DNA of 40,232 nucleotides from NCBI GenBank assembly GCA_017994695.1, contig JAGOKF010000031.1, positions 1 to 40,232 of the forward strand. The letters run 5' to 3'. Made by a program: the position numbers and the translations under genes. Shown here in pieces: positions 1-40,232 of this stretch. A model generated the notes under the pieces. That model was not told the origin of the DNA, did not search any database, and was given only the letters and a program-made list of their open reading frames with translations. Source of the DNA: Myxococcota bacterium. Lineage in GTDB: Bacteria > Myxococcota_A > UBA9042 > DTJE01. Within the stretch, counting starts at the first letter, position 1; each line of letters begins with the position of its first letter.

Positions 1-1
1 G

Positions 2-436
2 CGATGGGCCTGCCACGGGGAATCCGCCCGGGAGCGGATGGCCGCCCTCCGGGACCAGGCCCGGCAGGCGATCCGGGACACGGGGCCCCTGGTCCTGGGC
101 ACCGACCGGGACCCCGCGGCCATCGATCGGGCCCGGTCCCACGCCCGGCAGGCGGGATCCCGGGCGGACTTCCAGGTGGCGGACCTGGCCGACATCCGTC
201 CCCTCACGCCGCCGGGATTCGTGGTGGCCAATCCCCCCTACGGCGCCCGCCTGAAGGCCGATCCCTCCCTGGCGGAGGACCTCGATGGCCTGGGGGAACG
301 ACTCCCGGGCCACACCGTGGTGCTGCTGCTGGGGTCCGAGAACCTGCGCCTGCGTCGCCGCCCCGACCGCTGGCTGGCCCTGTTCAACGGGGACATCCCC
401 TGCCGGCTCGTGATCTACCGACCGGCGGCCTCGTGA
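2..436 (+). CDS. RlmL-type rRNA (guanine-N2) methyltransferase, 3' part only
   Basis: The reading frame is open from base 2 and has no start in the window, so only the last 144 residues of a longer gene are seen. The visible piece is the C-terminal end of a class I SAM-dependent methyltransferase. It has an ERW-like entry (RWACHGESARERM), a TDRDPAAID strand that fits the SAM ribose-binding acidic loop, and a VVANPPYGAR motif, the NPPY signature of amino-group methyltransferases. This order is typical of THUMP-domain RlmL/RlmK-N enzymes that make m2G in 23S rRNA; the THUMP domain would lie upstream. The gene overlaps the convergent sigma factor gene by 22 bases at the stop codons. A related N2-guanine RNA methyltransferase cannot be excluded without the N-terminus. 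Confidence 0.8.
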   Translation, partial: RWACHGESARERMAALRDQARQAIRDTGPLVLGTDRDPAAIDRARSHARQAGSRADFQVADLADIRPLTPPGFVVANPPYGARLKADPSLAEDLDGLGERLPGHTVVLLLGSENLRLRRRPDRWLALFNGDIPCRLVIYRPAAS

Positions 437-960
437 CGCCTCCGGGAGTCCAGGAATTCCTCCCGCAATCGGGCCAGCAGCCGCTGCTCCCGTCGCATCA
501 CCGACTGGGGACTCTGGCCGAGGACCTGGGAGGCCTCCCGGAGGGAGAGCCCCTGGCGGAATCGCAGGTCCAGCAGCCGGGTCTCCTCGGGCGACAGCCG
601 GCCCGCCAGGTCCGCGAGGAACTTCCGGAACCGCAGCAGCATCACCCGGGACTCGGGGGAGTGGGACTCCTCCCGCCGGAACTCCGCCGGCTCCTCCCCG
701 GACTCCCCCGCCGAGGAGGCGACCTCCCGGGACCGGCGGGAGACCTTCCGGAGATGGTCCCACATGGCCCCCCGGATGCGGCAGGCCCCGTAGGCCTCCA
801 GGGCGATTCCCCGGGAGGGGTCGTAGCGGGCGGCAGCCTCCAGCAGGCCGATCGCTCCCTCCTGGGCCGCATCCTCCCGATCGGCCTCCTGGTAGAAGCG
901 GGGCGCGAACTCCCGGGCGATGCGCTGGACCTCGGACAGCGAGGCGGACTGGAATTCCAT
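415..960 (-). CDS. Small sigma-70 family RNA polymerase sigma factor
   Basis: The 181-residue protein directs RNA polymerase to a subset of promoters. Region 2 spans about residues 20-75 and shows the DAAQEGAIGLLEAAARYDP core, the polymerase-binding helix and the Trp/Tyr-rich -10 reading helix. Region 4 spans about 122-171, with an LSPEETRLLDLRF helix followed by an SLREASQVLGQSPQSVMRRE helix-turn-helix. A short Glu/Ser-rich linker (about 80-105) replaces region 3, so it is shorter than FliA/SigF factors (about 230-260) and close in size to ECF factors, although its region 2 reads more like FliA. The start at 960 is supported by a GGAGGG ribosome site. No anti-sigma gene is adjacent. Its target promoters are unknown. 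Confidence 0.85.
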   Translation of the reverse strand: MEFQSASLSEVQRIAREFAPRFYQEADREDAAQEGAIGLLEAAARYDPSRGIALEAYGACRIRGAMWDHLRKVSRRSREVASSAGESGEEPAEFRREESHSPESRVMLLRFRKFLADLAGRLSPEETRLLDLRFRQGLSLREASQVLGQSPQSVMRREQRLLARLREEFLDSRRRHEAAGR

Positions 961-1056
961 CGGACCCTCCGGGCAAGTGATGCCCGGGTCCCGATTCCAG
1001 AACCGTGCCACCGGACGGGGCCCTCGGTCGCCCCGTTCGTCGGTCCCGGTGCGTGG

Positions 1057-1076
1057 CGGAACGACGGGCCGTTCCG
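1057..1076. other. Inverted repeat between the PHP lipoprotein and sigma factor genes
   Basis: A perfect 7-bp stem (CGGAACG / CGTTCCG) with a 6-base loop lies in the 188-base gap between the PHP gene stop and the sigma factor start. No T-run follows on either strand. It could be a weak terminator or transcript-end hairpin for the PHP gene, or chance in GC-rich DNA. The rest of the gap (961-1148) shows nothing recognisable. Confidence 0.3.
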
Positions 1077-1148
1077 GGTCCGGTTCCCCGGGCGTCCGGC
1101 CGACGGGCTGGGGTCTGGCGGCTCCGGGCCCGGGGTCCCGGGACCCCG

Positions 1149-3971
1149 TCATTCCCCGAAACCGTTGCCGTCCAGGTCCACGTAGATGGGGTTGGTGAAG
1201 GCGAACGGAACGCCCCGGCCCACCGGGGACAGGGTGCCGGCTCCACGGACCACGAAGACGTACCAGGTGTCCCGGTCCGGGTAGAGGCGCAGGATGGCGT
1301 CCATGCGCGTCGTCGGCGAATGAACCCCCGTGGACAGCGGCAGCGGCACCCGCAGGTGCTGGTCCGACGGCACCAGGACGTCCTGGAGCAGCACCCCGGC
1401 CACCTCGGTCACCGGCAGGGGACGCCCGTTGGCATAGACCTCCAGCTGGTTCACGTCCACCCAGGTCGGCGCCTGGACCACCAGCCGGATCACCACCTCG
1501 TCCCGGTTCGGAGGCACCACCGCTTCCTCCGTCCCCATCGCGTCCTTCCCCTCGTGGATCACCCGGACGAAGATGCCGTTGCCGGCAACGACCTTCTGGG
1601 CGGCCAGGGCCCGGGTGATCGTCTCGACGGCCACGTCCCCGGGCCGGTCCGTCCCCACCCGGACCCAGTTCCGCCCGGATCCCACGCCGTCGTTCCGGTT
1701 GTGGGCATCGGAGTTCGCCACGGCGGTGATCGGACCCCGCTGCAGCAGCGAGAACCAGTCCCGCATCACCGGGACCCGGGCCGGGGAGTTCCGGGCGATC
1801 TGGGACATCGTCGCGTCGGCCGTGGCCAGGAAGTCCTCGGGCTGCCCCAGGGAGTCCTTCACCTCGATCAGGTGCCAGGGGGTGAACAGGGTCTTGTCGT
1901 CCAGGCTCCTTCCCTGGACGGGGTCCCATCGCAGCCAGGACAGGTAGGCGTGGCCGTCCCGGGGATGGTTCATCTGGATCAGGGACACCCCGGGGACCTC
2001 CAGGGCCGCCGCCAGGGTCTCCTCGATGGGGCGATTGGCGTAGAACTGCCCCCCGACGAAGGGCAGCAGGTCCCCGGCGGTCCGGTCCGTCCGCAGCACG
2101 CTCCCGACGGGCGTGAAGATGTTGAAGTGGGCCACGAGGCTCACGGAGACCTCGTCGCCGTCGTAGGCCGTCACGAAGTCCCACAACCGCAGCCGGTCGA
2201 TCGCCGGGCGATAGGAGGTCATCATGTCGTGGTCCGTGCAGCCCGCGATCTCCACGTTCTCCACGGCGTTCTCGATCACCTTCTGCTCGTGGGTCATCTC
2301 GGCGTCGATGCTGCCGATGGTGTGCTGGTGCAGGTCGGCCGACAGGAAGCCCGAGGTCTCCACCGATCGCAGCAGCCGGACGTCCAGCCACTTCGTCTGG
2401 CCGGGGTCGATCACCAGGTCCGGCTCCTCGAAGACCTCGTACTCGGGCCCCCGGGAGACGATCACCCGGTACCGGCCGGGCATCACCGGCTGGGCGAGGG
2501 CCTTCCCGTCCGGGTTGTAGTGGACGGCGCACAGTCCCCTTCCCTCCCGATCCCCCAGTTCCGCCCAGGGAGCCGGGGTGTCCTCCAGGCACAGCAGCGA
2601 GGCCTTCGCCGGGATGTGCCCCTTCAGGGTCCCCTCCCGGTCCACCTCCTGGACCTCCATGCCCAGCATCGCTGGAGGCTCCAGGGCGACGTCCAGGGCG
2701 GCGTCCCCGCCGGTGAGGTCCACCGTCCTCCGTTCCCGGATCCGCCCGGGGGCATCGAACACCAGGTCATAGCGCCCCGGGGGAAGCGCCAGGTCGTAGG
2801 CCCCGGGACTCTTCCCCCTGCCGGTCCGGGCCTGGGACAGGGCATGGCCCCCCGCCTCGGGGGTCCCCTTCCCTTCCGGGAAGGCGGTGACCCGTCCCCC
2901 GGAAACCTCCTCCCCCGACACCACGTCCCGGACCGTGCCCGAAACCCGGTGGAAAGTCGCCTTCCGCAGCGACATCACCGTTTCCATCACCGAGGCCAGA
3001 TCCTCCCCGACGGCCAGGAAGCGGTCGAAGGACACCCGCCCGCCGTTGGCCGGGATCGTCATCGCCGCGGACACCAGGGTCAGCGTGCCGTTCGAGTCCA
3101 CCATCGGGACGTCGAAGGAATCGGTGGCAACCCCGTAGGCGTAGGCGACGGACCCCGCGACGCCGGCCATCGCCTGCATCCTCGACGGATTCCCGGTGAA
3201 GCCGCCCTCGGTGCTGAAGACGAACGACGCGCCGCCCAGGGCCAGGAAGTCCCCCGCCATCACGTCGGGAATCGCCGCTCCCGGGTCGGAGTTCACCACC
3301 GTGGTCCGCATCCAGACGTAGGGCGTGTCGGGGGTCAGGATGTAGTCAGTGAAGATCGTCGCTTCCAGGGGGGTCGCGAGGGGGTCGATGTCGGGCAGGA
3401 TGCCCGTCGGGCCGTCGGTGCCGGTCACCCGGATCACCGCGCTCTGGCCGTCGGAGCCGTCCTTCAGCACCTCGATGCGCTCGGGGACCACCGCCCGCAA
3501 CCCCACGATGGGAAAGATCTCCCGGAAGTGGTCCTGGCCCTCCTCCCCCGGTCCCCGTTGCAGGTCCAGATCGATCAGGGATCCGCCGTACGGGTCCAGG
3601 TGGATGGCCGACCCGCGGTCCTGGATCACCAGCCTGACCCGGGAGTTCTCCATCACGTAGGCCTTCCCGGCCACCCCCCAGGCGTTGGGCCCCTGGACGA
3701 GGTCCGCCGCCCGGACCGCCGGACGGGCCGACAGCAGCGGCTTCGGTCCCGGATCCCCCGCCTCGTCCGGCACGACGTCCCCGGGTCCCTGGTCCGACAC
3801 GCCGTCCTCCGGCCCCGGGACGTCCGCCGGCACGTCGCCCGGCACGTCTGCCGAATCCTCGAACCCCGCGTCCGGAGCGAGGTCCGTTGCCGGAGCCACG
3901 CCCCCCACCTCTCCCCCGGTGCATGCCCAGGTGCCGAGGATCCCCATCGCCACGAGGAAGGGCCTTCTCAT
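1149..3971 (-). CDS. Lipoprotein with PHP-type metallohydrolase domain (CehA/McbA-like)
   Basis: 940 residues. A basic N-terminus and hydrophobic stretch end in Cys17 (TWAC), read as a lipoprotein site although Thr at -3 is atypical. Residues 40-75 are a DVPGDVPADVPG-type acidic Pro-rich tether. Residues 80-340 form a beta-rich region I do not recognise. About 344-433 resemble a carboxypeptidase-regulatory-like Ig fold (VSGTVRDVVSGEEVSGG). From 540 a PHP domain carries the metal ligands: LHQH (His548, His550), CTDHD (Asp580, His581), MNHP (His669) and NSDAH (Asp755, His757). PHP domains hydrolyse phosphoesters or, in CehA, carbamate esters using two or three metals; the substrate here is unknown. 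An AGGAGG site precedes the ATG, and an extended -10 lies just upstream. It is divergent from the lipoprotein gene at 4160, which has a similar tether. Confidence 0.85.
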   Translation of the reverse strand: MRRPFLVAMGILGTWACTGGEVGGVAPATDLAPDAGFEDSADVPGDVPADVPGPEDGVSDQGPGDVVPDEAGDPGPKPLLSARPAVRAADLVQGPNAWGVAGKAYVMENSRVRLVIQDRGSAIHLDPYGGSLIDLDLQRGPGEEGQDHFREIFPIVGLRAVVPERIEVLKDGSDGQSAVIRVTGTDGPTGILPDIDPLATPLEATIFTDYILTPDTPYVWMRTTVVNSDPGAAIPDVMAGDFLALGGASFVFSTEGGFTGNPSRMQAMAGVAGSVAYAYGVATDSFDVPMVDSNGTLTLVSAAMTIPANGGRVSFDRFLAVGEDLASVMETVMSLRKATFHRVSGTVRDVVSGEEVSGGRVTAFPEGKGTPEAGGHALSQARTGRGKSPGAYDLALPPGRYDLVFDAPGRIRERRTVDLTGGDAALDVALEPPAMLGMEVQEVDREGTLKGHIPAKASLLCLEDTPAPWAELGDREGRGLCAVHYNPDGKALAQPVMPGRYRVIVSRGPEYEVFEEPDLVIDPGQTKWLDVRLLRSVETSGFLSADLHQHTIGSIDAEMTHEQKVIENAVENVEIAGCTDHDMMTSYRPAIDRLRLWDFVTAYDGDEVSVSLVAHFNIFTPVGSVLRTDRTAGDLLPFVGGQFYANRPIEETLAAALEVPGVSLIQMNHPRDGHAYLSWLRWDPVQGRSLDDKTLFTPWHLIEVKDSLGQPEDFLATADATMSQIARNSPARVPVMRDWFSLLQRGPITAVANSDAHNRNDGVGSGRNWVRVGTDRPGDVAVETITRALAAQKVVAGNGIFVRVIHEGKDAMGTEEAVVPPNRDEVVIRLVVQAPTWVDVNQLEVYANGRPLPVTEVAGVLLQDVLVPSDQHLRVPLPLSTGVHSPTTRMDAILRLYPDRDTWYVFVVRGAGTLSPVGRGVPFAFTNPIYVDLDGNGFGE

Positions 3972-3995
3972 GGTCGCCTCCTGGAAGCCCGCCGC

Positions 3996-4004
3996 ATTGT
4001 ATCA
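3996..4004 (-). promoter_or_regulatory. Extended -10 promoter for the PHP lipoprotein gene
   Basis: On the minus strand the bases read TGATACAAT, an extended -10 (TGn-TACAAT), 25 bases before the ATG. No convincing -35 is visible at 16-18 bases. It lies in the 188-base divergent gap. Confidence 0.5.
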
Positions 4005-4090
4005 CCTCCGGTCTCCCCGCGGCCCGGAACGTCGCCCCCTCGGCACTCCGGGACCCCTCCGAAGCCGGTCTTGCAGTCCCCGAAAAATCC

Positions 4091-4119
4091 GTGCAATCCG
4101 ACAGGTCTTTTCCTAGAAT
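4091..4119 (+). promoter_or_regulatory. Promoter for the Cys-rich/Ig-like lipoprotein gene
   Basis: A TAGAAT -10 (4114-4119) stands in an AT island, with a weak GTGCAA -35 (4091-4096) at a 17-base spacing. The expected start of transcription is near 4126, leaving a leader of about 34 bases that includes the GGAGAGAAG ribosome site. The bases after the -10 are ACGGCGGC, similar to other promoters in this window. Confidence 0.5.
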
Positions 4120-4159
4120 ACGGCGGCTGCGCGGAGCACCCCGAATGGAGAGAAGCCGC

Positions 4160-5773
4160 ATGAGATCGAGTCGCTGGTACGGGCTGCTGCTGGCCGGAGC
4201 AATGGCGTGCCAGGGGGGCGGGGAAGTCCCGGGACTGGGACGACTGGACGTTCCGGGAACGCCCGACGGGGTCTCTCCCGACGCCGACCTCACCGATCTT
4301 CCCGGGGACGCGACCCGGCCGGACGTCCCGGTCGAGCCGGACGTTCCCGTGCCCGACGGCGCCCTCTGCCGTCCCGGACAGACCCAGTGTCTGGGCAGCA
4401 ACTTCCTGAAGTGCAAGGCCGACGGATCGGACTTCGAGATCACCCCCTGCACGGGCGGGAAGGTCTGCACCCCCCAGGGTTGCCAGGGGGCGTCCACCTG
4501 CACTCCGAACGTGGCACGGTGCAACGACCAGGGCGCCGTGGAGGTCTGCCTGCCCGACGGCAGCGGCTACGGCCCGGCCACCGCATGCGAGGGCGGCTAC
4601 ACCTGCCAGGGGGGGCGCTGCGTCGCCTCGATCTGCACCCCCGGCCAGACCGAGTGCACCCAGACCTCCCTGCTGACCTGCCAGGGGGACCCGCCGGCCT
4701 GGAAGGAGGAGCCCTGCGGGGAACAGCAGATCTGCTTCCGGGGCCGGTGCATCGACTGCTTCAGCGACGACCAGTGCGAGGCCCCGATGGTCTGCCAGGA
4801 CGGTGCCTGCACGATCGCGCCGCTGGAGGTCCTGACCCGGGACCTGCCCGACGGGGCGATCCAGACCGACTACCAGGCGACCCTGCTGGCCAAGGGCGGC
4901 ATCCCGCCCTACTCCTGGACCCTGGAGTCGGGAGACCTGCCCCCCGGCCTGGCCCTCGGGGCCGCCGGGGAGATCATCGGTCGGCCGACGAAGGCCGGGA
5001 CCTTCGCCTTCGAGGTCGCGGTCCACGACACCCAGGCCCTGACCCGGGTCCAGGCGCTGGACATCGTCATCCGGGCCACCTCGGACCTGGCGATCACCAG
5101 CAAGTCCCCGCTGCCCGCCGCCGAGGAGGGCACCACCTACCAGTACCAGTTCACCGCCGTCGGCGGCCAGAAGCCCTACGGGTGGATGGTGACGGCGGGG
5201 AGCCTCCCCGCCGGGCTGGGCCTGGACTCCACGGGCCTGCTCCAGGGCACGCCGGCGGCCCACGGGGACTTCGACTTCACGGTGCGGGTGGTGGACGTCG
5301 GCGATCCCATCGGGGTCGATGCCAGGCCCTTCCGGCTCACCGTGAAGATCGCTCCCCTGGAGATCGTCGGGGACCAGGTGATCAACCTCTTCTTGACCAA
5401 GGCGGTCATCCTGCCTCTCATCACCATCGTGGAAGGGATCCCGATCCCCTACCGGGCGCAGCTGCAGGCCAAGGGAGGCGTGAAGCCCTACCACTGGACC
5501 GAGCAGAAACTGCCCGCGATGCTTTCGACCTTCATCCCGAAGGCGGGGATCCCCCAGGGCCTCACGCTGGCCGACGACGGCACCCTGTCGGGGTCCGTCA
5601 CCGACACGTCGCTGGTCTTCGAGTTGAACATCCCCTTCGTCAACTACAAGCTGACGGGCTTCTTCTTCATGGCGAAGGTCGAGGACTCCCAGTCCCCGGC
5701 CGACAGCGACCAGGCCATCTTCCTGATTCCCACGATCCCCGTGGACCTGGGCGGCGGCGGGCTGCCCTTCTAG
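4160..5773 (+). CDS. Lipoprotein with Cys-rich repeats and putative Ig (He_PIG-like) domains
   Basis: 537 residues, exported and probably lipid-anchored: MRSSRWYGLLLAGAMAC places the acceptor at Cys17. Residues 29-66 are an Asp/Pro/Val tether (LDVPG, RPDVPVEPDVP). Residues 70-217 hold three or four Cys-rich modules of the kind CxPGQTxC...C...C, common in secreted proteins of myxobacteria-like genomes. About 224-305, 309-396 and 400-526 are Ig-like domains of the He_PIG type, shown by the repeated pattern KGGIPPYSWTLESGDLPPGL. The third is stretched by a hydrophobic insert around 405-425. It ends in LPF. The role is probably surface binding or adhesion; no catalytic motif is seen. ATG 4160 is chosen over upstream in-frame codons because of the GGAGAGAAG site and the signal peptide. 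Confidence 0.8.
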   Translation: MRSSRWYGLLLAGAMACQGGGEVPGLGRLDVPGTPDGVSPDADLTDLPGDATRPDVPVEPDVPVPDGALCRPGQTQCLGSNFLKCKADGSDFEITPCTGGKVCTPQGCQGASTCTPNVARCNDQGAVEVCLPDGSGYGPATACEGGYTCQGGRCVASICTPGQTECTQTSLLTCQGDPPAWKEEPCGEQQICFRGRCIDCFSDDQCEAPMVCQDGACTIAPLEVLTRDLPDGAIQTDYQATLLAKGGIPPYSWTLESGDLPPGLALGAAGEIIGRPTKAGTFAFEVAVHDTQALTRVQALDIVIRATSDLAITSKSPLPAAEEGTTYQYQFTAVGGQKPYGWMVTAGSLPAGLGLDSTGLLQGTPAAHGDFDFTVRVVDVGDPIGVDARPFRLTVKIAPLEIVGDQVINLFLTKAVILPLITIVEGIPIPYRAQLQAKGGVKPYHWTEQKLPAMLSTFIPKAGIPQGLTLADDGTLSGSVTDTSLVFELNIPFVNYKLTGFFFMAKVEDSQSPADSDQAIFLIPTIPVDLGGGGLPF

Positions 5774-5842
5774 CCCGCCGGTTTCCCGAGACGCTCTGCC
5801 TGCGGACCGGATCGACCGGCCAGCCCTCCCGGAAGACGGGCA

Positions 5843-6871
5843 TCAGGAGCCCGCAGGACGCCGATGCCTCCGGATGGCCCCGCGGACCAGCCGCCCCACG
5901 AGGTCCGGGAAGGGAATCCCGGCGACCGACGCGGCCTTCGGGAACAGGGAGACCTCCGTGAGTCCCGGGATCGTGTTGGTCTCCAGCGCCCAGGGGCCCG
6001 AATCGTCCACCAGGAAGTCGGTCCGGGAGAACCCCGCGAGGGCCAGGGCCCGGTGGGCCCGCACTCCCAGGTCCTGCAGGATCCGGAACAGGCCCTCGGG
6101 GATCGGCGCGGGACAGATCTCCTGGGCCAGCCGGGGATCGTACTTGGACTCGGTGTCGAAGAACGCATGGGAAGCCACCCGGATCTCGATCACGGGCAGG
6201 GCCACGGGGTTCCCGGTGTCGGGGTCCTCCAGGACCGGCACGGTGAACTCCCGGCCCGCGTGGTAGCGCTCCAGGAGCCAGCGGCCACCCCCGTCCTCCC
6301 AGGGAATCGACCGCAACGCATCGAGGTCCCGGACCAGGAACACCCCGAAGGAGGACCCCTCCCGGGGGACCTTGGCCACCAGGGGGAGTCCCAGGTCGGC
6401 CACGATCCGCCCAAGTTCCTGCTGCCCGGGCGCCCCGCGGGTCTCCAGGACCCGGAATGCCGGCGTGGGAATGCCGGCCATCCCGAAGAGGGCCTTCCCG
6501 AACACCTTGTCCAGCGCCGCCGAGGAACCCGCCACGTCGGACCCGACACAGGGGATTCCCATCCAGTCGCAGAGGGCCTGGATCCGCCCGTCCTCGCCGA
6601 AGACCCCGTGGAGGGCCGGAAACGCGCAGACCGGGGAGGCCTCCGCGATCCGGGCCACGGCCGCCGGCAGCGCCAGGGATTCCGCGGGGGCATCCAGGTC
6701 TTCCGCCGGAGGGAACTCGAAGGCGCCCCGTCGGCTCACCCGGACCGGCAGGACCCGGAAGCCCGCATCCCGCAGCCCCCGGACCACGGCAGCCCCCGAT
6801 CTCAGGCTGACGTCGTGCTCCCGGGAGGGTCCTCCTAAGAACACCACCACGCAACCCGTCGCCTCACCCAT
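5843..6871 (-). CDS. ddl: D-alanine--D-alanine ligase
   Basis: 342 residues, normal for the family. The enzyme joins two D-Ala with ATP in the cytoplasm to supply the D-Ala-D-Ala dipeptide for peptidoglycan precursors. The N-domain has FLGGPSREHDVSLRSG and HGVFGEDGRIQALCD; the ATP-grasp part has SSAALDKV, a lysine in KVPREGSSFGV, the ERYHAGREFTVPVLE strand, the omega loop KYDPRLAQEICPA and the metal-binding ETNTIPGLTE. All key blocks are present. The start at 6871 has a GGAGGAG site. It is the last gene of a leftward run and lies 49 bases after hutI. Its grouping with outer-membrane barrels and hutI rather than with the mur/fts cluster is unusual. Confidence 0.95.
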   Translation of the reverse strand: MGEATGCVVVFLGGPSREHDVSLRSGAAVVRGLRDAGFRVLPVRVSRRGAFEFPPAEDLDAPAESLALPAAVARIAEASPVCAFPALHGVFGEDGRIQALCDWMGIPCVGSDVAGSSAALDKVFGKALFGMAGIPTPAFRVLETRGAPGQQELGRIVADLGLPLVAKVPREGSSFGVFLVRDLDALRSIPWEDGGGRWLLERYHAGREFTVPVLEDPDTGNPVALPVIEIRVASHAFFDTESKYDPRLAQEICPAPIPEGLFRILQDLGVRAHRALALAGFSRTDFLVDDSGPWALETNTIPGLTEVSLFPKAASVAGIPFPDLVGRLVRGAIRRHRRPAGS

Positions 6872-6920
6872 CGACTCCTCCCCGATCCCCGGTTTCCTCC
6901 CCGGCGTCCGCCGCCGGCCC

Positions 6921-8207
6921 CTAGGGATCCCGGCGGAAGGCCAGGCACCCTCCCCGCATCACCCAGGACACCCGGGACGTCCCGTACTCGTAGAAGGGTC
7001 CCCGGGGATCCTCCCCCCGGAAGGCCGCCAGGTCCGCGGCCATGCCCGGGGCGACTCTCCCGACCTCCCGGTCCATCCCCAGGGCCGCCGCGGCCCAGGT
7101 CGTCAGGGCCGCCCAGGTCTCCCAGAGCGTCAGGCCGCACCACGCCATCCCGAAGGTGCCCATCAGGGGCAGGTTCCGGGTCGGGGAGGTCCCGGGGTTG
7201 AAGTCGGTGGACAGGGCCACCCGCAGGCCCGCCCTCCGGAGGGGGCGGGCGTCGGGGAAGTCCCGGCGCCCCAGGGCCGGCATGCACCCCGGAAGCAGCA
7301 CCGCCACCGTCCCTGCCCGGGCCATCGCCTCGAGGGACGGCCCGGGAGCCCGGTCCAGGTGGTCCGCCGACACCGCCCCCACCCGGGCCGCCAGGGCGCT
7401 CCCGCCGCAGTCGGACAACTGGTCCGCGTGGATCTTCGGTCGCAGTCCGTGGCGCAGCCCCGCCCGGAGGATCTCTTCGGACTCCTCCGCGTCGAAGGCC
7501 ACGGATTCGCAGAAGACGTCGCAGAACCGGGCGATGCCCTGGCGGGCGACCTCGGGGATCCAGCGATCCCGGATGTCCCGGACCCATGCCCGCCGATCCC
7601 CCCGGCCTTCCGGCGGGATCCCATGGGCTCCCAGGAAGGTCGGGACCACCGTCAGGGGGACCCGCCGGCCGATCCGGTCGATCACCCGCAGCAGACGCAG
7701 TTCCTGTTCCAGGTCGAGCCCGTAGCCCGACTTCACCTCCAGGGTCGTCACCCCCTGTTCCAGGAAGTCCCGGGCGCGGTCCTCGGCCAGGCGCAGCAGT
7801 TCGTCGTCGCCGGCCTGCCGGGTGGCACGCACGGTGGCCAGAATGCCGCCCCCTTCCCGGGCGATCTCCTCGTAGGAACGTCCCGACAGCCTGGCCTCGA
7901 ACTCCCCGGCCCGGTTTCCGGCGAAGACCAGGTGGGTGTGGCACTCGACCAGCCCGGGGGTCACGAGCCCCCCCTCGGCCGACAGCACCGGCAGGTCCCG
8001 GACGAGGTCCGGGTCCAGGTCCCGGGCGGCCCCCGCCCAGGCGATGCGCCCTCGCCGGACCACCACCGCCGCGTCCCGGACCCCGTCCCCGTCGCCGGGG
8101 CGGTCCATCGTCAGCAGGGTCCCGATGTCCCGGATCCACCAGTCCACAGGCCCCGGCCCCCGCCGGGGCCCCGGCCCGTCCTCCGGGATTCCTCCCCGAC
8201 CGTTCAC
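6921..8207 (-). CDS. hutI: Imidazolonepropionase
   Basis: 428 residues. The enzyme hydrolyses 4-imidazolone-5-propanoate to N-formimidoyl-L-glutamate, third step of histidine degradation. The amidohydrolase fold carries the metal pair HTH (His90, His92), the family-specific block VFAGNRAGEFEARLSG..YEEIA..GGGI, then EVKSGYGLDLEQELRLLR, IHADQLSDCGG, SADHLD and STDFNPGTSPT. These blocks separate HutI from other amidohydrolases. It starts with GTG at 8207, overlapping the TGA of the upstream DUF4332 gene (GTGA), so translation is probably coupled. No hutH, hutU, hutG or hutC is in the window, so the rest of the pathway must lie elsewhere or be absent. The first 20 residues are Gly/Pro-rich and may not all be translated. 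Confidence 0.93.
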   Translation of the reverse strand: MNGRGGIPEDGPGPRRGPGPVDWWIRDIGTLLTMDRPGDGDGVRDAAVVVRRGRIAWAGAARDLDPDLVRDLPVLSAEGGLVTPGLVECHTHLVFAGNRAGEFEARLSGRSYEEIAREGGGILATVRATRQAGDDELLRLAEDRARDFLEQGVTTLEVKSGYGLDLEQELRLLRVIDRIGRRVPLTVVPTFLGAHGIPPEGRGDRRAWVRDIRDRWIPEVARQGIARFCDVFCESVAFDAEESEEILRAGLRHGLRPKIHADQLSDCGGSALAARVGAVSADHLDRAPGPSLEAMARAGTVAVLLPGCMPALGRRDFPDARPLRRAGLRVALSTDFNPGTSPTRNLPLMGTFGMAWCGLTLWETWAALTTWAAAALGMDREVGRVAPGMAADLAAFRGEDPRGPFYEYGTSRVSWVMRGGCLAFRRDP

Positions 8208-8704
8208 CGGGACCCCCGGGATCCGGGAGGGGCCGACTGCTGCCGGGCCTGCTCGATCCAGCTCCGGACGCTATCCACGTCCGGCAGTTTTCCCAGCACC
8301 CCGATCCTCCGGTTGGTCTCCTCGATGATCCGGGTCAGCGCCTCGGGATCCTGCCGAGCCAGTTCCTTCCGATCCCGGACGCCCGATTCGGTGAGCACCC
8401 GGGCCACCCGGGGCCCGACCCCGCCGATGAACATCAGGTCGCACAGGCGGTGCCATTCCCGCAGCCTGGGAACGGGAATCCGGGTCTTCCGGGCCAGTCG
8501 CCCGAGGCCCTTCCCGGTCCGGGTGGCCTTCCACAGGTCCTCGGTCGTCTCGATTCCCGCCGATGCCAGCGCCGCCAGGGTCGCCTCGTCGGCCCACTCG
8601 ACGGAGGCCAGTTCATAGTGGCCCGCCCGGGCCTCCCGGGGAACACCGCCCACCCCCCCGCACAGGACTCCCAGCAACACGCCTGTCCACAGATGCTTCT
8701 TCAT
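8204..8704 (-). CDS. DUF4332-like protein with signal peptide
   Basis: 166 residues. An N-terminal hydrophobic stretch (LWTGVLLGVLCGGVGGVP) looks like a signal peptide with cleavage near AREARA-GHYE. The rest, YELASVEWADEATLAALASAGIETTEDLW and later MFIGGVGPRVARVLTESGV, has two helix-hairpin-helix-like units of the DUF4332 kind (usually Y.L..VEGIG...A..L..AGI.T..DLL). Such domains are often linked to nucleic-acid or protein binding, but an exported copy has no clear role. The Gly of the first hairpin is lost (EWADEA in place of EGIGPA), while the second keeps GGVGPR. The start has GGGAGGTTCC upstream. Its stop overlaps the GTG of hutI. Confidence 0.7.
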   Translation of the reverse strand: MKKHLWTGVLLGVLCGGVGGVPREARAGHYELASVEWADEATLAALASAGIETTEDLWKATRTGKGLGRLARKTRIPVPRLREWHRLCDLMFIGGVGPRVARVLTESGVRDRKELARQDPEALTRIIEETNRRIGVLGKLPDVDSVRSWIEQARQQSAPPGSRGSR

Positions 8705-8830
8705 GGAACCTCCCGCCCGGATCGGCCGCGGATTCCCTGCGGCGACCTTCCGCCCGAGCCCGTCCCGGATGACGACCGGCCGTCTCCCCCGGCCTGGACC
8801 GGCCCGGGGAACGGGAAGACCCGCGCCGCA

Positions 8831-9517
8831 TCAGAATCCCTGGCGGACCTCGGGAAGGAAGAAGGACACCCCGATCATCACCGTGGGGTTCTGGGTGAAC
8901 CGGGACGGCCGGGACCGGGTCTCCTGACGGGGAATCATGTAGTCGTTGACGTCCAGGTTGACCGAGAGGAGCTTGATGGGGAAGTACCGGAACCCCGCCC
9001 CGACCAGCGCGGCCACCCGGACGGTTCCGGGATGGTTCTCCCAGTCCATGTACTTCAGGGTCGCCATCCCGACCCCCACGTTGACGTGGAAGTCCACGTA
9101 TCCCAGGTAGCGCCCCCCGAGCACCAGTTTCCCTCCCAGGGGCACCACCGACGCCTTCGCCAGCGCCAGCAGCCCGATGCCCGACCGGGCGACCCGGTAG
9201 GTGTTCGGGTCCTCGGTCCGGCGCCCCTCTTCCTCGACGCCCTTCGTCAGGCCGGTCTTGAAAGAGACTCCACCGTACCCGATCTCGAGGCCCGCCGAGA
9301 TCCAGTCGGTGAAGTGGTACTGGTAGGAGGCCTGGAACACCATGTCCAGGTTGTAGGCCTTGCCCACGGTGATCCCGAAGGCCGGCGTCAGTTCGTGGCG
9401 GCCCTTCCGGAGCAGGTTCTGGTGGCGGATCGCCGGAGCGTCGGCCAGCGAGGTCATCCGGGCCTGGGCCTCCCCTGCACCCACCAACAGGAGCAGGATG
9501 ATCGCGAAGCGTTTCAT
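8831..9517 (-). CDS. Outer-membrane beta-barrel protein
   Basis: 228 residues with a signal peptide (MKRFAIILLLLVGAGEAQA) followed by alternating amphipathic strands such as ITVGKAYNLDMVFQASYQYH, ISAGLEIGYGGVSF and VRVAALVGAGFRYF. It resembles the family of myxobacterial outer-membrane barrels that start with a short conserved LLRKGRHELTPAFG-like block. Function unknown. ATG 9517 is preferred over the GTG three codons earlier because AGGAGG sits nine bases before the ATG but directly abuts the GTG. It follows the related barrel gene by 13 bases, so the two are co-transcribed and probably act together. The last residue is Phe, as usual for barrels recognised by the BAM machinery. Confidence 0.8.
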   Translation of the reverse strand: MKRFAIILLLLVGAGEAQARMTSLADAPAIRHQNLLRKGRHELTPAFGITVGKAYNLDMVFQASYQYHFTDWISAGLEIGYGGVSFKTGLTKGVEEEGRRTEDPNTYRVARSGIGLLALAKASVVPLGGKLVLGGRYLGYVDFHVNVGVGMATLKYMDWENHPGTVRVAALVGAGFRYFPIKLLSVNLDVNDYMIPRQETRSRPSRFTQNPTVMIGVSFFLPEVRQGF

Positions 9518-9530
9518 GGCGGTCACCCTC

Positions 9531-10214
9531 CTATCGCGATTCCTTGTGCTGGAAGGGCAGGAAGATGGCCAGCCCCACCGTGAAGACCACGTTGTTCACC
9601 ACCTTGTCCTGGTGGGCGTAGTTCTCCTGGAAGATGTAGTCCCGGATCTCCAGGTTGGTGGCCAGCCAGGGCGCCCACTGGAACCGCACGCCGGCCCCGA
9701 AGTTCCCGGATCCGTGGTAGCGGCCGTGGAGGGTCTTCTGGGCGCCTCCCCCGGCGATCAGGTGGAAGTCCCAGAACACCGGCCGTCCCAGGTGCGCGAA
9801 CCACAGGAACTTCCCCATCAGGGGCGAGTACTGGAGGTGGCCGCCGACGTAGAAGTCCATCAGGCGCTTTTCCGGGTAGACCTGGTAGGCCTCCCCGACC
9901 TCCCGGGCCAGGTCGGTCGACCAGCCCCAGTACTTGATGTATTCCGCCGCGATCGCCCACTCGTCCGTGATGTGGAACCGGGCCTGCACGCCAGCCCCGA
10001 CGTGCCGGGTCATCGTGTCGTTCAGGGTCAGGTGGAACGTGGGCTCCACCTCGAACCGCATGGCCTTCACGAAGGCTTTCTTCTGGAAGACCTGGATCTG
10101 GCGTTCGCTCTCCGCGGGCCCCCCGGCCTTGGGATCGGCGGGTTCCGCCCGGCCCGCCGCAGACGCCAGCAACACACTACACAAGGCAACAATCCCTGCG
10201 CCCCTCGTCTTCAT
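9531..10214 (-). CDS. Outer-membrane beta-barrel protein, paralogue of the next gene
   Basis: 227 residues. A signal peptide (IVALCSVLLASAAGRA) is followed by a short linker, then IQVFQKKAFVKAMRFEVEPTFHLTLNDT and a series of beta strands (GAGVQARFHITDEWAIAAEYIKYWG, NFGAGVRFQWAPWLATNLEIRDYIF). The final strands, LATNLEIRDYI..VVNNVVFTVGLAIFLP, align with LSVNLDVNDYM..NPTVMIGVSFFLP of the following gene, which shows the two are homologous barrels. They match the general pattern of the TIGR04565-type 'outer membrane beta-barrel domain' family of Myxococcota, by memory rather than search. It is the first gene of the leftward run from the promoter at 10248-10276 and has a GAGGG ribosome site. Confidence 0.8.
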   Translation of the reverse strand: MKTRGAGIVALCSVLLASAAGRAEPADPKAGGPAESERQIQVFQKKAFVKAMRFEVEPTFHLTLNDTMTRHVGAGVQARFHITDEWAIAAEYIKYWGWSTDLAREVGEAYQVYPEKRLMDFYVGGHLQYSPLMGKFLWFAHLGRPVFWDFHLIAGGGAQKTLHGRYHGSGNFGAGVRFQWAPWLATNLEIRDYIFQENYAHQDKVVNNVVFTVGLAIFLPFQHKESR

Positions 10215-10247
10215 GAAGCCCTCGTTCGATGGAGGCGATCCGGACCG

Positions 10248-10276
10248 ACTTTATCCCCCCCCCGGGAAAAGGTCAA
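10248..10276 (-). promoter_or_regulatory. Promoter of the outer-membrane barrel operon
   Basis: On the minus strand TTGACC (10271-10276) and TAAAGT (10248-10253) are separated by 17 bases. The spacer contains a run of nine or more G followed by GAT. This is the best-matched -35 in the window. The ATG lies 33 bases beyond the -10. The run probably covers both barrels and perhaps the DUF4332, hutI and ddl genes. Confidence 0.55.
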
Positions 10277-10317
10277 CAGAACCGTGAGGTCCTCGCAGGG
10301 AGGTTCCCGGGATGTCC

Positions 10318-11883
10318 TCACTCGACGGCGATCGTGACCGGAACGGTCATCACGTCCCCCCGGAAGGCCGGGAACACGGTGGACCGCAGCGTGGCCTCGA
10401 CGCACCCGGAGGCGCCCTTGGTCTCGCTCCCGTTGACGCTCGTCACGCTGCCGCTGTTCGAGATGGTGATCCGGGCGGTCGCGCGGAACGGCAGGGGCAG
10501 TCCCGCGGCCCGGATGCACCCCTGCAGGGCGGCCTGCTTCTTCCGGAGCACGGACGAGATCTGGGCCGACGAGAGCTGGAGGGGCAGGGAGGAGTCGTCC
10601 CCCGCCGCGGCCGGTTTCTGGGTCCCGCCGGCGGCTCCCTGGGCGGCGGGCCGATCCCTTCCCTGCGATAGGGCCGCCAGCAGCGCGTTGGCATCCTCCT
10701 CCTGGCGGGCGGCCGGCTTCGGGGACTCCGCCGGCTTGTCCGGAGCCGCGGTCGCGGAGGCGGGCTTCGGGGGGGTCTTCCCTTCCGCCCTGGCGGCCGT
10801 CTCCCTGGGCGAGTGCGCCTTCGCGGGAGCCTGGGCCGCTTCCTTCCTGGCCGGCTCCTCGGCCGCCGCGGCCGGAGCGGGGGCCTGGGGCGCCGGGGCG
10901 GCCGCCGGCTCCGGGGCCTTCGGCGGAGGCTCGGGAGGCGGAGGCACCGCCGGACGGGGCGCCTCGACGGCCACCGGAGCCGGTTCCGGCGCGGGGGACT
11001 GGGATTGCCAGAGCACCACCGCCCCGGCGATCACCACGACCCCGATCCCGATGCCCAGCCCGACCAGCAGGTTGCGCCGGCGCTGCCGCCTGCGAGCCAT
11101 CGCCTCGGCCACCTGCCGGACCTCGGCCTCGTCCAGCGTGATCCGGGGGGCCACCACCGGCGGCTGGGAGACGGCGACTTTGGTCTCCAGGGGTTCCACG
11201 GCCCGGGAGGCCGGCGGGACCTCGACCAGGGGCACCGCGGCGACGCCCCGGGTCCCCTTGCGTTGCTTGTAGTCGTCCACCGAGAAGAGGACCGACGTCT
11301 CCCGGCGCTGCCACACCAGCCCCCCGTCCCCGCCGGCGGCCTGCTCCCGGGGCGGCTCCACCGAGGGACCGGCAGGCTGGGCCCGCAGCCGTGCCACGTC
11401 CACCAGCTGGGTCGCCCCTCCGTCCTCGTCGAAGGAGTGGAAGGCCCCCCGGAATTCCTCGAACTCCCCGAGGGGGGTCCAGTCGGCGAGTCCCTTGCGC
11501 CAGGCGAGCGTTTCCAGCGTCGCCTCCTTGGAGGCGAGACGCCCCTTCACCTCCTCCATCGTGAAGGGGCCGAGGCGCTCCCCTCCCGATGCCAGGTACC
11601 ACTTCAGCGAAACCGGAGTTTCCGAGGCGCTGGCAGGCGCGGCGCTGGCGGGAGCCGAGGCCCCGACGGCCGTCGCGGCGCTCTCGACCTGGATGGCGGG
11701 GGACGACTGGGTCAGGCGCGCCTCCGGAAGTCCCGCCTCCTGGGAAGGCTCGGAGTCCGCCTCCGGCTGCACCTCGATCACCTGGCCGCACTTCTTGCAC
11801 CGGACCTTGACGGTCCCCGTTCCCCGGACCTTCTCGGCGGGCAACTTGTACGACGCGCTGCAGTTCGGACATCGGACCTTCAT
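10318..11883 (-). CDS. MJ0042 zinc-ribbon / GYF_2 / AgmX-PglI C-terminal envelope protein
   Basis: 521 residues. The N-terminus is an MJ0042-type zinc ribbon (CPNC at 5-8, CKKC at 29-32). About 93-144 form a GYF_2 domain (WYLASGGERLGPFTMEEV ... WRKGLADWTPL). After a disordered stretch there is a basic RRRQRRR, one membrane helix (271-292), a long Ala/Pro/Lys-rich periplasmic spacer (295-420) and a C-terminal TonB-like domain of the AgmX/PglI type with two conserved Cys (LQGCIRAAGLPLPFRATARITIS ... GASGCVEATL). In myxobacteria such proteins are linked to gliding-motility and envelope-energising machinery; the partner here is unknown. ATG 11883 overlaps the deiminase stop (ATGA) and has a GGGAGGAG site. 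An internal promoter may serve it alone. Confidence 0.85.
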   Translation of the reverse strand: MKVRCPNCSASYKLPAEKVRGTGTVKVRCKKCGQVIEVQPEADSEPSQEAGLPEARLTQSSPAIQVESAATAVGASAPASAAPASASETPVSLKWYLASGGERLGPFTMEEVKGRLASKEATLETLAWRKGLADWTPLGEFEEFRGAFHSFDEDGGATQLVDVARLRAQPAGPSVEPPREQAAGGDGGLVWQRRETSVLFSVDDYKQRKGTRGVAAVPLVEVPPASRAVEPLETKVAVSQPPVVAPRITLDEAEVRQVAEAMARRRQRRRNLLVGLGIGIGVVVIAGAVVLWQSQSPAPEPAPVAVEAPRPAVPPPPEPPPKAPEPAAAPAPQAPAPAAAAEEPARKEAAQAPAKAHSPRETAARAEGKTPPKPASATAAPDKPAESPKPAARQEEDANALLAALSQGRDRPAAQGAAGGTQKPAAAGDDSSLPLQLSSAQISSVLRKKQAALQGCIRAAGLPLPFRATARITISNSGSVTSVNGSETKGASGCVEATLRSTVFPAFRGDVMTVPVTIAVE

Positions 11884-13538
11884 CTTCCGCTCCTCCCTTC
11901 TGCCCGGAATACCGTCCCCCGGCTGGAACGATTCCGCGCCGTAGTATAGACCATCCATCCCAGCGCGAAAACGACGATCCTCGCGTGGCCCTTCCCGGGG
12001 CGGAATCCGTCGCCCGGAGCCGAGACGGAGCATCCGCCAGAGCGCGTTCCTCGCCCTCCGGTTCCCGGGACGCCCTCCGACATCCCCTCGTCGGCGCCTC
12101 CGGGAACGGGCTCCTCGGGGCCCCCGTCCCCGCCTTCGATCCCCGGATCCGGCAGGTTCTCTCCGGTCCCGGGGTCCCCTGCGGCGATGGCATCGGGCAG
12201 GCCGTGCTCCGACGGGGGATCGCCCGGGCCTCCCCCGGCGTCGCAATCGGGGCGATCACAGACCCAGGCCGGTCCCTGGCAGTCCGAAGAATCGAGGCAT
12301 TCCCCCTGGAAGGCCCCCTCGGGGGCAAGGCACGTCCCCTCCAGGCACTGGCCGTCCTGGACCCGTTTCGCCAGCGTTCCCATGGGAATGGTCCGGGCGA
12401 TGCAGTGCAGGGCCCCTCCCCAGCCGATGATCCCCTCGGACTCGACGGGCACCACCCGGGCGCCGGGGACCGCCCGGCTCCATGCCGCAAGGGCCTCGGT
12501 CTCCAGGCCCCGATCGGCCTCGTAGACCGGCACCAGCACCACCCCGTTGACCATCGCCGCATTGGTGTAGGTCCGCCAGACGCCGTCGAGCTGGTAGGGC
12601 ATCGGGATGCGGATCACCTCCAGGCGGGTGCCGTCCCGGCGAACCACCTCCTCCAGGATCGCCGCGTTCGCCTCCAGGTTCCCGACGGTCTCCTCCGTGT
12701 TGCGGTCCGGGCTGCCCTGGCCCAGCAGGAAGGTCCGGGGGCCGGCGAGCCGTCCCAGCATGTCCAGGTGGTGCGTGCCGTCCGCCAGCGGGAACAGGAC
12801 CACGAGCCGGTCGCAGCCGAGATACTCCCGGAGCATTCCCCGGATCTCCTCCTCGGTGCGATCGGGGTTGCCCTGGAACAGACGCCGGGTGGTGTAGCAG
12901 GTGCCTTCCCCGTCGCCCTGGAGGTTGCCTCCCTCCAGGTCCAGAGGGGGGCGATAGGTCGTTACGCCGAGGAGGCGTCCCAGCCAGGAAGGGACCGCGT
13001 CGTCCCGGGGGCGATCCCGGAAGTAGCGGAAATCCGCGAAGGCCAGCCGGCCCCGGTCGTCCAGCAGCGGGACCGGCCCGAAGTCCATCGTCCAGAGGGA
13101 TTCGGTGGCGAACGGAAGGAAGCGCACCCGTTCCTCGAGGTCCGATGGGGACAGGCCCGCCGCCAGCAGGTTGTCCTCCATCACCCTCCGGATGCTCGCG
13201 CCGGGAACGAGCACGTGCCACTCCGCCTCCCGGATCCCCTCCCGGATCATCCCGGCCAGGATCCCGTGAATGGATGCCCCCAGGTCGTCGGGGAGGTCCA
13301 GCAGCACGGACCGGACCGGCTCCCACTCCCCGGGCAGCCGGAAGGCCCCCTCGGGAGGGACCGTGACGGCGTAGTACTCCGGGTGATCCGCCCGGGGATC
13401 GGACGCCGGGGACTGCAGGAAACGGGACTCCTGGCGAACGGCCGAAGGCCATGCCGGGAGGATCGCCAGCGCGGGACCGACCGCCGCCGATGTCAGGACC
13501 TGGAATCCCAGCAGGCCCCCCAGGAGCAGCCCCTTCAT
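11880..13538 (-). CDS. Secreted agmatine/peptidylarginine deiminase family protein with C-terminal anchor tail
   Basis: 552 residues. A signal peptide (MKGLLLGGLLGFQVLTSAAVGPALA) shows export. The guanidine-modifying fold of the PAD_porph family (about 50-385) carries TMDFGP (Asp152), LEGGNLQGDG (199-210), DGTHHLDM (His256/His257, Asp259) and the nucleophile block GWGGALHC (Cys379). Such enzymes hydrolyse arginine-like guanidino groups to ureido groups plus ammonia. Cytosolic agmatine deiminases lack a signal peptide, so a secreted one may act on peptidyl-arginine or external agmatine; this is inference. Residues 394-432 are Cys-rich, 433-495 an Asp/Pro/Gly tether, then SGGCS (500-504), a hydrophobic helix (about 520-533) and RNRSSR, a MYXO-CTERM-like tail. 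ATG 13538 is chosen for the signal peptide. It lies 61 bases after the helicase gene. Confidence 0.82.
   Translation of the reverse strand: MKGLLLGGLLGFQVLTSAAVGPALAILPAWPSAVRQESRFLQSPASDPRADHPEYYAVTVPPEGAFRLPGEWEPVRSVLLDLPDDLGASIHGILAGMIREGIREAEWHVLVPGASIRRVMEDNLLAAGLSPSDLEERVRFLPFATESLWTMDFGPVPLLDDRGRLAFADFRYFRDRPRDDAVPSWLGRLLGVTTYRPPLDLEGGNLQGDGEGTCYTTRRLFQGNPDRTEEEIRGMLREYLGCDRLVVLFPLADGTHHLDMLGRLAGPRTFLLGQGSPDRNTEETVGNLEANAAILEEVVRRDGTRLEVIRIPMPYQLDGVWRTYTNAAMVNGVVLVPVYEADRGLETEALAAWSRAVPGARVVPVESEGIIGWGGALHCIARTIPMGTLAKRVQDGQCLEGTCLAPEGAFQGECLDSSDCQGPAWVCDRPDCDAGGGPGDPPSEHGLPDAIAAGDPGTGENLPDPGIEGGDGGPEEPVPGGADEGMSEGVPGTGGRGTRSGGCSVSAPGDGFRPGKGHARIVVFALGWMVYTTARNRSSRGTVFRAEGRSGR
11943..11948 (-). 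promoter_or_regulatory. Possible internal -10 for the MJ0042/AgmX gene
   Basis: On the minus strand TATACT is preceded by TGGTC and followed by ACGGCGCGG, like other -10 boxes in this window. It lies inside the 3' end of the deiminase gene, 59 bases before the MJ0042 ATG. Confidence 0.4.
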
Positions 13539-13599
13539 CCCGACGGCCCCCTTTCCTGGAACGGGTCCCCAGGGCACCACCCCCGGACATCACCGGTCC

Positions 13600-14952
13600 T
13601 CACGCCCGGAACCCCCGGTAGACCCGGGCCCTCCGGATCGCCTGGTTCCGGAGCATCGGCACCCGGCGGTCCACGAAATCCACCACCACGGCCCGGGTCT
13701 TGCCGGGGGACGGGCGCAGGGCCCGGCCCAGAGACTGGGTGGTCCGGGCGACGTTGCCGCTGGGGGTCGTCAGGAACACCGTGTCCAGTTCCGGCAGGTC
13801 GAACCCCTCCCCCACCAGGGAGGTCGTCGCGACCAGCACGTCCAGTTCCCCGCCGGCCAGCCGGGCCAGCACCTGCTGCCGCTCGTCCCGGGGAACCTCC
13901 CCGGTCAGGAACGCCGTGCGAAGCCCCTGCCGTCCCAGCGCCTCGGCCAGCCAGTGGCAGTGGTCCACCCGGTCCGTCAGCACCAGGGATCGCTGCCCGC
14001 GATGCCGCCGCACGTTCTCGACGATGCAGGCGTTGCGGTCGGGGTCCCGGACCAGCCGTTCCACCAGCCGGGCGAAGTTCCGGCGATAGCGGGCCTCGAA
14101 GGAGGTCTCCACCTCGACGACCTCCACCGGCACCAGGGCGCCGCCGGCCACCAGGTCCCGGGCCGGAACCCGATGGACCAGGGGCCCGACGACCTCGTAG
14201 AGGACGGGGTGGAGGCGGTCCTTCCGGGTCGGCGTCGCGGTGAGCCCGATCCGCCAGCGGGCCGCGAAGGCCTGGACCAGCGACTGGAAACTGTCCGCCG
14301 GGCAGTGGTGGCACTCGTCCAGCACCACCATCCCGAAGGCCTCCCGCAGGGGGGCCAGGTCCCGGCGCCGGAGCGTCTGCACCATCGCCACGGTGACGTC
14401 CCGAAGGTCCTCCCGGCCGGCGCCGATCACCCCGGGTTCCATCCCCAGGAAGGCCCGCAGCCGTTCGACCGTCTGGTCCAGCAGGACTCCGGTGTGGACC
14501 AGGATCAGCGTGCGTACCCGGACCCGGGAGATCAGCGCCGCGGTGATGACCGTCTTCCCGCTGCCTGTGGGAGCCTGGAGGACCCCTTCCTCGGCTTCCA
14601 CCAGGCGATCCACGGCCTCCTGCTGGTAGTCCCGCAACTCCCCCCGGAAGGGAGGCAGCGACGCCGCCGGTGCCGAGCGGCGGTCCTCCACCGTCGCCCC
14701 GAAGGGTGCCACCAGGGATCGGACGAGCCCCGAGACCCCCCGGGGCAGGGAGACCTCGGCGGCCCCCTCCCGGCGGAACAGCCGGATCTCCCTCGGGATA
14801 TGGCGGCAGGGGCGCCGGTTGCGCCGGGCGTCCCAGTAGACCGGGTTCTCGTGGGTGAATCGCTTCTCGAGGCCCTCCACGAGGTCCGCCTGCCGGCCGT
14901 CCTCCAGGTCCAGGTCGAGGATCCGGATGCGCTCGTCCAGCAGGCACCGCAT
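13600..14952 (-). CDS. Superfamily 2 DEAD/DEAH-box helicase (UvsW/XPB-like layout)
   Basis: 450 residues, an ATP-dependent nucleic-acid translocase. After a 100-residue N-terminal domain come LRDYQQEAVDRL, Walker A APTGSGKT (127-134), motif Ib VAMVQTL, motif II DECHH (212-216), motif III TAT (238-240), a C-terminal RecA lobe with LVATTSLVGEGFDLPELDTV and motif VI QSLGRALRPSPGK (406-418). The compact ResIII plus Helicase_C layout resembles phage UvsW and XPB-type helicases that act on branched or damaged DNA, but there is no nuclease domain. ATG 14952 has a GGGAGGG site. It heads the leftward run with the deiminase and MJ0042 genes; no functional link to them is obvious. Confidence 0.88.
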   Translation of the reverse strand: MRCLLDERIRILDLDLEDGRQADLVEGLEKRFTHENPVYWDARRNRRPCRHIPREIRLFRREGAAEVSLPRGVSGLVRSLVAPFGATVEDRRSAPAASLPPFRGELRDYQQEAVDRLVEAEEGVLQAPTGSGKTVITAALISRVRVRTLILVHTGVLLDQTVERLRAFLGMEPGVIGAGREDLRDVTVAMVQTLRRRDLAPLREAFGMVVLDECHHCPADSFQSLVQAFAARWRIGLTATPTRKDRLHPVLYEVVGPLVHRVPARDLVAGGALVPVEVVEVETSFEARYRRNFARLVERLVRDPDRNACIVENVRRHRGQRSLVLTDRVDHCHWLAEALGRQGLRTAFLTGEVPRDERQQVLARLAGGELDVLVATTSLVGEGFDLPELDTVFLTTPSGNVARTTQSLGRALRPSPGKTRAVVVDFVDRRVPMLRNQAIRRARVYRGFRA

Positions 14953-15131
14953 GTCCCTCCCTTGCCAGAACCCGCCCCCGGCGTCAACGGGGAGACGGCC
15001 CGGGGTCCAGGGTGCCGAGAACCCGACCCCCGAGGATGGTTCCCGGCTCCCCGACCCGCGGCCCGGAAAGACGCGCACCGGCCGGCGACGGTCGGATCCG
15101 CGACGGCGGCACTGCCCGGCGCGGAGAGGCG

Positions 15132-15140
15132 TGGTATACT
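15132..15140 (+). promoter_or_regulatory. Extended -10 promoter for the PilZ-like gene
   Basis: TGGTATACT is an extended -10, followed at once by TCGCCCCG. The ATG is 24 bases downstream with GGGGAG between. Only a weak CTGCCC stands at the -35 position. The rest of the divergent gap (14953-15131) shows no other element I can support. Confidence 0.55.
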
Positions 15141-15163
15141 TCGCCCCGCGACGGGGAGCGATC

Positions 15164-16060
15164 ATGGAGGAGCGGCGCCTCGGCAGGCGGATCCTGAAGA
15201 TGATGCGGGCCTTTCCCCTGGAGGGATCGGGGGAGATGGTCCTCGAATCAGACAACGTGTCGGCCCGGGGGGCCTATTTCATCGGGGACCCGGGATTCCC
15301 GGTGGGGGCCACGCCCTGGCTTCGCATGGAGGTCGGGACGGACCTGCGGGGGAAGGAGAACCTCTTCCCGCTCTGCGTCCAGGTCCGCGTGGCCCGCCTC
15401 TCGCGGTCCGGCGACGGATCGGTGGCCGGATTCGGGTCCGAGTGGCTGGTGGCCTGGAGTGCAGGGGATGTCGTTCCCCTCCAGGAGTTCCTGCGCCAGA
15501 CCCTCTCCCTGAACGGGGGATTCATCGAGAAGATCCCCCCCTCGGAACGGGGTCGCGCGGTGTCCTTCGTCCACGTCTTTCCCGCTGCCGGGGCCTGGGT
15601 ACCCCCCGCGCCGCCGTCGCCCCGGGATGCCAACGCCCCCTCCTCCCCGGAGATCCGGATCGAGGAACCCCTGGACCTCGATTTCAAGACCCCCCTGCCC
15701 GTGGCCGATCGCAGCGCCATCAGCGTCTATACCTCGATGCCCATCTCCTGGATCGCAGAGGAGGGGGAACTCGAAGGTCGCACGGTGAAGATGCACGCGA
15801 TGGGAGTCCGCATCGCGTCGATCCACCCGCCTCCGCCGGTCTATCGCAAGGTGCAGGTCCGGATTCCCGTCCGCCAGAAGGACAAGTCGGCCTTCCTGTC
15901 CCTGGCCGCCACGGTGGTCACCTCCCGGCCCTCCCGGGATCCGGCCCAGGAACACCAGTTCGAGGTCCAGTGGACCCTCGGGAACGACCCGGACACCCTC
16001 CGTCTCTACCGGAAGATCCTGGACCGCCTGGCGACCCAGCCCCCGGCCGACGGCCAGTGA
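15164..16060 (+). CDS. Protein with PilZ-like domain(s)
   Basis: 298 residues, soluble. The N-terminal domain begins MEERRLGRR and continues to ESDNVSARGAYF (29-40). The RxxxR element and the NVSARG block (31-36) match the two PilZ signatures (RxxxR and D/NxSxxG) that bind cyclic di-GMP. A second similar beta-barrel (about 180-290; SVYTSMPISWIAEEG ... MHAMGVRIASIHPP) lacks the Ser of the second motif and is probably a non-binding copy. The middle (135-175) is Pro-rich and flexible. It is likely a c-di-GMP effector controlling an envelope or motility function, but the partner is not visible and no GGDEF or EAL gene is in the window. The start at 15164 follows a short leader from the extended -10 promoter. 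Confidence 0.65.
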   Translation: MEERRLGRRILKMMRAFPLEGSGEMVLESDNVSARGAYFIGDPGFPVGATPWLRMEVGTDLRGKENLFPLCVQVRVARLSRSGDGSVAGFGSEWLVAWSAGDVVPLQEFLRQTLSLNGGFIEKIPPSERGRAVSFVHVFPAAGAWVPPAPPSPRDANAPSSPEIRIEEPLDLDFKTPLPVADRSAISVYTSMPISWIAEEGELEGRTVKMHAMGVRIASIHPPPPVYRKVQVRIPVRQKDKSAFLSLAATVVTSRPSRDPAQEHQFEVQWTLGNDPDTLRLYRKILDRLATQPPADGQ

Positions 16061-16103
16061 CGCATCCCCCCGGCGGTTCGTGATCCCGCCGTGCCGGAAC
16101 TCC

Positions 16104-16132
16104 TTGGACCCGGCGGGGCCCTGTGGTATCTT
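16104..16132 (+). promoter_or_regulatory. Promoter for the TPR lipoprotein / GT39 operon
   Basis: TTGGAC (16104-16109) and TATCTT (16127-16132) are spaced by 17 bases; TGG before the -10 makes it an extended -10. TCGCCCCG follows, the same start-region bases as at 15141 and 19911. The ATG is 29 bases beyond the -10. Confidence 0.6.
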
Positions 16133-16160
16133 TCGCCCCGCCTGGTCGGAGGGAGAGGCC

Positions 16161-17150
16161 ATGCGGAGAATCGCTGTCTGCCTGGGGATCGGATGGGCGC
16201 TCTGGGGCTGCGACCGCGACCCGGTCCTGGCCGCCCGCCGGGCGCTGCCGAAGGACCCCTCCCGGGCGATCCAGGTCCTGGAGCAGGCGGTCCAGCAGAA
16301 ACCGGACTGCTTCGAGTGCCTCGCCTGGCTGGGAGCCGTCCGGGAACAGCAGAAGGACTGGACCGGTGCCGCCGAGGCCTACCGGAAGGCCATGGCCCTC
16401 CCGGACGCCAGGACCCGGACCGAGCCCGTGACCGGGCGGCTGTGGCTGGTTCTGGAAGCCCTGTTCCAGGCCAGCAGCGACCCCGCGACCCGGACGGCCC
16501 TGGCCCGGGAGGCCGCCGCCCTGGAAAGCGAGATGAAGGTGGCCCGTCCCTGGGGCAACCAGTTCCTGCTGGAGGAGGCCCGGAAGGAGATGGCCTCCCT
16601 GGCGAAGGAGGGCCGGGAGCCCGATCTCCGGAAGGCCCTCCAGCAGGCGATGGACCTCTACCTGCCGGCGGACGTGAAGAAATCGCTGTCCGAGGAGGGA
16701 ACCGGCTGGCTCCGCGAGACCTTCGTGGCCCGGGCCAGGGAGGCCTTCCGGTCCGGCGATCTGACCGCCCGTCTGTCCGAGGAGAAGATTTTCGACCCCG
16801 AGACGGACGAAGTGGTGCTGGCCAACCGGTTCCGGATCCCCTCGGCCCGGGAGGACTCGCGCTTCAGCCCCGGGTCGGCGGACTTCTGGGCCGCCGTTCG
16901 CCAGGAGGCCTGCCTGCCCCTGCGGCAGCGCCTGGAGTCGCTGGTGCGGGAAGTCCAGCAGCCCCTGGGACTCCGGGACCCCGCCCCCGCCGACCTGGAC
17001 TGGATCTTCGCCGAAATCTTCCCGAAAGCCCGGGGCGGCTATGCCCGCCACGGCACTCCGGACCGGAACCCCGCGGGAGAGGAGTGGCTCTGCGAGGTGC
17101 GGCTGCCCCTCGAGGCCTTCCTCCAGCAGGTGTTCCGCCTCTCGGAGTGA
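16161..17150 (+). CDS. Lipoprotein with TPR-like N-terminal region
   Basis: 329 residues. MRRIAVCLGIGWALWGC gives a lipoprotein signal with acceptor Cys17. Residues 20-85 look like one or two TPR helices (ARRALPKDPSRAIQVLEQAV, CFECLAWLGAVREQQKDWTGAAEAYRKAM). The remaining helical part, with DWIFAEIFPKARGGYARH and the C-terminal FLQQVFRLSE, is not recognised. TPR lipoproteins usually scaffold envelope complexes. ATG 16161 is chosen because of the GGAGGGAGAG site and signal peptide. The next gene, the GT39-type glycosyltransferase, starts two bases after the stop, so the two are one transcription unit; a role in glycan transfer or assembly is inferred from this only. Confidence 0.7.
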   Translation: MRRIAVCLGIGWALWGCDRDPVLAARRALPKDPSRAIQVLEQAVQQKPDCFECLAWLGAVREQQKDWTGAAEAYRKAMALPDARTRTEPVTGRLWLVLEALFQASSDPATRTALAREAAALESEMKVARPWGNQFLLEEARKEMASLAKEGREPDLRKALQQAMDLYLPADVKKSLSEEGTGWLRETFVARAREAFRSGDLTARLSEEKIFDPETDEVVLANRFRIPSAREDSRFSPGSADFWAAVRQEACLPLRQRLESLVREVQQPLGLRDPAPADLDWIFAEIFPKARGGYARHGTPDRNPAGEEWLCEVRLPLEAFLQQVFRLSE

Positions 17151-17152
17151 CC

Positions 17153-18961
17153 ATGCGCCGCCCCCTGAACCGGCGGAACCGGGCCGTGGCCCTGGCGCTG
17201 GCCGCGATCCACCTGGCCCTGCTGGCCGCCACGCTGGACGTCGGATTCTCCCGGGACGAGTCCTTCTATTTCAACGCCGCCGAGCAGTATTCCCGCTGGT
17301 TCGACGTGCTGAAGGAGACCCCCTCCAAGGCCTTTTCGAAGGAGACCGTCGATCGGGTCTTCGCCTACAACGGCGAGCACCCGGCCCTTCCCAAGATCCT
17401 GTTCGGGGCCTCGTGGCGGCTGCTGGGAAGCCCTCGGGATCCCTCCGTCGAGCCCTGGACCCGGTCCTGGTACCACGAGGGGAAGCCCCCGAAGCCCATC
17501 CTGGGCTGGTTCCGGGAATCCACGGCGATGCGCCTGCCGGCCCTGCTGCTGGCCGCCGTGCTGGTGGCCGCCATCTACCTGTTCGGGGCGGAGTTCCTGG
17601 GTCACCGGGCGGGCCTGGCCGCCGCCCTGCTGTGGATGTTCCAGCCCCACGCCTTCTGGCATTCCCACTTCGCCTGCTTCGACGTGCCCGTCACCGCGTG
17701 GTGGTTCCTGTCGGCATACGCCTTCTGGAAGAGCCTGCCCTCCGAGGACGGCAGCCGCCGGCCGTCGCCGGGATGGGCCGTCGCCGCGGCGGTCTCCCTG
17801 GCCCTGGCCCTCAACACCAAGCACAACGCCTTCTTCTTCCCGCCCCTGGTCCTGGCCTGGTGGCTGTGGACCCGACGGGGCGCCTTCCGGCTGGTCCCGA
17901 CCTCCTCGGGACCCCGGCTGGCCATCCCCTCGATCCCCTGGGCATTCCTGGGGTACCTGACCATCACGCCGATCCTCTACTGGGCCCTGTGGCCCCGGCT
18001 GTGGCACGACCCCGTCGGACACCTGAAGTGGTACTTCGGTTTCCACGCCAAGCACGAGTACTACTGGGCCTACTTCTTCGGCACCCTCTACACGAAGCCC
18101 CCCTTCCCCTGGTCCTTCCCCTTTGCGATGTCGGCGATGACGATCCCCGGGCCGACGGTGATCCTCTTCGGCATCGGCCTGGTCCGGATGGCCCGGGAAG
18201 GCCTGGTGCGCGGGCTGGCCCGGATCGCCCCGGTGCTCCGCCGCATCCGGGATGGGCTGCCCGACCGGGAGCCCGGACTGCTGTCCTTCCTGTTCCTGAA
18301 CTTCCTGGTCCCCTTCGCGATCATCGCCCATCCCAGCGTCCCCATCTTCGGGGGCACGAAGCACTGGCTCCACGGGGTCCCCTTCCTGTGCCTGATCGCG
18401 GGCCTGGGATTCGAGGCCGTGTTGCGGGGCCTCCCGGGGAACGCGGACGGGACCGGCGAATCGCCGGAACCCCGCGGACCCGGCCGCCTGCGGCGGCTGG
18501 CCTGGATCTCCCTGTCCTTCTTGCTGCTGGTGGGCCCCGCGGCCTGGGACACCCTCACGCACACCGCCGACGGCTCGTCGTACTACAACGCCTTCGTCGG
18601 AGGACGGGCCGTGATGGGCCAGCAGGGGATGCAGCGGGAGTTCTGGGGCAACTCCGCCTTCGGCGCCCTGGAATACCTGGACGAGGCCCTCCCGCCCAAC
18701 ACCCGGGTGGACTTCCATGACACCACCTGGGACGCCGTCCGGATGTACTGGCGGGACGGGCTGTTGAGGCGGGACATCGTCCCGGTCTGGGACTTCCGGA
18801 ACGCCGACGTCTTCCTGTTCCACTGGCACAAGGAGTTCACGGACCTGGAGGGGGACGTGCGCCGGGACTTCGGCGCCACGGGCCCCTCCTTCGTGTGGGC
18901 GCCCGGCGGAGTGCCCCTGCTGGACGTCTGGCGCCGGCCCTCGACCGCGGAGCAGCCATGA
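17153..18961 (+). CDS. Glycosyltransferase family 39-type (GT-C) membrane protein
   Basis: 602 residues. GT-C enzymes transfer a sugar from a lipid-phosphate carrier to protein or lipid on the outer face of the inner membrane. The first membrane helix (10-30) is followed by the loop GFSRDESFYF with the catalytic-type Asp35-Glu36, and a GEHPALPKILFG block recalls the family's HPP motif. About ten hydrophobic helices follow (e.g. AMRLPALLLAAVLVAAIYLF, WAVAAAVSLALALNTKH). LWPRLWHDPVGHLKWYFGFHAKHEYY and GTKHWLHGVPFLCLIAG are typical of GT39-like members. The C-terminal 100 residues are extracytoplasmic. Its stop overlaps the next ATG (ATGA). Acceptor and donor are unknown. Confidence 0.85.
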   Translation: MRRPLNRRNRAVALALAAIHLALLAATLDVGFSRDESFYFNAAEQYSRWFDVLKETPSKAFSKETVDRVFAYNGEHPALPKILFGASWRLLGSPRDPSVEPWTRSWYHEGKPPKPILGWFRESTAMRLPALLLAAVLVAAIYLFGAEFLGHRAGLAAALLWMFQPHAFWHSHFACFDVPVTAWWFLSAYAFWKSLPSEDGSRRPSPGWAVAAAVSLALALNTKHNAFFFPPLVLAWWLWTRRGAFRLVPTSSGPRLAIPSIPWAFLGYLTITPILYWALWPRLWHDPVGHLKWYFGFHAKHEYYWAYFFGTLYTKPPFPWSFPFAMSAMTIPGPTVILFGIGLVRMAREGLVRGLARIAPVLRRIRDGLPDREPGLLSFLFLNFLVPFAIIAHPSVPIFGGTKHWLHGVPFLCLIAGLGFEAVLRGLPGNADGTGESPEPRGPGRLRRLAWISLSFLLLVGPAAWDTLTHTADGSSYYNAFVGGRAVMGQQGMQREFWGNSAFGALEYLDEALPPNTRVDFHDTTWDAVRMYWRDGLLRRDIVPVWDFRNADVFLFHWHKEFTDLEGDVRRDFGATGPSFVWAPGGVPLLDVWRRPSTAEQP

Positions 18962-19830
18962 CCCGGCGATTCCTGGCAAGTCTCTCCGTGCTGGCCGTCG
19001 CCGCGGGGTATTTCGTCCTCGCCCGGGTGCAGGAGGCCCGGGTTCCCGGGGCCGGGGACTGGGCCCGGGCCGCCCAGGAGGTCCGGGCCCGCTGGCAGCC
19101 GGGCGACTTCATCGTCTTCTCGCCGGCCTGGGCCCACGCGGGATCGCCCTGGCTGTCGGGACTGCCGATGGACATCGCCGAGCAGACCGATTGGTACGAG
19201 GCCTCGAAGCACTCCCGGGTCTTCGTCGTGGCCTCCTTCCCGGACCGATCCCCGGTGCCGCCGGACGGCTGGAGGGTGATTGAGACGATCCCCCAGGACC
19301 GGGTCACGGTCCACCTCTGGAAGCCCCCGGACCGGGAGGCCCTGGCCTGGGACGCCCGGCAGCACGTGCAGGAGGCCCGGGTCAGCCGGGGCCTGGGCCC
19401 GGGGAAGGTTCCCTGCGACACCTTCCGGGACGGGCGGTGGCACTGCGGCGCCCCCCACCCGTGGCAGAACGTCGGCCGGATCGACCGGGACATCGCCGGG
19501 CGGGTCCGGGAGGTCCTCTGGGCCCACGCCCGGGATCGGGGGGAGCCCCTGGAGGTCGCCTGGGAGGACCTGCCGGCCGCCCGCCGGCTGACCGTCCACT
19601 GGGGCCTGACCCAGCGGGCCGTCGAGCAGGATACAGGATCCCCGGTCGTGGCCGAGGTCCTCCTGGGAGACCGGGTGGTGGTCCGGCAGACCCTCGGCAT
19701 CCACGAGGCGGGGTGGTTCCGGCACGACATTCCCCTGGCGGACGGAGAGGGCCGGTCCTTCCGGGTCCGGGTGACCGCCCAGAAGAACCAGGACCGCCAG
19801 TTCTGCTTCACCGCCGACCTCTGGAAGTGA
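18958..19830 (+). CDS. Exported or membrane-anchored protein coupled to the GT39 gene
   Basis: 290 residues, not recognised. A single N-terminal hydrophobic helix (RRFLASLSVLAVAAGYFVLA) is an anchor or uncleaved signal; the rest is extracytoplasmic. Segments such as WQPGDFIVFSPAWAHAGSPWL and RVFVVASFP..SPVPPDGWRVIETI resemble the soluble C-terminal part of GT39-like glycosyltransferases, but there are no further membrane helices. The C-terminal 130 residues look beta-rich (RRLTVHWGLTQRAVE ... VVAEVLLGDRVVVRQTLGIHEAGWFRHDI), perhaps a carbohydrate-binding-like sandwich. The ATG overlaps the GT39 stop, implying translational coupling and a shared role in glycan transfer. No active-site motif is claimed. 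Confidence 0.7.
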   Translation: MTRRFLASLSVLAVAAGYFVLARVQEARVPGAGDWARAAQEVRARWQPGDFIVFSPAWAHAGSPWLSGLPMDIAEQTDWYEASKHSRVFVVASFPDRSPVPPDGWRVIETIPQDRVTVHLWKPPDREALAWDARQHVQEARVSRGLGPGKVPCDTFRDGRWHCGAPHPWQNVGRIDRDIAGRVREVLWAHARDRGEPLEVAWEDLPAARRLTVHWGLTQRAVEQDTGSPVVAEVLLGDRVVVRQTLGIHEAGWFRHDIPLADGEGRSFRVRVTAQKNQDRQFCFTADLWK

Positions 19831-19902
19831 TCCCGGAAGGGTCTCCTCCCCCTCCTGCCGCCGCCCCGGAATCCCCCCTGCGGACTCGTGCCGGCCTCCC
19901 GG

Positions 19903-19911
19903 TGCTACAAT
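19903..19911 (+). promoter_or_regulatory. Extended -10 promoter for the barrel protein gene
   Basis: TGCTACAAT is followed by CGCCCCG and then CGGAGGA, the ribosome site; the ATG is 24 bases beyond the -10. No clear -35. It sits in the 104-base gap after the GT39-coupled gene. Confidence 0.55.
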
Positions 19912-19934
19912 CGCCCCGAGCGGAGGACAGCGTC

Positions 19935-20783
19935 ATGCTGGATCGCACCGGTCTCCGATGGATCTCGATGGCCGCACTGTGGCTCCTCCCGGCCCTGGCA
20001 CCGGCCCGTTCGTTCCAGCCGGACTCCCGGGCCTTCCTCCAGGCCTGCACCGCCTCCCCCTGCGACCCGGTCGATCGGTCCGGCTTCGACGACGTGATCT
20101 CCCAGATCGGCAGCGGCATCGCCGGCCGGTTCGCCGGGCCGGCCCACACCACGGGCCCCTGGGGGATCGAGATCGCCTACGCCGTCGGACTGGTGGAACT
20201 GGATCGATCCCGGCCGGTCTGGCAGGGGGACGCCGCCACCGGACGCCCCCCGGTCTTCCGGGACCCGGGACCGGTGCTGACCACCGGGCAGTTGCAGGTG
20301 CGCAAGGGCCTGCCGGCAGGCTTCCAGATCGGGGGCCTGCTGACCCAGGTCTTCGACAGTCGCCTCTGGGGCCTGGGCCTGGAACTGGCCTGGGCGTTCC
20401 TGGAGGGCCTGGACCGGGTGCCCGACCTGGCGATCCACCTCCAGGCGGGAACCCTGCTGGGAGCGGACGACCTGCTGCTCCTCGACGCCGCCGGGGCCCT
20501 GATCCTCTCCAAGTCCCTGCCCGTCGCGGGCCTCTTCCGGCTGGCGCCCTTCGGAGGCTACCAGTTCCTTTACACGATGGGCAGCACGCACCTGACCGCG
20601 GCCCCCGGCCCCGGGGAGACCCGCCTGACGTACTACTCCCTGGAACCGCGGCACCTCTTCGCCCACCGCCTGGTGGCGGGCCTCCAGGCCGCCGCCTCCT
20701 TCGTCACCGCCGGCTTCGAGATGACCCTGGACGTCCCGACCTGGAGACGGACCTACGCGTTGAAGATCGGGTTCCTGTTCTGA
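19935..20783 (+). CDS. Probable outer-membrane beta-barrel protein
   Basis: 282 residues, with a signal peptide (WISMAALWLLPALAPARS). Strand-like amphipathic segments follow: GPWGIEIAYAVGLVELD, LTTGQLQVRKGLPAGFQIGG, GLGLELAWAFLEGL, SFVTAGFEMTLDV and the terminal TYALKIGFLF with Phe at the C-terminus, as in BAM substrates. A short Cys pair (CTASPC, near residue 30) follows the signal. No specific family is recognised. ATG 19935 is chosen for the CGGAGGA site and the promoter just upstream; longer readings upstream overlap the previous gene in another frame and are rejected. It is convergent with the FHA/vWA-like gene, 42 bases apart. Confidence 0.75.
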   Translation: MLDRTGLRWISMAALWLLPALAPARSFQPDSRAFLQACTASPCDPVDRSGFDDVISQIGSGIAGRFAGPAHTTGPWGIEIAYAVGLVELDRSRPVWQGDAATGRPPVFRDPGPVLTTGQLQVRKGLPAGFQIGGLLTQVFDSRLWGLGLELAWAFLEGLDRVPDLAIHLQAGTLLGADDLLLLDAAGALILSKSLPVAGLFRLAPFGGYQFLYTMGSTHLTAAPGPGETRLTYYSLEPRHLFAHRLVAGLQAAASFVTAGFEMTLDVPTWRRTYALKIGFLF

Positions 20784-20810
20784 TCCGGAAGCAAGCCAGG
20801 CGGCCCCCGG

Positions 20811-20824
20811 CGGGAATTCTCCCG
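20811..20824. other. Short inverted repeat between convergent genes
   Basis: CGGGA-ATTC-TCCCG, a 5-bp stem with a 4-base loop, sits between the stop codons of the barrel gene and the FHA/vWA-like gene. No T-run follows. It may be a weak bidirectional transcript end. Confidence 0.25.
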
Positions 20825-20825
20825 G

Positions 20826-22280
20826 CTACAGCCGGAACTGCATCTCGGTGGATCCGAGCCGGATCGAGTCCCCGTCCTTCAGGAACACCTTCAGGACCTT
20901 CTGGCCGTTGACCCGGACCCCGTTCACCGACTGCATGTCCTCCAGCAGGTAGGAGCGGTCCTTGCTGATCGTGATGCTGCAGTGGCGCTTCCCGACCGAG
21001 GAGTCGGGGATGCAGACGTGGTTGTCCGGCGCCCGGCCGATGTAGGACACGTCTTCGACCAGATGGAAGGTCCGGTTCTGGGCCGGACCCTCCCGGACGA
21101 TCAGGCGGCCCCGGGAGGGGCCATCGTAGGATTCCGCTGCGGCCCTGGCCTGCTCCTCCTGCTGGCGTCTCCGGCGGGCCGCCGCCGCCAGCACGATCAG
21201 GCGCACCACCAGGACCAGGATCACCAGTCCGACGACCGCCACCGCGATCAGCAGCACCATCCGGACCCAGCCGGTCTTCCGCTGGAGGTTCCCCACCGGC
21301 ACGGGATCGCTGCGATACTCGTCCTTGCCCCTCCGGGCGACCAGCGTCATCTCGGCATTCTTCCGGGAGAGGCGATCCTGCACCTGCCACTGGACCTGGT
21401 ACACCCCCCGCCCCGACAGCCAGGGCCCCAGTTCCTTCATCTGGGCGGTCAGGGCCCTCCGGGCCACGGCGGCCCGGTAGACCCCGGCGGCCCCGAGCCT
21501 CTGGAGGTCCTCGCCTCGGAGGTTCTCCTCGAGCCCCACCACATAGACCTCGACCCAGCGGTCGCTCGACTGGGTCTGGAGGCTCCGGGCCCAGTTCTCC
21601 TGGATCTCCTCGCTGCTCTGTCCGTCGGACACGATCACCACGACGTACCGCTGGCGGCCCGGGGTCTTCGCCATGAATCCCTTGATCCCGTCCATCAGCA
21701 GCGTCGGCAGCCGGGGAGCCTCGCCGGAGGCATCGCCGGACGCGCACTTCTCGGCCACCGTGGACAGGTCCTCGGGCAGCCGGATCGAGGAGGCCGCCGC
21801 CGCCTTGCCCGAGATCTCCGAGGGCAGCACCCGGCTTTCGTTGTAGCAGCCCACCATCAGGGTGTCCTCGTCCCGGACCTGCGTCTTCAGCGCCGCCAGG
21901 CCGTCCCAGGCGTACTGGAACGGCGTCCGGGCCCGGTCGGAACCGGCCTTCGCGCTGTCATCGGGCTTCACGAAGGCCTGGGTCGCCGGGATCAGGATCA
22001 GCACCGCGGTGCGGGAAGGCGTCACCGACGAGAACGGGGTCACCTGGGCCTGGGCCTCCACCTCCCGGTCGCCCAGCAGCAGTCTCCATTCCCCCTGCTG
22101 GAGTTCTTCCAGGGGCCCGTTCTCGTCCTGGGCCGACACGGTGAAGGACAGGCCCCCCGATTCGGCGTAGTCCTGCGTGCCGAAGGATCGCACCTTCAGG
22201 GGCGCGGCCTCGACCGCGTTGGCCATCGCCGTCAGCACGACCCAGGCGGCCCACGCCCGCCAGGCTCCGATGCCGCTCAT
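20826..22280 (-). CDS. Membrane protein with exported vWA-like domain and cytoplasmic FHA domain
   Basis: 484 residues. A signal peptide (1-26) leads to an exported domain (about 30-290) resembling von Willebrand factor A: a hydrophobic strand AVLILIPATQAF (92-103), RYVVVIVSDGQSSEE (211-225) and VEVYVVGLEE. The usual DxSxS metal site is absent, since the first strand reads IPATQ. A membrane helix (about 339-367) is followed by RRRR and a C-terminal FHA domain (391-484) with YIGRAPDN (Arg416), SSVGKRHC and SVNGVRVNG (Asn453), the phosphothreonine-binding residues. It could pass an external binding event to a Ser/Thr kinase pathway; no kinase is in the window. GGGAGGA precedes ATG 22280. It follows the second FHA gene by 24 bases. 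Confidence 0.83.
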   Translation of the reverse strand: MSGIGAWRAWAAWVVLTAMANAVEAAPLKVRSFGTQDYAESGGLSFTVSAQDENGPLEELQQGEWRLLLGDREVEAQAQVTPFSSVTPSRTAVLILIPATQAFVKPDDSAKAGSDRARTPFQYAWDGLAALKTQVRDEDTLMVGCYNESRVLPSEISGKAAAASSIRLPEDLSTVAEKCASGDASGEAPRLPTLLMDGIKGFMAKTPGRQRYVVVIVSDGQSSEEIQENWARSLQTQSSDRWVEVYVVGLEENLRGEDLQRLGAAGVYRAAVARRALTAQMKELGPWLSGRGVYQVQWQVQDRLSRKNAEMTLVARRGKDEYRSDPVPVGNLQRKTGWVRMVLLIAVAVVGLVILVLVVRLIVLAAAARRRRQQEEQARAAAESYDGPSRGRLIVREGPAQNRTFHLVEDVSYIGRAPDNHVCIPDSSVGKRHCSITISKDRSYLLEDMQSVNGVRVNGQKVLKVFLKDGDSIRLGSTEMQFRL

Positions 22281-22304
22281 GGTGTCCTCCCGTGCACGGG
22301 GTCG

Positions 22305-22946
22305 TCAGTCCAGGGCCTTGAACCGCAACTCGGTGTGTCCCACGATGATGGTGTCGTTGTCCACGATCTGCGCCTGGTCCACCTTCCGGCCATTGACCCG
22401 GGTGCCGTTCTTGCTCCCGGCATCGCTGATCCGGTAGCCGTCCTCCTCGTTGTACACGATCGTCGCGTGGTGCCCACTGACGTAGGGGTCCGTCAGCACC
22501 ACCTCCATGTCGGCCGCCGTCCCGATCCGGTTGCGCCCGGCGACCAGGCGGAAGTCCCGGCCCTGCTGGACCCCGTTCATCACCACGACCCAACCCACGC
22601 AGGGCTGGAAGTTCGCGTCGTCGAACTCCCCCAGGTTGATGGCCTGGGTCTTCGCCTCGGCCATCTCCTCCTCGTCCACGGGTGCGGATCCTCCCGCCGC
22701 CTGGCCCTTCTTCTTTCCAATCCAGGGGAATCCCATCTTCCTTCCCTCCGGTTTCGGGGCCTTCTTCCCGCCGGAGGTCGCGGCGCCCTTGGCCTTCGCG
22801 ACCCCCCCGTCCACCGCCGCGTTGAACTTCGACGCCACCTTCCCCTGGGCCCGGGCCCGGGCCGCGTACACCTTCCCCTTCGCGCCGATCTGGACGCCTT
22901 CCACGCGGCTGCGGAAGAGGCCCTTGATGAAGTCGATGACGAACAT
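22305..22946 (-). CDS. FHA domain protein
   Basis: 213 residues. An amphipathic N-terminus (MFVIDFIKGLFRS) could touch the membrane; residues 20-80 are Lys/Ala/Gly-rich. EEEMAEAKTQAINLGEF (82-98) is a possible phosphothreonine site. The FHA domain (118-213) keeps the binding residues NRIGTAADMEVV, YVSGHHATI and SKNGTRVNG. FHA domains read phosphothreonine on partner proteins. No Shine-Dalgarno sequence stands before the ATG; instead a GATAAT -10 ends only nine bases upstream, so the mRNA may be nearly leaderless. It sits directly upstream of the vWA-like/FHA gene with which it is probably co-transcribed. Confidence 0.85.
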   Translation of the reverse strand: MFVIDFIKGLFRSRVEGVQIGAKGKVYAARARAQGKVASKFNAAVDGGVAKAKGAATSGGKKAPKPEGRKMGFPWIGKKKGQAAGGSAPVDEEEMAEAKTQAINLGEFDDANFQPCVGWVVVMNGVQQGRDFRLVAGRNRIGTAADMEVVLTDPYVSGHHATIVYNEEDGYRISDAGSKNGTRVNGRKVDQAQIVDNDTIIVGHTELRFKALD

Positions 22947-22949
22947 GCT

Positions 22950-22967
22950 GGCTGCATTATCGCAGCC
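22950..22967 (-). promoter_or_regulatory. Inverted repeat enclosing a -10 box before the FHA gene
   Basis: Perfect 6-bp arms GGCTGC and GCAGCC enclose GATAAT (minus strand, 22956-22961). It ends 3 bases before the ATG of the FHA gene and starts 12 bases after the stop of the PFL gene. It may be an operator around the -10, or a hairpin ending the PFL transcript. Confidence 0.45.
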
Positions 22968-22979
22968 TGGAAAGCCAAG

Positions 22980-24353
22980 TCAATTGCGGAAGGAGGAGAC
23001 CGCCGGCGGGATCCGTCCCCCCAGGCGGATGAACGGTCCCGACTGGAAGGGCTTGACCTCCATCACGATCAGTTCGCCCAGCAGCCCGCCCAGGTCCACC
23101 GTGTCCCCCGCCCGGGCGCCGGGGACGGGGATCAGGCGGCACGCCGTCGTCTTGTGGTTCATCACCCCGATGGCCATCTCGTCGGCGATGATCGCCGCGA
23201 TGGTCTCGGGAGGGGTGTCGCCGGGCAGCGCCACCATGTCCAGGCCGACGCTGCAGATCGCCGTCATCGCCTCCAGCTTGTCCAGCGTCAGGGCCCCGAC
23301 CCGGGTCGCTTGGACCATGCCGCCGTCCTCGCTGACGGGGATGAAGGCCCCCGACAGCCCTCCCACGGACGACGACGCCATCAGGCCTCCCTTCTTGACC
23401 GCCTCGGTCAGCAGGAAGAGCGCCGCCGTCGTCCCGTGGGTGCCCGCGACCTCCAGGCCCATCGCCACCAGGATGTCCGCCACCGAGTCCCCCTGGGCCG
23501 GCGTCGGGGCGAGGGAGAGGTCCACCACGCCGAATTGGACCGGCGGTCCCAGGCGCGCCACCACCTCCCGGCCGATCAGTTCCCCGGCCCGGGTGATCTT
23601 GAAGGCCATCCGTTTCACGGTCTCGGCCAGGGTCCCCAGGTCCAGCCGCTGCTCCAGGTGTCGCAGGCGCTCGATGGCGGCCAGCACCACCCCAGGCCCC
23701 GAGACGCCGACGTTGATCACCACGTCGGGCTCCCCGACGCCGTGCATCGCCCCGGCGATGAAAGGGTTGTCCTCCGGAGCGTTGGCGAAGACCACCAGCC
23801 GGGCGCAGGCCGCCCCGTGCTCGATCCGGCGGCTCGCCTCGACGATGACCTCCCCCATCGCCGCCACGGCCTCCATGTTGATCCCCGCCCGGGAGGAGGC
23901 GAGGTTCACGCTGGAGCAGACCCGGGTCGTCTCCCCCAGCACCTCGGGGATGCTCCGCATCAGCCGGGCGTCCCCGGGCGTCGCCCCCTTGTGCACGAGG
24001 GCCGAGTAGCCGGCGATGTAGTCGATGCCCAGTTCCAGCGCGGCCCGCTCCAGGGCCTGCCCCGCGGCCCGGTAGGAGGCCTCCGGGGCCCCCTCCAGGA
24101 CCAGGGACACCGGGGTCACGCTGACTCGCTTGTTGACGATGGGGATCCCGTACATCTCCTCGACCTCGGCGGCGGCCTGGCGCAGCCGGGCGGCCTGCCC
24201 GACCACCCGCCGATGGATGTAGTCCCCCACCGTCTCGGGGTCCTTGGCGGGGCACCCCAGCAGGTTGATCCCCATCGTGACGGTCCGGATGTCCAGGTGC
24301 TCCACCTCGACCATCCGGAGCGTCTCCTTCACCTCCTCGGGACGATAGATCAC
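22980..24353 (-). CDS. PFL family protein (UPF0210, DUF711)
   Basis: 457 residues, the usual length. The family is related to pyruvate formate-lyase-like folds but its reaction is not established. Recognised blocks: EVEHLDIRTVTMGINLLGC near the N-terminus, NKRVSVTPVSLV, CSSVNLASSRAGINMEAVA, FANAPEDNPFIAGAMHGVGEPDVVINVGVSGPGVV, FGVVDLSLAPTPAQGDSVADIL and MNHKTTACRLIPVPG. In many bacteria it is paired with a small ACT-domain protein (UPF0237); here the gene upstream has such an ACT domain, 40 bases away. Start is GTG at 24353, with GGGGAGGAACC before it. It is the last gene of the RAM / EutN / ACT-fusion run. Confidence 0.93.
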   Translation of the reverse strand: MIYRPEEVKETLRMVEVEHLDIRTVTMGINLLGCPAKDPETVGDYIHRRVVGQAARLRQAAAEVEEMYGIPIVNKRVSVTPVSLVLEGAPEASYRAAGQALERAALELGIDYIAGYSALVHKGATPGDARLMRSIPEVLGETTRVCSSVNLASSRAGINMEAVAAMGEVIVEASRRIEHGAACARLVVFANAPEDNPFIAGAMHGVGEPDVVINVGVSGPGVVLAAIERLRHLEQRLDLGTLAETVKRMAFKITRAGELIGREVVARLGPPVQFGVVDLSLAPTPAQGDSVADILVAMGLEVAGTHGTTAALFLLTEAVKKGGLMASSSVGGLSGAFIPVSEDGGMVQATRVGALTLDKLEAMTAICSVGLDMVALPGDTPPETIAAIIADEMAIGVMNHKTTACRLIPVPGARAGDTVDLGGLLGELIVMEVKPFQSGPFIRLGGRIPPAVSSFRN

Positions 24354-24393
24354 GGTTCCTCCCCGTCGCCGGCGACGCGGTGCGGCGAAGTCC

Positions 24394-25026
24394 TCACGGG
24401 CGGTGCATCGCCTTCAGGATGGCCTCGTGGATCACCATCACCTCGGCCCCGACCGACTTCCCGGCCTCCTCCAGGCGCTGCTTGAACGCCTTGAAGGAGA
24501 GGCCCTGGGTCATCGTGTCGAGGTTCAGGATGAAGATCATGCTGAAGAAGTCCCCCACCACGGTCTGGGAGAGGTCCTGGATGTCCACGCCGCAGGCGCT
24601 GATGGCCTGGGAGATCGCGGCGGCGATCCCCGGCCGGTTGGTGCCGGTGGCCACCATCACCGCCCGCTGGGGCTCCCGGGCCGCCGCCTCCGCCAGGCGA
24701 TCCGCCACTCCCGGTTCCTGGAGCGGCGAGTGGGGGGAGATCGTCCGGGCGGCCTGCACCGACCGCTCGGTCATCGCCTGGACCACCACGTCGGCAATCC
24801 GCTGCCGGAGGGCCTCGTCCACCAGGACTCCCTTCCGCCCGGTCCCCGGATCCCGGGGCAGGTCCTCCGCCGAGGGGACCGTCCCCCCGGCATAGACCAG
24901 CCGGATGCCCTTCCGGGAGGCATGCTCCCGGGCCAGGGGGGTGACGATCATGCCCCGCCGGACCTCGACCACACCGTCCCGTGCCAGCGCCTCGATCTCG
25001 GTCTCGGTGATCACCCTTGCTGTCAC
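24394..25026 (-). CDS. ACT-domain protein with microcompartment-type N-terminal segment
   Basis: 210 residues. Residues 1-45 (VITETEIEALARDGVVEV, then RGMIVTPLAREHASRKGI) resemble the short N-terminal motif 'ITE..I...A..G...V..G..LTPLA.E.A...GI' found in several proteins of bacterial-microcompartment loci such as EutT-like and EutQ-like proteins. Residues 65-115 are a helical linker. Residues 122-205 are an ACT domain of the UPF0237 type (VMVATGTNRPGIAAAISQAI, CGVDIQDLSQTVVGDFFSMI, FKQRLEEAGKSVGAEVMVIHEAI), known partner of PFL proteins. ACT domains bind small ligands, often amino acids. The GTG at 25026 overlaps the EutN-like gene stop (GTGA) and has GGAGGAGG upstream. The N-terminal match is by eye. 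Confidence 0.8.
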   Translation of the reverse strand: MTARVITETEIEALARDGVVEVRRGMIVTPLAREHASRKGIRLVYAGGTVPSAEDLPRDPGTGRKGVLVDEALRQRIADVVVQAMTERSVQAARTISPHSPLQEPGVADRLAEAAAREPQRAVMVATGTNRPGIAAAISQAISACGVDIQDLSQTVVGDFFSMIFILNLDTMTQGLSFKAFKQRLEEAGKSVGAEVMVIHEAILKAMHRP

Positions 25027-25379
25027 GATCCCCCGCCTCCTCCCGGGCCCTCCCAGGCCACGTGCATGCGGTCCACGATGGCCACCACCGCCGCGTCCAC
25101 GGGATGATGGGGCGATTCCCCCGCCTGGAGGTCCGGCTCGATCCCCACCCGGGCCGCATGGCCATAGGCCACGATCACGTCCTCCCCCGGCCCGGCGCCC
25201 AGGATGTCGGCCACCACGACCCCGTCCTCCACCCGGGCCGGCGGGACCTCGCCCCCCCCCGCCTCCCGGTCCCGCAGGTCCTCGAGGTGATAGGGCCGCA
25301 CCAGCAGCAGGCGGAGCCCGGACAGGCCGTCCCACTTCACCGAGGACCACACGGTTCCCACGACCCTGGCCAGGAACAT
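25023..25379 (-). CDS. EutN/CcmL family microcompartment vertex protein homologue
   Basis: 118 residues. EutN/CcmL proteins form pentamers that cap the vertices of bacterial microcompartment shells. Family marks are MFLARVVGTVWSSVKWDGL at the N-terminus, LRLLLVRP, then VVVADILGAGPGEDVIVAYGHAARVG and PVDAAVVAIVDRMHV. The central loop (about 30-50) is acidic and the C-terminus ends in a Gly-rich tail. No hexameter shell gene (BMC-H or BMC-T), aldehyde dehydrogenase or other encapsulated enzyme is seen within 25 kb upstream or 15 kb downstream. It is flanked by a RAM-domain gene (26 bases) and an ACT-fusion gene (GTGA overlap), implying a linked function outside a classical shell, or a shell whose other parts lie elsewhere. 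Confidence 0.88.
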   Translation of the reverse strand: MFLARVVGTVWSSVKWDGLSGLRLLLVRPYHLEDLRDREAGGGEVPPARVEDGVVVADILGAGPGEDVIVAYGHAARVGIEPDLQAGESPHHPVDAAVVAIVDRMHVAWEGPGGGGGS

Positions 25380-25405
25380 CCCGGATTCCCCCCGACCCCG
25401 CGGCG

Positions 25406-25642
25406 TCAGTCCAGTTCGATGACGTTGCAGGTGATGGTCCGCAGCACCCCGTCGATCATCTGGATCTTCGCGTAGGAGACCCGCCCCAGGGCGTTGATGT
25501 CCTCCGCCTCGACCCGGGCGATCAGGTCGTAGGTGCCCGTGACCGCGTGGGCCTCCTTCACCTCGGGGATCTGGCGCAGGGTCTTCAGGATGCTCAGGAT
25601 GGTGCCGGCCGCCGCCTCGATCAGCACATAGGCGCTTGCCAT
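25406..25642 (-). CDS. Stand-alone Lrp/AsnC-type ligand-binding (RAM) domain protein
   Basis: 78 residues. It is the effector-binding half of Lrp/AsnC regulators without the DNA-binding half: AYVLIEAAAGTILSILKTL, IPEVKEAHAVTGTYDLIARV, ALGRVSYAKIQMIDGVLRT. The 'V..A..VTG.YDLI..V' pattern is diagnostic. RAM domains bind amino acids and form rings; stand-alone ones may act as sensors or partners of full regulators. ATG 25642 is chosen with AAGGGGGACC before it; longer readings cross the upstream gene. It stands 29 bases after the DUF4388 gene and 26 bases before the EutN-like gene, so the operon probably begins at the DUF4388 gene. Confidence 0.88.
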   Translation of the reverse strand: MASAYVLIEAAAGTILSILKTLRQIPEVKEAHAVTGTYDLIARVEAEDINALGRVSYAKIQMIDGVLRTITCNVIELD

Positions 25643-25671
25643 CTGGTCCCCCTTTCGGAAGCGCGGGCCGG

Positions 25672-27294
25672 TCACGGCCCCTTCTTCCTTCGCCACAGTT
25701 CCTTCAGGCGTTCCCACCACGAGGATCCCTTCCTCGCGAACTGCATCTTAGGCGCCGCCGCCCTCGGCTTCAAGAGCGCCCGGAGCGCCAGGGCCTCCTC
25801 GTGGTCCCCGTCGAGGGCCAGCGCCCGGCGCAGCAGGTCCCGGGCCTCGTCCGTCTTCCCTTCGATCCGGGCCAGACCCGCGAGGGCCACCAGGGCGTCC
25901 ACCAGGTCCGGATTGCCCGACAGGGCCCGTTCCAGCAGCGCCCGGGCCTGCCGCTGGTTCTCCGGCGACGGGGGCATCGACAGGAAGACCCTTCCCTGGG
26001 CGGCCACGTATTCCGGCTCCTCGGGGTCCAGGGACTCGGCGTCCCGGAAATGCTCCAGGGCCTCGGGGAAGCGCCGGGCCGCCAGGTCCTCGAGTCCCTT
26101 GCGGTGGGGATCCCGGGCCTCGAAGATCTTCTGGACCGTGGCCTCCAGGGAAGGGGTGCTCAGTTCGATGCGCCGGTTGTAGGCGGTCCTCCGGGAGGCA
26201 TCGAACAGGACCTCTTTCGCCGTGTCCAGATGATCGTGGATCCGCCGCAGCAGTCCCAGGGAGTCGGGCGACAGCACGTCCTGGTACCGCGCCAGCGCGA
26301 AATGGCCCCGTCCCTTGAGCCATCCCGCCTGGACGAAGGAGAGGCGGGCGTCCGAGGTCACCCCGAGCGTCTCGTAGAAGGTCTGCCGCTGCATCTCGGC
26401 CCAGGCCGAGGCGATCTCCTTCTCGAAGGGGTTGCTGACCGTCGCCATGTGCACCGGGTCCGCGGGCTCGATCCACGACGGGCGTTTCCGGCGGCCGTCG
26501 CCCAGGGCCGGGCCCTCGGGGGGCTTCCGCATCTCGACCCGGGCCACTTCCAGGGCCTCCTCCGGCGGGGCCTGGGGGACCGGGGAGGAGGCCCCCTTCT
26601 CCCCCGGCTTGCTCGCCCCGGAGGACTGGAGATGCCCGGCGACCACCAGCGCGAACAGGATCCGGACCGCGTCGGGGTCCTCCAGGGACGCCTCCCCGAT
26701 CTCCCCCACCCGTCCCTCCCGGAGCAGCGCCACCAGCGGCGTCGCGCCGAAATGGGCCCGCACGTGGGAGAGGAGGAACTCCGATCCCGGCGCCAGGGAC
26801 AGTCCCCCGGCCTGGACGAGGCGCCGCACCGCCTGCCGCAGGGGATCCGGATTCGGGACCTGGCTCAGGGCCCTCAGCAGTTCCGGGAACGGGTCCACCG
26901 GCATGTCCGAGACGACCCCCTCCAGGGCCTCCCGGGCCTCGAAACTCCAGTGATGGACCGGGGCGTCCAGGATCCGGGCCAGCAGGCTCCGGGCATAGGA
27001 CCCGTGGAGTTTCGCGGCGTCCTCGGGCCGGAGCACGCCGGCATCCACCAGTCTCCGGGTGGACGCCAGCCGTTCCGCGCTGGCCGGATCGTGCACCATC
27101 CGGGCCTTGACCAGGAAGGCCCCGAATCCCAGTTCCGGGACCTCGGTCTCGACCTGGACCAGCCGCCCCTTCCGGATCCCCAGGGTCACCCGGCCCCGGG
27201 CGGTGTCCAGGTGCAGCAGTCCCGTCACCTTCCGGGATTCCATCCCCTTCAGCAACCGGTAGAGGCCCCAGGAAGGAATCGCCGTCGCAGCCAA
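25672..27294 (-). CDS. DUF4388 / J-like / TPR protein
   Basis: 540 residues, soluble. The N-terminus (1-100) is a DUF4388 domain (GLYRLLKGMESRKVTGLLHLD...RVTLGIRKGRLVQVE). Such domains are frequent in deltaproteobacterial signalling and motility proteins. About 305-376 are J-like (FYETLGVTSDARLSF ... KEVLFDASRRTAYNRR), but the HPD motif needed to stimulate DnaK is replaced by GRGHF. About 392-510 are TPR repeats (FPEALEHFRDAESLDPEEPEY, DLVDALVALAGLARIEGKTDEARDLL). The C-terminus is basic. The start is probably TTG at 27294, since ATG 27243 would cut the DUF4388 first helix. It stands after a TTGAGT/TAGGAT promoter. Confidence 0.8.
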   Translation of the reverse strand: MAATAIPSWGLYRLLKGMESRKVTGLLHLDTARGRVTLGIRKGRLVQVETEVPELGFGAFLVKARMVHDPASAERLASTRRLVDAGVLRPEDAAKLHGSYARSLLARILDAPVHHWSFEAREALEGVVSDMPVDPFPELLRALSQVPNPDPLRQAVRRLVQAGGLSLAPGSEFLLSHVRAHFGATPLVALLREGRVGEIGEASLEDPDAVRILFALVVAGHLQSSGASKPGEKGASSPVPQAPPEEALEVARVEMRKPPEGPALGDGRRKRPSWIEPADPVHMATVSNPFEKEIASAWAEMQRQTFYETLGVTSDARLSFVQAGWLKGRGHFALARYQDVLSPDSLGLLRRIHDHLDTAKEVLFDASRRTAYNRRIELSTPSLEATVQKIFEARDPHRKGLEDLAARRFPEALEHFRDAESLDPEEPEYVAAQGRVFLSMPPSPENQRQARALLERALSGNPDLVDALVALAGLARIEGKTDEARDLLRRALALDGDHEEALALRALLKPRAAAPKMQFARKGSSWWERLKELWRRKKGP

Positions 27295-27319
27295 GGTCCC
27301 CTCGCCCCGCTCCCGCCCG

Positions 27320-27347
27320 ATCCTAGCGGAAGCCCGGCAAGACTCAA
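27320..27347 (-). promoter_or_regulatory. Promoter for the DUF4388 / RAM / EutN operon
   Basis: On the minus strand TTGAGT (27342-27347) and TAGGAT (27320-27325) are spaced by 16 bases. The -10 is followed by CGGGCGGG. Transcription should start near 27313, with a leader of about 19 bases to the TTG start codon. Confidence 0.5.
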
Positions 27348-27356
27348 CCCTCTGCC

Positions 27357-27374
27357 GACCGGCGGGCGCCGGTC
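27357..27374. terminator. Strong GC hairpin downstream of metH
   Basis: GACCGGC and its complement GCCGGTC form a 7-bp stem with a 4-base loop, 60 bases after the metH stop and 10 bases before the next promoter. No T-run follows, so it is only a candidate terminator. Confidence 0.4.
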
Positions 27375-27433
27375 TGCCACGGGCATGGTTGCGACGGGAC
27401 GGCTGCCGGGAATCCGGGGCCCGCCGCCAGGGT

Positions 27434-30400
27434 TCAGACGGCGAAGTACCGGGCCTCGGGGTGATGGAAGACCAGCGCCGAGGTTGAGGCCTCCGGGACC
27501 ATCTGGAAGGTCTCGGTCAGCGTGACGCCGATGCGCCCGGCCCCCAGCAGGTCCAGCAGCGGCCGCTGGAGTTCCAGGTCCGGGCAGGCGGGGTAGCCGA
27601 AGGAATAGCGGCATCCCCGGTATCCCTTGCGGAGAATCCCGTCGATCTCCGGGTCGTCCTCCCCGGCGATCCCCCAGTCCTCCCGGAGGCGCCGGTGCAG
27701 CCACTCGGCGGCGGCCTCGGCCATCGCCACCGAGATCCCGTGCAGGTAGAGGTACTCGGCGTACTCCCCCGCCTCGAACAGGGCCGCCTCCCGCCGGCTC
27801 GCCTCGGGGCCCACGGTGCAGACCTGGAGCCCCAGGGTGTCCCGGCGACCCGAGGCCAGCGGCAGCAGGTAGTCCGCCAGGCACAGGTGCGGAGCCGCGA
27901 CCTGCCGGGGCATCGGCAGGCGCAGGACCTCCTCCCTTCCCGACGGGTCGAAGATCACGATGTCCTCCCCGTCGCCGTTCGCCGGGAGGAAGCCCCGGAT
28001 CCCCACGGGCCGGATCACCCCCTCCTCGACCATCCGCTGGAGGCGCTGCTGGAACATCGGTAGGAGCAGCCCGTCGGCCATGCGCCGCCACTCATCCTCG
28101 GTCATCCTGCCGCGGCGGTACTGCCACTGGGCCCGGAACAGGAAGGTCCGGTTCACGTACCGGGCCACCTCCTGCCAGGGGATCTCCTCCTCGAGGACCA
28201 GCCCCGGAGGCGGTTCCCTGGGAGGGGCGATCCAGGGAAGAACGGGGGGATCCCCCGCGGGGGCAGGATCGTGGGCGACGGCCGGCGCCCTGGCCCGTTG
28301 CGGCCGGGCCCGCCCCTCCCGCAGGTCCTCCATCGTCCGCAATCCCGCGAAGGCGTCCTCGCAGTAGAACACGGGCCCCTGGTACCGGGGAACCAGGTCC
28401 TCCTCGACGTACCGCCGGGTCAGGGCCGCGCCGCCCAGCAGCACCGGCACCGAGAGCCCCATCCGCCGCATCTCCTCCAGGTTGTCCCGCATCACCACGG
28501 TGGACTTCACCAGGAGCCCCGACATCCCCACCGCGTCGGCCCGGTGGCGACGAAGCGCATCCACGATCTCGGAGATGGGCTGCTTGATGCCCAGGTTCAC
28601 CACCCGGTAGCCGTGGTTGGACAGCAGGATGTCCACCAGGTTCTTGCCGATGTCGTGGACGTCCCCGGCCACCGTCGCCAGGACCAGCGTCCCCCGGGGA
28701 GCGACGTCCAGGCGTTCCATCCGGGGTTCCAGCCACGACACCGCGGCCTTCATCGCCTCGGCGCTCCGGAGCACGAAGGGCAGCTGGATCTCCCCTCTTC
28801 CGAAGCGATCGCCGACCTCCTGCATGGCCGGCAGCAGCACCCCCGTGATGATCGCCATCGGGTCCCGGTTCCGGACCTCCTCCTCCAGGGCCTCGGAAAG
28901 CCCGGACCGATCCCCCCGGAGGATCGCCCGGCGGATCCGTTCCTCGGGCGACAGGGCCGAACGGCCGCCGGGCGCGGCCTCCTCCGCCCCGGCTCCCGGG
29001 TTCTCGAAGGCCCCCAGGAAGGCCTCCAGGGGGTCGCCTCCCTCCCGCCGGTCCAGGATCAGGTTCTCTGCCAGGACCCGGATCTCCTCGGGGATTTCCG
29101 CCAGCGGCAGCACCCGCCCCGCGTTCAGGATGGCCGCGTCCAGCCCTTCCTTCAGGGCCAGGTCCAGGAAGACGCTGTTCAGGACCCGCCGGGCCCGGGG
29201 ATGGAGGCCGAAGGACACGTTGCTGACCCCGAGGCTGGTCCAGACCCCCGGGCACTCCCGGCGCACCCGCCCGATGGCCTGGAGGGTCTGGACCCCCGCA
29301 TCTCGCAGCGCCGGGTCCCCGGACCCCAGCGTGAAGGTCAGCACGTCGAGGAGGAGGTCCTCGGGCCGGAAGCCGAACTCCCCGACCAGGAGGTCCACCA
29401 GCCTCCGGGCCACCTGCACCTTCCGGTCGGCGGTCATCGCCATGCCCGCCTCGTCGATCGTCAGGGCCACCAGGGCGGCTCCATGTCGCCGGGCCAGGCG
29501 GGCCACCCGGCGAAGGCGTTCCCCGCCGTCCTCCAGGTTCACCGAGTTGATCACCATCCGGCCCGGCCAGCACCGGAGCGCCACCTCCAGGGCCGGCAGT
29601 TCGGTGGTGTCGCACATCAGGGGGGCCTCCACCACCTCCCGGATCCGGGGCAGGAACTCCCGGGCGTCGGCGGCCTCGTCCCGGCCCACCAGGGCCAGGC
29701 AGACGTCCAGGAGATGGGCCCCCTCGGCCTGCTGGTCCCGGGCGATGGCGACCATCTCGTCCCAGCGCCCCCCCGAGAGGGCCTCCCGGAAGGCCTTGGA
29801 CCCGTTGGCGTTGGTCCGCTCCCCGATGATCAGGGGCCTGGGCTCCTGGCGCAGGGACACCGCCGTGAAGAGCGACGAGACCCCGGCGGGGAGGGAGGGA
29901 CGGCGATCCCCGCGGCGGACCCCCCGCAAGGCACGGACCAGTTCCCGGATGTGATCCGGGGTGGTCCCGCAGCACCCTCCCACGAAGGCGACTCCCAGGT
30001 CCGTCACGAAGGACCGCAGGTGCCGGGCGAAGTCGCCGGGAGTCAGCCGGTAGACCAGCCGGCCGCCTTCGTTCTCGGGGAGGCCCGCGTTCGGAAGGGC
30101 CGACAGGGGCAGGGGGCAGGCCCGGGAGAGCACCTGGAGGACCCCGTGCATCTCCTCGGGCCCGGTGGCGCAGTTGACCCCGAAGACATCGACTCCGGGC
30201 AGGGACGCCAGCGTGGTGACGGCGGCCAGGGGCTCGGTGCCCAGCAGCATCCTCCCGGTGCGCTCGAAGGTGACCTGGACGAAGATCGGGACCTCCCGCC
30301 CCAGGCGATCCATCGCGTCCCGGCATGCCTGCACGGCGATGCGGGCCTGCAGGGGGTCCTGGGCCGTCTCGATCTGCAGGAGGTCCACCCCCCCTTCCAG

Positions 30401-30841
30401 CAGGCCCAGGGACTGGTCCAGGAACGCCCCGTGCATCTCCTCCGGGTCGATCTGCCCCAGGGAAGGAAGTCGGGTTCCCGGGCCGATGGACCCGGACACG
30501 AAACGCCGTCCCTCGCCGCCGGGAAAGGCCCGGGCCACCTCCACCGCCAGGGCCGCCGCGTCCCGGGCCAGGCCCCGGGCCAGTTCCGGCACCCCGTACT
30601 CCCGCAGCACGATCGCGTTGGCCCCGAAGGAATCGGTCTCGATCACGTCCGCGCCGGCTTCCAGGTAGCTCCGGTGGATGTCCGCGATGACGTCCGGCCG
30701 GGTCCGGACCAGGATCTCGTTGAGCCCCTCGAGGCCCCCGAAGTCCGCCGCGGCCAGTTCCCGGCGCTGGATTTCCGTTCCCATCGCCCCGTCGAAGACC
30801 ACCGTGCGGTCGGCGGCCAGTTCCAGCAGCGGGTGATCCAT
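27434..30841 (-). CDS. metH: Cobalamin-dependent methionine synthase
   Basis: 1135 residues, slightly shorter than E. coli MetH (1227). The enzyme moves a methyl group from methyltetrahydrofolate via cobalamin to homocysteine. Domains in order: homocysteine domain (1-305) with zinc ligands Cys224 (GVNCATGPEE) and Cys290-Cys291 (GGCCGTTPDH); pterin domain (about 335-600; IIGERTNANGSKAFREA, INSVNLEDGGERL); cap (640-705); B12 domain with DVHDIGKN (727-734, His729 the cobalt ligand); and reactivation domain (880-1135) with RKGYRGCRYSFGYPACPDLE. All parts needed for turnover and reactivation are present. ATG 30841 has GGAGGG upstream. A gap of 139 bases separates it from the DUF4388 gene. No cobalamin riboswitch is apparent upstream. 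Confidence 0.97.
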   Translation of the reverse strand: MDHPLLELAADRTVVFDGAMGTEIQRRELAAADFGGLEGLNEILVRTRPDVIADIHRSYLEAGADVIETDSFGANAIVLREYGVPELARGLARDAAALAVEVARAFPGGEGRRFVSGSIGPGTRLPSLGQIDPEEMHGAFLDQSLGLLEGGVDLLQIETAQDPLQARIAVQACRDAMDRLGREVPIFVQVTFERTGRMLLGTEPLAAVTTLASLPGVDVFGVNCATGPEEMHGVLQVLSRACPLPLSALPNAGLPENEGGRLVYRLTPGDFARHLRSFVTDLGVAFVGGCCGTTPDHIRELVRALRGVRRGDRRPSLPAGVSSLFTAVSLRQEPRPLIIGERTNANGSKAFREALSGGRWDEMVAIARDQQAEGAHLLDVCLALVGRDEAADAREFLPRIREVVEAPLMCDTTELPALEVALRCWPGRMVINSVNLEDGGERLRRVARLARRHGAALVALTIDEAGMAMTADRKVQVARRLVDLLVGEFGFRPEDLLLDVLTFTLGSGDPALRDAGVQTLQAIGRVRRECPGVWTSLGVSNVSFGLHPRARRVLNSVFLDLALKEGLDAAILNAGRVLPLAEIPEEIRVLAENLILDRREGGDPLEAFLGAFENPGAGAEEAAPGGRSALSPEERIRRAILRGDRSGLSEALEEEVRNRDPMAIITGVLLPAMQEVGDRFGRGEIQLPFVLRSAEAMKAAVSWLEPRMERLDVAPRGTLVLATVAGDVHDIGKNLVDILLSNHGYRVVNLGIKQPISEIVDALRRHRADAVGMSGLLVKSTVVMRDNLEEMRRMGLSVPVLLGGAALTRRYVEEDLVPRYQGPVFYCEDAFAGLRTMEDLREGRARPQRARAPAVAHDPAPAGDPPVLPWIAPPREPPPGLVLEEEIPWQEVARYVNRTFLFRAQWQYRRGRMTEDEWRRMADGLLLPMFQQRLQRMVEEGVIRPVGIRGFLPANGDGEDIVIFDPSGREEVLRLPMPRQVAAPHLCLADYLLPLASGRRDTLGLQVCTVGPEASRREAALFEAGEYAEYLYLHGISVAMAEAAAEWLHRRLREDWGIAGEDDPEIDGILRKGYRGCRYSFGYPACPDLELQRPLLDLLGAGRIGVTLTETFQMVPEASTSALVFHHPEARYFAV

Positions 30842-30874
30842 GGCGTCCCTCCAGTCCGGTTCCTGCCCTTCCGT

Positions 30875-30903
30875 CCTGTATCGGAAAGGGCCGCCCGATG
30901 CAA
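30875..30903 (-). promoter_or_regulatory. Possible metH promoter
   Basis: On the minus strand TTGCAT (30898-30903) is 17 bases from TACAGG (30875-30880), which is a weak -10. The ATG is 33 bases beyond. It shares the 150-base divergent gap with the promoter at 30941. Confidence 0.35.
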
Positions 30904-30940
30904 CGGGCCCCCGGGGTGACAGACACGCGGCGGGCTTCTT

Positions 30941-30949
30941 TGCTATGAT
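30941..30949 (+). promoter_or_regulatory. Extended -10 promoter for the membrane-anchored gene
   Basis: TGCTATGAT is an extended -10 in an AT island (TTCTTTGCTATGATG). The leader to the ATG at 30992 is about 36 bases and contains GGCGGAG. No -35 is seen. Confidence 0.5.
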
Positions 30950-30991
30950 GACCGCCGGCGGACGGCCGGGGCATTCAGGCGGAGCATCCAG

Positions 30992-31822
30992 ATGAAGAGA
31001 TGGTGGATCGGCGCGGTGGTGCTGGGAGCGGTGGGCGCAGGAATCGCGTTGTGGATGATCTTCCGGCCCCCGGCCCCCGATCCGGGAACGCCCGATCGGG
31101 CCCTTGTCGCACCGGCGGAACCCGGGTCCGGGGCGATTCCCGGACCGCCGGAAGGAGCCACGGGAACGCCGGGTGCCGCCGGCGGACAGGCCCCCGGCGC
31201 CCCGGCCACCCCGAACGTCTTTCCCGCGGGGTCCCCGAAGGCCACCCACTGGTTCCTGCAACTGGGCCCCGAGGGATTGGGCCTCTCGCGACAGGAGTGG
31301 ACACGCCTTCGGATGACCACCCCCCACCTGGGCGTCCCCCGGAGCGGGGAGAACCCGGCGGTGCTGGCCGGGTTCGACTACGTCACGGTGGCGAACCCCG
31401 ACGGGGACACCTCCGACGACAACAGCAAGCGGGCCCGGCAGCTTCTGGACGAGGCCCGGCGGCAGAAGGTGCCGACGATGGCCCACATGATGGCCCAGTC
31501 CCGGGACCTGGGCCTGCTGGAGAAGGGGGGCGGGAAGCAGCCCCTGGAATTCCTGATCCCGGTGCCCCCCAACACCCGGGTGGAATCCCCGCTGGTGGTC
31601 CGGCGCATGCCGGAACTGCGAGTCTGGGCGATGCCCGCGGGCGTCGCCGGCCCGGAACTGGGAAAGGCCGTCCAGTCCCTGGTCGAGGAGGCCCGGGGGA
31701 AGGGGTTCCGGATCGTCGCTCCGCTGCTGGGCCGGTACGAAGGCGAGGACTGGATCGAGGCGCTCGAGAAGGGATCCGGCGAGACCCTGCGGGTCTACCT
31801 GGTCGTCGAAGGAGGCGGCTGA
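30992..31822 (+). CDS. Membrane-anchored protein of unknown function
   Basis: 276 residues. One N-terminal helix (WWIGAVVLGAVGAGIALWMIF) anchors the protein with the rest outside the cytoplasm. Residues 26-75 are a Pro/Gly/Ala spacer. The body (80-276) is not recognised with confidence. The C-terminal 80 residues, with VESPLVVRRMPELRVWAMPAGVAG and GFRIVAPLLGRYEGEDW, recall GyrI-like/SOUL effector-binding folds, which hold hydrophobic ligands or cations; this is a loose similarity. The gene overlaps the convergent radical SAM gene by 28 bases. It is divergent from metH, with separate promoters. Confidence 0.7.
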   Translation: MKRWWIGAVVLGAVGAGIALWMIFRPPAPDPGTPDRALVAPAEPGSGAIPGPPEGATGTPGAAGGQAPGAPATPNVFPAGSPKATHWFLQLGPEGLGLSRQEWTRLRMTTPHLGVPRSGENPAVLAGFDYVTVANPDGDTSDDNSKRARQLLDEARRQKVPTMAHMMAQSRDLGLLEKGGGKQPLEFLIPVPPNTRVESPLVVRRMPELRVWAMPAGVAGPELGKAVQSLVEEARGKGFRIVAPLLGRYEGEDWIEALEKGSGETLRVYLVVEGGG

Positions 31823-33495
31823 CGGCCGGAATCCTCCGGGACCCTGTCGGGGTCCCCGGACAGCCAGAGCGGCTCGGACCACGACACCCACCCCATGGCG
31901 TTCCCCGCGAAGGGATGTTCGATCCACGCGTCGCGCCAGTGGACCTCGCCGATCATCCCGGCGACCCGGTCCTCGAGCGCGTGCCCGGAGGAGTCCCGGG
32001 AGGATCCGATGCTCCGCACCAGCCTGGGCCGGAGGCGGGCCCCGAGGGTCCCGAGGAAACGAGGCACCCATTCCCCGAGAACCCCGGGATCTCGGGGCAT
32101 CCTTCGGGAATCCAGGGGGTCCAGGGTCTCCGAGGCCGCCACGAAGCACCCGGTGCCCCCGGCCCGGGAGACGGATTCGGCCAATCCCAGCACGTCCCCT
32201 TCGGACAGGTCCCAGTCGTCGTCCAGCAGGGCTCCCAGCGGGAACAGCAGCGAGGGACGGGGTTTCCCTGCGGGTGTCAGCAGGCCGAGGGCCCCCCGCA
32301 CCGCCTCCAGGTTCCCGGGCACCCAGGCCGCCCGGTCCGGGAGCCTCCGGTGGGTCGGGTGGATCACCAGGCAGACCTCGTCGATTCCCGCCTGTGAAAC
32401 CCGTTGCAGGAATCCCAGAGGATCGGTTCGCCCGATACCTCCCCAGAGGACCCGCACCTCCCCGGGACAGGCCCGCCGCGCCCCGTGCAGGACCTCCGCC
32501 AGGCCCTCGGGACCCAGGAGGTCCAGGCCCGACAGGACCCACTCCCGCTGCAGGGGACGGGAGGCGGCCCACCGCTGCACCGCCTCGCCGATCTGCCGGA
32601 CCATCTCCCCCTGGGGCAGGTGTTCCAGCCGGTGCCCGGGACACCGGGCGGGACAGCCTTCGCACCGGCGATCCCTAAAGAACTGCCCCGAAACCTCGTG
32701 CCGCCCCCCGGATCCCGGTTCCCGCCGGTGCATCCTCCAGGTCCGGATCCCGTACTGCTGCAGTTCCAGGCGGTCGCCCAGGTCCGGGAACAGGCACGGC
32801 GGCAGGTTGTAGGGCTTCACCCTCCCTCCGTGGGGCAGGGGGTCCTGGAGCGCCGCCCGGAGGGCCTGCACCAGTGCCTCCCGGTCCATCAGGTAGCGGG
32901 AGGCCACGCCCAGGGTCTCCCGGCTCAGGATGAAGGGCTGGACCACGTGGAGGCCCGCCCCGAGGCGGCCCGCCAGCACCAGGGTCTCCCGAAGCCGCCC
33001 GGCGTTCTCCGGCACGATCAGGGTGATCGTGTTCCGGTCGAACCGTTCCCGGGATCCCCCGGTCAGTCCGGCGATCGTCCGCAGCCCCGCGACGGCCTGC
33101 CGGAACGACCCCGGAACCCCCGTCAGGGCGTCGTGGATCTCCGGCACCGGGCCGTGCAGCGAGATGCTGACCCCCGTGAGGCCGGCTTCGATCAGCGACC
33201 GGGCATAGTCCCGGTAGAGCAGTCTGCGCCCGTTGGTGGTGATGCTGACCCGGGTGAAGCCCAGGCCCCGGGCCAGGGAGACCAGTTCCGCCAGGTCGGG
33301 CCGGATCGTCGGTTCCCCGCCGCTGAACGCCAGTTCCCGGTAACCCCGGGCGAAGGCCTCCTCGATGCGCCGGCGCATCTCGGCGGTGTCCGGGTCGATC
33401 CATCCCGGGCCGCAGGCCCGGAGAGGCGGCTGGGGACAGAACCCGCACCGGTTGTTGCAGGACAGTCCGGTCTCCAGCGTCAACAGGTCGCCCAT
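31795..33495 (-). CDS. Radical SAM protein with second, cysteine-less barrel-like half
   Basis: 566 residues. The N-terminal half has the [4Fe-4S] motif CNNRCGFC (Cys13, Cys17, Cys20), FSGGEPT (57-63) for SAM binding, ITTNGR and SISLHGP, all typical of the family. Four further Cys (PPC at 234, then CEGCPARC at 278-285) could bind a second cluster, as in SPASM/twitch enzymes. Residues 315-566 repeat the barrel pattern: GIDEVCLVIHP...WVPGNLEAVRGALGLL parallels GLTGVSISLHGP...GVPGSFRQAVAGLRTI, but without the CxxxCxxC site. The substrate is unknown; no precursor peptide gene is adjacent. ATG 33495 is at the left edge of a short divergent promoter island. Its 3' end overlaps the neighbour gene. 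Confidence 0.85.
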   Translation of the reverse strand: MGDLLTLETGLSCNNRCGFCPQPPLRACGPGWIDPDTAEMRRRIEEAFARGYRELAFSGGEPTIRPDLAELVSLARGLGFTRVSITTNGRRLLYRDYARSLIEAGLTGVSISLHGPVPEIHDALTGVPGSFRQAVAGLRTIAGLTGGSRERFDRNTITLIVPENAGRLRETLVLAGRLGAGLHVVQPFILSRETLGVASRYLMDREALVQALRAALQDPLPHGGRVKPYNLPPCLFPDLGDRLELQQYGIRTWRMHRREPGSGGRHEVSGQFFRDRRCEGCPARCPGHRLEHLPQGEMVRQIGEAVQRWAASRPLQREWVLSGLDLLGPEGLAEVLHGARRACPGEVRVLWGGIGRTDPLGFLQRVSQAGIDEVCLVIHPTHRRLPDRAAWVPGNLEAVRGALGLLTPAGKPRPSLLFPLGALLDDDWDLSEGDVLGLAESVSRAGGTGCFVAASETLDPLDSRRMPRDPGVLGEWVPRFLGTLGARLRPRLVRSIGSSRDSSGHALEDRVAGMIGEVHWRDAWIEHPFAGNAMGWVSWSEPLWLSGDPDRVPEDSGRQPPPSTTR

Positions 33496-33553
33496 CCCGA
33501 TCTCTCCGCCCTGCCCGCCCGATCCGGGACCGGTCCCTCGCCCGGACGGCTCT

Positions 33554-33577
33554 AGTGTAGAGCAATCCGTGTAGAAT
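33554..33577. promoter_or_regulatory. Divergent promoter island; TAGAAT -10 seven bases before an ATG
   Basis: Rightward: TAGAAT (33572-33577) is followed by ACGCCCC and the ATG at 33585, so the transcript should begin at or very near the start codon. Leftward: TACACT (33554-33559, minus strand) is a weaker -10 for the radical SAM gene. No -35 matches are evident on either side. Confidence 0.45.
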
Positions 33578-33584
33578 ACGCCCC

Positions 33585-34589
33585 ATGTCGGCGCCCCCCG
33601 AGCCAGGCACCCTGCGAACCAGCCGATCCCGGGTGGTCGCGGCCTGGATCGGCACGGCCCTGCTGCTGGGCTATCTGGCGGCCACCACGGACCTCGGGAC
33701 CGCCTGGGACGCCTTGCGCCACGCGGACCTCCCCCGCATCCTGTGGACCCTTTTGTGGGCGATCCCCGCGACCTACCTGGTCGATTCGATCGGCGTGACC
33801 GCCCTGCTCCGGCGGGTCGGGGTGCGGGTCCCCTTCGGGGAGTTCCTCCGGGTGAAGGGCGCCTCCTACCTGCTGAACATCATCAACTACAACCTCGGCC
33901 TGGTGCTGATGGCGGCCGTGGTGAAGAACCGGTCGGACCGCGGCTGGGGATCGGCGGGAAGCCCGTTCCTGCTGCTGAACTTCCTGGACCTGTCGGTGTT
34001 CGGGATGCTGGTGATCGGAGCGCTGTCCCTGGGCCAGTGCCCGTTTCCGGATCCGGCGGTGCGCACCTTCCTGTGGGCCGCCGCCGCCGGGGCCACGCTG
34101 GCACCCCCGTTCCTGATGGCCCTCTCCCGGATTCCGAAGGACCGGGGATGGATCGGGAGGATGGCGGGACACGGGATCCTGGAGGCCTTCCGGCGCCTCG
34201 ACCCGGCCGCCCTTCCCCTGGTGATCGGATCCCGGACGGGCCTGGTGCTGCTCTATGCCCTGATGAACCGGTCCTTCCTGCTCGCCTTCGGGACCGACAT
34301 CCCCCTGGGCAAGCTGCTGGTCTTCATGCCCATCCTGACCCTGGTGGCCTTCATGCCCATCTCGGTCAGCGGCCTGGGGTCCACCCAGGTCGTGATGCGG
34401 TCCTTCTACGGGCCCTTCGTCTCCCCGGCCATGGCGGCCACCGAGGCCGCCCGGACGGCGGTGATCGACGCCTTCTCGACCACCACGATCCTGGCGACGG
34501 TGCTGGTCCGGGCCGCCATCGGGATCGCCTGCCTGCCCTGGGTGTCGAAGGCCCTGGCCCGGGGCCGGGGGGAAGGAGAGGGCTGGTGA
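33585..34589 (+). CDS. Flippase-like / lysylphosphatidylglycerol synthase TM-region protein (UPF0104-like)
   Basis: 334 residues with about eight hydrophobic helices, no soluble domain. Features of the family: WALRHADLP-type first loop (AWDALRHADLPRILWTLLWAI), FLRVKGASYLLNIINYNLG, then LVFMPILTLVAFMPISVSGLGSTQV, matching the conserved 'P.s..GlG..e' segment. Members are thought to move lipid-linked substrates, and full MprF proteins use this fold to flip lysyl-PG. The C-terminal synthase domain of MprF is absent here. The ATG stands seven bases after a -10 box with no ribosome site, so the mRNA is probably leaderless. The stop overlaps the GTG of rsmB (GTGA). Confidence 0.8.
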   Translation: MSAPPEPGTLRTSRSRVVAAWIGTALLLGYLAATTDLGTAWDALRHADLPRILWTLLWAIPATYLVDSIGVTALLRRVGVRVPFGEFLRVKGASYLLNIINYNLGLVLMAAVVKNRSDRGWGSAGSPFLLLNFLDLSVFGMLVIGALSLGQCPFPDPAVRTFLWAAAAGATLAPPFLMALSRIPKDRGWIGRMAGHGILEAFRRLDPAALPLVIGSRTGLVLLYALMNRSFLLAFGTDIPLGKLLVFMPILTLVAFMPISVSGLGSTQVVMRSFYGPFVSPAMAATEAARTAVIDAFSTTTILATVLVRAAIGIACLPWVSKALARGRGEGEGW

Positions 34590-35932
34590 ACCCCCAGGGG
34601 CCGAAGAATCCCCGGGCAGAGGCCGTATCGGCCCTGATCCGGGTCCTGTCGGGCCGCAGCCGCAGCACCGACGAGGTCCACCGGGTCCGGGGGATCCTGG
34701 AATCCCGGGAGGCGGCCCTGTTCCAGGTCCTGCTGCTGGGCGTGCTGCGGCGCCGGAGGGCCCTGGAGTCGGTCCTCCAGCCCCTGTTGCGGCGCCCCCT
34801 GGACGCCACGCCGCCGCCGCTCCGGGAGACCCTGATGGTGCTGGCCTTCCAGGGCCTGTTCCTGGACCGGGTGCCCTCCCATGCCCGCCTCTCCTCGGCC
34901 GTGGAACTCGCCCGCCACCTGGGCGGCGAGGCGGCCGCCCGCTTCGTCAACGCCGTCGGCCGATCCCTCGAACGGAGCCTGGCGGGACCCGACCCCCTCG
35001 CCGGGATGCCGCCGGAGGTCCTGGCATCGGTGCCCGACTGGATCGGCACCCGGATCCGCCAGGCGGACCGGGGCCCCTGGACCGACGACCTCTGGGAGGT
35101 CCTCGGCCAGCCGGCCCCGTCCACGCTGCGTCTCTACCCGTCCCCGAAAGGAACCGCCGAGGTGCTGGAGGAGATCCGCTCCCTGGGGATTGCTGCCGAG
35201 CCCACCCCCTTCGCCTCCCGGGGTCTCCGGGTGCTGGAGGGAACCCCCCTCTCGGACCCCCGCCTGGTTCCCGGACGCATGATCCCCCAGGACGAGGCCT
35301 CCCAGCTCGTGGTCGAGGCCCTCGCGCCCGCGGACGGCGAACGGATCCTCGACCTCTGCGCCGGGCACGGCCTCAAGACGATCCAGATCCTCCAGCAGGC
35401 CCCCGGGGCCCGGGTGGTGGCGGTGGACCTCCACGAACGGAAGCTCGCGGAGGCACGACGCCTCGCCACCCGCCTGGGCCTTCCCAGGTTCCGGACCCTG
35501 GCGATGGACGCCCGGGACCTGCCGGGAGTCCTGCCCCCGGCCTCCTTCGACCGGGTGATCCTGGACGCCCCATGCACGGGCCTGGGCACCCTGGTCCGCC
35601 GGCCGGAAGTGCGATGGACCCGCCGGGAGGAGGACGTTGCCGCGGCTGCCGCCCTCCAGCGGGAACTCCTGGCCGTGGCGGCCAGGATGGTCCGTCCCGG
35701 GGGACGGGTCCTCTACGCCGTCTGCTCCTTCGTGCCGGAGGAGGGCCCCGACCACCGGGACAACGCCCAAGCCTGTGGACTGGCTCCCGAATCCATCGAA
35801 AGGGATTTCCCCTTCCGGCACCCTGACGGGACGCTGAGGCCCCTCCCCTGGCGGGATGGCATGGACGGCTTCTACATCGGGGCCTTCCGGGCAGGCGGCG
35901 ATGCCCCGAAGCCCGGGACTCCACCCTCCTAG
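34586..35932 (+). CDS. rsmB: 16S rRNA (cytosine-C5) methyltransferase RsmB-like
   Basis: 448 residues. The enzyme methylates one cytosine (C967 in E. coli numbering) of 16S rRNA using SAM. The N-terminus (1-140) is a NusB-like RNA-binding domain (EAVSALIRVLSGR, FLDRVPSHARLSSAVELA, ARFVNAVGRSL). The catalytic domain has RMIPQDEASQLVVEAL, the SAM loop ILDLCAGHGLKT, VDLHERK, LDAPCTGLGTLVRRPEVRW (Cys330) and YAVCSFVPEE (Cys380), the two cysteines of the family. The SAM loop differs from the usual LCAAPGGKT. Start is GTG at 34586, overlapping the flippase-like stop. The stop shares a CTAG with the PAS gene on the other strand. Confidence 0.9.
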   Translation: MNPQGPKNPRAEAVSALIRVLSGRSRSTDEVHRVRGILESREAALFQVLLLGVLRRRRALESVLQPLLRRPLDATPPPLRETLMVLAFQGLFLDRVPSHARLSSAVELARHLGGEAAARFVNAVGRSLERSLAGPDPLAGMPPEVLASVPDWIGTRIRQADRGPWTDDLWEVLGQPAPSTLRLYPSPKGTAEVLEEIRSLGIAAEPTPFASRGLRVLEGTPLSDPRLVPGRMIPQDEASQLVVEALAPADGERILDLCAGHGLKTIQILQQAPGARVVAVDLHERKLAEARRLATRLGLPRFRTLAMDARDLPGVLPPASFDRVILDAPCTGLGTLVRRPEVRWTRREEDVAAAAALQRELLAVAARMVRPGGRVLYAVCSFVPEEGPDHRDNAQACGLAPESIERDFPFRHPDGTLRPLPWRDGMDGFYIGAFRAGGDAPKPGTPPS

Positions 35933-37680
35933 ATTCCCGACGCGCCCCGATCCCCGGCGTCGCTCCGGGAATCCGCCTGGGCCTGGACCAGGATCGACAC
36001 CAGCCGGTCCTCTCCGTCCCGCACCCCCTCCACATGGTGGAGTGCCGTGACGCTCCCGCCCGGACGGGGATACCGAAGGTCGATCCGGACCGGATCCCGG
36101 AGTCCCGAGAACAGCCGTTCCACGATGACATCGACGCCTTGCCGATCCGCGGGATCGACCAGGTCCTGCCAGTGCATCCCCTGCAAGTCCTGCCGCGAAC
36201 GGTCGACCAGATCGCAGAAGGCGCCGTTGGCCTCGACAATCCTTCCCTCGGCGTCGAGCCAGGCGATGCCCAGGAGAGCCGTCTCGAAGACCCGCCGGTA
36301 CCGGACCTCCCACTCCCGGGTCCGGGACTCGGCCTCCTCCTCCCCCGTCCGGTCCCGGAAGACCGTCACCCGCCCCAGGGAATCCCCTGCCGGTCCCGGC
36401 ATCGGCACGGAGGCAATGCGGATGGGTCGCGCCGTCCCGTCCCGGCCCACCATTCGTGCCACCCGCGACTGCCCTCCCGGCGCCCCGACCTGGGGAACCG
36501 CCTCCTCGTCCACCAGAGCCAGGACCTCCCGCATCGGCCGGCCCCGGGCCGCCTCCCCGGACCAGCCGGTCAGTTGTTCAGCGAAGAGGTTCATCTGGAT
36601 CACGTTGCCCCGGCGGTCGGTCACGACCACGCCGTCCCCGCTGTAGGGAGTCCCCCGGAGGGCTTCCATGGCCAGTTTCCGCAACCGCTCGCCCTCCAGC
36701 ATGCGCCGGACCAGTCTCCCCTGGCCCCGGCTCCACCCGGCCCAGACCAGCAGGGCGGTCAGCGCCATCGCAAGCACCACGACCCCCCAGACGAGTCCGC
36801 CGATCCACCGGGCCTGGGCCAGCACCTCCTCCTGGTCCATCCAGGCCACCAGCACCCAGCGGGAGTCGGGGATTGTGCTGGCATAGCCGAACAGCGGCCG
36901 ACCGTCGGAACCGTCCCGGCCGGTCAGGACCCCCCGGGATCCCTGGACCGCCTGGACCCGCAGATCCTCTTCGGCCGAATAGGGGATTCGGACCGTCATG
37001 GGCGGGTCCGACCGGTTCCGCTGGCGGGTCAGCACCAGCACCCCGTCCCCGTCCCCGACCACGATCTGGGTCTCGGCGGTCCGGGACGGGAGCGGCCAGG
37101 ACTCCAGCAGGGGGAACAACAGGCGGTCCAGGTCCTCCTGGTGCACCAGCACCCCCAGGGTGGTCCCGTCCTCCCCGGGGACCGGGCAGGCCGCCTCCAG
37201 GATCGAGTCCTCCAGGCGGGCGGTCCGGGGCTCGCCCAGCAGGGCCTGACGCTGGGCCAGGGCCCGCAGGGCCAGGGAACGGGTCGCCTCCGTTACGCCC
37301 GGCAGGTCCTTGCGGAGCCGGATCACCAGTTCCCCTCCGGGGCCCAGCAGGATCTGGTCCCGGTAGCGGACGAACCCCTGACGCTCCTCCATGCGTTTCC
37401 GCAGGAGGTCCAGGGTCTCGGCGTCGAACCCCTTCCGGACCGCCTCCTGGACCAGCATGCCGAAGCGGCCGGTGGCGTTCGCCTGGACGTCCCCCAGCAG
37501 GTGCTGCCTCCATTCCGTCACCTGGCCGACCTTCAGTCGGGCGACCGCCTCCAGTTTCTCCAGGGCCTCCCGGGTCAGGTCCTCGACCACGTGCCGGTGG
37601 AAGAACCACCCGCCCACCCCCAGCAGGAGCAGGAGCACCGCCGTTCCACCCAGGATCTTCCCGTTGCCTCGCCCTCTCAT
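35929..37680 (-). CDS. Membrane sensor with Cache-like and two PAS domains, no output domain
   Basis: 583 residues. Helix 1 (9-27) and helix 2 (292-315) bracket a periplasmic region (28-290) resembling double-Cache ligand sensors (QVTEWRQHLLGDVQANA, RWVLVAWMDQEEVLAQA). Two cytoplasmic PAS domains follow: about 330-445 (GDGVVVTDRRGNVIQMNLFAEQLTG) and 455-570 (VFETALLGIAWLDAEGRIVEANGAFCDLV). The protein then ends in an Asp/Ser-rich tail with no kinase, GGDEF, EAL or methyl-accepting part. It may signal through a partner protein, or be a truncated sensor; the intact tail and clean stop give no sign of a frameshift. No ribosome site is evident before ATG 37680. Confidence 0.85.
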   Translation of the reverse strand: MRGRGNGKILGGTAVLLLLLGVGGWFFHRHVVEDLTREALEKLEAVARLKVGQVTEWRQHLLGDVQANATGRFGMLVQEAVRKGFDAETLDLLRKRMEERQGFVRYRDQILLGPGGELVIRLRKDLPGVTEATRSLALRALAQRQALLGEPRTARLEDSILEAACPVPGEDGTTLGVLVHQEDLDRLLFPLLESWPLPSRTAETQIVVGDGDGVLVLTRQRNRSDPPMTVRIPYSAEEDLRVQAVQGSRGVLTGRDGSDGRPLFGYASTIPDSRWVLVAWMDQEEVLAQARWIGGLVWGVVVLAMALTALLVWAGWSRGQGRLVRRMLEGERLRKLAMEALRGTPYSGDGVVVTDRRGNVIQMNLFAEQLTGWSGEAARGRPMREVLALVDEEAVPQVGAPGGQSRVARMVGRDGTARPIRIASVPMPGPAGDSLGRVTVFRDRTGEEEAESRTREWEVRYRRVFETALLGIAWLDAEGRIVEANGAFCDLVDRSRQDLQGMHWQDLVDPADRQGVDVIVERLFSGLRDPVRIDLRYPRPGGSVTALHHVEGVRDGEDRLVSILVQAQADSRSDAGDRGASGI

Positions 37681-37749
37681 GCCGGCCCCGGGCCCGCACC
37701 GTGGGAGGATTTCGCCCCACGCCGGGCTTCTGTTCGGATTGCACCGCCA

Positions 37750-37755
37750 ATCATA
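37750..37755 (-). promoter_or_regulatory. Possible -10 for the PAS sensor gene
   Basis: On the minus strand TATGAT is preceded by TG and followed by TGGCGGTG. The ATG is 69 bases beyond. The 100-base gap after the protease gene holds no other clear element. Confidence 0.4.
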
Positions 37756-37780
37756 CAGGGGATCGATCGGAAGAGCGACC

Positions 37781-38485
37781 CTAGAGATTCCCCGTCGCCC
37801 AGAGCAGGACCCGGGCCAGGGCCAGCACGGGCATCGCCATCACCTTTCCCGCGAAGGAGATCAGCAGGGCGAAGGCCACGATCACGAAGATCGCGTTCCG
37901 TTGCAGCATCTCCACCTGCCGTCCCAGGGAGTCGGGCAGCAGGCCCACCAGCACCCGGCTCCCGTCCAGCGGAGGAACCGGCAGCAGGTTGAAGACCGCC
38001 AGGCCGATGTTGATCAGGAAGGTCATCGCCATCAGGGCCGCCAGGGCCCCCGCGGGCCCCTGCAGCAGCGCGCCCCCGCCGACTCCCATCTGCAGGATGA
38101 AGGGCACCTCGAAGACCCCCATGGCCAGGAGGCCCCGGTAGATGGCCGCCACCACGAAGGCGAAGAGGAAGTTCGACGCCGGGCCCGCGGCAGCGGTGAT
38201 CAGCACGCCGGTCTTCATCCGCAGGCGCCGGGTGAGCCGTACCGGGTTGACGGGCACCGGCTTCGCCCATCCGAAGAAGGGAGCGCCGGACCCGATGGCC
38301 AGCAGGGGGATCACCACGGTCCCGAAGAGGTCGATGTGGGCCAGAGGATTCAGGGTCAGTCGCCCCATCCGGCCGGCCGTGTCGTCCCCCAGCAGCCAGG
38401 CCGACAGGGCATGGGCGTACTCGTGGACCGACAGCGACAGGATCATCGGCACCAGGATCAGGACCGCCTGCTGGACCAGTTCCAC
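37781..38485 (-). CDS. Site-2 protease (M50) family membrane metalloprotease
   Basis: 234 residues with about six membrane helices. The zinc site is HEYAH (His21, Glu22, His25) in the first helix, and NLLPVPPLDG (166-175, Asp174) is the third ligand. GKTGVLITAAAGPASN-type residues form the family's conserved middle helix. This is the short rhomboid-like M50 subgroup (YwhC-type), without PDZ or CBS domains. Intramembrane proteases of this type cleave membrane-bound regulators; the target is unknown. GTG 38485 starts the gene with GAGGAGG five bases before it, 10 bases after the hydrolase gene stop, so they are co-transcribed. Confidence 0.93.
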   Translation of the reverse strand: MELVQQAVLILVPMILSLSVHEYAHALSAWLLGDDTAGRMGRLTLNPLAHIDLFGTVVIPLLAIGSGAPFFGWAKPVPVNPVRLTRRLRMKTGVLITAAAGPASNFLFAFVVAAIYRGLLAMGVFEVPFILQMGVGGGALLQGPAGALAALMAMTFLINIGLAVFNLLPVPPLDGSRVLVGLLPDSLGRQVEMLQRNAIFVIVAFALLISFAGKVMAMPVLALARVLLWATGNL

Positions 38486-38495
38486 GGGGGCCTCC

Positions 38496-40166
38496 TCAAC
38501 CAGGGGGATTCCCGGGCGTTCCCGGGAGGGGTCTTCGACGGCGGACCGCCCGGGACAGCGCCCACAGGGCCGCCAGCAGCGCCATCCAGGGCCATCCCGG
38601 GGACTCGGCGGGGCCGCCTGCCCCCTGGCAGCCCCCGCAACGGCACGGGGTCGTCTCCCTTTCCCCGAACCCGGTTTCCCGGAGGTCGGCCGGATCCCCG
38701 GCCCCCGGGTCCCCGCCGGTCCCCGGATCCCTCTCCGACGGATCCTGATCCCGGGGATCGCCCGCCTCCTCCAAGGCCCCGGGAACGTCCCGCCAGGGTC
38801 GGAGGCCGTCGGGCCAGCGGATCAGATCCGTCGCCCCTTCCTCGGGCAGGTCCTGGCGGGGATCCTCCGGGATCCCCTCCCCCTCACCGGAAGCGTCGTC
38901 GCCGCCGGGAGTTCCGCCGGCATCGGGGTCCGGCGGACCGGGCCAGGCCGCGTCGATGGCCAGCCACGGGTCAGCCAGGGACTCCTCGTATCCCAGGGCC
39001 CAGTAGGCCAGTCCCCCGATCCCCCGCCGGGCGACGATCCCCACCTTCGCCGTCAGGGACCGCAGGTCCTCGCACCAGGTCTGCCGGATGCCCCCGGAAG
39101 TCTCCGCGAACCAGGGCGTGTCGGAGTCGGCGTCCCAGGCGAACCCTCCGGCCTCCTGGGCCCTCTGCTGACAGTCGGCGTAGAACCGGGCCGTCCCGTT
39201 TCCGGTCTTCCGGGCTCCACGCTCGACGGAGGTCGCCGGCCAGTCGTAGCCGTACAGGGGCAGGGCCAGCAGGAACCGGCCCCGGTTCCCGGCCCCCCCG
39301 TAGCGATCGTAGTCGTCCAGGGTCCACTCCAGGGAGTACTTCCCCCAGAAGTCCGAAGGCCTCGACGGGGCGACGGGTCCCGGGTCTCCGCCCCGGTAGT
39401 GGTAGTCGTAGCCCATGATCACCAGCCCGTCCCCGGCCAGGGCCAGCTGGTCGTAGTCGTAGGCCCCGCTCCAGTCCACCGCCGGGGTGTCCACGGTGAC
39501 CTGGGAGGCGTGCCCCAGGGCCTGATCCATCGCGGCCTTCAGTTCCTGGACGAACGTCACGAAGGCGGCCTTCTGGGCCACCGGAAGCCCCTCGAAATCG
39601 ACGTTGACCCCTTCCCCGCCCCCCTCGATCACCAGGTTCACGATCCCCTCGACGGCCCGGCGGCGATTGGCCGCGCTGGAAAGCAGGGCCGCCATCTGGT
39701 TCCCGTCGAAGCAGGTCACCGCCAGCACCACCCGGACCCCGGCCCCCCGGGCCTCGGTCACGAGCGGCATCAGGGTGGCCGAGGCCCAGTCCCTCGCGGA
39801 TCCCAGGCTGCCGTCCCCGTTGACGGGCACCGCGAAATAGGCCAGCGTGGTGATGCGATCGAGGGGGACCACCGCCGTCCCCAGGGTCCAGTAGGGCAGG
39901 AACCCCAGCACCTCCACCGGCGGACGTCGCGCTTCCTCGCGGACGAAGGCCACCGGAAGACCCTGCCAGGGGGGCATGTCCCGGTGGCGCTCCCACTCCA
40001 GCGACGGGAAGGACCTCCAGGGGCTCGCCTGCCAGGGCCCGTCCCCGGTCGTCTGTCCCCGGACGGGGAGGATCCCGGCGAGGAACGACGCGACGAACCC
40101 GAGGAACATCCGCGCGGCCTTCCCCCGGCTCCGTCCGGCCCCCCCCGCCCTTCCTCGCCGCCCCAT
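38496..40166 (-). CDS. Secreted glycoside hydrolase 18-like protein with MYXO-CTERM-like tail
   Basis: 556 residues. Signal peptide: a basic start, then MFLGFVASFLAGILPVRG (20-37). The GH18-type barrel (83-405) has VLGFLPYWTLG, the catalytic strand GVNVDFEGLP with acid Glu192 and Asp190, VIMGYDYHY (249-257), LPLYGYDWP and the C-terminal GIGGLAYWALGYE with Trp389. It resembles YaaH/spore-type and chitinase-like hydrolases that cut beta-1,4 amino-sugar chains, perhaps peptidoglycan or chitin. The usual first Asp of DxxDxDxE is Gly here (GGGEGVNVDFE). Residues 410-505 form an Asp/Pro/Gly/Glu-rich tether, then CRCGGC (508-513), a hydrophobic helix (525-538) and RRRR (542-545), like MYXO-CTERM tails. 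The promoter is outside the supported sequence; 40167-40232 shows no gene. Confidence 0.85.
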   Translation of the reverse strand: MGRRGRAGGAGRSRGKAARMFLGFVASFLAGILPVRGQTTGDGPWQASPWRSFPSLEWERHRDMPPWQGLPVAFVREEARRPPVEVLGFLPYWTLGTAVVPLDRITTLAYFAVPVNGDGSLGSARDWASATLMPLVTEARGAGVRVVLAVTCFDGNQMAALLSSAANRRRAVEGIVNLVIEGGGEGVNVDFEGLPVAQKAAFVTFVQELKAAMDQALGHASQVTVDTPAVDWSGAYDYDQLALAGDGLVIMGYDYHYRGGDPGPVAPSRPSDFWGKYSLEWTLDDYDRYGGAGNRGRFLLALPLYGYDWPATSVERGARKTGNGTARFYADCQQRAQEAGGFAWDADSDTPWFAETSGGIRQTWCEDLRSLTAKVGIVARRGIGGLAYWALGYEESLADPWLAIDAAWPGPPDPDAGGTPGGDDASGEGEGIPEDPRQDLPEEGATDLIRWPDGLRPWRDVPGALEEAGDPRDQDPSERDPGTGGDPGAGDPADLRETGFGERETTPCRCGGCQGAGGPAESPGWPWMALLAALWALSRAVRRRRPLPGTPGNPPG

Positions 40167-40232
40167 TCCTGCCCTCCGACCCCTCCCCGGCCCCGTCCTC
40201 CCGTTCGCCGCCTTCGGCCCCCCCCCCGCCGC

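Follow-up and report, generated by a model that had tools for sequence, protein, structure and literature searches.

The question raised by this locus is whether a predicted exported deiminase, encoded in a window of 40,232 nucleotides (the whole stretch of DNA analysed), acts as an agmatine deiminase or as a relative of the peptidylarginine deiminase (PPAD) of Porphyromonas, and whether it is held at the cell surface. PPAD, which has been linked to rheumatoid arthritis, is frequently described as found in Porphyromonas only. Two genes are needed for the description:

11880..13538, minus strand: deiminase gene, ATG at 13538, stop at 11880, 552 aa (PF04371 match and GC3).
10318..11883, minus strand: next gene, a zinc-ribbon/GYF-type protein (domain names by eye from sequence; synteny).

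The open reading frame at 11880-13538 of the minus strand, proposed in an earlier note on this DNA, is borne out by a full-length Pfam match and a coding signature. GC3 is 0.82–0.97 across the catalytic domain, so the frame is a real gene; its 552 codons contain no stop or frameshift. A genome search over the 3.96 Mb assembly gives it as the one PF04371 gene (E 3e-44). The stop codon overlaps the ATG of the zinc-ribbon gene (ATGA at 11880-11883). Parts of the encoded protein:

13464..13538, minus strand: signal peptide-like N terminus, residues 1-25, M K plus hydrophobic core, ends ALA (by eye).
12384..13340, minus strand: PAD_porph (pentein-fold) catalytic domain, residues 67-385 (Pfam, structure model, Foldseek).
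12243..12347, minus strand: single Cys-rich module, C398-C432 (sequence compared with relatives).
12039..12242, minus strand: acidic Gly/Pro tether, residues 433-500 (sequence).
11883..12038, minus strand: degenerate MYXO-CTERM-like tail, residues 501-552, with GGC503S and hydrophobic I521-A534 (TIGR03901, hydropathy, GC pattern, G001 alignment).

A signal-peptide-like N terminus, a Cys-rich module and an acidic Pro/Gly tether, all named earlier, are seen directly in the sequence. Residues 67-385 match the PF04371 PAD_porph model over positions 1-321 of 321 (E 1.2e-43; 150 bits against a gathering score of 25), covering the whole domain. Alignment with PPAD (PDB 4yt9) extends over residues 59-382 without large gaps. 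The catalytic set of PPAD is D130, H236, D238, N297 and C351 (PMC4893104). Aligned positions in the deiminase:

13083..13085, minus strand: Asp152 = PPAD Asp130, predicted guanidinium-binding (alignment; role from PMC4893104).
12768..12770, minus strand: His257 = PPAD His236 (invariant column).
12762..12764, minus strand: Asp259 = PPAD Asp238 (invariant column).
12561..12563, minus strand: Asn326 = PPAD Asn297 (invariant column).
12402..12404, minus strand: Cys379 = PPAD Cys351, predicted nucleophile (invariant column).

All five are invariant in the aligned exported proteins (98/98). These proteins were gathered by similarity to the deiminase and by the pattern [DEN][SA][ILN]Wx[IRM]D[YF]GP around W149-D152, so the conservation of W149 and D152 is partly due to selection. 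Catalytic blocks had been named in the earlier note: Asp152, His257, Asp259 and Cys379 are present as described, but His256 is variable and not catalytic, and W149 and N326, also present, were missing from that list. Loss of catalytic residues, named there as evidence against the reading, is not seen; all five catalytic positions are kept.

Cytosolic and exported enzymes separate in a tree of 110 proteins, drawn from same-class genomes, from named GTDB contigs and from the PDB (quick search without bootstrap, SH-aLRT support). Agmatine deiminases, including 1xkn, 1zbr and Arabidopsis 1vkp, split off at 100% SH-aLRT; the deiminase lies together with PPAD of Porphyromonas and some 95 further exported proteins, opposite all cytosolic agmatine deiminases. 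Clustering with agmatine-specific enzymes, envisaged earlier as a possible outcome, is thus not found. Sister to the G011 and G012 copies with 96% support, the deiminase has a branch length of 1.08 versus about 0.4 in these copies. Placement of PPAD inside the exported group is weak (80%), on a long branch. A single-sequence search of the PDB gives PPAD as best match at 6.8e-22 with 1zbr level at 8.6e-22; the exported-clade profile gives PPAD at 5.2e-49 and the best other entry at 1e-34. The NCBIfam agmatine-deiminase equivalog TIGR03380 scores the deiminase at 73.7 bits versus a cut-off of 381.8. Mean pLDDT of the AlphaFold2 model, built with 19 sequences, is 85.5. Foldseek matches both PPAD and agmatine deiminases, so the modelled structure fits but leaves the substrate undecided: by E-value the agmatine-clade structure 1xkn is level with PPAD, 2jer is also a strong match, and the lowest rmsd among the top hits, 2.2 Å, is that of 4ytg, PPAD C351A with a dipeptide. 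Taken by sequence comparison, assignment to the PPAD-type branch, not to the agmatine-deiminase side, is supported.

The deiminase shares with Porphyromonas gingivalis PPAD (4yt9, 4ytb, 4ytg, 5ak7) the Pfam family, predicted export, catalytic set, R152/R154-aligned arginines and side of the tree. It differs in being known from sequence alone, in an identity of about 25%, in Gly for Tyr233, and in having a Cys module, tether and MYXO-CTERM-like tail beyond the catalytic domain, where PPAD has an Ig-like domain and a T9SS tail. Fold and core catalytic residues are common to cytosolic agmatine deiminase (AguA, TIGR03380; 2jer, 3h7c, 1vkp), but AguA, a separate clade at 100% support, has an NxWGGK-type segment where the deiminase has RxR..DD. 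Animal-type PADI (PF03068) and Giardia-type ADI are distant pentein-fold citrullinating enzymes of separate families; human PAD4 and PAD3 are matched weakly by Foldseek (TM about 0.5). The three types, PPAD, PADI and Giardia-type ADI, are treated as phyletically distinct (PMC8826395).

In PPAD, R152 and R154 bind the carboxylate of a C-terminal arginine substrate, and mutants show R152 to matter more than R154 (PMC4893104). Their counterparts:

13017..13019, minus strand: Arg174, aligned with PPAD Arg152, carboxylate-binding there (alignment).
13011..13013, minus strand: Arg176, aligned with PPAD Arg154 (alignment).

The Arg176 column lies outside the collection pattern. Of the 98 exported proteins, 96 have R in it, whereas none of the 11 agmatine-deiminase-type proteins of related genomes does: these have S, A or P, beside an NxWGGK-type segment. 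At the Arg174 column R is found in 47/98 exported proteins; the nearest relatives mostly have H or P, and because of this the carboxylate-binding case leans on R176. The position of PPAD Tyr233 is Gly254, and Tyr233 is not kept in relatives. Carboxylate binding by the deiminase is thus a proposal that rests on R176 and on one alignment column for R174. The contrast in residues between the exported and the cytosolic clade, as it appears in the alignment, is a new addition here.

In relatives from the class, an extended Cys-rich region is followed by a tail made up of Gly-Cys, a hydrophobic helix and a basic end; the Cys module of the deiminase corresponds to the first of several in relatives of 700-1300 aa. 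The surface-anchor, MYXO-CTERM-like tail described earlier holds for the family, in which many relatives have such a tail and most also a lipobox, but is weak in the deiminase itself, with neither lipobox nor TIGR03901 match and with a poorly hydrophobic helix. A loose-pattern scan detects no lipobox Cys in its N terminus, whereas 29 of the 36 relatives whose sequence includes the N terminus have one. No match of TIGR03901 to its tail is obtained at E<=10. Cys503 after Gly-Gly (GGCS) and basic residues are present, with 18 residues after the hydrophobic stretch. The best 15-residue hydropathy is 1.38, versus mostly 2.0-2.9 in relatives with such tails. GC by codon position loses its coding pattern in the last 150 bases (0.58/0.66/0.74, versus 0.74/0.49/0.90 elsewhere in the gene). 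Among relatives, L034 exceeds the cut-off of TIGR03901, which L005 and L006 narrowly miss; seven proteins of the source genome also lie above it. Tails of this kind, carried by relatives, are those of MYXO-CTERM proteins sorted by myxosortase MrtX (TIGR03901, NF040593; PMC11980579), but the deiminase tail is unrecognised, and the MrtX-like CPBP protein of the genome (L139, G000:C150:6829-7143) is below the NF040593 cut-off (104.9 versus 180 bits). The tail may be a MYXO-CTERM being, or already, worn down. Anchoring is probably weak or lost, judging from these features.

The deiminase gene is absent in G001, the only other sampled genome of the genus. Spacing from helicase to zinc-ribbon gene is about 200 bp there versus about 1.7 kb in the source genome. 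The locus is otherwise collinear, most neighbours having 81-97% protein identity. Tail DNA (last ~150 bases) is common to both genomes, with 84% identity over 251 aligned columns and the last 47 identical; in G001 it is the non-coding leader of the zinc-ribbon gene (L032:8713-10340, G001:C9, versus window 11880-15021). The deiminase tail DNA is read here as probably now conserved in its role as leader of the zinc-ribbon gene. Inside the tail, a TATACT box (window 11948-11943, minus strand) is conserved with G001; a promoter scan of the tail found no full sigma-70 promoter, and such a promoter for the zinc-ribbon gene is a possibility only. In G011, G012 and G007 too the helicase gene is followed by that of the deiminase, and in G011 and G007 the zinc-ribbon gene comes after it, so the deiminase gene was most likely lost in G001. 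Gain in the source lineage is rejected, given this gene order and a tree that follows kinship. Two adjacent related putative outer-membrane barrels (window 8831-10214, about 24% identical mutually) adjoin the zinc-ribbon gene and are kept in G001 and G007.

From these data the protein is probably, with some reserve, an exported PPAD-type PF04371 deiminase whose substrate is arginine, either free or at a peptide's C terminus, rather than agmatine. Export would be by Sec through a cleavable signal peptide. The pentein-fold domain would fold outside the cytoplasm, where conserved C214, C242 and C398 may form disulphides. Asp152 and Asp259 would hold the substrate guanidinium and Cys379 would attack it, with His257 as acid/base; ammonia would leave and water release citrulline. 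Since Arg176, aided by Arg174, would bind a free carboxylate, the expected substrates are free L-arginine and peptide C-terminal arginine, rather than agmatine or internal arginines. Family members would be located at the cell surface via MYXO-CTERM, often plus an N-terminal lipid. With its anchoring probably weak or lost, the deiminase may be released or remain in the inner membrane/periplasm. The benefit could be nitrogen/ammonia release or control of external arginine. Besides peptidyl arginine, PPAD also accepts the free amino acid and sets its availability (PMC7847538). The earlier proposal, conversion of external arginine residues to citrulline, stands as far as an exported, catalytically intact protein of the PPAD side is predicted; it was too broad in its substrate, PPAD acting on C-terminal and free arginine. 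One C25 gingipain-type peptidase gene occurs in the source genome (L146, G000:C144:10082-11191, E 2e-39). A fixed partnership of the deiminase with such a protease is rejected: C25 is found in 19/35 genomes with an exported deiminase and 8/18 without (53 genomes; Fisher p 0.57).

Three other explanations are weighed against this activity. An exported agmatine deiminase is highly improbable. It has in its favour the common Pfam family and fold, the strong structural matches to 1xkn and 2jer and sub-threshold scores with NCBIfam agmatine models, but the deiminase lies outside the fully supported agmatine clade, scores far under the equivalog cut-off and has R176 instead of the NxWGGK-type segment. 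No gene at cut-off is found in the genome for N-carbamoylputrescine amidase (AguB; best 104 versus 410 bits) or SpeA (best 55 versus 624 bits), which leaves the agmatine route that AguA would serve without clear metabolic backing; the assembly being 97% complete, their absence there is not proof. Rather unlikely, though less so, is an exported enzyme mainly for free arginine or another small guanidine, with a nutritional role (citrulline plus ammonia) and peptides as minor substrates or none. The lack of a partner protease, without co-occurrence of C25 peptidases, the use of free arginine by PPAD itself and the absence in relatives of PPAD Tyr233 and often Arg152 agree with it; against it, the examined residues cannot separate free from C-terminal arginine, and the same branch holds a proven peptidyl-arginine enzyme.

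A gene in decay, still coding for the enzyme fold in a protein no longer sorted or needed in the source lineage, has a small probability, below that of the nutritional enzyme and somewhat above that of the agmatine deiminase. Loss in G001, where a spacer of 200 bp remains, the lost lipobox, the degenerate tail and a Cys-rich part cut from several modules to one are in line with it. So is the branch length: the excess of the deiminase branch over its sisters, about twofold, exceeds that of the flanking helicase, at most 1.5-fold, the helicase being the only neighbour usable for this comparison because most other flanking orthologue pieces are fragments. Against decay are the intact reading frame, high GC3 and the retention of all invariant catalytic residues. 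The long branch and the absence in the same-genus genome suggest relaxed constraint on a gene that is still probably a PPAD-type arginine deiminase.

Exported relatives are not confined to this lineage. The deiminase is matched in 44 of 53 related genomes, in some only via their cytosolic agmatine deiminase. Relatives are encoded in 433 of 450 candidate stretches of GTDB contigs by an alignment-based scan; a single-protein scan of GTDB contigs found none. By this count the exported branch is not rare. Among the hosts that have names are uncultured Myxococcales, Bacteroidota such as Phaeodactylibacter xiamenensis, Ignavibacteriota, Calditrichota, WOR-3 and Latescibacterota. Almost all GTDB relatives start, as judged by eye, with a signal peptide, and tails are T9SS-like in Bacteroidota-type relatives and MYXO-CTERM-like in Myxococcota ones. 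One paper had already described PPAD-type genes as having a broader distribution than was assumed (PMC8826395), so breadth alone is no novelty; what goes beyond it is the sorting variant in Myxococcota. It is proposed tentatively, as a conceivable but doubtful generalization, that extracellular protein/peptide citrullination is widespread in bacteria, by a PPAD-type clade across Myxococcota, Bacteroidota, Calditrichota, WOR-3 and others, each with its own surface sorting (MYXO-CTERM plus lipobox in the present family, T9SS-like tails for Bacteroidota), and with PPAD as one late member. If true, an exported PPAD-type branch with a near-universal carboxylate-binding arginine would open citrullination by environmental bacteria to direct tests, and would point to PPAD as an outgrowth of an old environmental enzyme, not an oral-pathogen invention.

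Further variants occur among the relatives. L003, L004, L006, L007, L033, L034 and others have an N-terminal lipobox plus a C-terminal MYXO-CTERM-like tail, which together would give one protein an anchor at each terminus. In L022-L031, which form family f6 of the class, a Cys-rich segment of about 60 residues is inserted into the catalytic domain and separates the Asn block from the Cys block; several of these relatives are tandem copies, e.g., G032:C49, G036:C54 and G050:C68. L086, L088, L091, L095, L104 and L127 (Sumerlaeota, UBP6-type) have an acidic tether and end, at the very C terminus and with no TM helix, in GCS/GCGCS plus 3-4 residues, most of them hydrophobic; these short ends are possibly another Cys-based sorting signal.
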